DNA of 64,000 nt from Niallia sp. XMNu-256 (GTDB lineage Bacteria > Bacillota > Bacilli > Bacillales > Cytobacillaceae): positions 3,512,501 to 3,576,500 of the forward strand of contig NZ_CP137636.1 in the NCBI RefSeq assembly GCF_036670015.1. The letters run 5' to 3'. Numbering within the stretch: the stretch's first letter is position 1; every line of letters begins with the position of its first letter. The notes beneath the pieces are model-generated. The model did not search any database and was not told the origin of the DNA. It worked only from the letters and a program-made list of their open reading frames with translations. Of the stretch, positions 1-64,000 are shown piece after piece. A program made the translations under genes and the position numbers.

Positions 1-1081
1 GGCTTCTGTTCACCATATCCGCAATGTTTAAACCATAGCTTGAAATCGCTGAAGTAATTTGGCCGACCATGTTTGGTATATTTTTATGAAAAGCAGCTAC
101 ACGAGGCTTTCCTACATATGGCAAAGAAGCGTTTGGAAAGTTGACTGAGTTAACGATGTTTCCTGTTTCTAAATATTCTTTGACTTGGCGAGTTGCCATA
201 ATCGCGCAATTTTCTTCAGATTCTTTCGTTGAAGCCCCAAGATGTGGGATCGGAACAACATTTTTCATGTTTAAAACATTTTCATTAGGGAAATCTGTAA
301 TATATTTTCCTACATTCCCTTCTTCTAAGGCAACTTTCATATCATCTTCATTCACAAGCTCACCACGTGAGAAGTTCAAAATATACACATCTGGTTTCAT
401 GATGCTGAACGTTTCTTTATTAAACATGCCTCTTGTCTCATCCGTTAATGGCACATGAACAGTAATATAATCAGAGTTCTCAAATAGCTGTTCAATGGTC
501 ATGGCACGTTGGACGTTGCGAGCTAAATTCCAAGCTGTGTCAACAGAAATAAACGGGTCAAAACCAATGACATCCATATCTAAATCAAGGGCATCATTTG
601 CAACGCGGGCACCGATTGCACCTAGTCCAATGATTCCAAGTGTTTTTCCCTTCGCTTCTTTTCCAACAAATTGCTTCTTGCCTGCTTCTACTAATTTCGG
701 AATTTGTTCTCCTTCATCTTTTAACGTTTGAACCCAAGAGATTCCTTCAAATAGATTACGAGAAGCCGCCATGATTGTTGTTAACACTAGCTCTTTAACT
801 GCGTTTGCATTGGCTCCAGGAGTGTTAAACACAACAATACCTTGTTCCGTGCATTTTTCAACTGGAATGTTATTTACACCCGCTCCTGCTCTAGCGATGG
901 CTTTTAACCCTGTGCCAAACTGCATTTCATGCATGTTAAAGCTACGAACAACAATCGCATCTGGATTTTCGCTGTTATTATCAATCACATATTGATCTTG
1001 ATTAAACACGTTTAATCCAGTTTGAGCGATATTATTTAATGTTTTAATTGTTTTTACCTTATTTGCCGTTAATGTTGCCAT
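1..1081 (-). CDS. serA: D-3-phosphoglycerate dehydrogenase, 3' truncated by window edge
   Basis: Reading the minus strand from the ATG at 1081 gives a protein beginning MATLTANKVKTIKTLNNIAQ that stays open to the window edge (about 360 codons). It has the D-isomer-specific 2-hydroxyacid dehydrogenase layout: an N-terminal substrate lobe with RAGAGVNNIP near residues 64-73, and a Rossmann segment GLGAIGARVA at 152-161. The family oxidises 3-phosphoglycerate to 3-phosphohydroxypyruvate, the first step of serine synthesis, in the cytoplasm. The start has a good site (AAAGGGAGAG, 6 nt upstream). The C-terminal part, probably an ACT domain, lies outside the window. A ZTP riboswitch and terminator lie in the leader. 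The family is clear; serA rather than a paralogue is inferred. Confidence 0.9.
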   Translation of the reverse strand, partial: MATLTANKVKTIKTLNNIAQTGLNVFNQDQYVIDNNSENPDAIVVRSFNMHEMQFGTGLKAIARAGAGVNNIPVEKCTEQGIVVFNTPGANANAVKELVLTTIMAASRNLFEGISWVQTLKDEGEQIPKLVEAGKKQFVGKEAKGKTLGIIGLGAIGARVANDALDLDMDVIGFDPFISVDTAWNLARNVQRAMTIEQLFENSDYITVHVPLTDETRGMFNKETFSIMKPDVYILNFSRGELVNEDDMKVALEEGNVGKYITDFPNENVLNMKNVVPIPHLGASTKESEENCAIMATRQVKEYLETGNIVNSVNFPNASLPYVGKPRVAAFHKNIPNMVGQITSAISSYGLNIADMVNRS

Positions 1082-1196
1082 TAGAATCTCTCCCTTTATT
1101 AATTGAATTGTTTATATCCCCAAAATTTTCAGATACGAAAGACGATTCCAAACCCTATTTAACGTTTATGAATGTGCTCCCCCCTAAATGCACAAA

Positions 1197-1224
1197 GAGG
1201 TAAAGGACCAAAATCCCTTACCTC
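1197..1224 (-). terminator. Riboswitch-controlled intrinsic terminator in serA leader
   Basis: On the minus strand GAGGTAAGGGA and TCCTTTACCTC form an 11-bp stem with one G-U pair and a 6-nt loop, followed by TTTGTGCATTT. It starts directly after the ZTP aptamer, where the expression platform is expected. The U-tract is interrupted, so it may be a moderate terminator. Confidence 0.8.
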
Positions 1225-1298
1225 TGCCCAGGCGAACGGCTCGTTTCGATACTACGTGCTCCCTCACGGTACTCCGTGTTTCGCCAGTTACACATAGC
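1225..1298 (-). promoter_or_regulatory. ZTP (pfl) riboswitch aptamer
   Basis: The minus strand carries the ordered pfl-motif signatures. First comes ACTGGCGA (about 1281-1288), then a short hairpin CACGG-AGTA-CCGTG, then AGGGAGCACG closing stem P1 (CTATGTG with CACGTAG, one G-U). The 3' domain is CGTTCGCCTGGGCA at 1225-1238. GGCGA in the first domain is complementary to TCGCC in the second, matching the known pseudoknot. The family senses ZTP/ZMP, a signal of 10-formyl-tetrahydrofolate shortage. Placement before serA would tie serine supply to one-carbon demand (inference). Confidence 0.88.
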
Positions 1299-1314
1299 CC
1301 TTTTAATTAATTGA

Positions 1315-1343
1315 ATTTTAACAAATTAAAAATATTTATTCAA
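1315..1343 (-). promoter_or_regulatory. SigA-type promoter of serA
   Basis: On the minus strand TTGAAT (1338-1343) and TAAAAT (1315-1320) are separated by exactly 17 bp. They sit just upstream of the ZTP aptamer, so the transcript would begin near 1308 and include the whole riboswitch. Prediction from consensus only. Confidence 0.55.
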
Positions 1344-1373
1344 GTAAAAAGATTTAACTTTTTTAGAGATAGC

Positions 1374-3291
1374 CGGAGTCCGAATCGGAGGACTCATTCG
1401 GACAGAACCGGGAGCAAGAGGATAACCAGAATCCGAATCCGAGACTTATTCGGACATAACCAGGAGCAAGAGGATAACCGGAGTCCCAATCGCAGCCTTA
1501 TTCGGACTGAACCGGGAGCAAGAGGATAACCGGAGTCCCAATTGCAGCCTTATTCGGACTGAACTGGGATGAAGAGGTTGACCAGAGTCCGAATTGCAGA
1601 CTCATTGGACAGAACTGGGATGAAGAGGTTGAATGGAGTCCGAATACGACACTCTTTCGGACAGAACCAGGATGAAAAGGATTCCGGAGTCCCAATTGCA
1701 GCCTTATTCGGACAGAACTGGGATGAAGAGGTTGACCAGAGTCCGAATCGGACCCTCATTCGGACAGGACTAGGAGCAAGAGGATAACCAGAGTCCGTAT
1801 CCGAGACTTATTCGGACAGAACCAGGAGCAAGAGGTTGACCGGAGTCCGAATCGGACCCTCATTCGGACAGGACTAGGAGCAAGAGGATAACCAGAGTCC
1901 GAATCCGAGACTTATTCGGACATAACCAGGAGCAAGAGGTTAACCGGAGTCCGTCTCCGACACTCTTTCGGACAGGACTAGGAGCAAGAGGATAACCGGA
2001 GTCCGTATCCGACACTCTTTCGGACAGAACCAGGAGCAAGAGGTTGAACGGAGTCCGTCTCCGAGACTTATTCGGACAGAACCGAGATGAAGAGGTTGAC
2101 CGCAGTCCGAATCCGACACTCTTTCGGACTGAACCAGGAACAATAGGTTGAACGGAGTCCGAATTGCAGCCTTATTCGGACAGAACTAGGATGAAGAGGT
2201 TGACTGAAGTCCGAATCCGAGACTTATTCGGACATAACCAAGAGCAGGAGGATGACCGGAGTCCGAATCCGACTCTCTTTCGGACAAAACCGGGAGCAGG
2301 AGGATGATCAGAGTCCGAATCCGACTCTCTTTCGGACAGGACTAGGACCAAGAGGATAACCAGAGTCCGAATCCGACTCTCTTTCGGACAGGACTAGGAG
2401 CAAGAGGATAACCAGAGTCCGAATCCGAGACTTATTCGGACATAACCAAGAGCAAGAGGTTGACCGCAGTCCGAATCCGACACTCTTTCGGACTGAACCA
2501 GGAACAAGAGGATAACCAGAGTCCGAACTCGAGACTTATTCGGACAGAACTAGGATGAAGAGGTTGACCAGAGTCCGAATCCGACTCTCTTTCGGACAGG
2601 ACTAGGAGCAAGAGGATAACCAGAGTCCGAATCCGACACTCTTTCGGACAGGACCAGGAGCAAGAGGATAACCAGAGTCCGAATCCGAGACTTATTCGGA
2701 CATAACCAAGAGCAAGAGGTTGACCGCAGTCCGAATCCGACACTCTTTCGGACTGAACCAGGAACAAGAGGATAACCAGAGTCCGAACTCGAGACTTATT
2801 CGGACAGAACTAGGATGAAGAGGTTGACCAGAGTCCGAATCGGACCCTCATTCGGACAGGACTAGGAGCAGGAGGATGACCAGAGTCCGAATCAGACTCT
2901 CTTTCGGACAAAACCGGGAGCAGGAGATGACCAGAGTCCGAATCCGACACTCTTTCGGACTGAATCGGGAGCAAGAGGTTGACCGGAGTCCGAATTGCAG
3001 CCTTATTCGGACAGAGCCGGGAGCAAGAGGTTGACCGGAGTCCGAATTGTGACCTTATTCGGACAGAACTGGGATGAAGAGGATAACCAGAGTCCGAAGC
3101 CGACACTCTTTCGGACAGGACCAGGAGCAAGAGGATAACCAGAGTCCGAATCCGACACTCTTTCGGACAGGACTAGGAGCAGGAGGATGACCAGAGTCCG
3201 AATCCGACTCTCTTTCGGACAAAACCGGGAGCAGGAGGATGACCAGAGTCCGAATCCGACACTCTTTCGGACTGAATCGGGAGCAAAAACA
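1374..3291. repeat. Array of about 37 tandem 52-bp units with hairpin cores
   Basis: I count about 37 head-to-tail degenerate units, nearly all 52 bp. Each has a core of GTCCGAAT, 8-9 variable bases, then ATTCGGAC or TTTCGGAC, followed by a purine-rich spacer such as AGGAGCAAGAGGATAACC or GGGATGAAGAGGTTGACC. The core is an inverted repeat able to form a 7-8 bp stem. Because 52 is not a multiple of 3, reading frames rotate between units and the short ORFs here do not look like genes. The array fills the space between the serA promoter and the rlmN terminator. No transposase, cas gene or long terminal inverted repeat is present. Function unknown. Confidence 0.95.
2396..2841. repeat. Higher-order duplication inside the 52-bp array
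   Basis: Positions 2396-2581 are repeated base for base at 2656-2841, an offset of exactly 260 bp or five units. Flanking positions differ (2395/2655 and 2582/2842). Elsewhere units differ at several positions, so this block points to a recent five-unit duplication by unequal recombination or slippage. Confidence 0.85.
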
Positions 3292-3326
3292 ACAAAGTCC
3301 CCTACCTCTATAAAGGTAGGGGACTT
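3284..3326 (-). terminator. Intrinsic terminator of rlmN
   Basis: A perfect 13-bp stem (AAGTCCCCTACCT with AGGTAGGGGACTT) spans 3295-3326. On the minus strand it is followed by TTGTTGTTTTT, so it ends rlmN transcription just before the repeat array. Confidence 0.85.
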
Positions 3327-3411
3327 CTGCTGAAAGCTACAAGCTTATAGATATATTTTTATCAAACAAACCGGGGAATCCCACACAATTTTCATCGGGA
3401 AGATATTTGAC

Positions 3412-4482
3412 TTATGATCTTGTTTTCTCTTTCTTCATTTGCTTACTACGCAATTGTCCACATGCTGCATCAATATCTGTTCCTTGTTCTTGACGGATAA
3501 CACAGTTAATCCCATTCTTTTTCAATGTATCATAGAACGCAAGGATGCTTTCTTTTTCACTACGTTCATATTGGATATGTTCATTGACTGGGTTATAAGG
3601 AATTAAGTTCACATACGTTAGATGACGTTTATCCTTTATTAAATTCGCCAGTTGGACCGCTTCTTCCTTATGATCGTTAACATCTTTTAATAAAATATAT
3701 TCAATCGTAATCCGGCGATTTGTTTTTTCTAGATAATATTCGATCGCTTCCATTAGCTTTTCAATCGGATACGCACGGTTGATTTTCATCACACGGCTAC
3801 GTAGCTCGTTATTTGGAGCATGCAATGATAAAGCTAGGTTCACCTGTAAATCTAGATCAGCGAATTCATAGATCTTCGGAACTAATCCGCTTGTTGAAAC
3901 CGTGATATGTCTCGCACCAATCGCCAACCCTTTTTGGTCATTGATAACCTTTAGAAATTTAACTAAGTTATCAAAGTTATCAAATGGTTCTCCAATTCCC
4001 ATTACAACAATATGGCTGACTCGTTCGTCTTTACCTTGTTCATCTAAGTGATGTTGAACATTCATGATCTGCTCAACAATCTCACCGCTCGATAAATCGC
4101 GATTTTTCGCAAGAATTCCGCTGGCACAAAAGCTGCAACCGATATTACAGCCGACTTGAGTCGTTACACAAACCGAAAGGCCGTATTTATGTCTCATTAA
4201 CACTGTTTCAATTAGATTGCCATCCTGCAGATTAAACAGGAATTTAATTGTTCCGTCTGCTGATTCTTGTTTTGTATTTAAAGTCGTTGTATGAATCAAA
4301 AAGTTCTCTTCTAATAATTGAAGAAGATCTTTGTTAATATTGCTCATTTTTGAAAACTCAGTGACGCGTTTATTATATAGCCAATCCCATACTTGTGAAG
4401 CACGGAATTTTTTGTGACCTCGTTCCAATAGCCATTCTGTCAGTTGTTCGAACGTTAATCCATAGATGGATTCTTTTTTCAT
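3412..4482 (-). CDS. rlmN: 23S rRNA (adenine-2503-C2)-methyltransferase RlmN
   Basis: The 356-aa protein is a full-length radical-SAM RlmN. The iron-sulfur motif CxxxCxxC is at C112, C116 and C119. The two catalytic cysteines of the family fit C105 (seven residues before the cluster) and C341 in [18 protein letters not shown] is the Firmicute form of the SAM-binding stretch. It methylates C2 of A2503 in 23S rRNA and in E. coli also tRNA A37. The ATG follows AGAGGGTAACTG. It stands alone with its own terminator, away from the prkC/rsgA context of B. subtilis yloM, so this genome may hold a second copy (inference). Confidence 0.93.
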
Positions 4483-4685
4483 CAGTTACCCTCTTTTCAA
4501 AAAATTCTTAGTCTATTGTACTTAATCTTTGCCCAACTAGCAATCGGATAAGCATAATTAGGTTTGTTTTTTTATGGGAATGGGTAAGCAAGACATTAAC
4601 CTACACAGATTTTTTCATTGAAGAATAAAGTAAAGTGACAGAACAAATAATGACATTGTTAGGATACTTTAAAAGGAGAGCTTCG

Positions 4686-5258
4686 ATGCATTGGTATGAA
4701 AAGTTAAATCAATATTTTCCGATTGTAGAAATGAAATCGAAGGAACATATGGAAACGTTGCTGAAGGAGCGTTCTGAAATTTATCACAAGGATGAAGGTC
4801 CTTATCACATTTTAATGTATGTGGAATTGGACAGTTTCATCTTTATTGATTACCTTCTCGTTTCCAGTAAGGCTAGAGGTCAAGGGCTTGGTCATCAATT
4901 ATTGGAAAAGTTAAAGAAAAAAGAAAAGCCGATCATCCTTGAAGTGGAACCGATCAATTATAAGGATAGTGATACGGAGAAACGGCTTCATTTTTATAAA
5001 AGAGAAGGGTTTATCCATGCCAAGTCAATTGGGTATCACAGGCGTTCTTTAGCGACAAAGGAAATCAATCCGATGGAAATTCTCTATTGGGCACCACATG
5101 GGGAATCGGAAGAGATCATTTTTGAGGCGATGAAGAAAACGTATGACTTAATCCATACTTATAAAGACCAGCATTTCTATGGAGAGTCTTATCAGCCAGT
5201 CGATGAGGTCTTAACTTTTGACCAAAATAAAGAGAATGATCTGTTTGACCATCTTTAA
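4686..5258 (+). CDS. GNAT-family N-acetyltransferase
   Basis: The protein is 190 aa when started at the ATG at 4686, which has AAAAGGAGAG six bases upstream. A GTG 17 codons earlier has no such site. The acetyl-CoA loop reads RGQGLGHQLL at residues 64-73 and the C-terminal GNAT strand FYKREGF at 103-109. The fold transfers acetyl from acetyl-CoA to an amine; the substrate cannot be told. An acidic tail of about 50 residues (ending DLFDHL) follows the domain. The gene is monocistronic, with a bidirectional terminator just downstream. Confidence 0.8.
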   Translation: MHWYEKLNQYFPIVEMKSKEHMETLLKERSEIYHKDEGPYHILMYVELDSFIFIDYLLVSSKARGQGLGHQLLEKLKKKEKPIILEVEPINYKDSDTEKRLHFYKREGFIHAKSIGYHRRSLATKEINPMEILYWAPHGESEEIIFEAMKKTYDLIHTYKDQHFYGESYQPVDEVLTFDQNKENDLFDHL

Positions 5259-5325
5259 TAGAAAACATTAATGAATGAATCCTCCTAACGACAAGTCTAT
5301 TATTTCGGTTAGCCGATTTCCATAA

Positions 5326-5375
5326 AAAAGAGGCTGTTTCAAGGGTGACTAGACACCTTTGGAACAGCCCTTTTT
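5326..5375. terminator. Bidirectional terminator
   Basis: GGCTGTTTCAAGGGTG and CACCTTTGGAACAGCC form a 16-bp stem (wobbles allowed). It is flanked by A-rich sequence on the left and TTTTT on the right, so it can serve both the GNAT gene and the convergent yhfH-like gene. Confidence 0.8.
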
Positions 5376-5378
5376 CAT

Positions 5379-5513
5379 TTACTCATCTCTGTTTCTTAAA
5401 CAATGATCACATTCCATTAAATAGGACTCTGCTTGTTCCTCAATCCCATGACCACACTCTGGACACTCTCTTTTCGGTAAGCTTCTAAAAAATTCAACTG
5501 GACTTTGTAACAT
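5379..5513 (-). CDS. yhfH: YhfH-like mini zinc-ribbon protein, copy 1
   Basis: A 44-aa protein beginning MLQSPVEFFRSLPKRECPEC. Two cysteine pairs, CPECG at 17-21 and CDHC at 35-38, make a small zinc-ribbon-like unit. The FFRSLP segment before the first pair and the length match the YhfH family, whose role is unknown. The start has AAAGGAGC upstream. A second copy with its own promoter and terminator follows 238 bp upstream on the same strand. Both are small enough to be missed by default ORF cutoffs. Confidence 0.75.
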   Translation of the reverse strand: MLQSPVEFFRSLPKRECPECGHGIEEQAESYLMECDHCLRNRDE

Positions 5514-5570
5514 TTGAACACGCTCCTTTTTTATAATACAAATTTATTATTTGTCGGTCTGTTATGATAC

Positions 5571-5600
5571 AGTATATGCATTACTTGGTATTGTATGTAA
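5571..5600 (-). promoter_or_regulatory. Promoter of yhfH-like copy 1
   Basis: Minus strand TTACAT (5595-5600), 18 bp, TATACT (5571-5576), followed by a CATAACAGA stretch. The same arrangement recurs before copy 2, which supports function. Confidence 0.45.
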
Positions 5601-5687
5601 GCCTTTTAAAACTTTTAACACTTTGTCTACAAAACATTAATTAATCTACATCCGTTTAAGCTCATTACAAATATAGAGATAAATGTA

Positions 5688-5735
5688 AAAGAGGCTGTTT
5701 TATTTAAATGTTGAAACAGCCCCCTTCTTTTTTTA
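5688..5735. terminator. Terminator between the two yhfH-like copies
   Basis: GGCTGTTT (5693-5700) pairs with AAACAGCC (5714-5721), with A/T-rich flanks on both sides. It resembles the terminator at 5326-5375, consistent with duplication of a whole promoter-gene-terminator cassette. Confidence 0.7.
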
Positions 5736-5750
5736 TAAACTATAACTCAT

Positions 5751-5888
5751 TTATTCTTCTTTCATTCGTAAACAATGGTCACATTCCATGATGTAAGATT
5801 CTGCTTGTTCCTCAATTACTTGACCACACTCTGGACAAACTCTCTTTGGTAAGTTTTTGAAAAAATCAACCGGACTTTGTAACATCAT
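5751..5888 (-). CDS. yhfH: YhfH-like mini zinc-ribbon protein, copy 2
   Basis: A 45-aa protein beginning MMLQSPVDFFKNLPKRVCPE, with the same two cysteine pairs (CPECG and CDHC). It is about three-quarters identical to copy 1 by eye. AGGAGAGGG precedes the start; either of the two adjacent ATGs could be used. Function unknown. Confidence 0.75.
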   Translation of the reverse strand: MMLQSPVDFFKNLPKRVCPECGQVIEEQAESYIMECDHCLRMKEE

Positions 5889-5941
5889 TACCCTCTCCTT
5901 TTTATAATACAATTTTCACTGCCGTCTATCTGTTATGGTAC

Positions 5942-5971
5942 AGTATATGCAAGTTAGGGTCAGGTATGTGA
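5942..5971 (-). promoter_or_regulatory. Promoter of yhfH-like copy 2
   Basis: Minus strand TCACAT (5966-5971), 18 bp, TATACT (5942-5947). Spacing and the following CATAACAGA match the copy 1 promoter. Confidence 0.4.
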
Positions 5972-6061
5972 GCTTTTTGTAAATTTATTTATAATTTATT
6001 TCAAATACATTGTAGTTTGTTTTTGAAGTGGGAATGATACGAACTAAGGAGTTGATTTTTT

Positions 6062-6202
6062 ATGAGGGATGATGAAAAAACGAATGATTCATTTGAAGGT
6101 TCCAATCGGATTCGTGAAAAGTTGAAAGAACGAAATTCAACTGTTTTTACTTCTGCTGCCAGACGGCGATTAGCCCTGCTCCATGAGATCCGTGATCGAT
6201 GA
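6062..6202 (+). CDS. Small hypothetical protein, 46 aa
   Basis: The frame begins MRDDEKTNDSFEGSNRIREK after a clear AAGGAG (6047-6052) and ends in TGA at 6202. The product is charged, with an Arg-rich C-terminal half (AARRRLALLHEIRDR) and no membrane segment. I do not recognise the family. Support is the ribosome binding site and lack of a competing gene. It precedes the twin hairpins at 6277-6354. Confidence 0.5.
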   Translation: MRDDEKTNDSFEGSNRIREKLKERNSTVFTSAARRRLALLHEIRDR

Positions 6203-6276
6203 CTTATGTGAACGCTCTATAACGAAGGATTATGTCTTCACGCTTATAAAGCCCTGTTTCCTAAACACCGGCAGCT

Positions 6277-6354
6277 CGGTCTTCATAACCCCTTATGAAG
6301 ACCGTTTTCTCCTTTTAACATCTGTATTACGATCCTTATCCCCTTATAAGGACC
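6277..6354. repeat. Two similar CCCC-loop hairpins in tandem
   Basis: Hairpin 1 (6277-6304) is a perfect 12-bp stem CGGTCTTCATAA / TTATGAAGACCG around CCCC, followed by TTTTCT. Hairpin 2 (about 6330-6355) has the related arms GATCCTTAT / ATAAGGACC around a C-rich loop, followed by GGTTCCTTTTT. They may act as tandem terminators for the 46-aa gene. Confidence 0.6.
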
Positions 6355-6431
6355 GGTTCCTTTTTACCCTCAGCCATTTCGCCTCATCAGCTTTCAGAAT
6401 GAATGCTTTAAAAATTTCACTCATAAAAAAA

Positions 6432-6467
6432 TTAAAAGAGTAAATGCATCGTCATTTACTCTTTTAA
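6432..6467. terminator. Bidirectional terminator after spore-coat gene pair
   Basis: A perfect 15-bp stem, TTAAAAGAGTAAATG with CATTTACTCTTTTAA, around a 6-nt loop. It begins 4 bp past the stop codon of the coat gene ending at 6472. Confidence 0.8.
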
Positions 6468-6471
6468 ATCG

Positions 6472-6771
6472 TTATTTTTGTGCCAGATTTACGGCAGTTT
6501 CAGAGGCTTTTAAATCAACTAATAATTGTTCTCTGAGATCATGAGGGGCATAGAATCCTTTTGCGATCATAAAATTCGTTAGTTTTTCATGTGTGTCTAC
6601 AGCATCTCGCAAGTGCTCCCTTAATACGGCACGTACTTTTGGTGTGGTCACCTCGGTAATCGCAACTGAATAGTCTTTTATCGCTGCCTTCGTTGCGATT
6701 AAGAAGTCTGTGGCAATGACTTGATCCGTCATTCCCCCCATCCCCATCATATTTTGAATGAGCCCATTCAT
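6472..6771 (-). CDS. Spore coat protein, CotF/YraF family
   Basis: A 99-aa protein starting MNGLIQNMMGMGGMTDQVIA. The segment DFLIATKAAIKDYSVAITE followed by a second helix-rich part ending ASETAVNLAQK is the Coat_F pattern, a ferritin-like helical fold in spore coat proteins. Its ATG overlaps the stop of the upstream coat gene by 4 bases, so the two are translationally coupled. A homologous pair lies in the opposite orientation at 7185-7766. Transcription would be late-sporulation specific if like B. subtilis; I saw no clear SigK promoter. Confidence 0.8.
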   Translation of the reverse strand: MNGLIQNMMGMGGMTDQVIATDFLIATKAAIKDYSVAITEVTTPKVRAVLREHLRDAVDTHEKLTNFMIAKGFYAPHDLREQLLVDLKASETAVNLAQK

Positions 6772-6974
6772 TGTGTTTCCTCCCTAAGCGTTAATAACTC
6801 CTGTAATTGTTCAATGTGCTTTGTAGCCGTTGCTACGTCTTCTTCCATGATCGCTTTTAGTTCCGGGTCTTTCACCAATTTACTCATCGTTGTCGTCTTT
6901 GTTAACGTTAAATTTTTTGATGTTAATAACTCATGAACGTCCAATGTTTCGTGAAGAGCTAAATACTGCACCAT
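6768..6974 (-). CDS. Small spore-coat-associated protein, YraG-like
   Basis: A 68-aa protein with LALHETLDVHELLTSKNL near its N-terminus, a pattern shared with the YraG/YraD group of coat-associated proteins. GGGGTGG precedes the ATG. It overlaps the next coat gene by 4 bases (ATGA). Its paralogue at 7185-7391 shares LALHETL and ELKA.MEDV-type positions. Confidence 0.75.
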   Translation of the reverse strand: MVQYLALHETLDVHELLTSKNLTLTKTTTMSKLVKDPELKAIMEEDVATATKHIEQLQELLTLREETQ

Positions 6975-7070
6975 GTTTCCACCCCATTATTGGCATTTTT
7001 TCAATCATAGCGTGTCTTTGATTTCGTTAAAATATTCATCTCGTATAAAAAGCAAGAGTGGTCGGGGACA

Positions 7071-7114
7071 ATAAAGTGAAACTTTCATCAGTGGGTGCTC
7101 TTTCCCACTAATCG
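7071..7114. repeat. Degenerate copy of an ATAAAGTG...CATCAGTGGG element
   Basis: ATAAAGTG, then CATCAGTGGG, then CCCACTAAT, lying between the two divergent coat-gene pairs. The left part matches the minus-strand element at 42716-42768. The 3' arm of the hairpin is degraded here. Confidence 0.45.
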
Positions 7115-7184
7115 TTAGTTGAGGCCACCAGGCTTGTCCGTAAAGCCTGATAACGTTGTTTACTATTTGTATGGAGGTTGGGAT

Positions 7185-7391
7185 ATGCAAGAATCATTGG
7201 CACTACATGAAACCTTGGAAACTCATGAAATTCTTAATTTCAAAACCGTTTGTCTTTTAAAATCAAAACTCATGCAAGGTATTTGTTTTGATAATGAATT
7301 AAAGGCCTTAATGGAAAAGGATGTTCAACAATCAATCAAGGATATTAACGAACTTGTTACCTTTTATGAAAAAAATCAATTATTGCACTAA
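7185..7391 (+). CDS. Small spore-coat-associated protein, YraG-like
   Basis: A 68-aa protein starting MQESLALHETLETHEILNFK. The ATG at 7185 has GGAGGT eight bases upstream; the longer upstream reading has no site. It is a paralogue of the 6768-6974 product. It is followed 15 bp later by the YraF-like gene and then adhB, the same content as the yraG-yraF-adhB cluster of B. subtilis. Confidence 0.78.
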   Translation: MQESLALHETLETHEILNFKTVCLLKSKLMQGICFDNELKALMEKDVQQSIKDINELVTFYEKNQLLH

Positions 7392-7406
7392 CTTGGAGGT
7401 GTTCGT

Positions 7407-7766
7407 ATGGAGGATTACTTAGATCCGCGGAATGCTGAGGGAATGCCGAATTTAGCTGATTCTGCGATTGCAATGGATTTTCTTTTAGCCGTCAAAACAG
7501 GGATTCGTAATTATGGCTTTGCTCTTACTGAAACAGCAAGTCCAGAATTGCGGAAAATTTTATTTAAGCAAATGAACTTAGCGATTGATTTGCATGAGGA
7601 AATTTCCAATTTAATGATAAAAAAGGATTGGCTCAATCCAAGTGATTTTGCTAAACAGTATGAAGTCGATCTAAAATCAGCAGAAACCGCTGTGCAAATC
7701 GCGAAAATGAATTTATTTCCACAAGATACGGATCGGTTGGGTATGTTTGCAACCCCGAATCAATAA
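7407..7766 (+). CDS. Spore coat protein, CotF/YraF family
   Basis: A 119-aa protein with AMDFLLAVKTGIRNYGFALTE in the first half and KSAETAVQIAKMNLF near the end, the two helical blocks of the Coat_F family. TTGGAGGTG precedes the ATG. It is about 20 aa longer than its divergent paralogue at 6472-6771. It lies between the YraG-like gene (15-bp gap) and adhB (14-bp gap), so the three form one operon. Confidence 0.82.
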   Translation: MEDYLDPRNAEGMPNLADSAIAMDFLLAVKTGIRNYGFALTETASPELRKILFKQMNLAIDLHEEISNLMIKKDWLNPSDFAKQYEVDLKSAETAVQIAKMNLFPQDTDRLGMFATPNQ

Positions 7767-7780
7767 AGGAGGTTACATAG

Positions 7781-8917
7781 ATGAAAGCTGTAACATACCA
7801 AGGGATCAAAAATGTTGAAGTTCGAGAGGTAAAAACACCTGATATTAAAAATCCTGACGATATTATTGTTAAAATTACGACTTCAGCCATTTGTGGATCT
7901 GATCTGCATTTAATTCATGGAATGATTCCCAACACTCCGACCGATTTTGTGATTGGACATGAACCATTAGGAATTGTCGAAGAAGTTGGTCCAGAGGTAA
8001 CAAAGGTGAAAAAAGGAGATCGGGTCATCATTCCATTTAATGCTGCTTGTGGCCATTGTTGGTATTGTGACCAAGATTTAACGAGTCAATGTGATAATTC
8101 GAATCCACATGGCGAAATTGGTGGTTTCTTCGGCTATTCAGAATCTAATGGAGGTATTGCTGGCGGACAAGCTGAATACTTGCGTGTTCCTTATGGTAAT
8201 TTCACTCCTTTTAAAATTCCTGAAAGTTGTGAAGTCGAAGATGAAAAGTTAGTATTAATTGCCGATGCGGCACCTACTGCTTATTGGAGTGTTGACCATG
8301 CAGGAGTGAAAGAGGGCGACACGGTTGTGGTACTTGGCTGCGGTCCAGTTGGCTTATTAGCACAAAAGTTCTCATGGTTAAAAGGCGCAAAACGCGTCAT
8401 AGCAGTTGATTATATTGATTACCGTTTGCAGCATGCGAAACGAACGAATAAAGTGGAGATCGTTAATTTTGAACAGCATGGGAATACGGGTGAGTACATT
8501 AAAGAGATTACTCAAGGTGGTGCGGATATTGTCATTGATGCGGTTGGTATGGATGGTAAATTCACTCCGCTCGAATTTCTAGCGACTGGCATGAAACTGC
8601 AGGGCGGGTCGATGAGTGCATTAGTGATGGCGACTCAAGCAGTCCGTAAAGGTGGCACGATCCAAGTAACCGGAGCGTATGGCGGTAGATACAATGCCTT
8701 CCCGCTTGGGGATATTTTTCAACGGAATGTTGACCTTAAAACAGGGCAAGCTCCTGTTATTCCATATATGCCTTTTCTTTATGAGCTAGCAAACGATGGA
8801 AAGGTTGATATGGCAGATATTATCACTCATGTTCTCCCGCTTGACGATGCCAAACATGGATATGAGGTTTTTGATACAAAAACAGAGGAGTGTATTAAAG
8901 TTGTTTTAAAACCGTAA
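7781..8917 (+). CDS. adhB: Zinc-dependent alcohol dehydrogenase, AdhB-like
   Basis: A 378-aa medium-chain dehydrogenase. Catalytic zinc ligands fit C38, H60 and E61 (GHEPLG). The structural zinc has four cysteines at 90, 93, 96 and 104. The NAD-binding turn GCGPVG is at 186-191. This subgroup resembles glutathione-independent formaldehyde dehydrogenases and threonine dehydrogenases; the substrate is not settled. AAAGGAGG precedes the ATG. Position behind YraG- and YraF-like coat genes matches B. subtilis adhB, suggesting spore-related expression. Confidence 0.88.
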   Translation: MKAVTYQGIKNVEVREVKTPDIKNPDDIIVKITTSAICGSDLHLIHGMIPNTPTDFVIGHEPLGIVEEVGPEVTKVKKGDRVIIPFNAACGHCWYCDQDLTSQCDNSNPHGEIGGFFGYSESNGGIAGGQAEYLRVPYGNFTPFKIPESCEVEDEKLVLIADAAPTAYWSVDHAGVKEGDTVVVLGCGPVGLLAQKFSWLKGAKRVIAVDYIDYRLQHAKRTNKVEIVNFEQHGNTGEYIKEITQGGADIVIDAVGMDGKFTPLEFLATGMKLQGGSMSALVMATQAVRKGGTIQVTGAYGGRYNAFPLGDIFQRNVDLKTGQAPVIPYMPFLYELANDGKVDMADIITHVLPLDDAKHGYEVFDTKTEECIKVVLKP

Positions 8918-8928
8918 ATAATATTTAT

Positions 8929-8959
8929 ATGCTGGCATCATCTCTGCCGGCATTTTTTA
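8929..8959 (+). terminator. Intrinsic terminator of the coat-adhB operon
   Basis: ATGCTGGCA pairs with TGCCGGCAT (one G-U) and is followed by TTTTTT. Confidence 0.85.
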
Positions 8960-9003
8960 GGCTTTTTTGTAAACTATAAGGGTTATATTTCAAGTTGACG
9001 AAG

Positions 9004-9351
9004 TCACTTTCTAATTTCTGCAGCCTTTTTCGTTGGTTGCTCAATTTGAACAATGACATAGCGATATTTCTTATGTCCTTTTAATTCGATTTGCAGCAAC
9101 GGCCATGAACCTCCATAAGATAGAAAATACCATTCATCTCCATATTTGTAGCTGCCTTCATAAATATCCATTGGTGGATAGGACGTTCCCGGCATTCGGA
9201 TCATCCATTCAGGCGCTTGAAATGGGCCGACAAAAACATGTTCGATTGTTTGGTAGGGGATGACAATTTTCTGCTTGAAGGCGAAGAAAGCATTTAAACC
9301 CGTTAATGTTAGCGTTAACTTTTCACCTTTGATTGTTATTTTTCTTCCCAT
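9004..9351 (-). CDS. Hypothetical protein, possibly bacterial PH-like fold
   Basis: A 115-aa protein when started at the ATG at 9351, which has GGGGTGA upstream; a longer in-frame reading to 9441 lacks a site. The sequence is strand-rich and soluble, with ITIKGEKLTLTLTGLNAFFA at the start and IPYQTIEHVFVG next, then GSYKYGDEWYFL, a layout seen in small PH-like bacterial domains. I do not recognise a named family. No signal peptide or membrane segment is seen. It faces the 91-aa gene at 9525. Confidence 0.65.
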   Translation of the reverse strand: MGRKITIKGEKLTLTLTGLNAFFAFKQKIVIPYQTIEHVFVGPFQAPEWMIRMPGTSYPPMDIYEGSYKYGDEWYFLSYGGSWPLLQIELKGHKKYRYVIVQIEQPTKKAAEIRK

Positions 9352-9524
9352 CACAATCACCCCTTTTTTAATAATTATACTCCCATTTTGATGAATTATT
9401 TTACAGAAAATTTTAATTATATGTGAAAACTTTGCCAGCATATGAAGGCTTGAGAACGCAAATATTAACTAAAGGGAAGGATCATTTCTCATGCTTTTCA
9501 AAACATGAAAGGAGTTGTTCGCAA

Positions 9525-9800
9525 ATGAATCAACGTTTAAACACTCTTTATAAAGTGGCGAGAAAACAGAATCTGCTTGGAAGACGGAGAAGAAATCGTA
9601 ACATGTTGATGACTTCTTTAATTGGCTTAGGAGCTGGTGCTGCTGTCTATGGAATAAGGCGGAACCGGAATAACGTCAACCTTACAAGAACGGTTCAAAA
9701 TGCGATGAACTCCCTCCAACATGCAAACATCGGCCGTAACATGTCCTCTGCTATGGCTGAGTTTTCAAAAGAATTTATGCCTAAAGGACAAAACCGTTAA
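9525..9800 (+). CDS. Small basic protein with one hydrophobic segment, DUF3918-like
   Basis: A 91-aa protein from the ATG at 9525, which has AAAGGAG 9 bases upstream. A longer reading from 9423 lacks a site. An Arg-rich stretch (GRRRRNRN) precedes MTSLIGLGAGAAVYGIRR, a pattern typical of small DUF3918-type proteins of Bacillaceae. The C-terminal third is polar and helical. Function unknown; membrane association is likely. A strong terminator follows at 9812. Confidence 0.65.
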   Translation: MNQRLNTLYKVARKQNLLGRRRRNRNMLMTSLIGLGAGAAVYGIRRNRNNVNLTRTVQNAMNSLQHANIGRNMSSAMAEFSKEFMPKGQNR

Positions 9801-9811
9801 ACTAAAAAATA

Positions 9812-9858
9812 AAGGTGCAGGCGCCTTCCCTAAAAAATGGGGAAAGTACCTGCACCTT
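9812..9858. terminator. Terminator between convergent genes
   Basis: AAGGTGCAGG pairs perfectly with CCTGCACCTT. Inside it a second stem, CTTCCC with GGGAAAG, extends the hairpin. A-rich and T-rich flanks suggest bidirectional use. Confidence 0.75.
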
Positions 9859-9930
9859 ATTAAATTTCGTTAAAATTTTGTAAGGGTTAGTCCATTTCGT
9901 ATAAAATCTGGATGGTTTCTTACTGCAATC

Positions 9931-10485
9931 TTAATCAATTTCTCGCAGAACTCGGCATGGATTTCCTACTGCGATTACATTTGCTGGAATGTCTTTTGTA
10001 ACGACACTCCCCGCTCCAATGACGACATTGTCTCCAATCGTAATTCCCGGATTAATAATGACTCCACCGCCAATCCAAACGTTATTACCGATTGTAATGG
10101 GATAGGCAAATTCAATTCCTGCATTTCGTGGTTCAGGTTGAATCGGATGGCCTGCAGTAAACAAGCTTACATTTGGACCAAACATACAATTGTCCCCGAT
10201 CGTGACAGGGGCACAATCCAAAATCGTACAATTATAGTTACTATAAAAATTTTCACCAATTGAAATATTGTACCCATAGTCACAACGAAAAGGCGGTTCA
10301 ATAAAGAATTCTTTTCCTGCTTTGCCTAAAAGCTTCTTAATCATTTCATTCCGTTTCTCTATTTCACTTGGTCTTAAGGCATTAAAATCAAATAATACTT
10401 CTTTAGCATGCTGTCTTTCTTCCACTAACTCTTGGACAAATGACTTATATGGCTGCCCACTTAGCATTTTTTCTTTTTCTGTCAC
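9931..10485 (-). CDS. maa: Maltose O-acetyltransferase family protein
   Basis: A 184-aa protein of normal length. The N-terminal Mac domain (MTEKEKMLSGQPYKSFVQEL) is followed by left-handed beta-helix hexapeptides (ITIGNNVWIGGGVIINPGIT and on). The catalytic histidine is H113 in FTAGHP. The family moves acetyl from acetyl-CoA to C6 of maltose, glucose or related sugars in the cytoplasm. It is monocistronic, with AAGGAGAATTCGTAAGTG before the start. Galactoside and nodulation acetyltransferases are close relatives. Confidence 0.88.
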   Translation of the reverse strand: MTEKEKMLSGQPYKSFVQELVEERQHAKEVLFDFNALRPSEIEKRNEMIKKLLGKAGKEFFIEPPFRCDYGYNISIGENFYSNYNCTILDCAPVTIGDNCMFGPNVSLFTAGHPIQPEPRNAGIEFAYPITIGNNVWIGGGVIINPGITIGDNVVIGAGSVVTKDIPANVIAVGNPCRVLREID

Positions 10486-10555
10486 TTACGAATTCTCCTT
10501 TTTTATCAACTTATCTCATGTCTTTTTCAAAATGGTGTACTAGTCAATGGGTATT

Positions 10556-12922
10556 TTACCTATCACGAAGTACTAGATAGTTTAAGAGATGTTTCAAAAA
10601 TGGAATCTGGGTTGGAAGTTCTTCCATGGCTTCAATCGCTTGGCAATAATGTTCCCACATCGCTATTTTGGCGCCTTCTAACCCTAAGACGGTTACAAAG
10701 GTAGAGTGATTGTTTTCCATATCTTGGCCAACCGGTTTTCCAAGTTGGTCATCACTGCTTTCAACGTCTAATAAATCATCCTTAATTTGAAAAGCAATTC
10801 CGGCATGACGAGCAAACTTTTTCAAAGCTGTTACCTCTTCATCGTTCGCTTGTGCAAGAATAGCAGGCATGATTAAAGAAGCTTCAAAAGCGACCCCGGT
10901 TTTATAAAAACACATCGTATTCAATTGTTCCAACGTCAATACATTGCCTTTTGATTGTAAATCCATCGCCTGTCCTTTGCACATTTCTGCTGTAACTTCA
11001 GCTGAGTATTGGATCAATTGGAGAACGGTTTCGGGATCAAACTTACGAAGTCCTGTTTGTTCCACAATCGCTTTTTGTGTCAAATAAAGACCCGTTAATT
11101 CTGCGATTGCTGTGTTATACACATGATGTAACGTGGACTTCCCCCTGCGAAAAGTTGCATTGTCTTGTGAAGGCAGATCATCAAAAATTAACGAGGCTGT
11201 GTGCATGTATTCTAATGATTTCAAAAGCGGCATCACTGCAGAAGCTTGTAATCCATAATGATCAACGGCCATCATCCATGCCATCACAGGCCGAAGCCTC
11301 TTTCCATCGCCTTCAAGGCTGTAATTTGCCGCTTCCATAATTGACTCATCAAGTAAAGCAGCATTACTTTTTAACACGATCGATAATTGAGCATTCATCT
11401 GCTCTCTTATATCTTCCACCTTGTCTAAAAACGCATCTTGTTCTTTGCGGTCATTTTTCAAATTCGTAATGATATGATCCCGTAGCAACTTATCGAAGAA
11501 ATCAACATCATCTGCTTTATCTACCATTTTTTGAATTAAAGAATTGAACTCTGGCATATCAGCTGTTAGAAGGCTCATTACTTCATGATATTTCTTGTCA
11601 CCCATTTTTTCCTTAAACCGTTTTAATCCATTAATGGCCCGATTAAGAATGACTTCACATGTTTTAGAATCGGATTGATAGATATTATGGATAAGATGAG
11701 AAATGACAGCCCAATATAATTCGAAAGGATTAATTAAATCGGGGCGCTCTTTATGGTATTGGTAAAAATACGTGTATGGTGTGACTGCCCCATCTCTCTG
11801 ATCCTCAAACATGTCTGCAAAGTCATCTGCCAACTGGTTATAAATGCCATAATAAAAAGTCCGGCTTTCAAAGCCCTCATCCTCGGGTGCATCAATAACT
11901 GAACGAACAATCGAGCGGGAGGAAGATGATTTGAGGATAACCGGGATGTATAATTCTTCATTTCTATATTGCGCATAAGCTAAACTTTTCTGACGATCCA
12001 CTTCTTGTGATTGGAAAAAGATATACGCCTCTTCGAAAAAAGATTTTAACGAATCTTGGTGTTGATGGTTTCTAATATATTCAAAGGCTTCCTTTAGTTC
12101 ACTATGTATGAAGGTTATTAATTCTTTATTTTCGCCCCTCCATTCAGGTAGCTCTGGTACATAACCTGTCGTAAGGGTAGTCCGAATCAATTGAGTGTAT
12201 TCGACTTGCTCACTCGGTGATAAAACATTGGCATCAAGAAGGTCGTCAATAAATGGATAAGTCAACCCATAGGAATAGCCAAGTCGAATTGCCTCATCCA
12301 GTCGCTGTTTCCGTTCTGAGGCAGGTACGTCCTCATTCATTTCCTCGATTACATGCATGAGGACCCCGGCAATAATTTTAATTAACTTTCTCTTGGCGTG
12401 TTCTGCGTCCATTTTCTCGGGAATATGAGAAGAAACTGTTTTTAGTTTTTCTATAAGCCAAATAAAGGTAGCTGGGATGCCTTCTTTCTCTGCCCATCGA
12501 TATTGCCCGGCCAAGCTAAATTGATTGGATTGATCATCATCACTCGTCAATTGGACCTTTAAATCATTTACGATTTCTTTTACCCTTTTCTGCGTGTCTA
12601 GCGAATTTAAATCCTTCCCTAAATCCCTCATGAAGAGATAGGAAATGCTTCGATCGAGATAAGGTTCCAATTTGCCGGTAAAATTGAGCCATTGAATGTA
12701 GCCACGATACCCTTTCTTATCGGGACCTTTCTTTTTCCGTGAAAAAACGGATCGAAATGAATGGTGGATATGTTGTTGTTTCCAAGAATTGAAATCTTGT
12801 GTGAGGGTTGGGATAAAACTTTTTTCGCGAACTCCAGTAGATAGAGCTGCAAAATAACCCGCGGCCTTCCGCTCAGCTGCCTCATAACATTGGGTCGGAT
12901 TAATTATTAATTCCCTGTTCAT
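10556..12922 (-). CDS. Two-part polyprenyl synthase-like protein, 788 aa
   Basis: Residues 500-788 are a complete trans-prenyltransferase. GKRLRP is at 540-545, the first Asp-rich motif DDLPSQD at 581-587, GQAMDL at 650-655, KTG at 674-676, and the second Asp-rich motif DDLLD at 715-719 followed by GKP. This fold condenses isopentenyl and allylic diphosphates. The first 500 residues are unassigned, but contain FIDDLLD near 224-230 and LADDFADMFED near 364-374, which look like Asp-rich metal sites of a second, diverged class I terpenoid-synthase fold. Usual family length is about 300 aa. It is a lone gene with no isoprenoid neighbours. The product chain cannot be predicted. Confidence 0.8.
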   Translation of the reverse strand: MNRELIINPTQCYEAAERKAAGYFAALSTGVREKSFIPTLTQDFNSWKQQHIHHSFRSVFSRKKKGPDKKGYRGYIQWLNFTGKLEPYLDRSISYLFMRDLGKDLNSLDTQKRVKEIVNDLKVQLTSDDDQSNQFSLAGQYRWAEKEGIPATFIWLIEKLKTVSSHIPEKMDAEHAKRKLIKIIAGVLMHVIEEMNEDVPASERKQRLDEAIRLGYSYGLTYPFIDDLLDANVLSPSEQVEYTQLIRTTLTTGYVPELPEWRGENKELITFIHSELKEAFEYIRNHQHQDSLKSFFEEAYIFFQSQEVDRQKSLAYAQYRNEELYIPVILKSSSSRSIVRSVIDAPEDEGFESRTFYYGIYNQLADDFADMFEDQRDGAVTPYTYFYQYHKERPDLINPFELYWAVISHLIHNIYQSDSKTCEVILNRAINGLKRFKEKMGDKKYHEVMSLLTADMPEFNSLIQKMVDKADDVDFFDKLLRDHIITNLKNDRKEQDAFLDKVEDIREQMNAQLSIVLKSNAALLDESIMEAANYSLEGDGKRLRPVMAWMMAVDHYGLQASAVMPLLKSLEYMHTASLIFDDLPSQDNATFRRGKSTLHHVYNTAIAELTGLYLTQKAIVEQTGLRKFDPETVLQLIQYSAEVTAEMCKGQAMDLQSKGNVLTLEQLNTMCFYKTGVAFEASLIMPAILAQANDEEVTALKKFARHAGIAFQIKDDLLDVESSDDQLGKPVGQDMENNHSTFVTVLGLEGAKIAMWEHYCQAIEAMEELPTQIPFLKHLLNYLVLRDR

Positions 12923-13113
12923 GCATGTTACCTCCGGGACAGAGGGACAGTCAGCTGCCCCAGTCCATTTTGTTTCGTGCGAATATATGATGCCTTATTC
13001 AATATTACTAAAAGGAATCAGTTTATAGACTTTTTTCTTGGCAAAAACTTTATGTATTCGTCATAATAATGTAATTATAAGTATAAATGGATGCACCTAA
13101 CCCCTGCCATGTT

Positions 13114-13626
13114 TTAGGATGAATGATGAATGATTTTATGGAGCTCTTTATAAATAGCTACTACATCATCCAGTTTCATTCGGACAAGGCCACTTGAAGA
13201 AGGGGCGACAAAATCGATGGTGCCTGGAACGATTGATTTGTCCTGCTTTCCCCATGGAGCTGATTTAAGGCCACTGTATTGAAGGTAAACCCCTTTCCCG
13301 ACAAAACAAACTACTTTAGGTGAGTACCTTTCGATTTTTTTCCGAAGTTCGATTCTGCCCTCTTGATATTCTTCTTTCGTAATCTCATCAGCAGCTTTCG
13401 TTGGTCTGGGTACAATATTTGTAAAACCATAACCAGAAGCCAGCAGACTGACATCTTCATCAGGCTGATATTTTCTTTGGGTTAAACCGGCTTGGAATAG
13501 TATTTTCCAGAATCGATTATTTGGGTTTGCATAGTGATGACCTGTTTCACCAGAACGAACACTAGGATTAAATCCGGTGAAAAGGACTTTTAAATTTTCA
13601 TCAATAATATCAGGAATGGGTTTCAT
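13114..13626 (-). CDS. mug: G/U mismatch-specific uracil-DNA glycosylase
   Basis: A 170-aa protein from the ATG at 13626, which has AGGAGTGATCTT upstream; the longer reading to 13887 overlaps the divergent gene and is rejected. Motif 1 is GFNPS at 18-22 followed by TGHHYANPNNRFW, typical of the Mug/TDG family. Motif 2 is PSSSGLVR at 142-149. The enzyme removes uracil, and often ethenocytosine or thymine, from mismatches with guanine. A different uracil glycosylase is encoded divergently 130 bp away. Confidence 0.9.
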   Translation of the reverse strand: MKPIPDIIDENLKVLFTGFNPSVRSGETGHHYANPNNRFWKILFQAGLTQRKYQPDEDVSLLASGYGFTNIVPRPTKAADEITKEEYQEGRIELRKKIERYSPKVVCFVGKGVYLQYSGLKSAPWGKQDKSIVPGTIDFVAPSSSGLVRMKLDDVVAIYKELHKIIHHSS

Positions 13627-13756
13627 AAGATCACTCCTATTGTTAGTCCCATTTAACATAGCATATTTTAACTTACGAATGCGAGTATATCCAATATAGG
13701 AAGGACTATTTGGGTATATTAATAATGAAAAATAGGAATAAGGGAGAGAGAAGATT

Positions 13757-14329
13757 TTGTCTGATTTTTGTGCATCATTATGGCCAGAAGAACCAACACC
13801 TGACCATCTAAAAAATTGCAGTGAATGTGGTTTAATTGAACATGGATCACGAATGGTCTGGGGTGAAGGGAATCCCGACGCACCCATCCTTGTTTTATTA
13901 GATAATCCGGGTGCTCGAGAAGATCGGGAGAATCAACCATTTGTGTGTGGAACAAGACAAACATTGCAAAAGGCTGCTTATGAAGTTGGATTGACCGTCG
14001 ATGACTTATATGTAACGTACGTGTTAAAAAGAAAACCGACTCGAGCCTATGACAAGGAACGAACCCGGCAAGTTTGTATGAATCACCTCAAGCAGCAACT
14101 AGATTCAAAACAGCGTCAACTGATTGTTTGTCTAGGTAACGTAGCTGTTCAATCATTTTTTCAAAATTCTGAAGTAGACGTGAAATCATTGCGGGGACAA
14201 GTACATCATGTCAATGGAAATCAAACAGCTGTTGCCTACCATCCTTTAGCAGTAAGACGACGTCCTAACCTATGGTCCTTGTTTTTAGAAGATTGGAAAC
14301 TTATTGCAGAACATTGCGGTAGACAATAA
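13757..14329 (+). CDS. Family-4-like uracil-DNA glycosylase with Fe-S cysteines
   Basis: A 190-aa protein. Start is a TTG at 13757 with AGGGAGAGAG seven bases upstream. Residues GEGNPDAPILVLLDNPGARE at 36-55 form motif 1, and YHPLAVRRRP at 161-170 the motif 2 region. Cysteines at 21, 24, 107 and 125 have the spacing of the 4Fe-4S ligands in family-4 enzymes. It differs from canonical GEAPG in motif 1 (LDNPG), so the activity may be altered. A stem-loop terminator follows. Confidence 0.78.
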   Translation: MSDFCASLWPEEPTPDHLKNCSECGLIEHGSRMVWGEGNPDAPILVLLDNPGAREDRENQPFVCGTRQTLQKAAYEVGLTVDDLYVTYVLKRKPTRAYDKERTRQVCMNHLKQQLDSKQRQLIVCLGNVAVQSFFQNSEVDVKSLRGQVHHVNGNQTAVAYHPLAVRRRPNLWSLFLEDWKLIAEHCGRQ

Positions 14330-14336
14330 AAAAACA

Positions 14337-14376
14337 CCAAATTCTGGGCTCACTAGGTAACATCCAGAATTTGGTT
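14337..14376. terminator. Terminator between convergent genes
   Basis: CCAAATTCTGG (14337-14347) pairs perfectly with CCAGAATTTGG (14364-14374). It lies between the glycosylase gene and the OYE-family gene and could serve both. Confidence 0.75.
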
Positions 14377-14380
14377 CGTC

Positions 14381-16348
14381 TTACAAGCTCGGTACTAATT
14401 CTTCTTTACTTTTTACGAGATTTTCAATTTCATAAGCGGTTTCAAACCCGCCTCTTGTTGCTTCAGCAAGGGAGGCTGATCCAGCAGCATCGCCAATGAC
14501 AAACACATGGTCAAATTGTAGTTTCAACGTTTCTTCTAATGGGTTATAAGCAGTTACGCCCATGGCAATGACAACTTGATCAACTTTCAATTCCTTTTCT
14601 AAACCTGATTGATCTTCTAATAAAACTCCATTCGAAAGAATCTTATCTACTCCATGATCGGTTATAATTTCCACATTTAACTTTTTCAATTTTTCAAAGA
14701 GACGTAGCCGAGTAAGGTTACTTATTTTACTTCCAGATTTCGTTGGCAATTCCACATATGTCACGTGGTTCCCTTGTTCAGCAAGACCCCGGGATGTGCT
14801 ATAACAAACCATTCCGCTACCTAACACGGCTACCTTTTTACCTGTTAAAACGATCTGATCTTGTTTGACCTCCATATAGTTGCATACATGTGGATGTTGT
14901 ACACCATCCATATTTGGAAGAAATGGTTTCGAGCCTGTAGCTAAAATAATGGCATATGGGTTTAGAGATTTAATTTCCTCTACTGAACCCTCTGTATTCA
15001 GTCTGACATCAACATGCAAACGTTCCAGTTCATTTTTCATATAGTCAACGTACCATTTTGTTTTCTTTTTATAGACAGGCTCTGTAACAAAGTTCAACTG
15101 CCCGCCAAGACGGTCCGTTTTCTCAAAAATTGTGACCTGGAAGCCTTTCTCTGATAAAACTTTTGCTGCTTCCATTCCACCTGGTCCACCGCCGACAATG
15201 ACAACACGGCGGTCGCCCTCTATCTTCTCTAGTTCAGGAAATTCAAGTTCCCGACCTGCTCTTACATTGACAGAGCACTCTATATGCTCCTTAGAATAGA
15301 CGCAATGCAAACAAGAAATGCACATTCTGATTTCTTTTTCACGACCTTCAGAAACTTTACGAACCCATTGGGAATCGGCAATATGTCCACGACCGATCGC
15401 GACAAAGTCTGCTTTTCCATCTGCAATAATGGCTTCGACAAATTCAGGTTGACGAATATTGCCTACCGTAATTACCGGAATCGCGACCTCTTTTTTCATC
15501 TCTTCGGCCAGATAAACCCGCCAACCTTGTTCAAACACAGGAGATTCTATAACTGTGTCCATTGAGTTATAATTTCCTGAACTAGCGTGAATTCCATCTA
15601 CACCGATTTTCTCTAAGTACTTACTAACTTCTTTGCTAAGAGCGATGTCCATTCCGCCTTCATCAAATTCATTGACACTTAGTCTGACAGTTACGGGGTA
15701 GTCATTCCCGCATTTCTGTTTAATGCCAACGACGATTTCTTCTAAAAACCGAATTCGATTTTTAAAGCTTCCCCCGTACTCATCTGAACGTATATTAGTG
15801 TTCGGACTTAGAAATTGATTGATTAAATAGCCATGGGCACCATGAAGCTCAACTCCATCGATCCCAGCAAGTTTGCAGCGATAAGCAGCTTGTATAAATT
15901 TTTGTACAAGATCTTTTACTTCAGATGTGGTCAACTCCCGTGGTTCTTCGCCTATCGCCTTACAAATCACTGGGCTTGGTGCCACAATTTGTTTCCCGTC
16001 AATTAGGGTGGAACTTGATTCTCCACCACCATGGTGTAATTGAGCAAATAACTTTGTACCAGATGTGTGGATGGCACTGGCTAGACGTTGAAATCCAGGG
16101 ATAAACTGATCATCATCAATACATAGTTGATTCACAGCGGCTTTTCCGAACTCTGAATCAATGCATACAAATTCAGTGATAATTAAGCCAACACCGCCTT
16201 GGGCTCTTTCCTGGTAATATCGAATCAGTCGATCTGTTATTTCACCGTTTGCTGTACCAAAGTTTGTTGACATTCCGGGCATGACGACTCTATTTTTTAA
16301 TGTTAAATTCCCTATTTTTCTCGGGCTTAATAAGTGTGTGTAGTACAA
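14381..16348 (-). CDS. OYE-family NADH:flavin oxidoreductase (2,4-dienoyl-CoA reductase type)
   Basis: A 655-aa protein with the full two-part layout. Residues 1-340 form an FMN-binding TIM barrel (HGAHGYLINQFLSP near 169-182, catalytic-type site). Cysteines 343, 346, 349 and 358 fit the 4Fe-4S cluster. GGGPGG at 386-391 starts an FAD/NAD(P)-binding part running to the end. Relatives include 2,4-dienoyl-CoA reductase, trimethylamine dehydrogenase and bile-acid 7-dehydroxylation enzymes. The substrate is not evident. It is a single gene; GAGGAGG lies before the start. Confidence 0.88.
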   Translation of the reverse strand: MYYTHLLSPRKIGNLTLKNRVVMPGMSTNFGTANGEITDRLIRYYQERAQGGVGLIITEFVCIDSEFGKAAVNQLCIDDDQFIPGFQRLASAIHTSGTKLFAQLHHGGGESSSTLIDGKQIVAPSPVICKAIGEEPRELTTSEVKDLVQKFIQAAYRCKLAGIDGVELHGAHGYLINQFLSPNTNIRSDEYGGSFKNRIRFLEEIVVGIKQKCGNDYPVTVRLSVNEFDEGGMDIALSKEVSKYLEKIGVDGIHASSGNYNSMDTVIESPVFEQGWRVYLAEEMKKEVAIPVITVGNIRQPEFVEAIIADGKADFVAIGRGHIADSQWVRKVSEGREKEIRMCISCLHCVYSKEHIECSVNVRAGRELEFPELEKIEGDRRVVIVGGGPGGMEAAKVLSEKGFQVTIFEKTDRLGGQLNFVTEPVYKKKTKWYVDYMKNELERLHVDVRLNTEGSVEEIKSLNPYAIILATGSKPFLPNMDGVQHPHVCNYMEVKQDQIVLTGKKVAVLGSGMVCYSTSRGLAEQGNHVTYVELPTKSGSKISNLTRLRLFEKLKKLNVEIITDHGVDKILSNGVLLEDQSGLEKELKVDQVVIAMGVTAYNPLEETLKLQFDHVFVIGDAAGSASLAEATRGGFETAYEIENLVKSKEELVPSL

Positions 16349-16779
16349 GGTATAAACTCCTCCTCAAGTAAATTGAAGTACTATTTAAAGGTTATAATAC
16401 GTTATCATAACTATATTTTAGGGTATTTAATTACTTGAGTCTGTGTTTTAAGTTACAGTTACTTCTCTCAATTTCTTATCCTAGGCTTTTGTTATACACC
16501 ATAAAAATCATAGTTTGTCAAAAATAGAACCTCCCACAGTTTTTAGTTAAGTCAGTGATAAAGCTGTGAATCATAAAATTAACCAAGGGCACAGCTTATA
16601 TTAATACTCTTATTAATTACATTAACGAGACAAACTTGCGAAAATAATTGAAGACTTACTAGGGATGATGGTTAATTTCCTCATCCCTTTTTATAGTAAA
16701 CCTTAACAATACCTGCATAGATAACCTTAAAAATAAAGAAATAATTATTGGATTAATGTGAAAGTGAGGTTTAAGACGA
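16349..16779. other. Intergenic region, mostly featureless
   Basis: AT-rich leader region of the OYE-family gene and psiE. Apart from a short stem-loop at 16661-16693 I see no gene, riboswitch signature or repeat. Confidence 0.5.
16661..16693 (+). terminator. Orphan terminator-like hairpin
   Basis: AGGGATGA pairs with TCATCCCT around a 12-nt loop, followed by TTTTTAT. No gene lies upstream on the plus strand, so it may end an unannotated short RNA or attenuate psiE. Confidence 0.45.
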
Positions 16780-17229
16780 ATGGCTGTGATGAAGAAAGTT
16801 ATAGCTAACTTATCCAAGATAATCCCTAATGTGTTGCAATGGATTTTAAACATATCATTAATGATCTTAGCTTTGGTTCTATCATTCCTATTGTTCAAGG
16901 AGCTTCTTTTATTCATTTTATTATTATTGGATAGTGAAATTAGTGACTTTACTATATTCCTTGAAAACATCCTGATATTTTTTCTTTACTTTGAATTTAT
17001 CGCCATGATTGTAAAATATTTTAAAGAAAATTACCATTTCCCGCTTCGATATTTTATTTATATAGGGATAACGGCAATGATTCGTTTGATTATTGTTAAT
17101 CATAAGGACCCAATGAATACGTTGATTTACTCTCTCATCATTTTAATTTTAATTATTGGTTATTTCATTTTGAACCTCACTCCACGAGAGAGACCAAAAA
17201 GTAGTTGGTTTTTTTCAAAAAGAGCATAG
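16780..17229 (+). CDS. psiE: PsiE-family membrane protein
   Basis: A 149-aa protein with four hydrophobic segments (about residues 16-46, 57-80, 89-108 and 113-132). EFIAMIVKYFKENYHFPLRY in the middle is characteristic of the phosphate-starvation-inducible PsiE family. The role is unknown; E. coli psiE responds to phosphate and cAMP. AGTGAGGT lies before the ATG. No PHO box was recognised upstream. Neighbours give no pathway clue. Confidence 0.8.
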   Translation: MAVMKKVIANLSKIIPNVLQWILNISLMILALVLSFLLFKELLLFILLLLDSEISDFTIFLENILIFFLYFEFIAMIVKYFKENYHFPLRYFIYIGITAMIRLIIVNHKDPMNTLIYSLIILILIIGYFILNLTPRERPKSSWFFSKRA

Positions 17230-17483
17230 TGGAATGGGATTATACAAACCCTTATTAAAAAGGAATTGAGGTTCACAGCCAATCACACCTTTACTAACTG
17301 CTTACTTATATGTATCGGAAGTACATAGGGACAATTATTTATCTCTGTCCCTTTAGAAATATTCACAGCAACTAATATGTTTATTGTTAAAAATCAAATC
17401 AAACTCCTTCTTTATTACCCGTTTGTATACACATGAATAAAAATAATTAGGCATAATTATAAAAAAAGATTGGAGTTGATGGC

Positions 17484-17954
17484 TTGAGTCATTTCCTTCC
17501 AGAGAAACTATTTGTTGAATACAGGGATGGTGTTACCGCTACTAAACCCGTTTTTTCAAGGCGTTACACACTTACTCATTCTGATTTAACGGGAAAATTA
17601 TTTTTAACCATTGGATTGCATTATGCCTGGGATAAAGTCAATTCGATAAGAGATGAAGTAATCGGTGAATGGAGTTCCAGTGGAAGTTTTTTATATTATT
17701 GTATTTATTTATATATAGACCACGGAGAAGTTAACAAAAATGTATCAGCCAAACGGAACGAAATATTTAGACGTGAATTACCGCTTGCTTTAACAGCGAT
17801 TCGCTTTGGCGATCGGTATTTGTTCGATTCTTATCCTACACTAGATCATGCTCCCATAATCATCAACTTTATCTCTTCCTACCCTGAGTTTGCCAGACAA
17901 GAACGCTGGGGAACTTTCCAAAGATATTCCAAATCATTTCAAAACTTAAATTGA
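17484..17954 (+). CDS. Staygreen (SGR) family protein
   Basis: A 156-aa protein. Start is a TTG at 17484 behind TGGAGTTGA. The N-terminus reads KLFVEYRDGV, then RRYTLTHSDLTGKLFLTIG, the signature of the staygreen family. Plant members remove magnesium from chlorophyll a, and bacterial homologues occur in non-photosynthetic Firmicutes. The natural substrate here is unknown because no chlorophyll genes are near. It is monocistronic and without signal peptide. Assignment rests on motif recall, not a search. Confidence 0.75.
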   Translation: MSHFLPEKLFVEYRDGVTATKPVFSRRYTLTHSDLTGKLFLTIGLHYAWDKVNSIRDEVIGEWSSSGSFLYYCIYLYIDHGEVNKNVSAKRNEIFRRELPLALTAIRFGDRYLFDSYPTLDHAPIIINFISSYPEFARQERWGTFQRYSKSFQNLN

Positions 17955-18038
17955 CCTTTAATAAACCACTCTATTAACTTTTATCAGATTTATTTCTTTT
18001 AGTTAATAATTCCCCTACAGTCTTGTGATAATTGATGA

Positions 18039-18053
18039 TGATACTTATTCTCA
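18039..18053. promoter_or_regulatory. Fur-like 7-1-7 box
   Basis: TGATACTTATTCTCA matches the TGATAAT-N-ATTATCA consensus at 12 of 14 informative positions. It lies 26 bp upstream of the -35 of the cation-efflux gene. Prediction only; PerR or another Fur-family member is possible. Confidence 0.4.
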
Positions 18054-18079
18054 ATTAAAAAATAGAATTCTCATTTACA

Positions 18080-18108
18080 TTGACAAAACACCTTGTAAAT
18101 TCTATAAT
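18080..18108 (+). promoter_or_regulatory. Consensus SigA promoter of the cation-efflux gene
   Basis: TTGACA (18080-18085) and TATAAT (18103-18108) are separated by exactly 17 bp. This places the transcription start near 18115 and rules out starts of the longer upstream reading. Confidence 0.8.
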
Positions 18109-18144
18109 CAAATTATAATAATTTTAATTATAGGAGTGTATACG

Positions 18145-18996
18145 GTGAACAATCATTCTTCTAAATATAATAAAAATAAGAAGCTCTTTATATGGGCCGC
18201 TTCATTAACGCTGTTTTTTGCTTTAATTGAAATCATATATGGATTTATTTCAGGTTCCTTAATGATGATGGGGGATGGCGTTCATATGGGTTCAGACGCC
18301 TTCTCTTTGATTCTTTCACTAATTGCTACTATGTTGGCGACAAAAGCGGCGACAAAAAGTAAAACATTTGGATACAAGAGATTTGAACCGATCGCTGCGT
18401 TTATTAATGGATTAACGTTAGTGATTATACCTATATTTATTATTACTGAGGCCATAAGCCGAATGGTTAATCCAATAGACATCATCCCTAACCAAATGTT
18501 AGTCGTTGGTTTGATTGGCTTAGTTGTAAATGTAATTGTTGGCTATATTTTAACGAAGGCCCATTCGAATTTAAATGTAAAGAGTGCGCTCCTGCATGTG
18601 TTAGCCGATTTATTTACGAGTGTGAGCGTAGTGGTTGCTGCTATTGGGATTAAATATTTCGGGGCAACCTGGTTAGATCCAATTGGTAGTATCCTAACAT
18701 CAATGATCATTATTGCAGGCGGAGTCAAAATCACAAAGGAATCATTTAATATCTTAATGGAAGGTACACCTGAAGGTTATTCAGTCGATACAATTGAAAA
18801 GATCGTGAAAGATGTGGAAAAAAATCTTACTGTTGAAGATATTAAAGTTTGGTGTATAAATGAGGCAGAAATATATACCATTATTGACGTTAATTCAACA
18901 TCAAAGAACGACAACAAACTTTTAAATAAAATTAAAGAAAAAATTGAAACTACCTTAAACATCCCATCCAAAAACATTTACGTAAACATAAATTAG
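18145..18996 (+). CDS. Cation diffusion facilitator family transporter
   Basis: A 283-aa CDF antiporter. Start is a GTG at 18145 with TAGGAGTG upstream; the in-frame extension to 18025 would include the promoter. Six hydrophobic segments are followed by a cytoplasmic domain of about 80 residues. HxxxD metal motifs occur in segment 2 (GDGVHMGSD) and segment 5 (HVLADLFTS), giving the HD-HD site usual for zinc, or iron and other divalent metals, exchanged for protons. The upstream Fur-like box hints at iron. A bidirectional terminator follows. Confidence 0.88.
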   Translation: MNNHSSKYNKNKKLFIWAASLTLFFALIEIIYGFISGSLMMMGDGVHMGSDAFSLILSLIATMLATKAATKSKTFGYKRFEPIAAFINGLTLVIIPIFIITEAISRMVNPIDIIPNQMLVVGLIGLVVNVIVGYILTKAHSNLNVKSALLHVLADLFTSVSVVVAAIGIKYFGATWLDPIGSILTSMIIIAGGVKITKESFNILMEGTPEGYSVDTIEKIVKDVEKNLTVEDIKVWCINEAEIYTIIDVNSTSKNDNKLLNKIKEKIETTLNIPSKNIYVNIN

Positions 18997-19028
18997 GTAA
19001 GAGTTTACTGGAAGATGATCGGTAGGTA

Positions 19029-19074
19029 AAAAAAGCACAATTAACAGTAATATCAACTGTTTATTGTGCTTTTT
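19029..19074. terminator. Bidirectional terminator
   Basis: AAAAAGCACAAT and ATTGTGCTTTTT form the outer stem, with AACAGT / ACTGTT inside. It separates the CDF gene from the convergent acidic repeat gene. Confidence 0.85.
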
Positions 19075-19113
19075 ACTAACCATAATATATTTAACTCGTT
19101 AATGAATTTCCTA

Positions 19114-20700
19114 TTACTTTAAAAAGCCCATGAAATTTGAAAATGAAGTTACTAAATCTTGATAGTATCCGATTACTCGATCTTTGATTGTGTAGTCATC
19201 TGAAGAATTTTGTTCAGCTTTCTCTGTTTGATCTTGTTCAGTTTGATTTACTTCTTTTGTTTCTTCATCAGATGCTAGTCCCTCTTCTGTTTGAACAGTT
19301 TGTACAGAGGCAACTGGAGCTTCTTCACTTCCAGTCACTACACCCTCAACTGTAGTCGCTAGCTGGTTTTCATTCCCTAAGTTATCTACAGACACGTCTA
19401 ATGATGTATCTGGTTCTAGGTCAACATTTACTGGTTCAACTGTTCCACTTAAGGCATCGACATTTGTTAGTTCAGCAGCTTGAGCAAGTTCCTGACCAAT
19501 TAGAGTTTGATAGAATCCGACTAGACTTTGGTAGTTATTACCAAGTAATTGATATGTTGCATCAACATTTTGGTTTGATTCTTCTGAGTTAGTAGTATTT
19601 TCCTCCTGAGCACCACTTTCTGACACTTCATCTTCTCCTGGAGCTAATACACCTGGAGTTTCTGTTTCTTCCTCATTGACAACATCAGTTGGTTCAGGAG
19701 TTTCTTCTGTTACTTCGTTATCATCAGTTGTTGGTTCTTCATCAGATTCTGTTTCTGCTGGAGCTGCTGGAGCTTCTGTTCCTTCTTCTACTAATTCATC
19801 AGTTCCTGTTGTATCATCGACTACTTCGTCTTCTGATCCTTCACCAGTTTCTGTTGTATCTTCGGCTACTTCATTTTCTGCTACATCATCAGATTCTGTT
19901 GTATCTTCAGATGCTTCGTCGTCTGATACTTCATCAGATCCTGTTGTATCTTCAGATGCTTCGTTTTCTGCTACATCATCAGATTCTGTTGTATCTTCAG
20001 ATGCTTCGTCGTCTGATACTTCATTAGATCCTGTTGTATCTTCAGATGCTTCGTCTTCTGGTACTTCATTAGATCCTGTTGTATCTTCGGCTGATTCGTT
20101 TTCTGATACATCATCAGATTCTGTTGTATCCTCCGCTGATTCGTCTTCTGATCCTTCATTAGATCCTGTTGTATCCTCCGCTGATTCGTCTTCTGATACT
20201 TCTGATCCTTCAGCTTCTGATGTGTCATCGCCTGGTTCACCTTCTGCTACATTATCGTCTGATTCATCTTCTGATCCGTCATCGTCTATTTTTCCTTCTA
20301 ATGCGGCGTCATCTTCTTCAGTTTCTGGCTCTACTGGAGTTTCTGTAGCTTCTTCTACTTCTTCACCTTGTTCATCCTCATTTTTATTCGTTGTTTCATC
20401 TAAATGATTGTGGTCATGTTGTTTATTTATTTCTAAAGATTTATTTTTAGCGATTTGACTTATCATTTGCCCTTTGCCAGGAAATCCCGGATGATTACTT
20501 GCATGTTCAGATACTACTTGGCCATGATTTTTAGCTTGTTCGATTACTTCAGGAGTAACCCCATTTCTTTCAAGCTCTGCAGCTGAGATCGGTGCTCCCG
20601 CTGCTAAAAAGCCTGCCGCCATCATAGTCGTTGACATAACAAAAGGGGCAATTTTCTTTGATAATGGTTTGTTTGTTGAATTGTTCTGTTTTTTCATCAT
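19114..20700 (-). CDS. Secreted acidic repeat protein
   Basis: A 528-aa protein with a signal peptide (basic MMKKQNNSTNKPLSKKIAPF, hydrophobic MSTTMMAAGFLAAG, likely cleavage near PISAA). Residues 45-100 are a folded-looking segment with several His (NKQHDHNHL). Residues 105-370 are extremely rich in Asp, Glu, Ser and Thr and hold nine 15-residue repeats. Residues 375-528 are less acidic, with GYYQDLVTSFSNFMGFLK at the end. There is no LPXTG, GW, SH3 or LysM anchor. AAGGAGATGATG precedes the start. I do not recognise a family; a matrix, spore-surface or ion-binding role is inference. Confidence 0.75.
   Translation of the reverse strand: MMKKQNNSTNKPLSKKIAPFVMSTTMMAAGFLAAGAPISAAELERNGVTPEVIEQAKNHGQVVSEHASNHPGFPGKGQMISQIAKNKSLEINKQHDHNHLDETTNKNEDEQGEEVEEATETPVEPETEEDDAALEGKIDDDGSEDESDDNVAEGEPGDDTSEAEGSEVSEDESAEDTTGSNEGSEDESAEDTTESDDVSENESAEDTTGSNEVPEDEASEDTTGSNEVSDDEASEDTTESDDVAENEASEDTTGSDEVSDDEASEDTTESDDVAENEVAEDTTETGEGSEDEVVDDTTGTDELVEEGTEAPAAPAETESDEEPTTDDNEVTEETPEPTDVVNEEETETPGVLAPGEDEVSESGAQEENTTNSEESNQNVDATYQLLGNNYQSLVGFYQTLIGQELAQAAELTNVDALSGTVEPVNVDLEPDTSLDVSVDNLGNENQLATTVEGVVTGSEEAPVASVQTVQTEEGLASDEETKEVNQTEQDQTEKAEQNSSDDYTIKDRVIGYYQDLVTSFSNFMGFLK
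19792..20196 (-). repeat. Nine 45-bp coding repeats of the acidic protein
   Basis: Residues 169-303 are nine exact-length 15-residue units of the type SEDEASEDTTGSNEV. The last two units are the most diverged. The high identity makes length change by slippage likely. Confidence 0.9.
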
Positions 20701-21125
20701 TACATCATCTCCTTGTTCATCTTTTATTGTAATTAGATGGAAACTTGGCTTTGGTTGTCTCGCGTTTAATAGAATAATAATCTATTATGTAGTTCCAATA
20801 TTTTCCCCCGTTTCCAGTAATAACTATATAGAAATGATGTTAACGTTTGATGAATACTAGTTTTAAAAAGGTTGACGTTTTCCTTACGCATTTGTCGAAT
20901 TTTGAAATAAATGAAATCTTTTAAAAGAAAATTTTATACATAAACCAACCAGAATGTTGACGCCTTCAATTTGATTCTCATCGATTTCTGATTATTTTCT
21001 ATAACTTATTTTAAGTGAGTCTCCTACCCTGTTTTATAGAATTACAAACATTAAATACCATGGCAAAACCTATTTCTTTTATTAAAACAATATCTCAACT
21101 AGGTTAACTAATTCATTCAATTAAA
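20701..21125. other. Intergenic region upstream of the acidic repeat gene
   Basis: About 425 bp, AT-rich. I see no convincing gene, hairpin or promoter that stands out; it should hold the promoter of the acidic repeat gene. Confidence 0.4.
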
Positions 21126-21172
21126 CTAAAAAAACAGTTGATGTCCAAATTTCTAGACATCAACTGTTTTAT
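21126..21172 (-). terminator. Terminator of glpQ
   Basis: AAAACAGTTGATGTC pairs perfectly with GACATCAACTGTTTT around a 10-nt loop, 8 bp past the glpQ stop, with an A/T-rich tail. Confidence 0.85.
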
Positions 21173-21179
21173 CCTATTA

Positions 21180-22037
21180 CTATTTTCCTTTTTTTACCTC
21201 ATGAAGACGGTCTGGGAAGTTTGTAAACATTCCCGTTACACCCCAGTCAATCAACTGTTTCATTCTCTCTTTATCATTTACGGTATATGGATGAATCTCA
21301 AGACCGCTATTGACTACCTTTTGAATATATTCTTCATTTAAATAGGTGTGGTTCGGTCCAATTCCCATTGCATATTCTTTTACATCCGCAATTTGCTCAT
21401 CCGTGATTGTCGCATACGAACGGTAAGAAAGTAGTTGAACAAGGTTAATCGATGAATCTAGTTCATGCATGATTTTTAAGCTTTCAGGACTGAATGACTG
21501 GATTAGAAGTTTGTCTTTATTGATTCTATACTTGTCTACTAGACGCAATAATTCTTTTTCCATTCCTGGATAAATCGCTGGTGATTTCGTTTCAATATAA
21601 TAACTGTTATTTTTTCCAAACTCTTGGAACACTTCTTCTAGTGTCGGTACTTGTAACCCTTGATATTCTGGCTTTGCATACTCTGGATAGGCTTCATTAA
21701 ACCAACTGCCTGCATCTAATTCTTTAATTTCAGCAAGAGTCATGTCTTTTACATAACCTGTTCCATCTGTTGTGCGATCGACTTTCTCGTCATGCATGGC
21801 AATTAAATGACCATCTTTCGTCATTTGTAAATCGAGTTCAATATAATCCCCGTGCATTTTTTCTCCTCGATCATACGCGACTAACGTATGCTCTGGGGCA
21901 TGTCCTGAAGCACCGCGGTGTGATACATTGACGATATCTTTATGTTTTTCCTTCGCCATTGCGGCACCCCCACCTGCTGTCACCCCCACTGCCATCACGA
22001 GGGCACTTAGTGCTGGTAACCATTTTTTCCCGATCAT
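21180..22037 (-). CDS. glpQ: Secreted glycerophosphodiester phosphodiesterase
   Basis: A 285-aa protein with an N-terminal signal peptide (hydrophobic ALSALVMAVGVTAGGGAAMA). HRGASGHAPEHT at 40-51 begins the GDPD barrel. E67 and D69 (IELDL) and H82-D83 are the metal and catalytic residues of the family. It hydrolyses glycerophosphodiesters to glycerol-3-phosphate; B. subtilis GlpQ also removes glycerol phosphate from teichoic acid ends under phosphate limitation. AGGGAGTTGGAG precedes the ATG. Possible PhoP repeats lie upstream. It is monocistronic. Confidence 0.9.
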   Translation of the reverse strand: MIGKKWLPALSALVMAVGVTAGGGAAMAKEKHKDIVNVSHRGASGHAPEHTLVAYDRGEKMHGDYIELDLQMTKDGHLIAMHDEKVDRTTDGTGYVKDMTLAEIKELDAGSWFNEAYPEYAKPEYQGLQVPTLEEVFQEFGKNNSYYIETKSPAIYPGMEKELLRLVDKYRINKDKLLIQSFSPESLKIMHELDSSINLVQLLSYRSYATITDEQIADVKEYAMGIGPNHTYLNEEYIQKVVNSGLEIHPYTVNDKERMKQLIDWGVTGMFTNFPDRLHEVKKGK

Positions 22038-22526
22038 TTCTCCAACTCCCTACAATTTAATAGACTTCATATATAAAATATCAATCGAATATTAAATCGT
22101 ATCTATAAGTTAAGTAAAAGAAGGTAAAGATATGATTAAAATTGTAAAAATTTGTTAGGTTTTGCCTAGTATATCCGAACTATGGGGAATTAGATACCTT
22201 CCCATTCACATTAAACTTATCTATCCTTTTTGAACTTTAACCTGCAAATTACAGAGAGACTACGTCAAATTAAATACGGCCACAGTGCCTTCTAAAAAGC
22301 CTTTGTGACCATCATCATTATTTGACTTTATTACCTTTAAAAGGATTCACCCCTTGGATTTGTTTCCTCCAAATAGATGGGTCCCCCGCACATCAAGATG
22401 TTTCAGCGATTTAGAAATTTGAAACCGATGACTTATATTACTGCTGAAATTTGAAAAAGTAAATATTAAAATGACCCTAAAAAGCACTTTTAACAATTTA
22501 TTCACAATGGATGAAAGGAGGTGTAA
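22038..22526. other. Intergenic region between glpQ and the small ORF
   Basis: Besides the PHO-box-like repeats this holds an imperfect stem near 22279-22310 (GGCCACAG... CTTTGTGACC). A 65-aa minus-strand reading at 22347-22544 is Leu/Ser-rich without a good start site and I do not accept it. Confidence 0.4.
22110..22158 (-). promoter_or_regulatory. Possible PhoP box of glpQ
   Basis: On the minus strand TTTACA, TTAATC, TTTACC and TTTACT recur at steps of 9, 11 and 10 bases. PhoP of Bacillus binds TTAACA-like hexamers repeated about every 11 bases, and glpQ is a known PhoP target in B. subtilis. Two of the four hexamers fit well. Confidence 0.35.
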
Positions 22527-22613
22527 ATGAAGAAGCAGAAGCATTCTATGGTGAGCGACACTCTATTTATCTTCCGTTCCATCTATGCGAAGGGTTTTTC
22601 AAGTATTTTGTAA
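22527..22613 (+). CDS. Candidate 28-aa peptide with strong RBS
   Basis: ATG at 22527 is preceded by AAAGGAGGTG, a near-perfect ribosome binding site, 4 bases away. The frame encodes MKKQKHSMVSDTLFIFRSIY plus eight residues. It is basic at the N-terminus with a mildly hydrophobic middle. It ends at the edge of the rbs terminator on the other strand. No family recognised; it could also be a relic of a longer gene. Confidence 0.35.
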   Translation: MKKQKHSMVSDTLFIFRSIYAKGFSSIL

Positions 22614-22658
22614 TAAAAAATGACCACAGCGCATAGGTAGGTAGCAGCTGTGGCCATT
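22612..22658 (-). terminator. Terminator of the ribose operon
   Basis: AATGGCCACAGC and GCTGTGGTCATT (minus strand, one G-U) enclose a 16-nt loop and are followed by TTTTTATTAC. It lies 4 bp past the rbsB stop. Confidence 0.85.
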
Positions 22659-22661
22659 TCA

Positions 22662-23573
22662 TTATTCCTTAGTTTTTAATTCCAATGGAACTTTAATCAC
22701 TTCTTTAAGCGTTTCGTCATTTAAAACCTTTTCTGCTGCGGAAACCGCTTCTTGGCCCATTAATGCTGGTTGTTGGGCAACGGTTGCAGTAAGTTGACCG
22801 AGCTCGACGGATTTAAGCGCATCTTCTGTTCCGTCAAACCCAACGATCACAATATCAAGACCCGCTGCTTTAGCCGCTTCGATCGCACCTAAAGCCATTT
22901 CATCATTATGAGCAAATACAGCTTGAACTCCACTTGTTCCTTGAAGTGTATTTTCCATAACGGTCAGTCCTTTTGTGCGATCAAAATCAGCCGGCTGACT
23001 GGCAACAATATCAAGCTTGATATCAGCGATATTATGGAACCCTTCTCCACGCTCACGTGTTGCGGATGCTCCTGGCACTCCTTGCAACTCGACTACTTTT
23101 GCCTGTTCGCCGGCTTTTTCAAGAATAAAGTTGGCTGCCATTTCACCGCCTGCCACGTTGTCAGAAGTAATTAATGTCTCTACTTCTCCTTCGTCGGCTG
23201 AACGGTCAATCGTAATAACCGGGATGCCTGCACTGTTTGCTGATTGTACAGCAGAGGAAACCGCTGCGGAATCCGTTGGGTTAATTAATAAGACATCGAC
23301 ACCTTGCTGGATTAAATCTTCAATTCCGCTAATTTCTTTAGACGCATCATTTTGCGCGTTGACTTCAATAACTTCCATTCCCTTTGATTTCGCCTGTTCC
23401 ACAATCGCATCTCTCAGTGACACGAAGAATGGATTGTCTAAAGTCGAAACACTTAGTCCTAGTTTAATATTTTCATTTTTTCCAGATGAGTTATTCACTA
23501 AAGGACTTTCCATCGAGCAAGCTGTTAGAAAAATCATGGTCAATATCATAGCCATCGTCAGGATTTTCTTCAT
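22662..23573 (-). CDS. rbsB: Ribose ABC transporter substrate-binding lipoprotein
   Basis: A 303-aa lipoprotein: signal peptide ending in LTAC with the lipidated C19. The mature part is a type-1 periplasmic binding protein, with SVSTLDNPFFVSL near 42-54 and DLIQQGVDVLLINPTDS near 84-100, typical of RbsB. It captures D-ribose outside the membrane and delivers it to RbsC. It is the last gene of rbsRKDACB, 12 bp after rbsC, with the terminator just after. Confidence 0.93.
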   Translation of the reverse strand: MKKILTMAMILTMIFLTACSMESPLVNNSSGKNENIKLGLSVSTLDNPFFVSLRDAIVEQAKSKGMEVIEVNAQNDASKEISGIEDLIQQGVDVLLINPTDSAAVSSAVQSANSAGIPVITIDRSADEGEVETLITSDNVAGGEMAANFILEKAGEQAKVVELQGVPGASATRERGEGFHNIADIKLDIVASQPADFDRTKGLTVMENTLQGTSGVQAVFAHNDEMALGAIEAAKAAGLDIVIVGFDGTEDALKSVELGQLTATVAQQPALMGQEAVSAAEKVLNDETLKEVIKVPLELKTKE

Positions 23574-23585
23574 ATTCTCACCTCA

Positions 23586-24527
23586 TTATGATTTCTTTCT
23601 GTCAAGGAGTACGGCAATTAAAATCACGACACCTTTGACGACTTGTTGGTAAAACGATGAAATTCCTAATAAGTTCATTCCGTTATTTAATATACCAATG
23701 ACGAGAACACCAATTAATGTTCCGGTAATTCGCCCTTTCCCACCGGAAAGACTTGTTCCACCTAATACAACGGCAGCAATCGCATCCATTTCATAGGCTT
23801 GTCCCGCAGTAGGTTGTGCAGAATTTAGACGAGAGGTTAAAATCATTCCAGCTAAAGCAGCTAGCATCCCACTGATGGAGTAAATCCAAATTTTTACACG
23901 GTTTGTTTTAATCCCAGAAATGATCGCCGCCTTTTCATTTCCACCAATGGCATAGGTTTGACGACCAAATGACATTTTATTCAATAAGTACCAAAGTGCA
24001 AAGAAAGCAATGATCATCGTAACAGCAGGTACTGGAATCGCTAGGAAATATCCTTTTCCAAATAGTTGGAAGGCATAAGAATCACCCAGACCTGTGATCG
24101 GTTTTCCTTCTGTATAAACAAGCGTTAATCCACGATAAACCGTCATGGTAGCTAATGTAACGATAAATGGAGCTAATTTTCCTTTGGAAATCAAAATTCC
24201 GTTAATCGCACCAAGGATTGCTCCAATAATCGTGCCAATAATAATCGCAATTATTGGATCAATTCCAGATACCATCATTCCGGCAGCTAGTGCGCTTGAT
24301 AACGCTAGAATTGAACCAACGGATAGATCGATTCCACCAGTTAAAATTACAAAGGTCATTCCAAAAGCAATGAGTCCATTAATTGAGATCTGCCGTAATA
24401 AATTCATTAAGTTAGCAGGGTCAAGAAAGGACGGATTTAAGACGGTTACAATTAAAATAAGTGCAAGTAACGCGAGCAGGGCACCGAATTTATCTAATAT
24501 GGCTGATAATTTTCCCGTTTTCATCAT
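23586..24527 (-). CDS. rbsC: Ribose ABC transporter permease
   Basis: A 313-aa permease with eight or more hydrophobic segments. GMTFVILTGGIDLSVGSILA near the N-terminal third and GGTSLSGGKGRITGTLIG in the last third are BPD_transp_2 signatures of sugar permeases. It forms the membrane channel with RbsA as ATPase. Its ATG overlaps the rbsA stop by 4 bases, indicating coupling. Confidence 0.94.
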   Translation of the reverse strand: MMKTGKLSAILDKFGALLALLALILIVTVLNPSFLDPANLMNLLRQISINGLIAFGMTFVILTGGIDLSVGSILALSSALAAGMMVSGIDPIIAIIIGTIIGAILGAINGILISKGKLAPFIVTLATMTVYRGLTLVYTEGKPITGLGDSYAFQLFGKGYFLAIPVPAVTMIIAFFALWYLLNKMSFGRQTYAIGGNEKAAIISGIKTNRVKIWIYSISGMLAALAGMILTSRLNSAQPTAGQAYEMDAIAAVVLGGTSLSGGKGRITGTLIGVLVIGILNNGMNLLGISSFYQQVVKGVVILIAVLLDRKKS

Positions 24528-26005
24528 TTTCCCCCCGTTGCAAAGGTCATAATTTTTTCTTGTGTTGCTTCTTCTTTCATTAATTCACCCGTTATTTTTC
24601 CTTCGTGAACAACCAAAATTCGATCACTCATCCCAAGAATTTCAGGAAGGTCGGAAGAAATCATCACAATCGCTAACCCACGTTCGGTAAGCTCATTCAT
24701 GAGATTATAAATTTCCCGTTTGGCACCAACATCAATCCCTCTTGTCGGTTCATCCATAATCAGCACTCTTGGTCCCGTGCCAATCCATTTCGCGATAACT
24801 ACCTTTTGTTGGTTACCACCAGAAAGATTCCCAGCCGCTTGTTCACCAGACTCTGTTTTGATTTTCAAACGCTCAATCATTTGAGCGACAAATTGTTTTT
24901 CATCCTCTGTTTTAATAATGCCTTTTGGGGCAAAGCTATCTAGGTTTGGAAGGGCCATATTTTCACGAATGGAGAAATCAAGCACAAGTCCTTCATCTTT
25001 TCGGTCTTCCGTAATAAAAGCAAGGCCATGTTTGACAGCGTCAGCTGGATTTGAAATACTAACAGGCTTTCCCTTTATTTTGATTTCGCCACGCTCATGG
25101 GGATCCATCCCAAAGATCGAACGCATAATTTCTGTTCGTCCAGCCCCCATCAGACCTGAAACCCCGAGGATTTCCCCTTCTTTTACAGAAAAAGTAATAT
25201 CCTGAAATCCACCTTTTTGCGTCAAACCCTTTACTTCCAAGACCGTTTCACCCAATGTTTGTTGGCGCTCAGGATACCTGTCTGAAAGTTCTCGACCGAC
25301 CATTTGCTTCACAATCTCTTCAAAATTGGTCTGTTTGATTTCTGATGTGGCAACAGAGACACCATCACGCATAACGGTGATCCGATCGCAAATTTCAAAG
25401 ATTTCTTCCATTCTGTGCGAGATATACACAATCGAAACCCCATTTGCTGTTAGCTCTTTCATAATTTTAAACAGTTTTTCAATTTCCCGATCGGTTAAGG
25501 CGGAGGTCGGTTCATCCATAATAATGACTTTGGCATCCATCATCAGGGCTTTTGCAATTTCAATCATCTGCTGTTCACCCACTGAGCAAGCCCCAGCTTC
25601 CTTATCAAGCGGGATCGAGATATCCAACCGTTTAAAAATAGCTTCCGCTTGTTTTTTCATTTCCTTCTGATTTAATTTACCGAAGGAATTGGTAATTTCT
25701 TTGCCGATAAATAGATTTTGTAGGATCGTCATTTGTGGCCAAATATTAAGTTCCTGTCGGATAAAGGCAAGTCCCGCTTTCTCAGCTTCCTTTGAATCTT
25801 TAAAAAGGGTTTCCTTTCCATCGATCGTGATGGTCCCTTGATCCAGAGGAAAAAGCCCAGTTAAGATATTCATGAGCGTGGATTTTCCTGCCCCATTTTC
25901 ACCCATCAGTGCATGAATTTCACCAGGTTCAAGAGTGAAGTCCACCCCTTGCAATACTTTATTTGTGCCAAATGCCTTATGAATCGTTTCCATGACAATT
26001 CTCAT
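24524..26005 (-). CDS. rbsA: Ribose ABC transporter ATP-binding protein
   Basis: A 493-aa protein with two ABC cassettes. Walker A GENGAGKST is at 35-43, the first signature is SVGEQQ and the second SGGNQQ; the second cassette has the degenerate Walker A (GLMGAGRTE) usual for sugar ATPases. The ATG at 26005 is chosen because AGAGGTGA lies 6 bases upstream and contains the GTG of the longer reading. Length then equals B. subtilis RbsA. It overlaps rbsC by 4 bases. Confidence 0.94.
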   Translation of the reverse strand: MRIVMETIHKAFGTNKVLQGVDFTLEPGEIHALMGENGAGKSTLMNILTGLFPLDQGTITIDGKETLFKDSKEAEKAGLAFIRQELNIWPQMTILQNLFIGKEITNSFGKLNQKEMKKQAEAIFKRLDISIPLDKEAGACSVGEQQMIEIAKALMMDAKVIIMDEPTSALTDREIEKLFKIMKELTANGVSIVYISHRMEEIFEICDRITVMRDGVSVATSEIKQTNFEEIVKQMVGRELSDRYPERQQTLGETVLEVKGLTQKGGFQDITFSVKEGEILGVSGLMGAGRTEIMRSIFGMDPHERGEIKIKGKPVSISNPADAVKHGLAFITEDRKDEGLVLDFSIRENMALPNLDSFAPKGIIKTEDEKQFVAQMIERLKIKTESGEQAAGNLSGGNQQKVVIAKWIGTGPRVLIMDEPTRGIDVGAKREIYNLMNELTERGLAIVMISSDLPEILGMSDRILVVHEGKITGELMKEEATQEKIMTFATGGK

Positions 26006-26023
26006 GATTTTCACCTCTTTTAT

Positions 26024-26416
26024 TTAGAAAAAGACATTCGCTTGTAAAATGCAGTTCGAATAGGGAGTCGTTTCACCTGTACGAATAATCGCTTTCGCAT
26101 TTGCCGTCAGCTTTTTAAAATCCTCGTGGGACAAAAATTGGATATCTTGAGTGAAACGTGTTTTCATAAATTCGTATTGTTCCAGATTCTGTTCTTTAAT
26201 TTCAGTCGCAAGATAAATTTTTTCAATATGCATATCATCTGCGACTACCTCCGTGACTTCTTGAAAAGACGGAGTGCCTGGTTTAAGAGCAAGATCAATT
26301 TTCATGACACCTTTCGGAACCGGCAGGCCTGCATCGCCAATTACGATTAAATCCGTATGCCCCAAATCAGCTAGTACCTTTGAAATCTCACTATTTAACA
26401 CACCATGTTTCTTCAT
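26024..26416 (-). CDS. rbsD: D-ribose pyranase
   Basis: A 130-aa protein beginning [20 protein letters not shown], the usual RbsD N-terminus with the catalytic His of HTD (residue 20). [13 protein letters not shown] ends the protein as in the family. It interconverts the pyranose and furanose forms of ribose before phosphorylation. It lies 3 bp after rbsK and 18 bp before rbsA. Confidence 0.93.
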
Positions 26417-26419
26417 ATC

Positions 26420-27298
26420 TTACAAACTCCCTTCAACCTCAGCGCGCGTAGGCATCCCACCTTGTGCACCAAATTTCGTAATGGAAAGGGAAGCTGCCCG
26501 GTTCGCAAATTGGATGGCTTCTGACATGTCTCTTCCTTCTGCCACCGCAACGGCAAAGGCAGCGTTAAAGGTATCGCCTGCACCTGTTGTATCGACCGCT
26601 TCAACTACATAGGCAGGAACGACCACTTCCGTTGATCCATTATGGTAGCGAACCCCGTTCTTTCCTTCCGTTATGATGAGTCGATTTGGATATTTGGCAA
26701 GCACCTTGGAACGAGATTCCCCTTCAAAAAGAACCGTAAACTCATGCTCATTTGGCGTAATATAGGTAGCATACTCGAGCACTTGTGCGCTTATTTTTCT
26801 TGCCGGTGCTGGATTTAGAAGCAACTTTTTACCTAAGCGATGACAAAGCTCTGCGACATATTCAACTGTGTCCTCTGGTGTTTCATGTTGAATCAGGATG
26901 ATATCAGCTTGTTGTAAAACATCTTCTGCACCTTTGATATAATCAGGTGTTACTTCATCATTCGCTCCTTTAACAACAATAATACTGTTGTCGCCTTCAG
27001 CTAGAGTGATATGTGCCGTCCCAGTAGCTTGGTGTGTAACCGGTTCCACATTCGTTACAGAAACACGATTATTTTTTAAATTGTCTAAGACCTCTGTTCC
27101 AAATGCATCGTCCCCAACACGACCAATCATTGCGACATCGGCACCAAGCCTTGCAGCCGCAACTGCTTGATTGGCACCTTTTCCACCTGGGACTGTATGA
27201 AAGCTGTCCCCCATTAATGTTTCACCTGCTAAAGGTCTTTTATTAGCAGTAACAACTAAATCCATTGAAATACTGCCAATGACAGCGACTTTTACCAT
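26420..27298 (-). CDS. rbsK: Ribokinase
   Basis: A 292-aa PfkB-family kinase. PGGKGANQAVAAARLG near 37-52 is the ribose-binding signature and DTTGAGDTFNAAF near 250 holds the catalytic Asp. It converts ribose to ribose-5-phosphate. The ATG at 27298 lies 1 bp after the rbsR stop, with AAAGGATGATG upstream; the ATGs at 27310 and 27307 sit inside that site. The length fits B. subtilis RbsK. Confidence 0.93.
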   Translation of the reverse strand: MVKVAVIGSISMDLVVTANKRPLAGETLMGDSFHTVPGGKGANQAVAAARLGADVAMIGRVGDDAFGTEVLDNLKNNRVSVTNVEPVTHQATGTAHITLAEGDNSIIVVKGANDEVTPDYIKGAEDVLQQADIILIQHETPEDTVEYVAELCHRLGKKLLLNPAPARKISAQVLEYATYITPNEHEFTVLFEGESRSKVLAKYPNRLIITEGKNGVRYHNGSTEVVVPAYVVEAVDTTGAGDTFNAAFAVAVAEGRDMSEAIQFANRAASLSITKFGAQGGMPTRAEVEGSL

Positions 27299-27299
27299 C

Positions 27300-28280
27300 T
27301 TAATCATCATCCTTTCTCGTTGAATCTCGTTCGATAAACTCCACAGGAAATTTATAATGTAAATGAGTTATTGGCTCTTGATTGATTTGCCCGATCAGCA
27401 TTTCCGCTGCCTTCATTCCCATCTCATAGGCAGGTTGATGAATGGTTGATAAACCCGGGTAGACAATTCCGCTAATTGAGATATTATCAAAACCAATGAT
27501 TTGAATGTCCTCCGGAACACGGCGTCCTTGACGTAAGGCTTCATTTAAGACCGCAATCGCCACAGCATCATTACAGGCAAGGACGGAATCAGAATGTGGA
27601 AATCTTTTAAACAATTCGATCGCCGTTTGTTCACCGTCTTGAAAAGATAATTTCGAGTCAATCATATTTACTGTAATATTCTCTTGTTGTAATATTTCAA
27701 AAGCTGCCTGAAAGCGTTCTTGAACAGGCTTTATCGTTTCAGGTCCTTTAATGATGGTTACTTCTTTGCAGCCTCGTTCGAGAATCTTCTCAGCTTGAAG
27801 TCTCCCACCTTGAATTTGGTCCGCAAACACCGCAGGAAAGTCCTCATTAATTCGGTCAAGTAAGACAATCGGGATCTTTGCTTTCTGGACTCTTTTGAGA
27901 TCAATTTCATTTGTTGATAGAATCAAACCGACAACATTATTTTGTAAAAACGTTTCGAAATAATCATTTTTCTTCTCTTCTTTATCATCACTGTTTCCAA
28001 TAATGATATGGTATCCTTCTTGATAAAAGAAATCTTCTATCCCTCGTGCAAGGGCTGGAAAAAACGGGTTAGCGATATCTGGGAGAATCAATCCAATTAA
28101 TTTGGATTTCCTCTTAAACAATGAACGCGCAACCTCGTTTGGTTTATAATTCAATGAGTGTATTGCATTGTTGACCACTTTTCTCGTGTCTTCGTGAACG
28201 TATCCCTTATTGTTAATCACTCTGGATACTGTTGCCACCGAAACACCAGCAGCTTTTGCAACATCACGTATTGTTGTCAT
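27300..28280 (-). CDS. rbsR: LacI-family repressor of the ribose operon
   Basis: A 326-aa regulator. The N-terminal helix-turn-helix reads TTIRDVAKAAGVSVATVSRV, followed by the hinge helix (EVARSLFKRKS) and a periplasmic-binding-like sensor domain. It is the first gene of rbsRKDACB and should repress its own operon, with ribose as inducer in relatives. A perfect 14-bp palindrome lies 15 bp upstream of its start. CACCACCTGT leaves GGTGGTG as the ribosome binding site. Confidence 0.92.
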   Translation of the reverse strand: MTTIRDVAKAAGVSVATVSRVINNKGYVHEDTRKVVNNAIHSLNYKPNEVARSLFKRKSKLIGLILPDIANPFFPALARGIEDFFYQEGYHIIIGNSDDKEEKKNDYFETFLQNNVVGLILSTNEIDLKRVQKAKIPIVLLDRINEDFPAVFADQIQGGRLQAEKILERGCKEVTIIKGPETIKPVQERFQAAFEILQQENITVNMIDSKLSFQDGEQTAIELFKRFPHSDSVLACNDAVAIAVLNEALRQGRRVPEDIQIIGFDNISISGIVYPGLSTIHQPAYEMGMKAAEMLIGQINQEPITHLHYKFPVEFIERDSTRKDDD

Positions 28281-28295
28281 TAAGTATTCACCACC

Positions 28296-28309
28296 TGTAA
28301 CCGGTTACA
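28296..28309. promoter_or_regulatory. RbsR operator / CcpA cre site
   Basis: TGTAACCGGTTACA is a perfect palindrome and matches the cre consensus TGWAANCGNTNWCA at every position. It starts 3 bp after the -10 box, so a bound LacI-family protein would block the start site. RbsR, CcpA or both could bind. Confidence 0.8.
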
Positions 28310-28312
28310 TAT

Positions 28313-28341
28313 AGAATAAATCCTTTTGTCGAATTTTGCAA
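28313..28341 (-). promoter_or_regulatory. SigA promoter of the ribose operon
   Basis: Minus strand TTGCAA (28336-28341), 17 bp, TATTCT (28313-28318). The operator lies directly downstream. Confidence 0.65.
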
Positions 28342-28603
28342 GAGGGAGTTGTTTGAAGCTTTATCTATATTATGATCCTTTAATATATGACTTAATGACA
28401 AGTTTTCCATCCCAATCATGTTGTGGCTTTTGACAACCTTAGTAGAGATTTTGTCCAAGTACCCTTTTCTTGCATTGGTACTCTTTTCATGATTAGGTAC
28501 TACTTTTGATAGCAATTTGAGCCACCTATAGTTCGCTTACTTTTATTACATTGTGCTTTAGCTAGCCTTTTAAACAAGAGCATCGAACATGAGCGCAAAA
28601 TTA
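28342..28603. other. Intergenic region between the ribose promoter and the tryptophanase terminator
   Basis: About 260 bp. A 75-aa minus-strand reading crosses it and the rbs operator; it has no ribosome binding site and I do not accept it. Nothing else recognised. Confidence 0.4.
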
Positions 28604-28640
28604 AAGGATGAATAGCACTTAACGCCATTCATCCTTTTTA
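28604..28640. terminator. Terminator downstream of the tryptophanase-like gene
   Basis: AAAGGATGAAT pairs with ATTCATCCTTT around 13 bases, with T-rich flank TTTTT on the plus side and AATTTTGC on the minus side. Confidence 0.75.
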
Positions 28641-28656
28641 TCATTATCTATGAATC

Positions 28657-30105
28657 CTATAAACTATCCCCAAAATCTTCTCTAAATTTAGCAACTAATT
28701 CTTGCTGCCATTGGGAGGTTGTCGTTAATTTTCCAAAGAAGAAACGTAATACACTTGGTTCTTCAACAAATTTAAGCCCGCCGATTAATTTACGGTTTTC
28801 ATATAACCAGGCAATGCGATCAACGACATAATTTATTTGAGATAAAGTATACACGCGTCTCGGTAAAGCCATACGAACTAATTCCATATGAGATAATGTT
28901 TCGTTTCCATTTTCATCGCGCTGTTCGGACATCGTTCCTCTTTCCATCCCACGTGCACCACTTATTATATAAATCGCTGCTGCAAGCGCACCTGCAGGAT
29001 ATTCTGATTGTGGAATGTGGTCAACAAACTCCATTGCATTGATATGACAGCCTAGTCCACCTGCAGGTGTTACGACAGGCACACCTTTCTTCATGAGTTC
29101 ATTTGACATGTATTCAATAAACTGCGGCCCCTGATTAATCATTTCCTCATCCATCGTTTCTTCAAGACCAACAGCCATGGCTTCCATCTCGCGGACAGAC
29201 ATTCCACCATATGTTAAAAACCCTTCATAAAGTGTGACGTATTCACGCATTTTCATATAAACATCTTTACTGTTTGTACAAATTCCGCCGCCTCTCGCAC
29301 AACCAAGTTTGCGGGCAGAGAAGTAGATAATATCGCATAAATCAGCAATTTCACGTGTAATTTCACGGATACTCTTATTTTGATAAGTTTCTTCTCTTGT
29401 TTTAATAAAATGAAGATTGTCTGCTAATAAACTAGCATCCAGCACTAAAAGGATTCCATATTCATCACATACTTTGCGAACTTCGTGCAGATTTTGAAGG
29501 GAATGTGGCTGACCGCCAATCAGATTCGTTCCTGCCTCCATACGGACAAATGGAATGTTCTCCACGCCATTTGTTTCAATTACATCTCTTAATTTAGCAA
29601 TATCCATATTTCCTTTAAAAGGATCATCACTAGTAATTTTCAAAGCCTCGTCTTTAAATACTTCCTCTACTCGACCACCGTTTACAACAATATGTGATTT
29701 CGTTGTAGTGAAATGATAGTTCATTGGAACAACAGAACCTTGTTTGACATACGTTTTTGAAATAATATTTTCACACGCTCTACCTTGGTGAGCAGGAAGA
29801 AAATATTCCTTTCCAAAAATCTCTTGGATCTTACTTTCCAATTTTGTAAAAGTAGTGGAGCCTGCATAACTGTCATCGGCTTCGAGCATGGCTGCTTGTT
29901 GTTTATCACTCATGGCGTTAACACCACTATCTGTCAGCATATCCATGAAAACATCTTTATTTTTTAATAGAAACGTATTATAACCCGCTTCTTCCATTGC
30001 CTCTACCCTTTGTTCAATTGGCGGCAAGTTTAATTTTTGGACAATCCTTACTTTATGCATTTCTAGCGGTACTTCATTCCCGTAATAAAATTTAATCTTA
30101 CTCAT
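28657..30105 (-). CDS. Tryptophanase / tyrosine phenol-lyase family enzyme, divergent
   Basis: A 482-aa fold-type I PLP enzyme of the beta-eliminating lyase family. GYNTFLLKNKDVFMDMLTDS at 41-60 and the GGQP stretch at 197-200 align with tryptophanase and tyrosine phenol-lyase. The Schiff-base lysine fits K266 (SARK). It departs at sites usually fixed. The motif D-S/A-A/T-R at the PLP ring is DASL at 223-226, so the Arg is Leu. The Lys-Lys-Asp of the active-site loop is Arg-Lys-Leu. Substrate is therefore uncertain. GGAGAGA precedes the ATG. It is monocistronic, with no tnaC-like leader peptide seen. Confidence 0.8.
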   Translation of the reverse strand: MSKIKFYYGNEVPLEMHKVRIVQKLNLPPIEQRVEAMEEAGYNTFLLKNKDVFMDMLTDSGVNAMSDKQQAAMLEADDSYAGSTTFTKLESKIQEIFGKEYFLPAHQGRACENIISKTYVKQGSVVPMNYHFTTTKSHIVVNGGRVEEVFKDEALKITSDDPFKGNMDIAKLRDVIETNGVENIPFVRMEAGTNLIGGQPHSLQNLHEVRKVCDEYGILLVLDASLLADNLHFIKTREETYQNKSIREITREIADLCDIIYFSARKLGCARGGGICTNSKDVYMKMREYVTLYEGFLTYGGMSVREMEAMAVGLEETMDEEMINQGPQFIEYMSNELMKKGVPVVTPAGGLGCHINAMEFVDHIPQSEYPAGALAAAIYIISGARGMERGTMSEQRDENGNETLSHMELVRMALPRRVYTLSQINYVVDRIAWLYENRKLIGGLKFVEEPSVLRFFFGKLTTTSQWQQELVAKFREDFGDSL

Positions 30106-30237
30106 CGCTATGTCTCTCCGATCTATGTATTTTATACCTTATCGCGCTAAAGCGTTTTAGCTTAAAACTATTAAATAATATATTACTATAAATTATAAAT
30201 TTTTAAAAGAGTATTAGAGTAACTATTTCAAAAACCT

Positions 30238-30262
30238 TTCGGGGCGTCACTGTGACCCGGCG
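30238..30262. repeat. Intergenic TTCGGGGCGTCACTGTGACC motif, copy a
   Basis: First of four related copies in 4.6 kb (others at 33259, 34473 and 34849). The inner GTCACTGTGAC is a short palindrome. Confidence 0.6.
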
Positions 30263-30284
30263 CGGGGTGGTGATCCGATGTAAT

Positions 30285-30339
30285 CTTGACAGGTTCTTGA
30301 CATTTCTTAATAAAGTTCTGGAAATTGGTTCGGTATGAT
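30285..30339 (+). promoter_or_regulatory. Direct-repeat operator and -10 box of the Met/His-rich protein gene
   Basis: CTTGACA (30285-30291), CTTGACA (30296-30302) and CTTAATA (30306-30312) are direct repeats at steps of 11 and 10 bases, the usual layout for OmpR-type regulators. TATGAT at 30334-30339 is a likely -10 with no good -35, which suits an activated promoter. The regulator encoded 0.7 kb downstream is the natural candidate. Confidence 0.45.
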
Positions 30340-30383
30340 AAGGGTGTAAATAGATAAGACAACCTTATTAGGAGATGAAGAAT

Positions 30384-30953
30384 ATGAAATGGAATACAAT
30401 TTTAGTAGCTGGAGCTTTAGTTGGAACGTTTGCATTAGGTGCTATGTTCTCTCCGATCGTTCAATCAGATGCAAGTGTTGACGAAAGAGTTGGGGCACCA
30501 GCAATGATGAGAACAGCGACTGACGAGAATGCTTCACAAGCATGGTCCAACCACCATGGATCAGGTCACATGATGGGAGATAACGGTGGAATGGGAATGG
30601 GCCACCATTTTAGTGGTTCCATGTCAACGATGATCGCTGAAGCCTTGAATCTCAGCGAAGAAGAGATACAGATTGCACGTAGTGAAGGGAAATCCATAGC
30701 AGATTTGGCAGAAGAAAAAGATATCTCACTCGATGAACTGAAGGCTAAAGTGTTGGAAGCTAGAAAAGCAGACCTTCAACAGCTTGTAAAGGATGGAGAC
30801 ATTACTCAAGAACAAATGGATAGAATGGTCGTTCATATGGAATCCATGGCGGCCTTTGCCCTCGAAAATAATGAATTTGGTCACGGACATATGAACGGTC
30901 GGGATGGAATGGGTAGCGGTCACCATATGAACCGTGGAAATATGCCATTCTAA
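30384..30953 (+). CDS. Exported Met/His-rich protein
   Basis: A 189-aa protein from the ATG at 30384, which has AGGAGATG nine bases before it; the upstream ATG at 30375 is inside that site. A signal peptide or anchor (LVAGALVGTFALGAMFSPIV) is followed by a Met/His/Gly-rich stretch (HHGSGHMMGDNGGMGMGHHF), then a helical DUF2680-like part (LNLSEEEIQIARSEGKSIAD). The end is again His/Met-rich (GHGHMNGRDGMGSGHHMNRG). Such patches bind copper or silver ions in other proteins; that role is inferred. It precedes a two-component system. Confidence 0.75.
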   Translation: MKWNTILVAGALVGTFALGAMFSPIVQSDASVDERVGAPAMMRTATDENASQAWSNHHGSGHMMGDNGGMGMGHHFSGSMSTMIAEALNLSEEEIQIARSEGKSIADLAEEKDISLDELKAKVLEARKADLQQLVKDGDITQEQMDRMVVHMESMAAFALENNEFGHGHMNGRDGMGSGHHMNRGNMPF

Positions 30954-31047
30954 TAGCGATTAACCGCTCTGAGGTAAAACTTCAGAGCTATTTCTTATAG
31001 AGACGGAAGAATTGGTATAATAAGGAATAGACAAGGGGGTTATATCT

Positions 31048-31743
31048 TTGAGAAAAGTAATTGCCATTATTGACGATGAAGGTAAAATCCGTGATACAAT
31101 TCGGACCTATTTACAAAATGAAGGCTTTGATACGATAGAAGGCATTGATGGTTTCGCAGCCGTCCAGCTTGTGAAAAACAAAAGTGTGGACCTCATTTTA
31201 TTAGATGTGATGATGCCAATTATGGACGGGTTTCAAGCCCTACGTGAAATTCGATCCATTCATAGAAAAATGCCTGTAATTATGCTAACAGCTAAATCAG
31301 AGGAAATTGACAAACTGCTGGGACTTGAAATGGGGGCTGATGATTACATCACAAAACCGTTCAGCATGCGGGAGCTTGTAGCTAGAATTAAAACGGTTTT
31401 ACGTAGAAGTGAGCCTGATCCAACGGAAGAACCGGACGAATTGATGATTAGAGGACCCATTGAAATCAATTTTCATACATATGAAGTAAAGTTAAACGAC
31501 ACACTCCTTAATTTAACTCCGACAGAATATAAGATTCTCGTCACTCTTGCCCAGAAACCTGGTCGTGTGTACAGCCGCTTGCAACTAATGAATAGTGCAA
31601 TGGGTGAAGCTTTCGCGAATTATGAACGATCGATTGACACCCATGTTAGCAATTTAAGAAAAAAGATCGAAAAGGATCCAGCACATCCTGAATTCATCCA
31701 TACCGTTTATGGAATCGGTTATCGCTTCGGAGAAACAACATGA
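31048..31743 (+). CDS. OmpR-family response regulator
   Basis: A 231-aa regulator with a receiver domain (phospho-acceptor D53 in LLDVMMP, acidic pair D9-D10) and a C-terminal winged helix ending VSNLRKKIEKD and VYGIGYRFGE. Start is a TTG at 31048 with AAGGGGGT upstream. It overlaps the kinase gene by 4 bases (ATGA), so the two are a pair. Its likely targets include the direct repeats at 30285-30312. Confidence 0.9.
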   Translation: MRKVIAIIDDEGKIRDTIRTYLQNEGFDTIEGIDGFAAVQLVKNKSVDLILLDVMMPIMDGFQALREIRSIHRKMPVIMLTAKSEEIDKLLGLEMGADDYITKPFSMRELVARIKTVLRRSEPDPTEEPDELMIRGPIEINFHTYEVKLNDTLLNLTPTEYKILVTLAQKPGRVYSRLQLMNSAMGEAFANYERSIDTHVSNLRKKIEKDPAHPEFIHTVYGIGYRFGETT

Positions 31744-33131
31744 AACTTCAAACGAAGCTGACCATTACCTTCATTTCCATTGTTATATTAATGGGACTCA
31801 GTCAATCAATTTTTTTACAATCAAAAATACAGGATACCTTTCATAACTATCTTGATCGGCAAAATATCGGATACTTAGAGCGAATGAAACAAAGTCTAAC
31901 AGTTTATTATGAAGAAACAGGATCTTGGGAAAATGTTCAACAGCTATATTTCAATGAGTTCACTGGAAGTGGACATGGAATGATGCATGGTAGTCGCATG
32001 AATACGAACATGAACATGCATATGAGTAGCGCTGATCTTCTTCTCTTGGATCTAGATGGAACTGTGATTGCCGATACAACCGGCACAAGAATTGGTGAAT
32101 CGGGTATGAACGTTAAGTGGAAAAATTCGGATATAACGATTGATGGTAAAAAAGTGGGAACGCTTCTCCTTTATCAATCAGGGCTTCAAAGTCTTGAAAA
32201 GGAGTTCATTTTATCTTCCAATCTCGCCATTATCGGAAGCAGCATCCTTGCCGCTCTGATCGCGGTTCTCCTAAGTATATGGATTACTAGAAAAATAACG
32301 AAACCATTAAAAGAACTCACGCAGAGAACAAAGCAAATAACAGCTGGTGAAAAATGGAAGCCTGTTGCCATTCATTCAAAGGATGAATGGCAGGAACTTG
32401 GGGATGCTTTCAATGAAATGGCAGAGCAGCTTGCGAAAAACGAGGAAATTAGACAAGCACTTGTCGCTGATGTCGCACATGAACTTAGAACCCCACTGAC
32501 GATTTTGCTAGGAGAATTAGAGTCGATTCAAGAGGGAGTTATCCAACCTAATGAAGAAGTCATTCTGAACCTTACTGATGAGGTGTACCGCTTAAAACGG
32601 TTAGTGAATGACCTGCATCAGTTGAGTTTAGCGGAAGCTGGGAAACTTCCACTCAATAAACAGCCTGTGCAAATTCATGATCTGATTCAGCGTATATGTG
32701 GAAATTTCCAGTGGCTGGCAGATGAAAAGCAAATTACCCTTCACTATGATGGAATTCCTGAAGATGTTTGGATGGAGATCGATCCAGATCGGATCACACA
32801 AGTGGTTGTCAACCTCGTTGGGAATGCCCTTCGCCATACACCTGATCACGGATTCGTCGAATTAACGAGTTGTGAAAATGATGACTCATTTATTTTAAAG
32901 GTGTCCGATAGCGGGCCAGGGATTCCAGAGGATGCGCTTCCCTTCATTTTTGAGCGCTTTTACAAAGGGGATCCATCGAGGTCCCGTTCTGAAAGTGGGA
33001 CAGGGCTAGGTCTTTCCATTGCGAAAGGATTTGTTGAAGCACACGGCGGCTCGATTTCGGTTGAAAGTGAAATTCATAAGGGAACCACTTTTACGGTTCG
33101 TCTGCCCGTTAAAAAAAGAGCCCAACAGTAA
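31740..33131 (+). CDS. Sensor histidine kinase with Met/His-rich sensor loop
   Basis: A 463-aa membrane kinase. Hydrophobic segments at about 7-25 and 160-182 flank an extracytoplasmic domain of some 130 residues. Its segment 76-97 reads TGSGHGMMHGSRMNTNMNMH, much like the neighbour exported protein. HAMP (183-235), phospho-accepting H247 in VAHELRTP, and an ATPase part with NLVGNALRHTP and GTGLGLSIAKG follow. Metal sensing, probably Cu or Ag, is inferred from the Met/His loop. A terminator follows at 33134. Confidence 0.88.
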   Translation: MKLQTKLTITFISIVILMGLSQSIFLQSKIQDTFHNYLDRQNIGYLERMKQSLTVYYEETGSWENVQQLYFNEFTGSGHGMMHGSRMNTNMNMHMSSADLLLLDLDGTVIADTTGTRIGESGMNVKWKNSDITIDGKKVGTLLLYQSGLQSLEKEFILSSNLAIIGSSILAALIAVLLSIWITRKITKPLKELTQRTKQITAGEKWKPVAIHSKDEWQELGDAFNEMAEQLAKNEEIRQALVADVAHELRTPLTILLGELESIQEGVIQPNEEVILNLTDEVYRLKRLVNDLHQLSLAEAGKLPLNKQPVQIHDLIQRICGNFQWLADEKQITLHYDGIPEDVWMEIDPDRITQVVVNLVGNALRHTPDHGFVELTSCENDDSFILKVSDSGPGIPEDALPFIFERFYKGDPSRSRSESGTGLGLSIAKGFVEAHGGSISVESEIHKGTTFTVRLPVKKRAQQ

Positions 33132-33133
33132 CT

Positions 33134-33174
33134 AAAAGGATGGTCGGCAGCTATCGCCTCCCATCCTTTCTTTG
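33134..33174 (+). terminator. Terminator of the two-component operon
   Basis: AAAGGATGG pairs with CCATCCTTT, followed by CTTTG. It lies 4 bp after the kinase stop codon. Confidence 0.75.
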
Positions 33175-33229
33175 TTGAGTCAACTGCATATATATTTATT
33201 TTCCTTTTGAAACAATCCTTCGTGATAAA

Positions 33230-33278
33230 CGTGAAACATTCGCTGTGAAACAAGATTTTTCGGGGCGTCCCTGTGACG
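33230..33278. repeat. Intergenic AACATTCGCTGTGAAACA + TTCGGGGCGTC motif, copy b
   Basis: AACATTCGCTGTGAAACA (33236-33252) followed by TTCGGGGCGTCCCTGTGACG (33259-33278). The same two blocks recur together at 34826-34869. Confidence 0.6.
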
Positions 33279-33284
33279 ACTCCT

Positions 33285-34379
33285 TTAATAGACCGCTTCT
33301 CCTGAATCCAGTAGTGTCTGGATAGTAACGAATGTATATCCTTGGGCACTCAGTTCATCGATGATTTGCGGAAGTGCTTCAACTGTCCCATCCAGCAAGC
33401 CACCAGCTTGGAAATTATGTTGCAACATAATTCCCCCTGGAGCAGTTTGGTTTCTAACAATTTCTAAAATCCTTTCGGCTGACATTCCGCTCCAATCCAA
33501 TGTGTCCACAGACCAACCGATCCCTCTCAGCCCCATTTGACTTAATGCAGCTCTGTCAGCTTTTGTAACTGCACCATAAGGTGGACGAAATAGATCTGAT
33601 TTTTTCCCAATCACTCTTTCCAGTACTTGCTGGGTGGATTGGATTTCTTTCCTCACATCTGCTGACCAACTTTGTTTCAAATTAGGGTGGGACCATGTAT
33701 GGTTGCCAAATGAATGACCTTCATTCACAATCCGTTTCATCATATCTGGGTATTGATTGACTTTTTCACCCATAACAAAGAATGTGGCTGGCACGCCCTT
33801 CTCTTTTAAGACATCAAGAATCATTGGCGTATAATAATCTTCTGGGCCATCATCAAAAGTAAGAGCTACAAGCTTTTTAGAACTTTTTACCGAGCTGATG
33901 AGTTTCTTGGACTCTGGAATATTTGTTGTAATGTATGTTCGATTCGATTTGGCATCATACCGAACGCCCATATCTAACTTCCTCACAACATCGATTAGGG
34001 GAATAAATACTTTTCCGTCAAATTCAAACGGTTCTGTTGCTAAAACCCCTCTTTTCCATGTCCCTGTTCTACGATCATAATCATCCGTAAATTTCTCTCC
34101 TACCGGTGCAGCAAACTTAATTCCTTTTGCTTGAAAAACAACAGAGCGCCACTTCGGATCCCAATCTACAAGGACACCGGCATGCTTTAAAAATTGCGCA
34201 GGCACAAGCAAATGACCATTTCCCATTGCATACTTCGTCTTATACGGTTTTCCATCAAAATAAATCTGTGCCTCAGGCAGTTCTGACTCATTTGCCAAGC
34301 CTGTTGCTGGTATAAAAGCAAATAAAAGAGCAAAAAGACAAGTAAAGATCCCCAGTTGTTTCGTCAAGCTATTTTTCAT
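33285..34379 (-). CDS. Secreted polysaccharide deacetylase
   Basis: A 364-aa protein with signal peptide (LGIFTCLFALLFAFIPATGL). Residues 35-155 are a copper-amine-oxidase-N-like stalk domain (IYFDGKPYKTKYAMGNGHLL). Residues 165-364 form the NodB catalytic domain: TFDDGPE, HTWSHP, RPPYG, VDTLDWS and LQHN hold the metal and catalytic residues. Likely substrates are peptidoglycan or another cell-wall amino sugar. No operon partner; neighbours are separated by repeats. Confidence 0.88.
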   Translation of the reverse strand: MKNSLTKQLGIFTCLFALLFAFIPATGLANESELPEAQIYFDGKPYKTKYAMGNGHLLVPAQFLKHAGVLVDWDPKWRSVVFQAKGIKFAAPVGEKFTDDYDRRTGTWKRGVLATEPFEFDGKVFIPLIDVVRKLDMGVRYDAKSNRTYITTNIPESKKLISSVKSSKKLVALTFDDGPEDYYTPMILDVLKEKGVPATFFVMGEKVNQYPDMMKRIVNEGHSFGNHTWSHPNLKQSWSADVRKEIQSTQQVLERVIGKKSDLFRPPYGAVTKADRAALSQMGLRGIGWSVDTLDWSGMSAERILEIVRNQTAPGGIMLQHNFQAGGLLDGTVEALPQIIDELSAQGYTFVTIQTLLDSGEAVY

Positions 34380-34472
34380 TGTTTCAACTCCTTATCATCA
34401 TTAAGTATCCAGACAAAAATATGGATACATTTGATAAGGTTTCCTATTCTTTGGAAAAATATCTATAATAGA

Positions 34473-34494
34473 TTCGGGGCGTCACTGTGACCTG
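34473..34494. repeat. Intergenic TTCGGGGCGTCACTGTGACC motif, copy c
   Basis: Identical over 20 bases to copy a. It lies upstream of the deacetylase gene. Confidence 0.6.
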
Positions 34495-34546
34495 TCGTAA
34501 ATACTTTAACAAACCTTTTCATCCATTACTATTTTTTTGAAAACAG

Positions 34547-34597
34547 AAAATCCCCCATTTGAAAGGATAGGACCCTATCAAAAAATCGGGGGATTTT
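34547..34597 (-). terminator. Terminator of the 45-aa membrane peptide gene
   Basis: AAAATCCCCC and GGGGGATTTT form a perfect outer stem; ATAGG / CCTAT adds an inner one. On the minus strand it begins 2 bp after the peptide stop codon and runs into TTTTCTGTTTTC. Confidence 0.75.
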
Positions 34598-34598
34598 A

Positions 34599-34736
34599 TC
34601 AGGTAAATAAAGATTGCACAGATTCAGGCAGTAGCTGAAAGAACAATCCTTGATATTGAATATCTAGAAAAGCAGCAATGCCAAGAACAATGATACCTAT
34701 TATAAAAAGTAGCTTTCTCTTTAGACCCCGTTTCAA
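34599..34736 (-). CDS. Small single-pass membrane peptide, 45 aa
   Basis: A TTG start at 34736 lies 6-7 bases after GGAGGAG on the minus strand. The peptide begins MKRGLKRKLLFIIGIIVLGI: a basic N-terminus, one hydrophobic helix (about residues 9-24), then an amphipathic tail ending LLPESVQSLFT. A terminator follows at once, so this is a complete single-gene unit. No family recognised; small membrane regulator or toxin-like peptide are possibilities. Confidence 0.6.
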   Translation of the reverse strand: MKRGLKRKLLFIIGIIVLGIAAFLDIQYQGLFFQLLPESVQSLFT

Positions 34737-34825
34737 ACAATTCTCCTCCATCTGAATAAGCGTTTTAATTTGCACATTTAATACTATATGAACCCGTTGA
34801 AAAAGTCTTTAGTTATAAATAGGAA

Positions 34826-34869
34826 ACATTCGCTGTGAAACAGGAATGTTCGGGGCATCACAGGGGACG
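34826..34869. repeat. Intergenic AACATTCGCTGTGAAACA + TTCGGGGCATC motif, copy d
   Basis: The two-block form of copy b with changes in the second block (TTCGGGGCATCACAGGGGACG at 34849-34869). Confidence 0.55.
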
Positions 34870-34913
34870 ACATTCTAAGTAAGTGGGCCTTCTAAGAACA
34901 AGGGAAGTAATGA

Positions 34914-34947
34914 AGGTGGTCAAACAAATGATGTTTGACCACTTTTT
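34914..34947. terminator. Terminator-like hairpin after yknZ
   Basis: GTGGTCAAACA and TGTTTGACCAC form a perfect 11-bp stem. The T-run (TTTTT) is on the plus strand, so on the minus strand it is a weaker stop for the ykn operon. Confidence 0.6.
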
Positions 34948-35032
34948 ACTACTGTGGAACAGGACCTTTCAGGCAGTCTCAGGATCTCTTCAATTCTATT
35001 CAAGCAAAAACTACTTTTTACCTTATAAATAA

Positions 35033-36226
35033 TTACTCATACCGCAGTGATTCAATCGGGTCTAATCTAGATGCTTTGTTTGCTGGCAGGATGCCAAACA
35101 CGATTCCAATCACCATCGAGAATAGGACACCTCCTGCGATTACTGGCCAGGATATGAGGGCTGGCCATCCGGCGAACGAGGAGACGATGGTGGCTGCTCC
35201 CCAACCTAATAATATCCCCATGCCACCGCCAATTAAGGTGAGGGTGACAGATTCAATTAGAAATTGTACGAGAATTTGTCCCCGGGTGGCTCCAAGTGCC
35301 ATCCGTACCCCGATTTCACGAGTCCGTTCAGTTACAGAAACAAGCATGATATTCATAACTCCAATGCCACCTACGAGGAGAGAAATTCCAGCGATACTGC
35401 TAATAATAATCGTCATAATCTTGGTGATTTGGCCTACACTAGCAGCAATTTCCTCCATGTTAAGAACTTGATAGGCATCTTCTTTATCATGCATGCGGTT
35501 TAATAAGTCAGCCGCCTTTTTTCCAGCTGTTTCTAAGTCCTCTGGATTTGCAGCCTGTAAGGTGACTGCACTCAAGTCATTGGAAGCAAAAATGGTACGC
35601 CATGTGTTCCATGGTAGGTAGACTTCATTGGCTCCAAACGAGAAAATACCAGTTGTTTCTGCGAGAACTCCGACAATTTCAACAGGCTGGGAGCGAATAA
35701 AGATCACTTGACCGATTGGATTTTCGCCGTCAAATAAATCTTCTTGAAAATTTGCACTTACGACTGCAACACGCCGACCGCCGAGAAAATCAGCATCTAA
35801 TAGATTTCTACCGGTTGTTACCTCTAGTCCATTTACATCCAAGTAGGCTTGGTTAATTCCCGTTATGGACGAGTCTAATTGTTCCTCACGATAGCGAACA
35901 CTAGCAAATTCCGATGAGGTTGCAACAACTTTTGACACTTCCGGAATGTTATCAATGGCGCGGATATCCTCCTGCGTAAATGGATTATTCATCATGGCAT
36001 TCGAGTCAGCTAGCATTTCCTCCTCTGAAGGCATATAAAATAACTCAATCGTATTTCCAGAACCGACAATTTGCGATTTCAACATCGCTTCCCCACCTTG
36101 TCCAATGGCAACAACGGTGATGACGGAACCGACACCAATGATGATCCCAATCATCGTTAAAATTGAGCGCATCTTATGGGCAAGGAGAGAGGAGAGCGCC
36201 ATTTTCATGTTTTCAGCTAAACTCAT
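35033..36226 (-). CDS. yknZ: MacB/FtsX-type ABC permease, YknZ-like
   Basis: A 397-aa permease: one N-terminal membrane helix (MRSILTMIGIIIGVGSVITV), a large extracytoplasmic MacB_PCD domain of about 230 residues, and three C-terminal helices including GIGVMNIMLVSVTERTREIG, the conserved FtsX segment. With YknY, YknX and YknW it forms a four-part exporter that in B. subtilis protects against the SDP cannibalism toxin. Its ATG overlaps the yknY stop (ATGA). Confidence 0.88.
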   Translation of the reverse strand: MSLAENMKMALSSLLAHKMRSILTMIGIIIGVGSVITVVAIGQGGEAMLKSQIVGSGNTIELFYMPSEEEMLADSNAMMNNPFTQEDIRAIDNIPEVSKVVATSSEFASVRYREEQLDSSITGINQAYLDVNGLEVTTGRNLLDADFLGGRRVAVVSANFQEDLFDGENPIGQVIFIRSQPVEIVGVLAETTGIFSFGANEVYLPWNTWRTIFASNDLSAVTLQAANPEDLETAGKKAADLLNRMHDKEDAYQVLNMEEIAASVGQITKIMTIIISSIAGISLLVGGIGVMNIMLVSVTERTREIGVRMALGATRGQILVQFLIESVTLTLIGGGMGILLGWGAATIVSSFAGWPALISWPVIAGGVLFSMVIGIVFGILPANKASRLDPIESLRYE

Positions 36227-36918
36227 TCATGGCTCCCTCCTTTGACAAGGGAATCATCCTGCATGATCAGGCCGTCACGAACAAATACAGTTCTTCCGGC
36301 ATATTCAGCCACTTCGCTTTCATGGGTAACGAGAATAATCGTCGTTCCTTCCCGATTCAGCAACGTGAAAAGCTCCATAATTTGTACACTTGTTTTCGAA
36401 TCAAGTGCTCCGGTCGGTTCGTCTGCTAAAATCAAATCTGGATTGTTGACAATGGCACGGGCAATGGCCACCCGTTGTTTTTGACCGCCTGATAATTCAT
36501 TCGGCAAATGCCCCATCCGATCGCCAAGCCCGACTTTTACTAGTGCATCAGCGGCGCGTTCTTCTCGCTCTTTCTTTTTAACCCCTGCGTAAATCATTGG
36601 CAGCTCTACGTTTTTTAACGCATTCAACCGAGGCAACAGTTGGAATTGTTGAAATACAAACCCAATTGATTGATTTCGAACACGGGCCAATTCATTCTCG
36701 TCGTATTCGGAAACCAACACTTCATTCAGGTAATATTTACCGCTTGTCGGACGATCGAGGCAACCGATCATATTCATGATTGTCGACTTTCCTGAACCCG
36801 ATGGCCCCATAATTGCGGTAAATTCTCCTCTTCCAATGTGGAGATCAATTCCTTTCAGCACATCGACCTGCTCTTTACCGATCGTGTAGCTTTTTCTTAG
36901 CCCTTTCAGGGTGATCAT
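36223..36918 (-). CDS. yknY: ABC transporter ATP-binding protein, YknY-like
   Basis: A 231-aa ATPase of the LolD/MacB group. Walker A is GPSGSGKST, signature LSGGQKQRVAIARA, Walker B LILADEPTGALD, with the H-loop VTHE. Length is normal. It overlaps yknX upstream and yknZ downstream by 4 bases each, so the three are translationally coupled. Confidence 0.92.
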   Translation of the reverse strand: MITLKGLRKSYTIGKEQVDVLKGIDLHIGRGEFTAIMGPSGSGKSTIMNMIGCLDRPTSGKYYLNEVLVSEYDENELARVRNQSIGFVFQQFQLLPRLNALKNVELPMIYAGVKKKEREERAADALVKVGLGDRMGHLPNELSGGQKQRVAIARAIVNNPDLILADEPTGALDSKTSVQIMELFTLLNREGTTIILVTHESEVAEYAGRTVFVRDGLIMQDDSLVKGGSHE

Positions 36919-38018
36919 TTCACGTTCACTTCCATTCCAGACGTGACATCATCCCCTGGTTCCACCAAGACTTGATCCTCTTTTTTTAATCCACTTATAA
37001 TTTCAATGTGTTCATCTGACACCAAGCCTACTTTTACTTCTTGTTTTTTCGTTTTTCCGTCGACAACCTTAAACACGTAGTTTTCAGCATCTTCTTGCTT
37101 AACGGCAGTAAGTGGAAGAGTCTGGGCCTTCCGTTCATCTGTAACGATCTCCATGACCATTTGGAAACCCGGCTTTAGACTCATATTTTGTGCATTAACG
37201 GTCACTTCAATGGGATATTGAACACCTGTCTCTTCCAATCCCATCGCTTCCTCCGGTAGATAAGCAATAAAACTAACCTTGCCAGTCCATGATTCCCCTG
37301 GCATCGCATCTGAAGTTAAGACAACATCCTGATCCTGCTGGATTTTTAACGTATCATATTCAGAGAGAGTTCCTTTGACAATTAATTGATCCAATGTTCC
37401 AATTTGCATAATTGACTGCGGCTGAGCTGCTGCTGCACCTGCTCCTGTGGACGCATCTTTATGAATGGAGACAACTTTTCCATCCATATCACTTCTGACG
37501 GTGAGTTCTGCTATTTGTTCTTCAATGCTTTGTTTTTGTAACCCGAGCTGCTCCATTTCAAGTCTAGCTTGCTTCACTTGCAAATTGACTTGATCTCGTT
37601 CGGCTTCTACCATTTCATTTTCTTTTTCTTCTTTTAATTGTTTATTAAGATCACTTAACTGATCTTGCAAACTGTTCAATTGCAGTTGACTTGATTGTCG
37701 CTGTAGGTTATTTTGTCTTTTTTCAAGATCAAGTGCATTATTTTCATAGCGAAAAAGAGGGTCACCCGCTTTAACATCGGCTCCTTCTTCCACATAATAT
37801 TCAACGATTTTCCCTTTTTCAGGTGAAAAATAAATCGTTTGTTGATTTGCGAGCCTTAATGTCCCAGGGGTCATAACTTGTTCAGTAATCGTTTCTTCCT
37901 TTAAGGTTGTCACTTTCATTGTCACATTTCCGGCTTGGACATTTTTCCAAATATTAATCCCAAAGAGGAGGGCAATAACTGCCACAACCCCAATGGCGAT
38001 CCAAATCTTTTTTTTCAT
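36915..38018 (-). CDS. yknX: Membrane fusion protein, YknX-like
   Basis: A 367-aa HlyD/RND-type periplasmic adaptor. One N-terminal membrane segment (IAIGVVAVIALLFGINIW) is followed by a lipoyl half-domain, a long coiled coil (about residues 97-150, NNLQRQSSQLQLNSLQDQLS onward), the second half-domain and a beta-barrel part. It links YknY/YknZ to the cell exterior. The gene lies 5 bp after yknW and overlaps yknY. Confidence 0.9.
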   Translation of the reverse strand: MKKKIWIAIGVVAVIALLFGINIWKNVQAGNVTMKVTTLKEETITEQVMTPGTLRLANQQTIYFSPEKGKIVEYYVEEGADVKAGDPLFRYENNALDLEKRQNNLQRQSSQLQLNSLQDQLSDLNKQLKEEKENEMVEAERDQVNLQVKQARLEMEQLGLQKQSIEEQIAELTVRSDMDGKVVSIHKDASTGAGAAAAQPQSIMQIGTLDQLIVKGTLSEYDTLKIQQDQDVVLTSDAMPGESWTGKVSFIAYLPEEAMGLEETGVQYPIEVTVNAQNMSLKPGFQMVMEIVTDERKAQTLPLTAVKQEDAENYVFKVVDGKTKKQEVKVGLVSDEHIEIISGLKKEDQVLVEPGDDVTSGMEVNVK

Positions 38019-38023
38019 AAAAA

Positions 38024-38680
38024 TTAAACACCAACCATTCCACTAACCCCAGCTGCAATCATGGAGAAAATGAGTCCGATGACAAAGAACGCAATGGAAA
38101 TGGTCCATGCTAATCCTTTTGAAAACTCAGCGACTTTATGAAGACCGATAGCGTTCAAAATGACACCCCAAATTGTAAATACTTCAAGTCCAGTTAAAAA
38201 GCCGCCGAGAGCACCTTCCGCTTGAATAATCGATCCTAAGCTTGTATAAATTGTATCGGACGTTCCACCTAAAAGAGCAATTCCGATTCCGTTAATAAGG
38301 ATGCTGAGTGCGGATAAAATCATAATGTATGTATTCATAGAAAATAATTGCTTAAAACTAACTTCTGAGCGTGCGATTTTTGCAATTAAAAAATAGATGA
38401 CTGTAGAAATTAAGATTCCAAAAATGGGTGTAATGATCCCCATAACAATCATTAATACCGAGTTAAATGCTTGCATGCCTGCTAAATCTTCTTCTGATAC
38501 CCCATTGATTTCCGGTATTTTTCCAAAAGAACTTAAATACATGCCGATCACGAAAAGAATCGTGACAATCGCTAATGCTCCCCAAATTCTCGGTCGTTCT
38601 TTAATTCGTTCGAATTGCTCCGTCGGACTCCAGAGGATTCCCCAAATTGACGGTTTCTTTGCTTGTACTTCTTCTGACAT
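38024..38680 (-). CDS. yknW: Yip1-family membrane protein, YknW-like
   Basis: A 218-aa protein with five or six hydrophobic segments of the Yip1 type. The N-terminus has EEVQAKKPSIWGILWSPTEQ, with the W-SPTEQF stretch common in bacterial members. In B. subtilis YknW helps assemble the YknXYZ exporter. The ATG at 38680 is preferred over that at 38689, which sits directly against the GAAAGGG site. It is first in the operon. I did not find a SigW promoter. Confidence 0.85.
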   Translation of the reverse strand: MSEEVQAKKPSIWGILWSPTEQFERIKERPRIWGALAIVTILFVIGMYLSSFGKIPEINGVSEEDLAGMQAFNSVLMIVMGIITPIFGILISTVIYFLIAKIARSEVSFKQLFSMNTYIMILSALSILINGIGIALLGGTSDTIYTSLGSIIQAEGALGGFLTGLEVFTIWGVILNAIGLHKVAEFSKGLAWTISIAFFVIGLIFSMIAAGVSGMVGV

Positions 38681-39053
38681 AATTCCCATCCCTTTCGTTT
38701 TATGTTTTTAATAGGTTAGCAGTGGGCTTAGGTAATTTGACTTTATAAGACGTTGTAATTTAGTAATGTATCCTAAATTCCCCTAACCATCACCCCATAT
38801 TTTTCCAGTTTAGTAGGAAATAATTAACATATTCACTATACCATAAATCGACAGGTTATTTAGAAATTAATCATATTTTTACAATTGATTGGAAGATAAG
38901 CCTGGTCCATTTGGAATGGGTACCTTTGTTTTATTTAAATGTTAGATATGAATGTTCTTTGCCTTTTTTCTTGGTAGGGATTATTAGGCACGTTCATCCT
39001 TTGATTCTTTCTTTTTACTAACAGCGAACTTTATCATTTGGGGCAGATTAATC
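38681..39053. other. Intergenic region, nothing recognised
   Basis: About 370 bp between yknW and the comFC stop. AT-rich; no convincing hairpin, ORF or promoter motif was seen. Confidence 0.4.
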
Positions 39054-39761
39054 TTATCCCCTTGCGATGGTAAGGGATGAAACGGATTTGGCCCCATTTT
39101 GGACAAGAACTTTCGCCGCATGTCTAAGGGTCGATCCGGTTGTATAAATGTCGTCTATGAGAAGAATGGTTTTGCCATCAATCTGGGCATCAATTTCAAG
39201 TTGAAATACTTGTTGTACATGGATTCGTTCATGCCGGGACTTTTTGGATTGTTTTTCAGCATGTGTTCGTTTGAGGATATTAGCTGGAGTTCGTCCCGCT
39301 TCAAGGAGGATGGCTTCCGCTTGGTTGAAGCCTCGTTCATGTAGCCGCTCCTGACTTAATGGGATCGGGACGAGCAAATCGGCTTTTTGTTGAGTTGTAA
39401 TCTTTAGGACCTTTTCTGAAAAAATCTTAGCTAGAATATAGTCACCTCTATATTTGTAACATGCAATTACCTCTTGGAGAAACCCATTATACATGTAAAA
39501 GGATTCATTTTTTTCGAGACACCCTTTCCACTCTGGGTCCTCTTCCCAGCGAATACAGTCAGAACAGTGATCGTCCTTAATGAATCGAGGTTCTAGGTGT
39601 TCAAAGGAGCGCCCACAGATGAGACATGTTTTTCCCTCGATTTCCTGTAGCTTATCCTTGCATGCTTCACATAGTGTTTCTTGCTTTTCCTTAGCAACCA
39701 GTGCTTGCCAACCGATTTTGGGAATGATTTTGGTGTGGCAGATGAGGCAGTAGTCGAGCAT
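39054..39761 (-). CDS. comFC: Competence protein ComFC
   Basis: A 235-aa protein from the ATG at 39761, preceded by AAAAGGACGG; a longer reading to 39797 lacks a site. Four CxxC pairs at 5/8, 31/34, 46/49 and 66/69 form zinc fingers. The PRPP-binding type motif ILLIDDIYTTGSTLRHA lies near 196-212. ComFC acts with the ComFA helicase in DNA uptake. It follows comFA by 73 bp with no room for comFB. Confidence 0.9.
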   Translation of the reverse strand: MLDYCLICHTKIIPKIGWQALVAKEKQETLCEACKDKLQEIEGKTCLICGRSFEHLEPRFIKDDHCSDCIRWEEDPEWKGCLEKNESFYMYNGFLQEVIACYKYRGDYILAKIFSEKVLKITTQQKADLLVPIPLSQERLHERGFNQAEAILLEAGRTPANILKRTHAEKQSKKSRHERIHVQQVFQLEIDAQIDGKTILLIDDIYTTGSTLRHAAKVLVQNGAKSVSSLTIARG

Positions 39762-39834
39762 GGGATCCGTCCTTTTTAGTATATTTCTATTTTCCATGAA
39801 CTTCTTGATAATTCCTCTTTACTAAACCTTCCCC

Positions 39835-41340
39835 TTAATCATCAATCAACCCCTTCTCCCTGGCCTCTTGATTCATAGAGATAATTTGCCTTCGGGATTT
39901 GACCATGGCATTTGTTTTTCCGTGGTGGAAAAATGTGATGTTACCTGTCGGGTAATGAGGACTTCGGCCAACACGACCGGCAATTTGGACAAGGGCACTT
40001 TCAGTAAATATGTGATCTTCTGCTCCAAATACAGCTACGTCTAGATTTGGAAAGGTAACTCCGCGTTCAAGAATCGTCGTTGTTAAGAGGAGAGGAATTT
40101 CTTTGTCACGCATCCTTTGGACTTTTTCCTTTCGTTGAGGATCTTCTGCATGAACAGCTTCTATTTTTGGATGAATACTTGTGAGAATGGGGAGTAATTG
40201 TTCCATAAGCTCTATTCGTGGAAAAAATAGCAGGGCTTGTTTTTGTGATTGAATTCGTTCTGTTATCCAATCTAGAACGTTAGGAGGCAACCTTCCTTTC
40301 TTTAGCCTTTTTCTCCAATCTCCACACCACCTAAATACGGGAATAGGTAGAGAGTAACGGTGAAAACGGGCTGGAATGGTGACAAACTTTCTTTTTCCAC
40401 GAAGACATTCTTTTTGCCATTGTTCGTTTGGAGTGGCGGTTAAATAGATAATGGCAGAAGCTGATTTGCGGGCTTGTTCCACTGCATACTGCAGCGAAGG
40501 ATCGACAGAGTAGGGAAAGGCATCCACTTCATCTAAAATAACCACATCAAACGCCTTGTAAAAGCGGAGCAGCTGGTGGGTTGTAGCAATCGTTAAGGGA
40601 GCAGAGAGGTGACGGTCCTCACTTCCACCATATAAAGTCGCGACGGTGGTAGTGGGAAAAACTGTTTTCAGCCGCGGTGAAAGCTCGAGAACGACATCTG
40701 TTCGTGGTGTCGCCAAGCAAACTCGCTTACCAGCTTGTAATGCCTGGTTAATTCCATTAAATAATACCTCTGTTTTACCCGCTCCACATACCGCCCAAAC
40801 GAGCAAGGGATCGAGTTGGTTGACCGCTTCGACCACTTGCTGGGATGCAATGGATTGTCCTTCGGATAAAGTTCCCGTCCAATGAAGAGGTGCTTCAGCG
40901 ATTTCGGTTTGAAGCGGGACAGGGCCAGACCAATTGATTAGCGGGGTGCATGTGCTTGTCCGCCCCATCATAATGCAATTGCGGCAGTACGTACAGATTT
41001 CATCGCAGCGAGCACATGGGAATTGAGCAAATAGATGTGATGCTTTATTGCCACATCGAACACAGGTCGGTTGGTTGTTTTCAATCATGATGCTTTTACG
41101 ATATTGAAGATAACCATTTTCATAGTGGGACTGGATGGTGTCGATTGGAAAAGGAAGATCGCTAGGGAGTAATTGCTTTCCGATTAACATGGATTGAAGT
41201 TCTTTATTATAGATAAAATTGGGGTTTAGTGGTGGTTGCGGGATTTGGCTGAGTTGAGAGATTGGCTTTGAGTTTGTATTTGCTGTTGTTCGTAATAGGG
41301 CTTCTGGAATCAATCGTTCGTTTTGAATAGAGAATCGCAT
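39835..41340 (-). CDS. comFA: Late competence helicase ComFA
   Basis: A 501-aa DEAD-box-like ATPase. Zinc-binding cysteines occur at 93, 96, 109, 112, 116, 119 and 122. Walker A is GAGKTE at 186-191 and motif II DEVD within LDEVDAFPY. Motif VI is QIAGRVGRS. It drives single-stranded DNA import in transformation. The ATG at 41340 has GAGGTGG 5 bases before it; the longer GTG reading is inside that site. A SigA promoter lies 33 bp upstream. Confidence 0.93.
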   Translation of the reverse strand: MRFSIQNERLIPEALLRTTANTNSKPISQLSQIPQPPLNPNFIYNKELQSMLIGKQLLPSDLPFPIDTIQSHYENGYLQYRKSIMIENNQPTCVRCGNKASHLFAQFPCARCDEICTYCRNCIMMGRTSTCTPLINWSGPVPLQTEIAEAPLHWTGTLSEGQSIASQQVVEAVNQLDPLLVWAVCGAGKTEVLFNGINQALQAGKRVCLATPRTDVVLELSPRLKTVFPTTTVATLYGGSEDRHLSAPLTIATTHQLLRFYKAFDVVILDEVDAFPYSVDPSLQYAVEQARKSASAIIYLTATPNEQWQKECLRGKRKFVTIPARFHRYSLPIPVFRWCGDWRKRLKKGRLPPNVLDWITERIQSQKQALLFFPRIELMEQLLPILTSIHPKIEAVHAEDPQRKEKVQRMRDKEIPLLLTTTILERGVTFPNLDVAVFGAEDHIFTESALVQIAGRVGRSPHYPTGNITFFHHGKTNAMVKSRRQIISMNQEAREKGLIDD

Positions 41341-41372
41341 GGGAACCACCTCAGTTTCATTTGTTGATGTTT

Positions 41373-41401
41373 ATTATAGTGGGGATTGTGTGGGATTGTA
41401 A
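41373..41401 (-). promoter_or_regulatory. Promoter of comFA-comFC
   Basis: Minus strand TTACAA (41396-41401), 17 bp, TATAAT (41373-41378). ComK boxes (A4-N5-T4 pairs) were looked for; only a weak TAAATGGTAGTTTC match was seen further upstream. Confidence 0.6.
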
Positions 41402-41639
41402 TCATTTGTACTTCTGAAACTACCATTTAATTGATTCTATATTGGACTATAAAGTTATTTTTCTCAAGAGCTCGTTTTTTGATGCTATTTCGGACAATAT
41501 TACTATTTTTGGCAAACGCACCTCTTTTTTGTGCTATTCCTGCTTAATACTACCATTCTGATAGCCCTTCCTAGCTTTTGGTTGTATCCCAAGAAAATGG
41601 CGTCATTTATGTTGCTAGGTCTATCAAAAAACAGATATA
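41402..41639. other. Intergenic region upstream of comFA
   Basis: About 240 bp of AT-rich sequence. It may contain ComK sites that are too degenerate to call. No ORF seen. Confidence 0.35.
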
Positions 41640-41661
41640 ACGAGGCCAACTAGAGCCTCGT
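41640..41661 (-). terminator. Terminator of degV
   Basis: ACGAGGC pairs with GCCTCGT around 8 bases; the minus strand continues TATATCTGTTTTTT. It starts 4 bp after the degV stop. Confidence 0.65.
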
Positions 41662-41665
41662 CACT

Positions 41666-42505
41666 TTATTTTTTTACCCATGCTAACCCCATTGAACCTT
41701 CGCCGAGATGGGTTCCGGTGACGGCTCCAAAGAAACTGATTTGAAACTCAACATTTGGAAGCAATGCTTCGAGCTCTGTTTTCCAAGCATGAGCTTCATT
41801 TGCTCGGTTCGCATGGATGATGACAGCTTCATATGCTTCGCCACTTTTTGCATCTTCTGTAATTAACTCTATCATGCGTTTCATGGCTTTTTTACGGGTA
41901 CGGATTTTTTCAAAGGGGACGATGACTTTATTTTCAAAATGAAGAAGCGGCTTTACTTGCAGCAATCCCCCGATTAATGCCTGCGCGCTTGATAAACGCC
42001 CTCCTCGTTGTAAATGAGATAAGTCATCCACCATAAAATAAGCTCTTAAGGATGTCTTCATTTCTTGAAGGCGAGCAAGAATCTCTTGCGGAGATTTCTC
42101 TTGCATAGCCATTTTGGCAGCCTCGATCACGTAAAAACCTTGAGCCATACAGCTAACCTCGGAATCAAATGAAAACACCTCAGTCCCTTCTACCATCTGA
42201 CCAGCAGTAACTGAACCTTGGTACGTACCACTAACGCCGCTTGATAGATGAATACTTATGACAGCATCGTGATCGTTCGACAACTTTTCATATAATGCAA
42301 TAAATTCACCAGTTGATGGTTGTGAGGTTTTTGGCAATTCCTTTTGTTTCACTACTTGATAAAATTCTTCTGCCGTAAGCTCTATTTCTTCGCGATACGA
42401 TTCCCCGCCAAAAATAACACTTAACGGAATGATGTGTATATGTAAATCAGCGGCTACATCTTTGGGAAGATAAGCCGTACTATCGGTAACAATCGCTGTT
42501 TTCAT
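41666..42505 (-). CDS. DegV-family fatty-acid-binding protein (YviA)
   Basis: A 279-aa protein from the ATG at 42505, which has GGAAGG upstream; the reading to 42580 lacks a site. AIVTDSTAYLP at the N-terminus and TSQPSTGEFIALYEKL near 75-90 are DegV signatures. Members bind fatty acids as FakB subunits in relatives. Position between comFA and degU matches B. subtilis yviA. The degU-side neighbour here is sda. Confidence 0.9.
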   Translation of the reverse strand: MKTAIVTDSTAYLPKDVAADLHIHIIPLSVIFGGESYREEIELTAEEFYQVVKQKELPKTSQPSTGEFIALYEKLSNDHDAVISIHLSSGVSGTYQGSVTAGQMVEGTEVFSFDSEVSCMAQGFYVIEAAKMAMQEKSPQEILARLQEMKTSLRAYFMVDDLSHLQRGGRLSSAQALIGGLLQVKPLLHFENKVIVPFEKIRTRKKAMKRMIELITEDAKSGEAYEAVIIHANRANEAHAWKTELEALLPNVEFQISFFGAVTGTHLGEGSMGLAWVKK

Positions 42506-42811
42506 ATCGGGTACCTTCCTTAATTTTTTTAGATATCCAATGCCCATTTTATCAGGCTTAACAGGCAGTGAGACCTCCACCTTAAGATTCTAAGTATAAT
42601 AATAATAATAGATGATAGGTGGGGGATCAACTGCTCGTAAAGATCCGGAAGTTGAACACAGACTAAATACGCCTTCGGCAATGTCTGCGTGACCAGCATG
42701 CGGTGGCCGCGGGCTTTCCATCAGTAAGGGATAAAAGAAAGCCCCCACTGATGGAAGTGCCACTTTATATGAAAACATATTATATTGCATTCTGTTCCTA
42801 AGATAACATTT
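42506..42811. other. Structured intergenic region between degV and sda
   Basis: About 300 bp with more base pairing than its surroundings. Besides the hairpin at 42716-42768 the minus strand has CGCAGAC ... GTCTGTG near 42658-42690. No protein gene is accepted here. Confidence 0.4.
42716..42768 (-). repeat. ATAAAGTG...CATCAGTGGG hairpin element
   Basis: Minus strand: ATAAAGTG, CTTCCATCAGTGGGGG, loop, CCCTTACTGATGGAAAG. The arms pair over about 13 bp. Related sequence occurs at 7071-7114 and, more weakly, 43201-43240. Confidence 0.6.
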
Positions 42812-42961
42812 TTAGAAAATGCTTGGTTCGAGTGTCCTGATTCCTCTATTTTTTATTTCCACTAGAAGAATTTCAGTAAAGTCCCGATCAAGATTTAACT
42901 CAACTGCTTTTTCATAAGCCACAATTAAATCATAGTCAGACAAATTTCTTAACCCTTTCAA
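42812..42961 (-). CDS. sda: Sporulation checkpoint inhibitor Sda
   Basis: A 49-aa protein starting MKGLRNLSDYDLIVAYEKAV and continuing ELNLDRDFTEILLVEIKNRG. It matches B. subtilis Sda (46 aa) in RxLSDxxLIxxYxKAxExNL and RDFxEL..EIKxR, the helical hairpin that binds KinA and blocks phosphorelay signalling when replication is disturbed. The TTG at 42961 is chosen because AGAAGGTG lies about 6 bases upstream; a GTG three codons earlier is inside that site. It lies between degU and degV, on their strand. The upstream region lacks clear DnaA boxes. Confidence 0.85.
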   Translation of the reverse strand: MKGLRNLSDYDLIVAYEKAVELNLDRDFTEILLVEIKNRGIRTLEPSIF

Positions 42962-43167
42962 TGCATTCACCTTCTACCATATATTAGGAGATCTAAATAT
43001 ATGTTTACCAGAGTTCGAGGGTATTTGTAAAGTGATATATACAAATTGCCACAATTTTTTCAATAATTCCGCAAAAATCTCTTTTAACGGAATACAATTT
43101 TGCACCAAAAAGAGAAATCCTCATGGAAGCCGGAATGGCATGATTAACAAAGAAGTTTCCGCTTACA

Positions 43168-43203
43168 AAAAAACACGCACCTCCCATGGAGGAGTGCGTG
43201 TTT
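43168..43203 (-). terminator. Terminator of degSU
   Basis: AACACGCAC and GTGCGTGTT form the outer stem with CTCC / GGAG inside. The minus strand continues into TTTTTTTGT. Confidence 0.75.
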
Positions 43204-43236
43204 ATCAGTGAGGATGAAAGAACTTTCCCACTGACT

Positions 43237-43920
43237 TTATCTAACTTCAACCCAGCCTTTTTTGATGGCCTCAACAACGGCTTGAGTTCGATCGTTTACA
43301 TTCATTTTTTGTAAAATATTGCTGACATGGTTTTTGACAGTTTTTTCACTAATAAACAAAGCTTCCCCGATGCCGCGGTTACTCTTACCATCAGCCAAAA
43401 GTTGGAGTACTTCACACTCACGACGTGTTAACAGATGAAGTGGACGTCGTACTTCGGTTTGTAAGAATGAGTTGTTAACACCGCTTTGCTCAGATGCTAA
43501 ACGACGATATTCTTGTACAAGATTACCAGTGACCTTTGGATGCAAGTAACATCCCCCATTAGCTACAACTTTAACCGCTTCAATTAAAGCTTCTGCATCC
43601 ATTTCTTTTAATAAATATCCAGCTGCACCCGTGCGTAATGCATGGGAGACATAATTCTCATCATCATGGATAGATAAAATAATTACTCGTGTATCTGGAA
43701 GGGAATCAATTAATTGTTTCGTTGCCTCAATTCCATTCGTATCTGGCATATTAATGTCCATTAAAACGACGTCTGGCTGATGATCAGTTACTAACTTAAC
43801 AGCTTCTGTTCCATCATTTCCTTCTGCCACTACCTCAAATGAAGGTTCGAATTCTAAAATTCGTTTAACCCCTTCTCTAAATAATTGATGGTCATCTATA
43901 ATAACAATCTTTGTCGACAT
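43237..43920 (-). CDS. degU: Response regulator DegU
   Basis: A 227-aa NarL-family regulator. The receiver has D9-D10 ([20 protein letters not shown]) and phospho-acceptor D55 in [11 protein letters not shown]. The C-terminal LuxR-type helix-turn-helix contains [20 protein letters not shown] and [20 protein letters not shown]. DegU controls degradative enzymes, competence, motility and biofilm genes. It follows degS by 41 bp and ends in a strong hairpin. Confidence 0.95.
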
Positions 43921-43961
43921 AAAAAGCTCCGCCTCCCTAAAAACTATAAAACGTAAAATGA

Positions 43962-45107
43962 TTATTCATCTATAAGTGGAACTTGGACTACTACCACTGT
44001 TCCTTTTCCAATCTGCGAATCAATTGAGAGGTTCCCGTCCAAAATATCGACACGTTCTCCCATCCCAATTAAACCGAAGGAATGAGGTTTTCTCTCCTCC
44101 ATGTCAAAGCCTTTTCCATTATCGCGAACGACAACAGTGATAAAATCTCGTTGGATTTCCAGCTTAACAGAAACTTCGCTCGCCTCCGCATGCTTCATCA
44201 CATTTTGGACGGCTTCTTGAATTAAGCGAAAAAGAGCAACTTCATATTTTGCCGGAAGTCTTCTTTCTTCCCCTATAAAAACAAAGTGAATCTGAGTTCG
44301 TTTAAAGTACTCCTCGGTTGTTTTTAAGTATTTTTTCAAAGTTGGAATGAGTCCTAAATCATCTAGGGCCATAGGACGCAAATCATAAATAATATGTCGA
44401 ACCTCATAGAGAGCACCCCGGACCATGTGTTTCATATTGCGAATCTCTTTCATCGCTTCGTCTGGCCCTTGTTGCTGAAAGACCTTTTCGATTAAGTCTG
44501 ATCGCAGCATGACATTCGCCATCATTTGCGCGGGACCATCGTGAATCTCTCGTGAAATTCGTTTTCTTTCCTCTTCTTGTGCTTCTATTATTTTTAAACC
44601 AAAATCCTGTTTCTGTTTTGCATCGGCCAGTACTTCTCCGATTTGTTTCAAGTCACTTGATAAGTAATGAAGAATAACGGTTATTTGAGAAACAAGCCGA
44701 TCCGCTCGTTCAATCGTTTCTGATAAACCCAATAATCTACGTTCCAACTCATCACGTCGCATTCTGAGTTGCTTTTCACGTTGACGATTCAAATTTAGAT
44801 CGGTTTGAATTTGATGAGCCACTTCATATACTTGCCGCACTTCTTCTTCGGAAAAATTGTTAAATTGCTGACTGACCTCAGAAAGTCTTCTGCGTGAAAG
44901 CTTTGCCTGTTGTTCTAGAATATCTCCTTCATGAATCGTATCGCTAACTTCTTTTTTAATTTCTTTTAGTTCGTGTGATAAAAGAAGAACATCATTCCGG
45001 CAACTTTCACCGATTTCGAAAACTTCCTTTTTGCTGTTTCCGACGGCATCCATCATTTTTTCAATAATCTTATCCAGTGCTTTTGTATCAAAATTTTTTA
45101 TCTTCAA
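43962..45107 (-). CDS. degS: Sensor histidine kinase DegS
   Basis: A 381-aa cytoplasmic kinase. Residues 30-160 form a coiled-coil sensor region. The phospho-acceptor is H189 in [20 protein letters not shown], the same number as in B. subtilis. HATPase_c motifs [20 protein letters not shown] and DNGKGFD follow. It has no membrane segment. Start is a TTG at 45107 with AGGGGG nine bases upstream. It phosphorylates DegU. Confidence 0.95.
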
Positions 45108-45576
45108 TTTTCAATTCCCCCTGATACAAAAACATTCCATCTATATCCCTATTTTACCTTGTTAATAACATAAAGAACATGCTTATGCTTTTCAAAATAT
45201 TGCAATGTTTGAATCTTCCTACCTACTAGGGAAAAGTAATTCCGCACTTTCCAGCTTTTACTTACTAGTCCGTTTGACTATATCTCGCATGCTCAAGGTA
45301 CCGGTTATATTTTCTTACACTCTCCATATTATATCATTTTAAAAAAGACAGTCAGGTTAAAGTTTTATTACAATATCATTGAAAATAGACGGTTGAAGCA
45401 TGTCGAGATATAATAGAGAAAAGGATTTTTTAAAGAATTTTGTTGAAAAATCGGACGAGAATGAACATCCAATTTGGAAAAAGATACCAACTTTATGACA
45501 AAGCGGTGACAACACTTAGTTTAACTCACTAATAAAACTTGTTAAAATGTTAGTCAATAAGAAAGGAGTCTATGAC
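45108..45576. other. Divergent promoter region of degS and yvyE
   Basis: About 470 bp. A likely plus-strand promoter is noted at 45388. A 29-codon TTG reading at about 45446-45535 lacks a convincing ribosome binding site and is not called. No riboswitch signature seen. Confidence 0.4.
45388..45416 (+). promoter_or_regulatory. Possible promoter upstream of yvyE
   Basis: TAGACG (45388-45393), 17 bp, TATAAT (45411-45416). The -10 is perfect and the -35 matches four of six; the leader would be about 150 nt. Confidence 0.4.
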
Positions 45577-46209
45577 TTGTTATCAAAATATTATACCGTA
45601 AAAGGAATGGGTGAGCATGAGATTGTGATTGAAAAGTCTCGTTTCATTGCCCATGTTGCTAGAGTTGAAACAGAAGAAGCAGCCCAAGAATTCATCCAAA
45701 CCATCAAAAAAGCCCACTGGAATGCCACCCACAACTGCTCAGCCTATTTAATCGGCGAAAATGATCACATCCAGAAAGCCAATGACGACGGCGAACCAAG
45801 TGGAACCGCTGGCGTACCCATTTTAGAAGTATTAAAAAAGAAACACTTAAAAGACACCGTTGTGGTGGTGACACGTTACTTCGGGGGCATTAAGCTAGGA
45901 GCTGGCGGTCTCATCCGTGCTTACGGGAAAGCTACATCCGAAGGGATTAACGCCACAGGCATCGTTGAACGTAAACTGATGAAAATCATGTCGACAAAAA
46001 TCGATTACACCTGGCTTGGTAAAGTCGAAAATGAACTCCGATCCTCTGTTTATGAGATCAAGGAAATCCACTACTTAGACAATGTGGTGATTGATACGTA
46101 TGTGGAAGAAGCCCACACTCAGGAGTTTATCGAGTGGATGGTGGAGTTGACGAATGGGCAGGGTGAGATATTAGAGGGAGAGATGGTTTATTTGGAGGCG
46201 GACGTTTAA
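45577..46209 (+). CDS. yvyE: YigZ/IMPACT family protein YvyE
   Basis: A 210-aa protein from the TTG at 45577, which lies eight bases after AAAGGAG; the upstream ATG at 45547 precedes that site. The N-terminal UPF0029 domain holds EKSRFIAHVARVETEEAAQE, NATHNCSAYLIG, DDGEPSGTAG and TRYFGGIKLGAGGLIRAYG. The C-terminal DUF1949 domain follows. Relatives bind RNA or ribosomes; the exact role is unclear. It sits divergent from degS as in B. subtilis. Confidence 0.92.
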   Translation: MLSKYYTVKGMGEHEIVIEKSRFIAHVARVETEEAAQEFIQTIKKAHWNATHNCSAYLIGENDHIQKANDDGEPSGTAGVPILEVLKKKHLKDTVVVVTRYFGGIKLGAGGLIRAYGKATSEGINATGIVERKLMKIMSTKIDYTWLGKVENELRSSVYEIKEIHYLDNVVIDTYVEEAHTQEFIEWMVELTNGQGEILEGEMVYLEADV

Positions 46210-46257
46210 TACCATCTTTTGACATAAAATTGACAGAATTCACTAGTTAAATAATCA

Positions 46258-46286
46258 TTGATACATAAATTTTGTCGGATTATAAT
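46258..46286 (+). promoter_or_regulatory. SigA promoter of tagU
   Basis: TTGATA (46258-46263), 17 bp, TATAAT (46281-46286), 60 bp before the TTG start of the LCP gene. Confidence 0.65.
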
Positions 46287-46346
46287 ATATAGAATAGGGA
46301 ATTTATTATCCCTCGCAAAAGACGCGAAAAAAGAGGAGACAATCAA

Positions 46347-47345
46347 TTGAATACTCGAAGTAAAAATACACTTAGAAAAAGGAAGAAAAGGCGACGCAGA
46401 ATTGTCTTATTTACCCTCCTTCCATTATTACTTTTAATGCTCGGAGCAGTTGCTTATGGTGGGTATTTGCTGACAAAGGCTTACGATGTTGCCGCTGGAT
46501 CTAAAGAGGAATTAGCCCGTGGGGAAATATCGGAAAAAAGAATTGCCGCTGTCGATCCGAAAAAAGACAGTATATCCATTTTGATTATGGGTGTAGACGA
46601 CAGTAATGTTCGTGATTTTGGTCATACAACTAGAACAGATGCTTTAATTCTTGCTACTTTTAATGTAAATTCAAAGAGTGTAAAGTTGGTAAGCATTCCA
46701 CGTGATTCGTACGTATATATTCCGGATAAAATGAAAAGAGATAAAATCACACATGCACATGTATATGGCGGAACGGAAGGAACCATTGAGACAGTAGAGG
46801 AACTTTTTGATTTACCCGTTGATTACTTTGTTAAGTTAAATTTTAACGCTTTTATCGATGTTGTCGATACTCTTGGAGGAATTAAGGTAGATGTCCCAAT
46901 TACCTTTAGTGAACAAGATAGTAAGGATACAGCAAATGCCATTCACTTAGAAAAAGGGTTGCAAAAGTTAAACGGGGAAGAAGCATTAGCACTGGCTCGG
47001 ACAAGAAAAATTGACAATGATATTGAAAGAGGAAAAAGACAGCAATTAGTCTTACGTGCAATTATTGATAAGGCTGTTTCGGTTGGATCGATTACAAAGT
47101 ATGGCGGAGTAATGGAGTCCATGGGCAACAATATGTCAACGAATTTGGAGTTCGGAGAAATTCTTGGACTTTTCGAATATGCAACTTCTGGGTTAAATAT
47201 TGAATCCATCCAACTAGAAGGACAGGACAATCGAATAAATGGCATCTACTATTATCAATTAGATGAATTAAGTGTTCTCGAAACAGCTCAAGAACTGAGA
47301 GAGCACCTTGAACTTACAGCACTCGCTACAAATATGTATAATTGA
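46347..47345 (+). CDS. tagU: LytR-CpsA-Psr (LCP) family cell-wall polymer ligase
   Basis: A 332-aa protein with a very basic cytoplasmic tail (RKRKKRRRR), one membrane helix at about 19-41 and an external LCP domain. DSISILIMGVDDS, RTDALILATFNVNSKSVKLV, SIPRDSYVYIP and ALARTRKIDNDIERGKRQQL are the conserved pyrophosphate/Arg motifs. The family moves teichoic acid or other polymers from undecaprenyl pyrophosphate to peptidoglycan. Start is a TTG at 46347 with AGAGGAGA upstream. It faces tagO. Confidence 0.92.
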   Translation: MNTRSKNTLRKRKKRRRRIVLFTLLPLLLLMLGAVAYGGYLLTKAYDVAAGSKEELARGEISEKRIAAVDPKKDSISILIMGVDDSNVRDFGHTTRTDALILATFNVNSKSVKLVSIPRDSYVYIPDKMKRDKITHAHVYGGTEGTIETVEELFDLPVDYFVKLNFNAFIDVVDTLGGIKVDVPITFSEQDSKDTANAIHLEKGLQKLNGEEALALARTRKIDNDIERGKRQQLVLRAIIDKAVSVGSITKYGGVMESMGNNMSTNLEFGEILGLFEYATSGLNIESIQLEGQDNRINGIYYYQLDELSVLETAQELREHLELTALATNMYN

Positions 47346-47351
47346 ACAGAT

Positions 47352-47377
47352 TGGCGCATGAATTCATTCATGCGCCA
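47352..47377 (+). terminator. Hairpin after tagU
   Basis: TGGCGCATGAA and TTCATGCGCCA form a perfect 11-bp stem, followed by the weak tract CTTACTTTATCTT. Confidence 0.6.
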
Positions 47378-47396
47378 CTTACTTTATCTTCTTAAC

Positions 47397-47434
47397 AAAA
47401 AAGGTATCCATTTATATAAAAATGGATACCTTTT
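47397..47434. terminator. Terminator between tagU and tagO
   Basis: AAAAGGTATCCATTT and AAATGGATACCTTTT flank a 5-base loop with A/T tracts on both sides. It ends 3 bp before the tagO stop. Confidence 0.85.
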
Positions 47435-47437
47435 ATT

Positions 47438-48499
47438 TTATCGATTCCTTACAGCAGGAAATTTACGGCCTTTTACTCTTTTTAAAATAGGTTGATAATC
47501 TTTACCAACGAGTCCTAGTACCTCAACACAGATTTCTATTAAAAGAAGGACAACTGCAATTAGAATAAGCGATCCCCATAACTTTGCTTGTGAGAAGATG
47601 ATTGCTGTAAGACCAAAGAAAGCTGCAACTGCATAAATCAATAGTACAGTTTGTCGATGTGTAAAACCAAACTTTAATAAACAATGATGCAGATGAGATT
47701 TGTCAGGGGCCGATAAAGGTTGTTTATGGACCATTCTTCTAATAATAGCAAAGAAGGTATCTGATAATGGAACTCCTAATATTAGGACTGGAATTATAAA
47801 GGAAATCATTGTTACGTTTTTAAAGCCTAATAAAGATAGAACGGCTATGATATAACCTAAAAACAATGCACCTGTATCGCCCATAAAGATTTTTGCAGGA
47901 TAAAAGTTATAAATAAGAAATCCAAGTGTACTAACTAGAACCAATGAGGCAATCGCTATTACATAGGTATTTCCCATGATTACAGCCATCCCTGCAATCG
48001 TAATTAGAGCAATAGAGGAAACTCCTGCTGCTAAACCATCTAACCCATCGATTAAATTAATCGCATTCGTCACTCCAACGATCCAGAGGATTGTAAGTGG
48101 AGTGGACAAAAATCCAAAGTCTATCTGTCCACCAAATGGTAGATTGATGAACTCAACTTGAATTCCTCCTCCAATTACAACAATCAAGGCAGCAAGCATT
48201 TGAGCAGCAAATTTTACTTTCGCAGATAATTCAAGGATGTCATCCACGATCCCAGTAATAATAATGACTACACTCCCCATTAAAATATAGGGATGATACG
48301 CTTTGGATGGGTCAAAAATAAATACACCAATTAAAAAACTTATATATATGGCTAATCCGCCTAATCTAGGCATTATTTTTTGATGAACTTTTCTTTGATT
48401 TGGTCGGTCTGTAGCTCCTATTTTAAAGGCTAATTTAATCATAAAAGGAGTAATGATTACCGACAACAAGAAACAAAGTATTAAGGTCACATAAAACAT
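47438..48499 (-). CDS. tagO: Undecaprenyl-phosphate GlcNAc-1-phosphate transferase
   Basis: A 353-aa protein with ten or so membrane segments. DDILE (86-90), NAINLIDGLDGLAAG and FMGDTGALFLGY are the catalytic and metal motifs of the WecA/TagO family. It makes undecaprenyl-PP-GlcNAc, the first lipid step for wall teichoic acid and other wall glycans. The ATG at 48499 is preceded by GAGGAGGG; the ATG at 48514 lies inside that site. Confidence 0.95.
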   Translation of the reverse strand: MFYVTLILCFLLSVIITPFMIKLAFKIGATDRPNQRKVHQKIMPRLGGLAIYISFLIGVFIFDPSKAYHPYILMGSVVIIITGIVDDILELSAKVKFAAQMLAALIVVIGGGIQVEFINLPFGGQIDFGFLSTPLTILWIVGVTNAINLIDGLDGLAAGVSSIALITIAGMAVIMGNTYVIAIASLVLVSTLGFLIYNFYPAKIFMGDTGALFLGYIIAVLSLLGFKNVTMISFIIPVLILGVPLSDTFFAIIRRMVHKQPLSAPDKSHLHHCLLKFGFTHRQTVLLIYAVAAFFGLTAIIFSQAKLWGSLILIAVVLLLIEICVEVLGLVGKDYQPILKRVKGRKFPAVRNR

Positions 48500-48586
48500 A
48501 AAGACCCTCCTCATGACTATAATACCCCTTATTACAAAAAGTTAGGGATACATTTCCTTCACTATACATCTTTAAACATTCATATT

Positions 48587-48592
48587 ATTATA
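48587..48592 (-). promoter_or_regulatory. Extended -10 of tagO
   Basis: Minus strand TGGTATAAT, a perfect -10 with the TG extension; no good -35 at the right distance. Confidence 0.4.
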
Positions 48593-48619
48593 CCATAGGT
48601 GGCAATTTAACTAATAACA

Positions 48620-49741
48620 TTAACTAGTAAGATGGTTTTTTATAATTTGCTTGTAAGTATCAAAAATACTTCTCTGAAAAGTATCTAAAGTAAACAGTCT
48701 TGATGCCCGTTCATACAACATTTCGCCTTTCCTTTCTAATCCTCCATTTTCTTTTAATCGAATGGCTTCATCTAAAGAAAGGACCAACGCATTAATATCT
48801 TCTACTGGAACAATCCACCCATAATCTTTAGAAGGGATTAAATCTTGAACACCACCAACATCTGTTGTAATGACTGTCTTTTTTTCACGAGCAGCTTCTA
48901 ATAATACTAGAGGGAAACTCTCACTGTAAGATGTTAATATTTCCAAGTCAGCCAATTTTAAAATACTCGGTACATCATCACGGAAACCAAGAAATAAAAC
49001 ATGATTCTCCAGTTTTAGCGACTTTGTCAATTGCTTTAATTGATCTTCTAAGAAGCCATCTCCAACTAGTAATAGTTTAACATGTGGGTGTTTGGCAATT
49101 ATTTTGTGTAAAGCCTTAATTGCAATCATATGACCTTTTACTGGGGTTAATCTTGCAACCATGATAATGACAAAATCGTCCGAATCTAGCTTGAGTTCAT
49201 TTCTCGATAACAGCTCAACTTCCTTATTTGAAAAATCAATGCCATTAAAGATGGTAGTAATCTTATCTTGCTGCACTCCTTCTTTACACAGTAATTCTTT
49301 AAAGCGAGAAGAAATGGCAAAATAATGATCAGGTTTTTTTAAAGCCCATACATGTAGCTTTGTAAAAATTTTCCCTGAAATCCCTTGTTTAAGGAAATCA
49401 TGATAGGGATTGCTGTGCAAAGTCGTCACCCACTTACAGTTGGGTCGTTTTCTCTTAATAACATATCCATATACATTTGCTCTTGCTCCATGAGTATGGA
49501 TAATATCTATCCCCTCTTTGTCTATAAATGAACAAACTTTGTTAATAACGGAAAAGTCAAACTTACTTTTTTGATTAAATAATTGCACCGGTATCCCTCT
49601 TGATACGGCTTCATGGTACATGAGTTCCTCTTCAAATAAGCCAAGAACCACATTTTCATTATTAGCAAGAAGTGCGAGGATGTGAACCATTCCTCCACCT
49701 GTCTCATTCCCCGCATTTAAATGAAGAATCTTCATGGTTTT
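48620..49741 (-). CDS. Glycosyltransferase family 4
   Basis: A 373-aa GT-B enzyme. MKILHLNAGNETGGGMVHIL begins the acceptor half. The donor half has VARLTPVKGH, LVGDGFLEDQL and the ESFPLVLLEAAREKKTVITT segment with the nucleotide-binding Glu pair (E-x7-E). It probably adds a sugar to a lipid-linked intermediate on the inner membrane face. Start may be the ATG at 49741 or 49735; both follow AGGAGAAGG. It sits between tagO and tagA. Confidence 0.88.
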   Translation of the reverse strand, partial: KTMKILHLNAGNETGGGMVHILALLANNENVVLGLFEEELMYHEAVSRGIPVQLFNQKSKFDFSVINKVCSFIDKEGIDIIHTHGARANVYGYVIKRKRPNCKWVTTLHSNPYHDFLKQGISGKIFTKLHVWALKKPDHYFAISSRFKELLCKEGVQQDKITTIFNGIDFSNKEVELLSRNELKLDSDDFVIIMVARLTPVKGHMIAIKALHKIIAKHPHVKLLLVGDGFLEDQLKQLTKSLKLENHVLFLGFRDDVPSILKLADLEILTSYSESFPLVLLEAAREKKTVITTDVGGVQDLIPSKDYGWIVPVEDINALVLSLDEAIRLKENGGLERKGEMLYERASRLFTLDTFQRSIFDTYKQIIKNHLTS

Positions 49742-49802
49742 CATCCTTCTCCTCATTAATTAGACCATTTTATTCAAACTTACATCTACTGGTGGGAAAT
49801 CC

Positions 49803-50525
49803 CTATTGTTTGGTCTTTAATACTTTCAATAAAAACTTTGGAAGTGCTAGCATTCTTCTCCATCTTGAAGGCTGTTGAAGCAATCGATAAAGCCATTCAA
49901 GTTGTATTTTTTGCCAAAATTGAGGTGCCCTTTTAACCGTTCCAGCGAGTACATCGACACTGCCGCCAACACCAATAAAAACACCCTTCTCAAAAGTATT
50001 ATAATGGCGATAGATCCATTGCTCCTGTCTTGGGAATCCTAATGCAACAAAGACTAGATCTGGTTTTAGACTGCGAATTTCATTCGGAACTTTTTCATCA
50101 TCCAATGAAAAATAGCCATGGTGACGTCCAATTATATTGACCTTTGGGAACTGCTCCTGGATTCTATTCACAGCCTTAATATTAACTTCTTCTTTTCCTC
50201 CTAAAAAATATATACTCCAATTTTCATCATTTGCCTCTTTCAGTAATTCCATCATTAAATCATATCCCGTGATTCTTTCCTGAAGAGGTTGTTTTAATCT
50301 TTTGGAGGCAAGTAAAATTCCACTTCCATCGGGAACAACATAATCGGCCTCTTGAATGATTTTCATATATTCTTTATCCTCATTAGCGTACATGACAATT
50401 TCCGGATTAGCGGTTACGATAAAGGTTTTACATTCCTTTAAAATCTGCTCTCTTATATTTTTGACCATCCCCATAAAACTTGTATTAATAAATTGTATTC
50501 CCAGTACGTTTACCCTGTTCCTCAT
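49803..50525 (-). CDS. tagA: N-acetylmannosaminyltransferase TagA (WecG/TagA/CpsF family)
   Basis: A 240-aa protein of normal length. TANPEIVMYANEDKEYMKII, ADYVVPDGSGILLASK and the GGKEEV and ALGFPRQEQWI segments are family hallmarks; D66-like Asp in VPDGSG is catalytic in relatives. It adds ManNAc to undecaprenyl-PP-GlcNAc to finish the linkage disaccharide. The C-terminal basic segment (QQPSRWRRMLALPKFLLKVL) fits membrane binding. Confidence 0.92.
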   Translation of the reverse strand: MRNRVNVLGIQFINTSFMGMVKNIREQILKECKTFIVTANPEIVMYANEDKEYMKIIQEADYVVPDGSGILLASKRLKQPLQERITGYDLMMELLKEANDENWSIYFLGGKEEVNIKAVNRIQEQFPKVNIIGRHHGYFSLDDEKVPNEIRSLKPDLVFVALGFPRQEQWIYRHYNTFEKGVFIGVGGSVDVLAGTVKRAPQFWQKIQLEWLYRLLQQPSRWRRMLALPKFLLKVLKTKQ

Positions 50526-50665
50526 ATTTCAACCATCTTCTTCAATGTTTTGCATAATTCAACCATTTAAATTTCCAGCCTCTATTCGTACTTTATAATA
50601 ATATTATTAACAGACTATTAAAAAAGAGTGATTGTTCGGTTAATAATCTGTGACACCATGTAAAA

Positions 50666-51850
50666 TTATAAGTTGTGTTGTTTTAAACTTAAAGCTTCTT
50701 TATAAATCGTCTCATATTTTTCCGCTGCTGCGATATGAGAATAATGTTCCTCTACTTTTTTACGAGCATTTTTTGATAGAGTTTCTCCTAATGATCCATC
50801 ATCTAAAATTCTGATGATAGATTGAGATAAGTCTTCCGTATTCTTCTCCTCTACTAAAAGCCCATCTTTTTCATGCTCAAATATTTCTTTTAAACCGCCA
50901 ACAGCACCTGCAATAACAGGAGCCCCAGATCCCATTGCTTCTAACGCGGAAATAGATGTAGCCTCTTCTACTCCATGGGAATGGATACTCGGAACCAAAA
51001 CAATATCCGCAATACTGTATAGTTCCTTCATTTTCTCATGAGGAACAGATCCTAACAACCGTACTTTATCTTGTATCCCCAACTTATAGGCTGTTTGCTC
51101 AATGTTTGTATATTGCTCCCCAGTTCCAGCGTAAACCAGTAAAGTATTTGGATGCTTTTCCAACACTTTCGGAAGGGCCAATGTAGGATAGATAACTCCA
51201 TTTTTTTCTGTTAATCTTCTCGGTACAAATAACACTTGTACATCTTTAGGGATCTCAAATTCTGTTTTGATTTGCTCAGCCTTCGACCTGTCAACTTTAA
51301 ATTCATGAACATTAATAAAGTTCTTTATGGAATATGCTTCTACATCCGCTTGCCTTTTAATATATTCTTTAATTCGCTGATCCACAGCAATGACACTTGT
51401 CGCCTGCTGATAGGCCTTTTTTTCTGTCTCTATTATTTCTAGTTCTTCAGGGCTCCCTTGAATCACTGCTCCTCTACTAATGGCTTCGTATGAAAAATAG
51501 CCATGGACCGTTGCCACTGTAGGAATTCCTGATTCAATGGAGGCTAGAGCTGCATAGATATCTTGCGAATTAATGAGATCATATTTTCCCTTTACCTTTT
51601 CGATATACGATTTCAACATTTTCATTTTTTGCCGATCATTTAATAGCTGTCCCTTCCCCTTTTTAACCTTATTTATTAAATAACCCGGAGCCTGTGTAAA
51701 TAGTTTTCTAGTAACGGGATTCATATCAGTAAAAGAAAGTACATCTACTTGATGACCTCTTTCCTGCAATCCTTTCATCAAGGTAGTGACATGAGTGGAA
51801 AGTCCTCCTTCATGTGGATATTCAAAAATAGTTGTTATAAGAATATTCAT
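50666..51850 (-). CDS. Glycosyltransferase family 4
   Basis: A 394-aa GT-B enzyme beginning MNILITTIFEYPHEGGLSTH, a common acceptor-side start. The donor side has FVPRRLTEKNGV, VYAGTGEQY, HGVEEATSISALEAMGSGAP (E-x7-E) and GLLVEEKNTEDL. It resembles TuaC and related capsule enzymes. It lies directly after the flippase gene (1-bp gap), so both belong to one operon. Confidence 0.88.
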   Translation of the reverse strand: MNILITTIFEYPHEGGLSTHVTTLMKGLQERGHQVDVLSFTDMNPVTRKLFTQAPGYLINKVKKGKGQLLNDRQKMKMLKSYIEKVKGKYDLINSQDIYAALASIESGIPTVATVHGYFSYEAISRGAVIQGSPEELEIIETEKKAYQQATSVIAVDQRIKEYIKRQADVEAYSIKNFINVHEFKVDRSKAEQIKTEFEIPKDVQVLFVPRRLTEKNGVIYPTLALPKVLEKHPNTLLVYAGTGEQYTNIEQTAYKLGIQDKVRLLGSVPHEKMKELYSIADIVLVPSIHSHGVEEATSISALEAMGSGAPVIAGAVGGLKEIFEHEKDGLLVEEKNTEDLSQSIIRILDDGSLGETLSKNARKKVEEHYSHIAAAEKYETIYKEALSLKQHNL

Positions 51851-51851
51851 A

Positions 51852-53390
51852 TTAAGACCCCTTTTTTAGTGATTGTAACAAACCCGATGTTTCTTTGACT
51901 TTTAGTAAAATTGATAGAAAGATATATAAACTAAATACAATGGCAGATATAATCACGAGGATTACGAACGTTGGGTACTGATTTACTAGAGAGTAAACGG
52001 GACGAGCAACGACATATAAGACAATAAACGATACCATGTACTTACCCATATCGAACATAAATCCCTTTAAAATTCCTTTTTCAGGTTTTGATTGTTTCCA
52101 TAAAAAATAGAAAAGCAAGATGGCTTGCAGTAAGCTAGCAACAGTCATGGCCAACGCAATACCAGACACTTCCATAAATCGGGAAAATACAAAACTTAAT
52201 ACAATGTAGATAAGTGTCATAAAAAGACTGGAATACATCGACACCTTCATTGCCTTTAAGGCATATAGACAATTCATTAAATAATCACGTAAAGCTAAAA
52301 AGATTAAACCTAAGGAATAAAGGACAAAAACATGGGTTGTTTGAATGGTGGCAGAGCGATCAAAAGCTCCTCGTTCAAACGCCAATCGGATGAGTTCTTG
52401 ACCACAAATGATCATGACAATGACAAACGGAATGGATATATAAATGATACTCCTTGCTCCTTTTATCACCACTTCAATAAAACGCCTCATATTTTGAATA
52501 GCCGATTCCACGATCGACGGGTATAAAACCGTTATTAATGGAGCCAATAGAACGCTTAAAGGGAGTTGCATCAACTTATTTGCATAATTTAAAGCAGATA
52601 CACTTCCTTCCTCAAGTCCAGAAGAAATAATACGATCTGTAACCCCATTCATTTGGACAGCTAGTGAAGAAATAATAATCGGATAAAATAAGATAAGCGT
52701 TTCCTTGATTTTTCCCTTTTCTTGTTTAAAAGCAAAATTAAAGCGAATATTGTATTTAGATAAGCTAGGAACTTGTATAATAAATTGAAAAGCAGCCCCT
52801 AATAACACACCTATTGATAATCCAACAACCCCATATTGTTCAGCTAAAATAACAGTTGATAAAATAATCACAATGTTTTGCGCTGTCCCGGTTAACGCTG
52901 GAGAAATAAATCTTTTATGCGAATTCAGAACCCCGGTTGCAATAGTGGTTAAGGCAAAAAAGCAAATGCTTGGCAGCATGATTCTTGTTAATAAAGATGT
53001 AAGTTTGAGTTGTTCTTCGCTGAATCCTGGAGCTACTAGCTTTACAAGTGGTTGGGCAAAAATAAAGGCAACAACTGTTAGGAACAAAGCAAACATAAAA
53101 AATAAAGTTCCTAAGACACTCATCTTTTTATCTGCTTCAACTTGGTTCTTTTCTTTTTCTTCCATATAAATGGGAATGATCCCGGAATAAATCGTGATCC
53201 CGATAACCGTATAAAGCAAGGTTGGGATCATGTTGGCAACAAAAAAGACGTCCGCCTTCTCAGATGCACCAAAATAAGCTGCAATCATTGATTCCCTTAC
53301 AAACCCTAAAACTTTTCCAATCGCAGAAATAATGGTGACGATACCAACCGCCTTGACGATCGTAGGAAGTTTATTTAATTTACCAATCAT
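51852..53390 (-). CDS. MurJ/Wzx-type lipid-linked polysaccharide flippase
   Basis: A 512-aa protein with about 14 membrane segments. GFVRESMIAAYFGASEKADV near 29-48 is the MviN/MurJ signature of the MOP superfamily. The family moves lipid II or lipid-linked oligosaccharides across the membrane. Position among glycosyltransferases and next to an O-antigen-ligase-type gene suggests a polymer-specific Wzx/TuaB role rather than lipid II, but this is inference. Confidence 0.85.
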   Translation of the reverse strand: MIGKLNKLPTIVKAVGIVTIISAIGKVLGFVRESMIAAYFGASEKADVFFVANMIPTLLYTVIGITIYSGIIPIYMEEKEKNQVEADKKMSVLGTLFFMFALFLTVVAFIFAQPLVKLVAPGFSEEQLKLTSLLTRIMLPSICFFALTTIATGVLNSHKRFISPALTGTAQNIVIILSTVILAEQYGVVGLSIGVLLGAAFQFIIQVPSLSKYNIRFNFAFKQEKGKIKETLILFYPIIISSLAVQMNGVTDRIISSGLEEGSVSALNYANKLMQLPLSVLLAPLITVLYPSIVESAIQNMRRFIEVVIKGARSIIYISIPFVIVMIICGQELIRLAFERGAFDRSATIQTTHVFVLYSLGLIFLALRDYLMNCLYALKAMKVSMYSSLFMTLIYIVLSFVFSRFMEVSGIALAMTVASLLQAILLFYFLWKQSKPEKGILKGFMFDMGKYMVSFIVLYVVARPVYSLVNQYPTFVILVIISAIVFSLYIFLSILLKVKETSGLLQSLKKGS

Positions 53391-53477
53391 AAATTACCCT
53401 CAATTTCTATTAGAGAATTACCAGTTTAGATTGTATGATGAGCCAATAAGTTTGTACATTAATAACTGTCTAAATGG

Positions 53478-54407
53478 TTATGAATGGATCTTTTTACCCT
53501 GTAGGGCATATTTTAATAATCTGAGCCGGACTAAAGTCATTTCCTTTAAGACATCCCGGTATTGAATAAAATTATGTATCGCTTTACTATATTGTCTAGA
53601 CTTTAAATAACGATCTGTTTCATGGTACCTTACGACAAAAGAAAAATCCTCTGCCCTTTTTTCTAAAGCCTTCATTAGTCCGGGTGTATACTCCTTTTTT
53701 GGATGTTGGAGGAGCTCCTCAGTTGCCCGCAGACATTCCTTTGACAGTTCAAACATGTTTTTAACTAATGACCCTTCACGGGATAAATAATAATAGTAGC
53801 CCTCCTTTAATAACCATGATTTTGACGTTTTCGTGATTAGCTCTAAATAAAACAGAAAATCCTCACCATATTTAATTGCCTCGTTATAATATATTTGGTT
53901 ATCGGTAATTAACGTTTTGCGAATAATCGCCTTTAATATTCCTAAATCGTTTTCGACGAAATACTCTGGTGTAATTGGCTGATCGTCTGTTACCGTAATC
54001 CCTTTAAATTTATAATAGGTAGTCCAAGGAGATCTCTCTCCTTCTCGGATATAAAGAAGATTATCAAATATTAGATCTAAATCTTTTTCATTCATGACTT
54101 TCATCATATTTTTTAATCGATTTGGGTCCCACCAATCATCACTGTCGAGAATCGCTATGAATTCCCCTTTTGCTAACTCAATAGCGCGGTTTCTAGAATA
54201 CGAAGGACCACTGTTTTTTTCATTTTGATAAACTCTAATTCTAGAATTATCGAATTGCTTAACAGCCTCTACACTTCCATCTGTTGAACCATCATCCACA
54301 ACAATGATTTCAAAGTTTTGATAGGTCTGATTTAGTACGGACTGAATACAAGCATGAATGTACTTTTCCGTGTTATACGTGGGGATAATGATCGATACAA
54401 GACTCAT
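53478..54407 (-). CDS. Glycosyltransferase family 2
   Basis: A 309-aa GT-A enzyme. SLVSIIIPTYNTEKYIHACI at the start, VVDDGSTDGS and ILDSDDWWDPNRL (DxD) are GT2 motifs. The ATG at 54407 has GGAGGATT upstream; a longer reading does not. B. subtilis TuaG is a comparable enzyme. It lies 39 bp upstream of nothing else but shares strand and cluster with the flippase gene. Confidence 0.88.
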   Translation of the reverse strand: MSLVSIIIPTYNTEKYIHACIQSVLNQTYQNFEIIVVDDGSTDGSVEAVKQFDNSRIRVYQNEKNSGPSYSRNRAIELAKGEFIAILDSDDWWDPNRLKNMMKVMNEKDLDLIFDNLLYIREGERSPWTTYYKFKGITVTDDQPITPEYFVENDLGILKAIIRKTLITDNQIYYNEAIKYGEDFLFYLELITKTSKSWLLKEGYYYYLSREGSLVKNMFELSKECLRATEELLQHPKKEYTPGLMKALEKRAEDFSFVVRYHETDRYLKSRQYSKAIHNFIQYRDVLKEMTLVRLRLLKYALQGKKIHS

Positions 54408-54475
54408 AGTCGTGAATCCTCCTAAATGTAGCTTCAAGAAAATAGTAGAAGCTCTATACTCATTCGTCTTTTTTA

Positions 54476-55927
54476 TTAATTTAATCGCTCTTTTTCCATA
54501 AGGCTCTTATTCAAGGTATAACCAAGAAAAATATAGAAATACAGGGTAAACGTTTTATCCTCCCAGATATTGTAGAGAAGTCCGGCTGCACTAGCACCTA
54601 CCAAAATTGAGATAAAAAGAATCGATCCACCCACTTGCTTTCTTTTTTTCCAGAGAAGTACAATCATCCCAATGATAAATATAGCAAATGAGATGACACC
54701 CAAAATTCCCGTTTGTGTAATCACTTGAATATATTGATTATCTGAGTAAATCCCACTTGGAATTTGGTATTCTTCTAGAATGGGTGATGGATAACTAAGG
54801 GAGGCCGAATCACCAAAAGTTCCAAAACCAGTTCCAATAATCGGGTGATCCTTAAAGACTTCTATACCCTTTTTAACAATATAAATTCTCCCCCACTCCG
54901 TACTGGCCTGAATCGTATTTTGGTCAAAGGCTTCGGTCATTCTCTTTTTGAAATCACCTTGTTCTTTAATGGGTTCAACTTCAACATCCTCGACTACTGT
55001 TTCCGGCTGTTGTGCCATTCGTTGTTGTTGTTCCATATATTCCGTCAACCCAACAACGGGAAAATAAATAATGGGCAATGACAGGATGATACTTAGGGCA
55101 ACTGGCTTTATGACCCGCCATTCTTTCGATAGAGCGATGTAAACGATAAATCCTACAATCATTGCAATAAAGGTTCCCCTTGAGTAAGTTAATAAAAACA
55201 CCCCAAAGATTAAAAAGGAAAAGATCGTTAATAACAATCGATAGTTTGTATAAACCTTTTTTAGATAAATGGAACAGATAAAAGCAATCGCTAAATAGGT
55301 AGCAAACACATTCGGATTTCCAATTAAACCATAAATACGAATTCGATTGGTCTCAGGTAATTGCATGCTACTCCATGTTTCCGGAATCAATAAAGTACGT
55401 AAAGATACCTTTTCGACAATTCCCTGTAAACTCATCATGACCGCCATTATTACAGTGGTCCATAAAAAAGCATATAGATCTCTTTTATTAATTTTCTGTA
55501 TACTTATAATAAGAATAAGTAAAAATGTGATTAAAAAAGCCCTTAATTGGAAAATAACGGCTATAATAGAAACACCAGTAATGAGTGCTGAGACAGTGCC
55601 AACCAAACAAAAGGCTAAAAAGCCTATAATGAAAATCGGAATTTTTCCAAGCTTTGGTTTTGTCTTGACCCATTGCCAAAGGGCTTGTACAAATAGAAGA
55701 ACGATTATAAAATCGCCAACATATTTAATACTAGGACTCCATTCTATTAAGGCAGGTCTGATCGGAAAATAAATCAATAAAAAGAGTAGGCCTTGTTTTG
55801 GATTAAATAGAAGGATCATACCAATTAGCAGAGTGGCCAAATAACCAAAACTTGATATGGGAACCACCACACTAATGAGTAGTAGTAGAAGTGAAATGGG
55901 AAGAGCGTACTTTCTTAATCGATTCAA
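54476..55927 (-). CDS. O-antigen ligase/polymerase-type membrane protein (TuaE/Wzy-like)
   Basis: A 483-aa protein with ten or more membrane segments and one long external loop (about residues 275-350, including VEDVEVEPIKEQGDFKKRMT). GTGFGTFGDS and the GIYSDNQYIQVITQTGILGV stretch match Wzy_C family members. It would polymerise or ligate lipid-linked repeats outside the membrane. Start is a TTG at 55927 with AAAGGTGG eight bases upstream; the longer reading to 56140 overlaps the divergent gene. Confidence 0.82.
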   Translation of the reverse strand: MNRLRKYALPISLLLLLISVVVPISSFGYLATLLIGMILLFNPKQGLLFLLIYFPIRPALIEWSPSIKYVGDFIIVLLFVQALWQWVKTKPKLGKIPIFIIGFLAFCLVGTVSALITGVSIIAVIFQLRAFLITFLLILIISIQKINKRDLYAFLWTTVIMAVMMSLQGIVEKVSLRTLLIPETWSSMQLPETNRIRIYGLIGNPNVFATYLAIAFICSIYLKKVYTNYRLLLTIFSFLIFGVFLLTYSRGTFIAMIVGFIVYIALSKEWRVIKPVALSIILSLPIIYFPVVGLTEYMEQQQRMAQQPETVVEDVEVEPIKEQGDFKKRMTEAFDQNTIQASTEWGRIYIVKKGIEVFKDHPIIGTGFGTFGDSASLSYPSPILEEYQIPSGIYSDNQYIQVITQTGILGVISFAIFIIGMIVLLWKKRKQVGGSILFISILVGASAAGLLYNIWEDKTFTLYFYIFLGYTLNKSLMEKERLN

Positions 55928-56070
55928 TTTATAAACCACCTTTAAACAAACATTTAGTAACGACAATATTTTACAAAATTCCTTAATCATCATAACATAT
56001 TGTTTATTAAAGGATATTAATATTACTTGAATAATTTGTAAATTTAACATTACATAGGAGTCGTAAACGA

Positions 56071-57240
56071 ATGAATAATCAACCAATTCTTCTCGTACTT
56101 GGAATGTTTCCATGGGATTATAGCCATCTAAGTGATACAATCCGTTCCATGGTAAAATCGATGAAACATTCTAGGCTTATTTATATCAATCCTTTAGCCG
56201 AGGATCGGGCATTTACAACGAAATGGCAAAGCAAACGAAAAGAAAATATTGAAATATGGAATCCACCTTTTAGCTTTCTTCCGACTCGCTACGGGATCCA
56301 TCGTTTGCGCGAGAAATTTTCTGCCCATTCTCTTGAACAACAGGTTGTAAAAGAGCTAGGGGCTGACTGGCGTCAAAAGACGATTATGTATGTTACACCA
56401 ACGACACTCGAGCAGTCGTATGAATATGTTAGTGCCTTAAACCCGGAGAAATTAATTTTGGACATTCTTGATGATAATTTAAACTTCCCTTCGATATCCG
56501 AAGAAAAAAAGATAAAACTAACGGAAATGTTACGATCAATCAGCGAGCAGGCAACAACAGTTACGGCTGTATCTCAGTATTTAGTTGACCAAACAAAACA
56601 ACTATTACATCGAGAGGATATACACTATCTGCCAAATGGCGTAGATGTAAAGATGTTCAAGACTATTGAAGATGGAGAGTTAGCTGATATAGAGGCAATT
56701 CCGCATCCTAGAGTCACCTTTGTCGGCGCCATTACTACTTGGATTGACCTTCCTTTAATCGAAAGGGTTGCAAATATGTTAGCAGATACCCAGTTTATTT
56801 TAATCGGCCCTATTGATCCCGCAATCGAAGATGATTCTAAAATAAGAAAATTAAAGTCGATGGAAAATGTCCACTTTTTAGGAGCAAAGCCGTACAACCA
56901 GGTTCCGCAATATTTGCATGCTTCAGATGTCCTTCTATTGCCAAGAACGATGGACCCTTATTCACTTGCCTGTGATCCTTTGAAATTATATGAATACTTA
57001 GCAACAGGGAAACCAGTCGTTTCCACGAACCATCCGAGTATTAATCGTTTTTTAGATTTTGTTTATACCGGGAAAACAGATGAGGAAATAGCACTTGGAA
57101 TTCGGGAAGCGTTAACGAGGGGGAAAGAATCCATAGACTTACAGCAAAGTGTGATTAACAGCTTATCGTGGGAAACAAGAATGAATCAGTTAATGGATTT
57201 AGTGAATAAAAACGAGAGAAAAACAGTATCATTGAAATAA
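56071..57240 (+). CDS. GT4-like glycosyltransferase, TuaH-like
   Basis: A 389-aa GT-B protein on the plus strand, divergent from the polymerase gene. PILLVLGMFPWDYSHLSDTI begins it; the donor side has ITTWIDLPLIERVANMLADT, FLGAKPYNQVPQYLHASDVL and DPLKLYEYLATGKPVVSTNH. This layout resembles TuaH and related enzymes. TAGGAG precedes the ATG. It ends with a small terminator. Confidence 0.82.
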   Translation: MNNQPILLVLGMFPWDYSHLSDTIRSMVKSMKHSRLIYINPLAEDRAFTTKWQSKRKENIEIWNPPFSFLPTRYGIHRLREKFSAHSLEQQVVKELGADWRQKTIMYVTPTTLEQSYEYVSALNPEKLILDILDDNLNFPSISEEKKIKLTEMLRSISEQATTVTAVSQYLVDQTKQLLHREDIHYLPNGVDVKMFKTIEDGELADIEAIPHPRVTFVGAITTWIDLPLIERVANMLADTQFILIGPIDPAIEDDSKIRKLKSMENVHFLGAKPYNQVPQYLHASDVLLLPRTMDPYSLACDPLKLYEYLATGKPVVSTNHPSINRFLDFVYTGKTDEEIALGIREALTRGKESIDLQQSVINSLSWETRMNQLMDLVNKNERKTVSLK

Positions 57241-57260
57241 AATGAGCTGTAAAATAAAAA

Positions 57261-57297
57261 GAGCCCCAAGATTCAAGACCTCTTGGAACCGTTTTTT
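57261..57297 (+). terminator. Terminator of the TuaH-like gene
   Basis: CCAAGA and TCTTGG form a short stem, followed by TTTTTT at 57292-57297. Confidence 0.55.
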
Positions 57298-57348
57298 CTA
57301 ATAGGTATGGAGCATCAAAGGAAATACATACTTCCTTTGACTCCTTCC

Positions 57349-58578
57349 TTATAAAGCAGAAACAGAGGATGTTTTTGTTTTGGTTTGTCTTTTGACCTCC
57401 ATTGCTACAGAATCGTGTTGGAATAAATATTGAACTAATCTTTGACTGGATTGTCCGGTAGAATATTTATTCCACTTTTTAGCATATATTCTGATTTGAT
57501 TATAATCAAACTGATTTTCTTTTATAATTTGAATAAGATCAGTCGTTTGCTTAACAATTGGACCTGGAACCATACGTTCATATTTGTCCCCTAAACCGCG
57601 TTCCTTTTGATAAGATTCCAAATCATAAGCAAAGAATATCATCGGTTTATTTAACAAAGAATATTCATATGGAATCGATGAGTAATCCGTAATCAAGTAA
57701 TCAGCTATCACTAATAACTCATTAATATCATGCTGAGCCGATGAAAAGTCATAGACAAATCCAGGATAAGTTTCAGCATAATTTACTGAGTTTTTAACAG
57801 CTGGATGTAGTCTCAATAAGACCACATAATCTTTTCCCAACTCATTTTGCATGTTCTCGAGATCCAGCTTTAGGTCAAATCGGTCAAGTTGATGATCTCT
57901 ATACGTAGGAGCATAGAGTATCTTCTTCTTATTTATTAATTCAGGATAGGCATTTACAAATTGGTTCTTGATCTTTGCATGAAGTTCTTTATTATAATAA
58001 AAATCCGTTCGAGGAACTCCCGTTCTAAGAATATTCTCTTTACGCAAATGAAAAGAATTTATAAACGTATTAGCCATGTGATCCGAACCAACTACAACTT
58101 TATTGAATTTCTCATAAACCTTTAAGAATCGTTGCTGAGCTCGACTACTTCGAAACTGAACTGAACGGTCTTCTAGTCCAAACTTTTTAATCGCACCAGA
58201 CGCATGCCATAATTGGATACATTCTACGTCCTTTTTAAAATCGGTAACAGCTAAAAAACCAAAATAGTTATCTACAAATATATGATTGGATGTCGCTAAA
58301 TGATAAATGGAACGCAAAATATCTATAATATGGAGCGTTTCAAAGGGAATTAATTTTATATCTGGATAGTCTCTAAAGTGCAGATTGCTAGTTCCTTTAT
58401 AGAGAACCACTACGGTAATATCCTTATCTAACTTTCTGATTTCCTCGTAAACATACTTGCTGTTATCACCAAAGGAAACGACAAATGTAACTTTGTTTTT
58501 AAGCGGAAATAAGTTAAAGAAATCAAATACCAGCTTAAAAACGAATAAGTAAATGGTAATAATAAACTCTCTAACCAT
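57349..58578 (-). CDS. CDP-glycerol glycerophosphotransferase family protein, TagB-like
   Basis: A 409-aa protein with an N-terminal hydrophobic segment (IITIYLFVFKLVFDFFNLFP). IQLWHASGAIKKFG near 140, ILYAPTYRDH, LLRLHP and YLITDYSSIPYEYSLLNKPM are motifs of the TagB/TagF family. TagB primes the linkage unit with one glycerol phosphate; the length (TagB 381 aa) and its position next to tagD and tagA support that. Its ATG overlaps the tagD stop by 8 bases and lacks a ribosome binding site, so translation is coupled. Confidence 0.82.
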   Translation of the reverse strand: MVREFIITIYLFVFKLVFDFFNLFPLKNKVTFVVSFGDNSKYVYEEIRKLDKDITVVVLYKGTSNLHFRDYPDIKLIPFETLHIIDILRSIYHLATSNHIFVDNYFGFLAVTDFKKDVECIQLWHASGAIKKFGLEDRSVQFRSSRAQQRFLKVYEKFNKVVVGSDHMANTFINSFHLRKENILRTGVPRTDFYYNKELHAKIKNQFVNAYPELINKKKILYAPTYRDHQLDRFDLKLDLENMQNELGKDYVVLLRLHPAVKNSVNYAETYPGFVYDFSSAQHDINELLVIADYLITDYSSIPYEYSLLNKPMIFFAYDLESYQKERGLGDKYERMVPGPIVKQTTDLIQIIKENQFDYNQIRIYAKKWNKYSTGQSSQRLVQYLFQHDSVAMEVKRQTKTKTSSVSAL

Positions 58579-58969
58579 TATTTACACGATGAAGGTCCGA
58601 CTTAATTTTTGTAGTCGAAATTCCAATGGTACGTGGCAAGTACACAACCTCACAATAGTCTTTAAGAAAATCAAACTTCCCTTTCCAATCATCACCCATG
58701 ACAAAAATATCAATATCGTTTTCTATAACATCACTAATTTTTTGTTCCCAATTTGTTTCAGGAATAACTTTATCGACATATTTAATTGATTCAAGAATAT
58801 ATTTACGGTTTTCATAGCTATGATAAGCCTCTTTATTTTTACCCGCATTAAATTCATCTGTTGATAAACCAACCACTAAATAATCACCAAGGTCTTTTGC
58901 TCTTTTTATTAAATTAATATGTCCTACATGGAGTAAATCAAAGGTGCCATATGTTAAAACCTTCTTCAT
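58571..58969 (-). CDS. tagD: Glycerol-3-phosphate cytidylyltransferase
   Basis: A 132-aa enzyme of normal length. GTFDLLHVGHINLIKRAKDL (8-27) holds the HxGH catalytic motif and RTIGISTTKIK (115-125) the RTxGISTT motif. It makes CDP-glycerol from CTP and glycerol-3-phosphate, the donor for TagB and TagF. It is first in a two-gene operon with the TagB-like gene. A short AATGAAGGAGATG-like site lies before the ATG. Confidence 0.95.
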   Translation of the reverse strand: MKKVLTYGTFDLLHVGHINLIKRAKDLGDYLVVGLSTDEFNAGKNKEAYHSYENRKYILESIKYVDKVIPETNWEQKISDVIENDIDIFVMGDDWKGKFDFLKDYCEVVYLPRTIGISTTKIKSDLHRVNNG

Positions 58970-59189
58970 TCTTTATTTCATCTCCTTCATTGAGAGGTAA
59001 GAAGTAAGTTATTAATGAATTTACATATATTTACAATCTATAAAGTTCTCAAACAATTATTTACAAAACTTTAACTTTAAATTAACTCAAGGTATATTAT
59101 ATAACCTTAGCGCTTGAATTTCAAATTCATTTCTATTACCAATTTATTAAATTATTAATTCTGTTTTAATATTATAGGTTTCAAGAAAC

Positions 59190-59214
59190 AAAAAATCCGG
59201 TATTTACACCGGAT
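59190..59214 (-). terminator. Terminator of the TagF-like gene
   Basis: ATCCGGT and ACCGGAT flank 6 bases; the minus strand continues TTTTTTG. Confidence 0.75.
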
Positions 59215-59229
59215 GTTCTAATAATTTTT

Positions 59230-60426
59230 TTATTTATTTAGAAATACTGTCTCAACAACTCTTTTACTAGATTCGCCAGATTCTAAATAGCAAAATGTAT
59301 TATAAAAATAATCAAAGTTACTAGGTAAAGAATAACCAGGTTTCATCACTTTATCGATTTGATCGATACATTCTTCTGTTGTTTTAACGAGCGGACCTGG
59401 TGCACTGTTTTCAAATTCAAAGTAAAACCCTCTAAGGGTATCACGATATTCATCAATATCGTATACAAAGAAAATCATCGGTCGTTTAAGATTAGCATAA
59501 TCAAAAAATACAGAGGAATAATCAGTTATTAATAAATCGGAAATGAGGTAAAGTTCTCTAATATCCTCATGGTGTGAAACATCAAGGGCAAACCCATGAT
59601 AATTGGTTAAATCAAGGTTTTCTGCTATTAAATAATGCATTCTCAAAATAACAACGTATTCTTTACCTAGCTTTTCCCTCATTAAATCTAAATCTAATTT
59701 TAAGTTAAATTTATATTTACCCTTTTCATAAAACTCATTATCTCTCCAGGTGGGGGCATATAGTATGACCTTTTTATCATGTGGAATATTTAATTTCCTC
59801 TTTATCTTTAAAATCGTATCCATATTATTTTCATTAAATAGAGCATCGTTTCTAGGGTATCCTGACTCAATCATTTCCTTTCTAAAATCAAAAGCCCGAC
59901 GAAAGATTTCTGTAGAATATCTATTCGGTGAAATTAAATAGTCCCAACGACTTGACTCATTTAAGAAATTTTTCTTATATTTCTCGGTAGTTGTTCCAGG
60001 CATATGAACTTCATCCATATCAGCCGCTAATTTCTTTAAAGGCGTTCCATGCCACGTTTGCACATAAACAGTATGTGCTGGTTTTGGTATCCAAAGTGGT
60101 GTTCGACTATTAAATACCCAGTACTTGGCTCGTGCCATTACCCAAAGCCACTTGATTGAAAATCTTGTTAATACCTCTACATCTTTCCCTTTAAAAGAAG
60201 AGATAAACTTTGGATCAACACTCCAGTACATTCTATATTCGGGATGTTGTTCCTTTAAATACTCATAAATAGCTCTTGGATTACAACTATATTGTTTACC
60301 GAGGAAGCTTTCGAATACAATTAAATTACGATTCGCAGGAAATAAACCGACAATTTTAAAAAGGTATTTATACGATTGTTTAACAATTCTAGAACGTTTT
60401 ATTGTAATCATTACCTTTTTTAGCAA
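59230..60426 (-). CDS. CDP-glycerol glycerophosphotransferase family protein, TagF-like
   Basis: A 398-aa protein. VYVQTWHGTPLKKLAADMDE near 132-151 contains the HGTPLK signature typical of TagF polymerases; ILYAPTWRDNEFY, ILRMHY and LLITDYSSVFFDYANLKRPM follow. TagF extends poly(glycerol phosphate). B. subtilis TagF is about 746 aa; this lacks the long N-terminal part and is a single catalytic domain, so primase, elongase or polymerase are all possible. TTG at 60426 (site AAAGGTGG) or ATG at 60411 may be the start. Confidence 0.8.
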   Translation of the reverse strand: MLKKVMITIKRSRIVKQSYKYLFKIVGLFPANRNLIVFESFLGKQYSCNPRAIYEYLKEQHPEYRMYWSVDPKFISSFKGKDVEVLTRFSIKWLWVMARAKYWVFNSRTPLWIPKPAHTVYVQTWHGTPLKKLAADMDEVHMPGTTTEKYKKNFLNESSRWDYLISPNRYSTEIFRRAFDFRKEMIESGYPRNDALFNENNMDTILKIKRKLNIPHDKKVILYAPTWRDNEFYEKGKYKFNLKLDLDLMREKLGKEYVVILRMHYLIAENLDLTNYHGFALDVSHHEDIRELYLISDLLITDYSSVFFDYANLKRPMIFFVYDIDEYRDTLRGFYFEFENSAPGPLVKTTEECIDQIDKVMKPGYSLPSNFDYFYNTFCYLESGESSKRVVETVFLNK

Positions 60427-60620
60427 TTTGTTTTTCCACCTTTACTTCAAAAATCAATTAACCCTAAAACTAACATAACTTAAAGTTATTTTAAGATCTT
60501 TTTATTATTATGCATTTGTATATTATAATATAAGAGCAGCATATAAACTACGTTAATTAGTTAACAAAAAACTAAAATTTAGTTTAAAAAAATATTATTG
60601 AGAGGTTTATAAAACTTGTT

Positions 60621-61979
60621 ATGCGCTTTTCTATAATTATCCCTGTATATAATGCCGATAAATATTTAACTGACTCAATAGAAAGTGTGATTACTCAAAC
60701 AGTAAACTTTAATGAATTAATAGAGATTATCTTGGTTGATGATGGGAGTACTGATTCATCAAAAGAAATTTGCTTAAATTATAAAAAACAATATCCTAAT
60801 AATATAAAGTATTTTTATTGCAATAATTCTGGCCCTGGAAATGCAAGAAATATCGGAATAAATGCTGTATCAAGTACTTCAAAGATCATTGGTTTTCTCG
60901 ACGCAGATGATTACCTATCCAGCAATACTCTTGAGGAAGTTGATTCATTTTTATCCCAAAACGAATCAGTACAATTAGCAGTCATACCTCTTTATCACTT
61001 TGAAAAAGTTAATAAGCCCCATAAACTTAATTATCGATTTGATAAAGGGAATCGAATTATTAACATTTTAGAAGAATACTCAGCCATTCATTTCCATATT
61101 GGCGGCTGTTTTTTTAGATCTGAACAATTTCTTAATGATAGTAAACTTCGCTTTCGTACAGATTTAAGATTTTGGGAAGATGCCTTATTTATAAATACCT
61201 TTCTGTTAAAAAACAAAGCATATGGGGTTATTTCAGAGCCAAAGTATTATTATAGACAACGTATGGATGAAGATTCACTAGTTAATAGTGCGTGGTATCA
61301 AAAGTCACGCTATACGGATATGATACGTTTTTGTTATCAGGAGTTAATTGATGAATCCATAGTAAAATATGGAAAGGTTATACCTTTTATACAGTATTTA
61401 ATTGTATATCATTTAAAATTATATCTAACTAAAAAAAATAACCATATCATATATGAAGTACTGAATACAGAAGAGCAGAAAGTATTCTTTGAAAAATTCG
61501 TTAAATTGATCCAACAGTTCGATGAAAAGTTTATTATTGAACAAAAAATGCCGTTTTACCAAAAAAAGTATCTATTAAATTTGAAGTGGAATGGATGGCC
61601 ATATAAAGAAACGAATATTCAAATACAAAAGTATAAAATTACAATAACTGAACTAAGTTTAAAAGGGAATAGATGGTATATAGAAGGTCATTTCAAAAAT
61701 AAAGAATATATCATTAAAGAAACCGACCGACTGTTCGTCAAGAAAAACGATGATATTTATTATACATCAAAAAAAATCCTACCTTCAGATACAATAATTA
61801 TATGGAATACAGTAGTAAGAGATTATACGAATGCTGGATTTAAAATAACCCTTCCTATTCAATGTTTCTCTTTCCAATTTGGACTAGACACAAAAGATGG
61901 TAAGGTACATTTATTAAATCGTGTAAATTTGCTTAAATTTACTATAAAGCAAAAAGTAAAGAAAATATTGAGAAAGTGA
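60621..61979 (+). CDS. Glycosyltransferase family 2 with C-terminal extension
   Basis: A 452-aa protein. Residues 1-230 are a GT2 domain: FSIIIPVYNADKYLTDSIES, LVDDGSTDSS and FLDADDYLS (DxD). Residues 320-452 form a beta-rich extension (ITITELSLKGNRWYIEGHFK) like the accessory domains of teichoic-acid-modifying transferases. It may decorate glycerol-phosphate chains. Codon use is very AT-rich compared with tagO or degU, hinting at separate ancestry. GAGAGGT precedes the ATG. Confidence 0.82.
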   Translation: MRFSIIIPVYNADKYLTDSIESVITQTVNFNELIEIILVDDGSTDSSKEICLNYKKQYPNNIKYFYCNNSGPGNARNIGINAVSSTSKIIGFLDADDYLSSNTLEEVDSFLSQNESVQLAVIPLYHFEKVNKPHKLNYRFDKGNRIINILEEYSAIHFHIGGCFFRSEQFLNDSKLRFRTDLRFWEDALFINTFLLKNKAYGVISEPKYYYRQRMDEDSLVNSAWYQKSRYTDMIRFCYQELIDESIVKYGKVIPFIQYLIVYHLKLYLTKKNNHIIYEVLNTEEQKVFFEKFVKLIQQFDEKFIIEQKMPFYQKKYLLNLKWNGWPYKETNIQIQKYKITITELSLKGNRWYIEGHFKNKEYIIKETDRLFVKKNDDIYYTSKKILPSDTIIIWNTVVRDYTNAGFKITLPIQCFSFQFGLDTKDGKVHLLNRVNLLKFTIKQKVKKILRK

Positions 61980-61984
61980 TAAAA

Positions 61985-62015
61985 AAAATGATAGGGAATT
62001 TTTCCCTATCATTTT
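61985..62015. terminator. Bidirectional terminator
   Basis: AAAATGATAGGGAA and TTCCCTATCATTTT form a near-perfect stem. It overlaps the stop codon of the minus-strand hydrolase gene. Confidence 0.85.
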
Positions 62016-64000
62016 AATTCTTTAACATAGCCGCCACTGATCCAACCTTCAGCATTCTTGTAGTTAATCTTATACCAATTACCACTTTTAATAAAATCAC
62101 CATTAGAATCAATCACACCACTAACTATTTCACCATTATATATGGTTCCTATAATGGAGCTACTTGTTGTATTAGGTTGATTTCGAACATTTAACGCGGA
62201 GGTAGTTATTTGAAGTGCATTTTCTAACGAAACATAATCACCGGATAACCATCCCAGTTCGCCAGATAATCTTACTTTATACCACCCACCATTTTGACCA
62301 ACGACTTCTATATTTGTACCGTTATCCAAAGTCCTAATTATTGGTCCAGTAGGATATGTTCTAAGGTTAACATTTTCAGTTGTTTTTCCAGTTATACCCT
62401 CTGCTACAGGAAGTACAGCATACTGATCTTCTGCAGCTGGTTTTGTGGAAGTAGCAAGTGAACCATTAAAGTTTGGTACATCATAATTCAATGTAAAAGA
62501 ATTAAGCATTCTATAAATGGATGCAATGTTTTTTGTTTGAGCAGTAGCCCAAATTACATGTGTTGCATATTGATGTTCACCAGGATTTGCGGGATTCCAA
62601 CGCATCTTATAAAGTGTATCCTGGCCCTGACTAATATAGTTTGCTACTACTTCCTGCGCTCCACCAATAATTGCCAATTCCGGTGAAAACCACCCTCTAT
62701 CAAATGCGTACTTAGCCCCGCCATCAATTGGATCATTATCTACGGCACCATATCCGTACATATTATAAACAATTTCGTAAGTTTTTTCTGTCACGCTAAT
62801 ATTCCCTAAAGAATCTCTTGTTACATTGCCATTCTCGTCTACCGGAATACCATTTGATAAAGTAGACTCTCCAAATCCAGTTTCATGAAGAGTATGTGCA
62901 ATCAAATATGCTTCATTAACCTGATGAATATTCGCTGCATCAATAAACACCTGTCCTTTTCCCTTCAATATCCCTTTATCATAGAGGATATTTTGATTTA
63001 TTTCTGTAGCACTTAAGCCTGCAGGTTTTGACAGTACCAAAAATTGGTAATACTCGTCTGTTCCGAATTCAAAGTTCAAAGGATTAGCATAGTACTCAAC
63101 TAATGACCGACTTGCAATAAACTGTCCAGCTCCATCAACTTTTGGAGTTTTAGTCACTTGAATATCAATCATGTCACTAAAACTATAATCATAGTGTGTA
63201 TTTTTTTTGATCACACTAGGTCCAGATTTTTCCACAGATCCGATATTTGATTTTTTAATATAGCCTACCTGGTTTCTCACCGTAGTCTTATACCAATTTT
63301 TACTGTAATTATAAAACTTTAATGTAGATCCTTTACTATATGTTTTGAGTTTTTGAGCACCAGAAGAAGGGAGCACATGTACACTGGTCTCCGAATTTAA
63401 AGCAATCCCCTGTAATGTTTCTGATGAAGGATTCGCTTCCTCTATATCAGCAGAATGGATAAAAATTGTATTTACTTTTCCATTCACTGTTGTTGAAGAC
63501 TTATACCAATTGTCCGAATAGGTATAATATTTAAGGATGGAGCCCGGACTAAATTTCCTTAGCACTTTTGAATTCCTAGATGGAAGTGCATATACATTGG
63601 TTGGATTAATCCAAGCAATCCCTTCTTCCTTAATGGGTTTGTCCACTAGTAACTCAACATCAGATTCATGAATATAGATAGTATGATCAATACCATTTAC
63701 TTTTACAGTCGAACTGTACCAATTAGGAATATAAGTATAAAACTTGAGTTCTTTCCCTGAATTAAAGGTTCTTAATACCTTTGAATCCCTAGACGGTAAT
63801 GAATACATATTTGTTGGGTTTTTTAAAGCAATTCCCTGAACTAATACAGGATCAGTAACTGGTTCAGCAATACCAACATCCGATTTATGAATATAAATTG
63901 TCCTAATCTTACCGTTTACACTTACCGAGGATTTATACCAGTTTGTTGAAAACGTATAGTATTTTAATACTTTTCCAGAATTGAAGCTCCTTAACACTTC
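62009..64000 (-). CDS. Peptidoglycan glucosaminidase with SH3-like repeats, 5' truncated
   Basis: The frame is open at the window edge; 664 codons are seen and the N-terminus lies outside. At least four repeats of about 65-70 residues (LPSRxSKVLRxFNSGKxLKxYTY...NWY...IYIHxSDV) come first. A glucosaminidase domain follows, with AYLIAHTLHETGFGESTLSN holding the catalytic-type Glu, and GYGAVDNDPIDGGAKYAFDR. Two bacterial SH3 domains end the protein (TTENVNLRTYPTGPIIRTLD and TSALNVRNQPNTTSSSIIGT). It resembles LytD-type autolysins that cut between GlcNAc and MurNAc in the wall. A secretion signal would be upstream of the window. Confidence 0.85.
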   Translation of the reverse strand, partial: EVLRSFNSGKVLKYYTFSTNWYKSSVSVNGKIRTIYIHKSDVGIAEPVTDPVLVQGIALKNPTNMYSLPSRDSKVLRTFNSGKELKFYTYIPNWYSSTVKVNGIDHTIYIHESDVELLVDKPIKEEGIAWINPTNVYALPSRNSKVLRKFSPGSILKYYTYSDNWYKSSTTVNGKVNTIFIHSADIEEANPSSETLQGIALNSETSVHVLPSSGAQKLKTYSKGSTLKFYNYSKNWYKTTVRNQVGYIKKSNIGSVEKSGPSVIKKNTHYDYSFSDMIDIQVTKTPKVDGAGQFIASRSLVEYYANPLNFEFGTDEYYQFLVLSKPAGLSATEINQNILYDKGILKGKGQVFIDAANIHQVNEAYLIAHTLHETGFGESTLSNGIPVDENGNVTRDSLGNISVTEKTYEIVYNMYGYGAVDNDPIDGGAKYAFDRGWFSPELAIIGGAQEVVANYISQGQDTLYKMRWNPANPGEHQYATHVIWATAQTKNIASIYRMLNSFTLNYDVPNFNGSLATSTKPAAEDQYAVLPVAEGITGKTTENVNLRTYPTGPIIRTLDNGTNIEVVGQNGGWYKVRLSGELGWLSGDYVSLENALQITTSALNVRNQPNTTSSSIIGTIYNGEIVSGVIDSNGDFIKSGNWYKINYKNAEGWISGGYVKELK

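Follow-up and report, generated by a model that had tools for sequence, protein, structure and literature searches.

What is the long row of evenly spaced palindromes between serA and rlmN in Niallia sp. XMNu-256, and which component of the cell might read it? The window—the whole stretch of DNA analyzed here, 64,000 nucleotides long—carries this array close to its start, and a sequence-only reading had described it as about 37 units of 52 bp with inverted-repeat arms. TRF, a phase walk, and a comparison with shuffled sequences bear this out. The array and its surroundings are composed as follows:

1219-1301, minus strand: ZMP/ZTP riboswitch RF01750 upstream of serA (Rfam, 59.3 bits)
1376..3291, plus strand: the array, 37 units with a period of 52 bp (phase walk up to about 3291)
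1378..1403, plus strand: first palindrome, an edge unit with a 10-nt loop (read from the sequence)
1741..1765, plus strand: unit 8, an example unit with both arms perfect (phase walk)
3248..3272, plus strand: last palindrome of the array (phase walk)
about 3296-3328: terminator-like hairpin after rlmN (by eye)
3412-4482, minus strand: rlmN, divergent subtype
6472-7766, opposite strands: two small CotF-like proteins (ORF list)

Each unit combines a 25-bp palindrome, GTCCGAAT-N9-ATTCGGAC, with a 27-bp purine-rich spacer. TRF places the array at 1376-3286 with a period of 52, 36.8 copies, and 81% matches, and identity to the consensus amounts to 93% in the arms, 82% in the spacer, and 76% in the loop. 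Allowing at most 2 mismatches and counting both strands, the palindrome is matched 50 times, where shuffles expect 0.03. Spacing irregularities are small—a few one-base indels (53, 51, and 51)—and the unit at 1587 bears a damaged right arm. A loop of 10 nt puts the first unit one base out of phase in the walk. As its period, 52, is not divisible by three, the array is noncoding. Its flanks are those of the earlier reading, with the riboswitch on the serA side and the hairpin on the rlmN side. serA is an unusual gene for a ZMP/ZTP riboswitch. The RlmN of the window is 71-85% identical to that of some relatives and about 60% identical to the common RlmN, several genomes bearing both. Further along the window (19784-20299) come tandem repeats of 45, 135, and 27 bp, each period divisible by three, which lie probably inside a coding region; the two small proteins at 6472-7766 presumably resemble spore coat proteins of the CotF type.

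Repeats of this size are known from Bacillus. In their passages on these repeats, Subirana and Messeguer (2021; PMC8161180) assign 1886 of 4029 to 51-53 nt and 781 of 4029 to 20-21 nt; there the repeats are called enigmatic, short words and their reverse are described, nucleoid proteins or small RNAs are proposed, and the authors state that they see no evidence of a Cas-like protein interacting with the repeats. Since repeats of 51-53 nt are already published, the window array adds a further example to a recognized class: the arrays described here are noncoding Firmicutes sequences with a constant period of 51-53 nt, several arrays per genome, conserved short words along with their reverse, variable sequence, and a patchy species distribution. 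Where that account, in the same passages, names no protein partner, a gene family is linked here to both size classes.

Within the Niallia genome, a profile built from 76 three-unit stretches, sequence only, yields 150 matches that group into 12 array loci, including three short ones of about 70-200 bp; all are located on the 4.2-Mb contig beginning at dnaA (C1). Loci with the arm GTCCGAAT fall at 293k-633k and 3342k-3996k, with the window array at 3514k. A scan of the whole collection, with the loop left free between 4 and 34 and the spacer between 12 and 42, returned at least 118 stretches. Among the stretches listed, 864 of 1001 pattern matches have a loop of 9 and a spacer of 27 (26 in 75 and 28 in 34 matches), and 812 of 940 spacings in 108 arrays are exactly 52. 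In 104 array consensuses, the arms are almost invariant and the spacers near random in sequence, at constant length. Hosts include Neobacillus, Mesobacillus, Robertmurraya, Peribacillus, Bacillus methanolicus, Aquibacillus, Natribacillus, and Ammoniphilus; other phyla account for seven of the at least 118 stretches, as listed, with a different geometry, and viral contigs hold one match, again of another geometry, so that viral carriage was considered and set aside. The sequence-only reading had accepted that an array found in one strain only, or randomly spaced in relatives, would count against it; the relatives favor it, with the 52-bp phase recurring across Bacillales. Conservation of this phase across genera is also in line with its proposal that near five helical turns per unit bring all sites to the same face. 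The third half-site that it saw in the loop exists in some units of the window array and is not conserved between arrays.

The spread is patchy. With at most one mismatch allowed, one or more sites occur in 48 of 101 relatives, many of them at control level; two species of the same genus have no site at all, and phased pairs occur in 18 of 299 genomes of the order. Among 20 evenly spaced 10-kb stretches of genome G049, one array was found. In a comparison of insertion sites at rlmN-serA, rlmN was found in 40 of 41 genomes, and in the two relatives examined (G002 and G021) neither serA nor an array lies beside it. By simple ORF calls, with 30 of 104 arrays at locus edges left out, the neighboring genes are convergent at 27, tandem at 41, and divergent at 6 of the 74 arrays for which both neighbors are known, so that arrays are scarce between divergent genes (6/74). 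Two pairs of species share orthologous arrays between the same gene neighbors (L078/L154 and L049/L112); the L078/L154 arrays are about one unit apart in length and share decayed edge units.

Which gene, then, accompanies the arrays? Comparison of the genes beside them brought up a family with a NERD domain and a zinc ribbon, whose members end beside arrays in five genomes; of these lead copies, two are broken (L058 and L141). The Niallia genome has two members with clear arrays:

C1:293789-294703: first NERD gene, with an array adjoining its end that has the same arms as the window array
C1:4130199-4131101: second NERD gene, with an array of GGTCTTCA-N9-TGAAGACC on its 5' side

A NERD homologue was found in 63 of 101 relatives: 22 of 22 with at least four sites and 41 of the 79 others (hand count). 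Among the matches listed, 90 NERD loci were examined (30 automatic and 60 chosen by hand), and in 76 of these a repeat with a period of roughly 52 bp (or a multiple of it) lies at most 250 bp from the 3' end of the gene. Seven more loci with an array raise the total to 83:

L274, L303, L331: array on the 3' side (self-match)
L280, L300: array on the 5' side only
L308, L359: array further off or on both sides

With L279, L309, and L315 at contig ends and L319 reading as an assembly gap, 86 loci can be evaluated, and 83 of them bear an array beside the NERD gene; at L282, L305, and L334 an array beside the gene was looked for and none was found, L282, a NERD gene of genome G001 (58% identical), counting against the link. 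Another 15 NERD genes were examined: 11 lie no more than 250 bp from an array, one has an array at 502 bp, and one sits at a contig end. Control loci of rlmN, fetched in the same way, gave 0 of 29 vs 28 of 30 for NERD loci. The orientation of array to gene is fixed (64 vs 12), the purine strand lying opposite the NERD gene in 64 of 76 cases. As judged from sequence, a genetic link between the NERD family and the 52-bp arrays is well supported; among the open-access papers listed on NERD and on 52-nt repeats, no link between the two is seen.

Each NERD gene appears to have its own palindrome. The arms differ between genes—GTCCGAAT..ATTCGGAC, GGTCTTCAT..ATGAAGACC, GTCCTTCAT..ATGAAGGAC, GTCCATCAT..ATGATGGAC, and others—and many of these palindromes span 25-27 bp within the 52-bp unit, the automatic choice of palindrome being poor for some loci. 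Over 74 loci, array similarity grows with protein identity (Mantel p 0.002), a correlation that is weak and small outside close relatives; it follows the C-terminal part of the protein (partial p 0.0005) rather than the NERD domain (p 0.62), in line with the protein-bound platform pictured earlier. For the second NERD gene of the Niallia genome, an own array with other arms was predicted beforehand and then found. Its motif has 54 sites in this genome (control 2), mostly at 52-bp steps, with clusters at about 787, 3239, 3317, 3468, 3508, 3676, 3948, 4067, and 4130 kb. The window array pairs with the first NERD gene because the arms match. This gene is invisible in the window because it is located on the far side of the origin, at a distance of about 1 Mb; that no cas or transposase gene lies nearby, as stated by the sequence-only reading, is correct, with the addition that a matching gene exists at that distance. 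Three genomes, all draft assemblies, which can break at arrays, speak against the pairing: G057 has 112 sites and one NERD match, distant and with another motif, and no close cognate gene was found in what was examined of G003 (24 sites) and G050 (20 sites). Overall, we regard a partnership between protein and array as highly likely.

A neutral minisatellite that grows by slippage alone would fit the differing unit number between species at an orthologous locus and the decayed edge units. Strongly against it stand the near-identical arms beside near-random, constant-length spacers in 104 consensuses, the gene linkage with its control, and the finding of a second motif family, and its probability is practically negligible. 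The arrays could also be transcribed as hairpin RNAs, serving as small RNAs or a sponge. The 52-nt repeats of B. coagulans are reported as transcribed in the respective parts of PMC8161180 and PMC8625621—the main text of a B. methanolicus transcriptome paper does not contain the word "repeat"—and most arrays lie 3' of NERD genes. The stems argue otherwise. No covariation was counted on the named stems, and of 258 distinct arm variants (1017 units, 108 arrays) 178 are unpaired, 71 wobble, and 9 changed on both sides to form a new pair, in a test that is limited by a site finder that required near-consensus arms. The uncompensated arm changes noted in the window thus hold more widely. Together with the absence of any Rfam family above gathering score on the window array and the purine strand opposite the NERD gene, this makes an RNA role very improbable; the results are in line with arrays that act as DNA and not as RNA, as the sequence-only reading had held.

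The 52-bp period is one of several. NERD genes in two other families have 52-bp repeats in 7 of 7 cases examined, two of these with fewer than 3 copies. Of 37 more distant NERD genes (L403 left out, its frame being broken), 31 have repeats of a 20-21-bp class no more than 350 bp away, counted as periods of 20-21, multiples of 40-43 and 60-63, or about 103; at the same threshold, the rlmN control gives 0 of 29. Expressed in helical turns, periods of 20-21, 41-42, 52, and 62 come to approximately 2, 4, 5, and 6, and at some distant NERD loci the best period differs (82, 93, 285, and 329). A third NERD gene of the Niallia genome (C1:3981811) has a weak 21-bp repeat with 2.7 copies only. It is probable, though by no means settled, that a single family of NERD-zinc-ribbon nucleases has both the 52-nt and the 20-21-nt class as its cognate sites, with a private palindrome or word per gene, adjoining and dispersed arrays, whole-turn phasing, and several specificities per genome, which would constitute a new nuclease-repeat system.

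What kind of protein might this be? Pfam recognizes the NERD domain in 56 of 56 aligned homologues and a zinc ribbon weakly in some. Setting aside 7 broken copies of the 90 leaves 83 intact ones, in which E45, D77, K92, and Q120 are invariant (83/83). Of these copies, 80 have D or E at position 90, and the four zinc cysteines are conserved in 81, 81, 83, and 83, respectively. We take the pattern of E45, D77, (D/E)90, and K92 to be a PD-(D/E)XK-type active site. This site looks intact, and domain together with active-site signature predicts a nuclease. The C-terminus may be HTH-like; Pfam recognizes no HTH in it. A PDB search by sequence gave no clear match, and the AlphaFold model (pLDDT 45) is too poor to use. 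Matches in PADLOC and NCBIfam are confined to weak ones to PglW and MADS6, which are defense proteins with NERD domains. Such a nuclease could attack incoming DNA, with the chromosomal arrays holding or tuning it, and several NERD-array pairs per genome would suit this role; a clear match to a PADLOC defense family is absent and a search of viral contigs found no NERD relative, leaving defense or self-marking distinctly improbable.

We propose instead that a dimer of the NERD protein would sit on each 25-bp palindrome via its C-terminal zinc-ribbon/helical part. With 52 bp making five turns, all dimers would come to lie on one face of the helix and, therefore, might load jointly. The protein would nick or cut DNA at the arrays—a step held tentatively, with slightly less than even confidence—and repair between units would change copy number, homogenize units, and occasionally seed new arrays elsewhere. 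The one-unit difference and the decayed edges of the orthologous array L078/L154 are as this turnover predicts. On balance, we favor the view that the window array is one of about 12 dispersed site clusters for the NERD-zinc-ribbon protein of C1:293789-294703, in a nuclease-repeat system similar to RAYT-REPIN. The linkage, the gene-specific palindromes, the dispersed arrays that match the resident gene, and the invariant PD-(D/E)XK-type residues can be read from the genomes; binding, cutting, and a host role we infer.

Position on the chromosome bears on whether the NERD protein might rather coat the arrays without cutting and organize or anchor the nucleoid, akin to the nucleoid proteins that Subirana and Messeguer left unnamed in their passages on the matter. 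Strict whole-turn spacing and many arrays per genome agree with such an architectural platform, and a NERD protein of staphylococci, SmdA, has a function in cell division according to the functional part of PMC9040797. In the Niallia genome, clusters of both motifs lie, among those listed, all within about 0.97 Mb of dnaA, the exception being one lone site of the second motif at 2279k. This origin-proximal clustering was looked for in G049 and G101 and, among the best matches listed, not seen. Centromere-like origin-proximal sites hence hold for the Niallia genome and fail in these two, and the iteron or centromere function suggested by the sequence-only reading is not borne out. Array number, moreover, swings between sister species, which is odd for a core chromosome function, and the catalytic residues are invariant in 83 of 83 copies. 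We consider a purely architectural role unlikely. Replication-strand polarity, read by hand from the best matches listed, is found at 10 of 12 loci in the Niallia genome, 11 of 12 in G060, 16 of 16 in G101, and 5 of 6 in G036 (one ambiguous locus left out). As a general rule, polarity was rejected with G049, where 6 of 15 of the best matches listed follow it and the origin was checked by GC skew. Part of the polarity may be compositional because the purine skew of the spacer defines the orientation.

The favored reading of dispersed sites for a resident NERD protein has its closest parallel in REPIN-RAYT (Bertels and Rainey 2011; PMC3116915), which, in the parts that describe the pair, likewise comprises dispersed extragenic palindromes in families tied to adjoining genes. 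There, Y1 tyrosine transposases go with short REP doublets; here, a NERD protein goes with long arrays phased at 52 bp, so that a restriction-like nuclease would take the place of the Y1 transposase. A Y1 or RAYT transposase was itself tried as array partner and rejected: Y1_Tnp is widespread without linkage to arrays, occurring in 24 of 26 genomes, array-rich and array-poor alike, and beside none of the GTCCGAAT arrays among the places listed in the Niallia genome. CRISPR shares palindromic repeat words, regular spacing, and a linked gene; unlike CRISPR, spacers are alike within an array (82% identical to the consensus), no cas genes adjoin—none stands beside the window array among the long ORFs listed—and no spacer acquisition is seen. 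SmdA has the NERD domain as well, and PMC9040797 describes it, in the part on its sequence, as membrane-bound and devoid of several of the best-conserved residues of that domain; a link to repeats is not seen there. New here is the linkage of repeat and gene, the repeats themselves being of a known class. In the literature, the Bacillus repeats of constant length and variable sequence are a puzzle with no protein attached, and the linked gene family makes the question answerable. If the protein binds or cuts as the sequences suggest, the family would offer a large natural set of protein-site pairs with fast-drifting specificity and explain hypervariable intergenic arrays.

Words similar to the arms turn up elsewhere. 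The optimized site of Streptomyces BldC, as given in the binding-site part of PMC5859096, contains GTCCGAAT; BldC binds direct repeats at 9-bp steps, unlike the 52-bp arrays, and the match, which had brought up a BldC-type wHTH protein as a candidate partner, is taken as coincidence. In four Chlamydiota MAGs (L063, L116, L130, and L120), TGTCCGAAT/ATTCGGACA clusters with other spacings are found immediately upstream of a gene for a Fic-like protein, whose N-terminus appears HTH-like when domains are read by eye. Fic-wHTH proteins were considered as array partner on account of these TGTCCGAAT repeats and judged unrelated. Runs of TGTCCGAAT-like words can also be seen by eye beside primase/helicase-like genes in L148 (about 1600-1900) and L178 (about 4450-4600), the sources being a Synergistales MAG and a viral contig.
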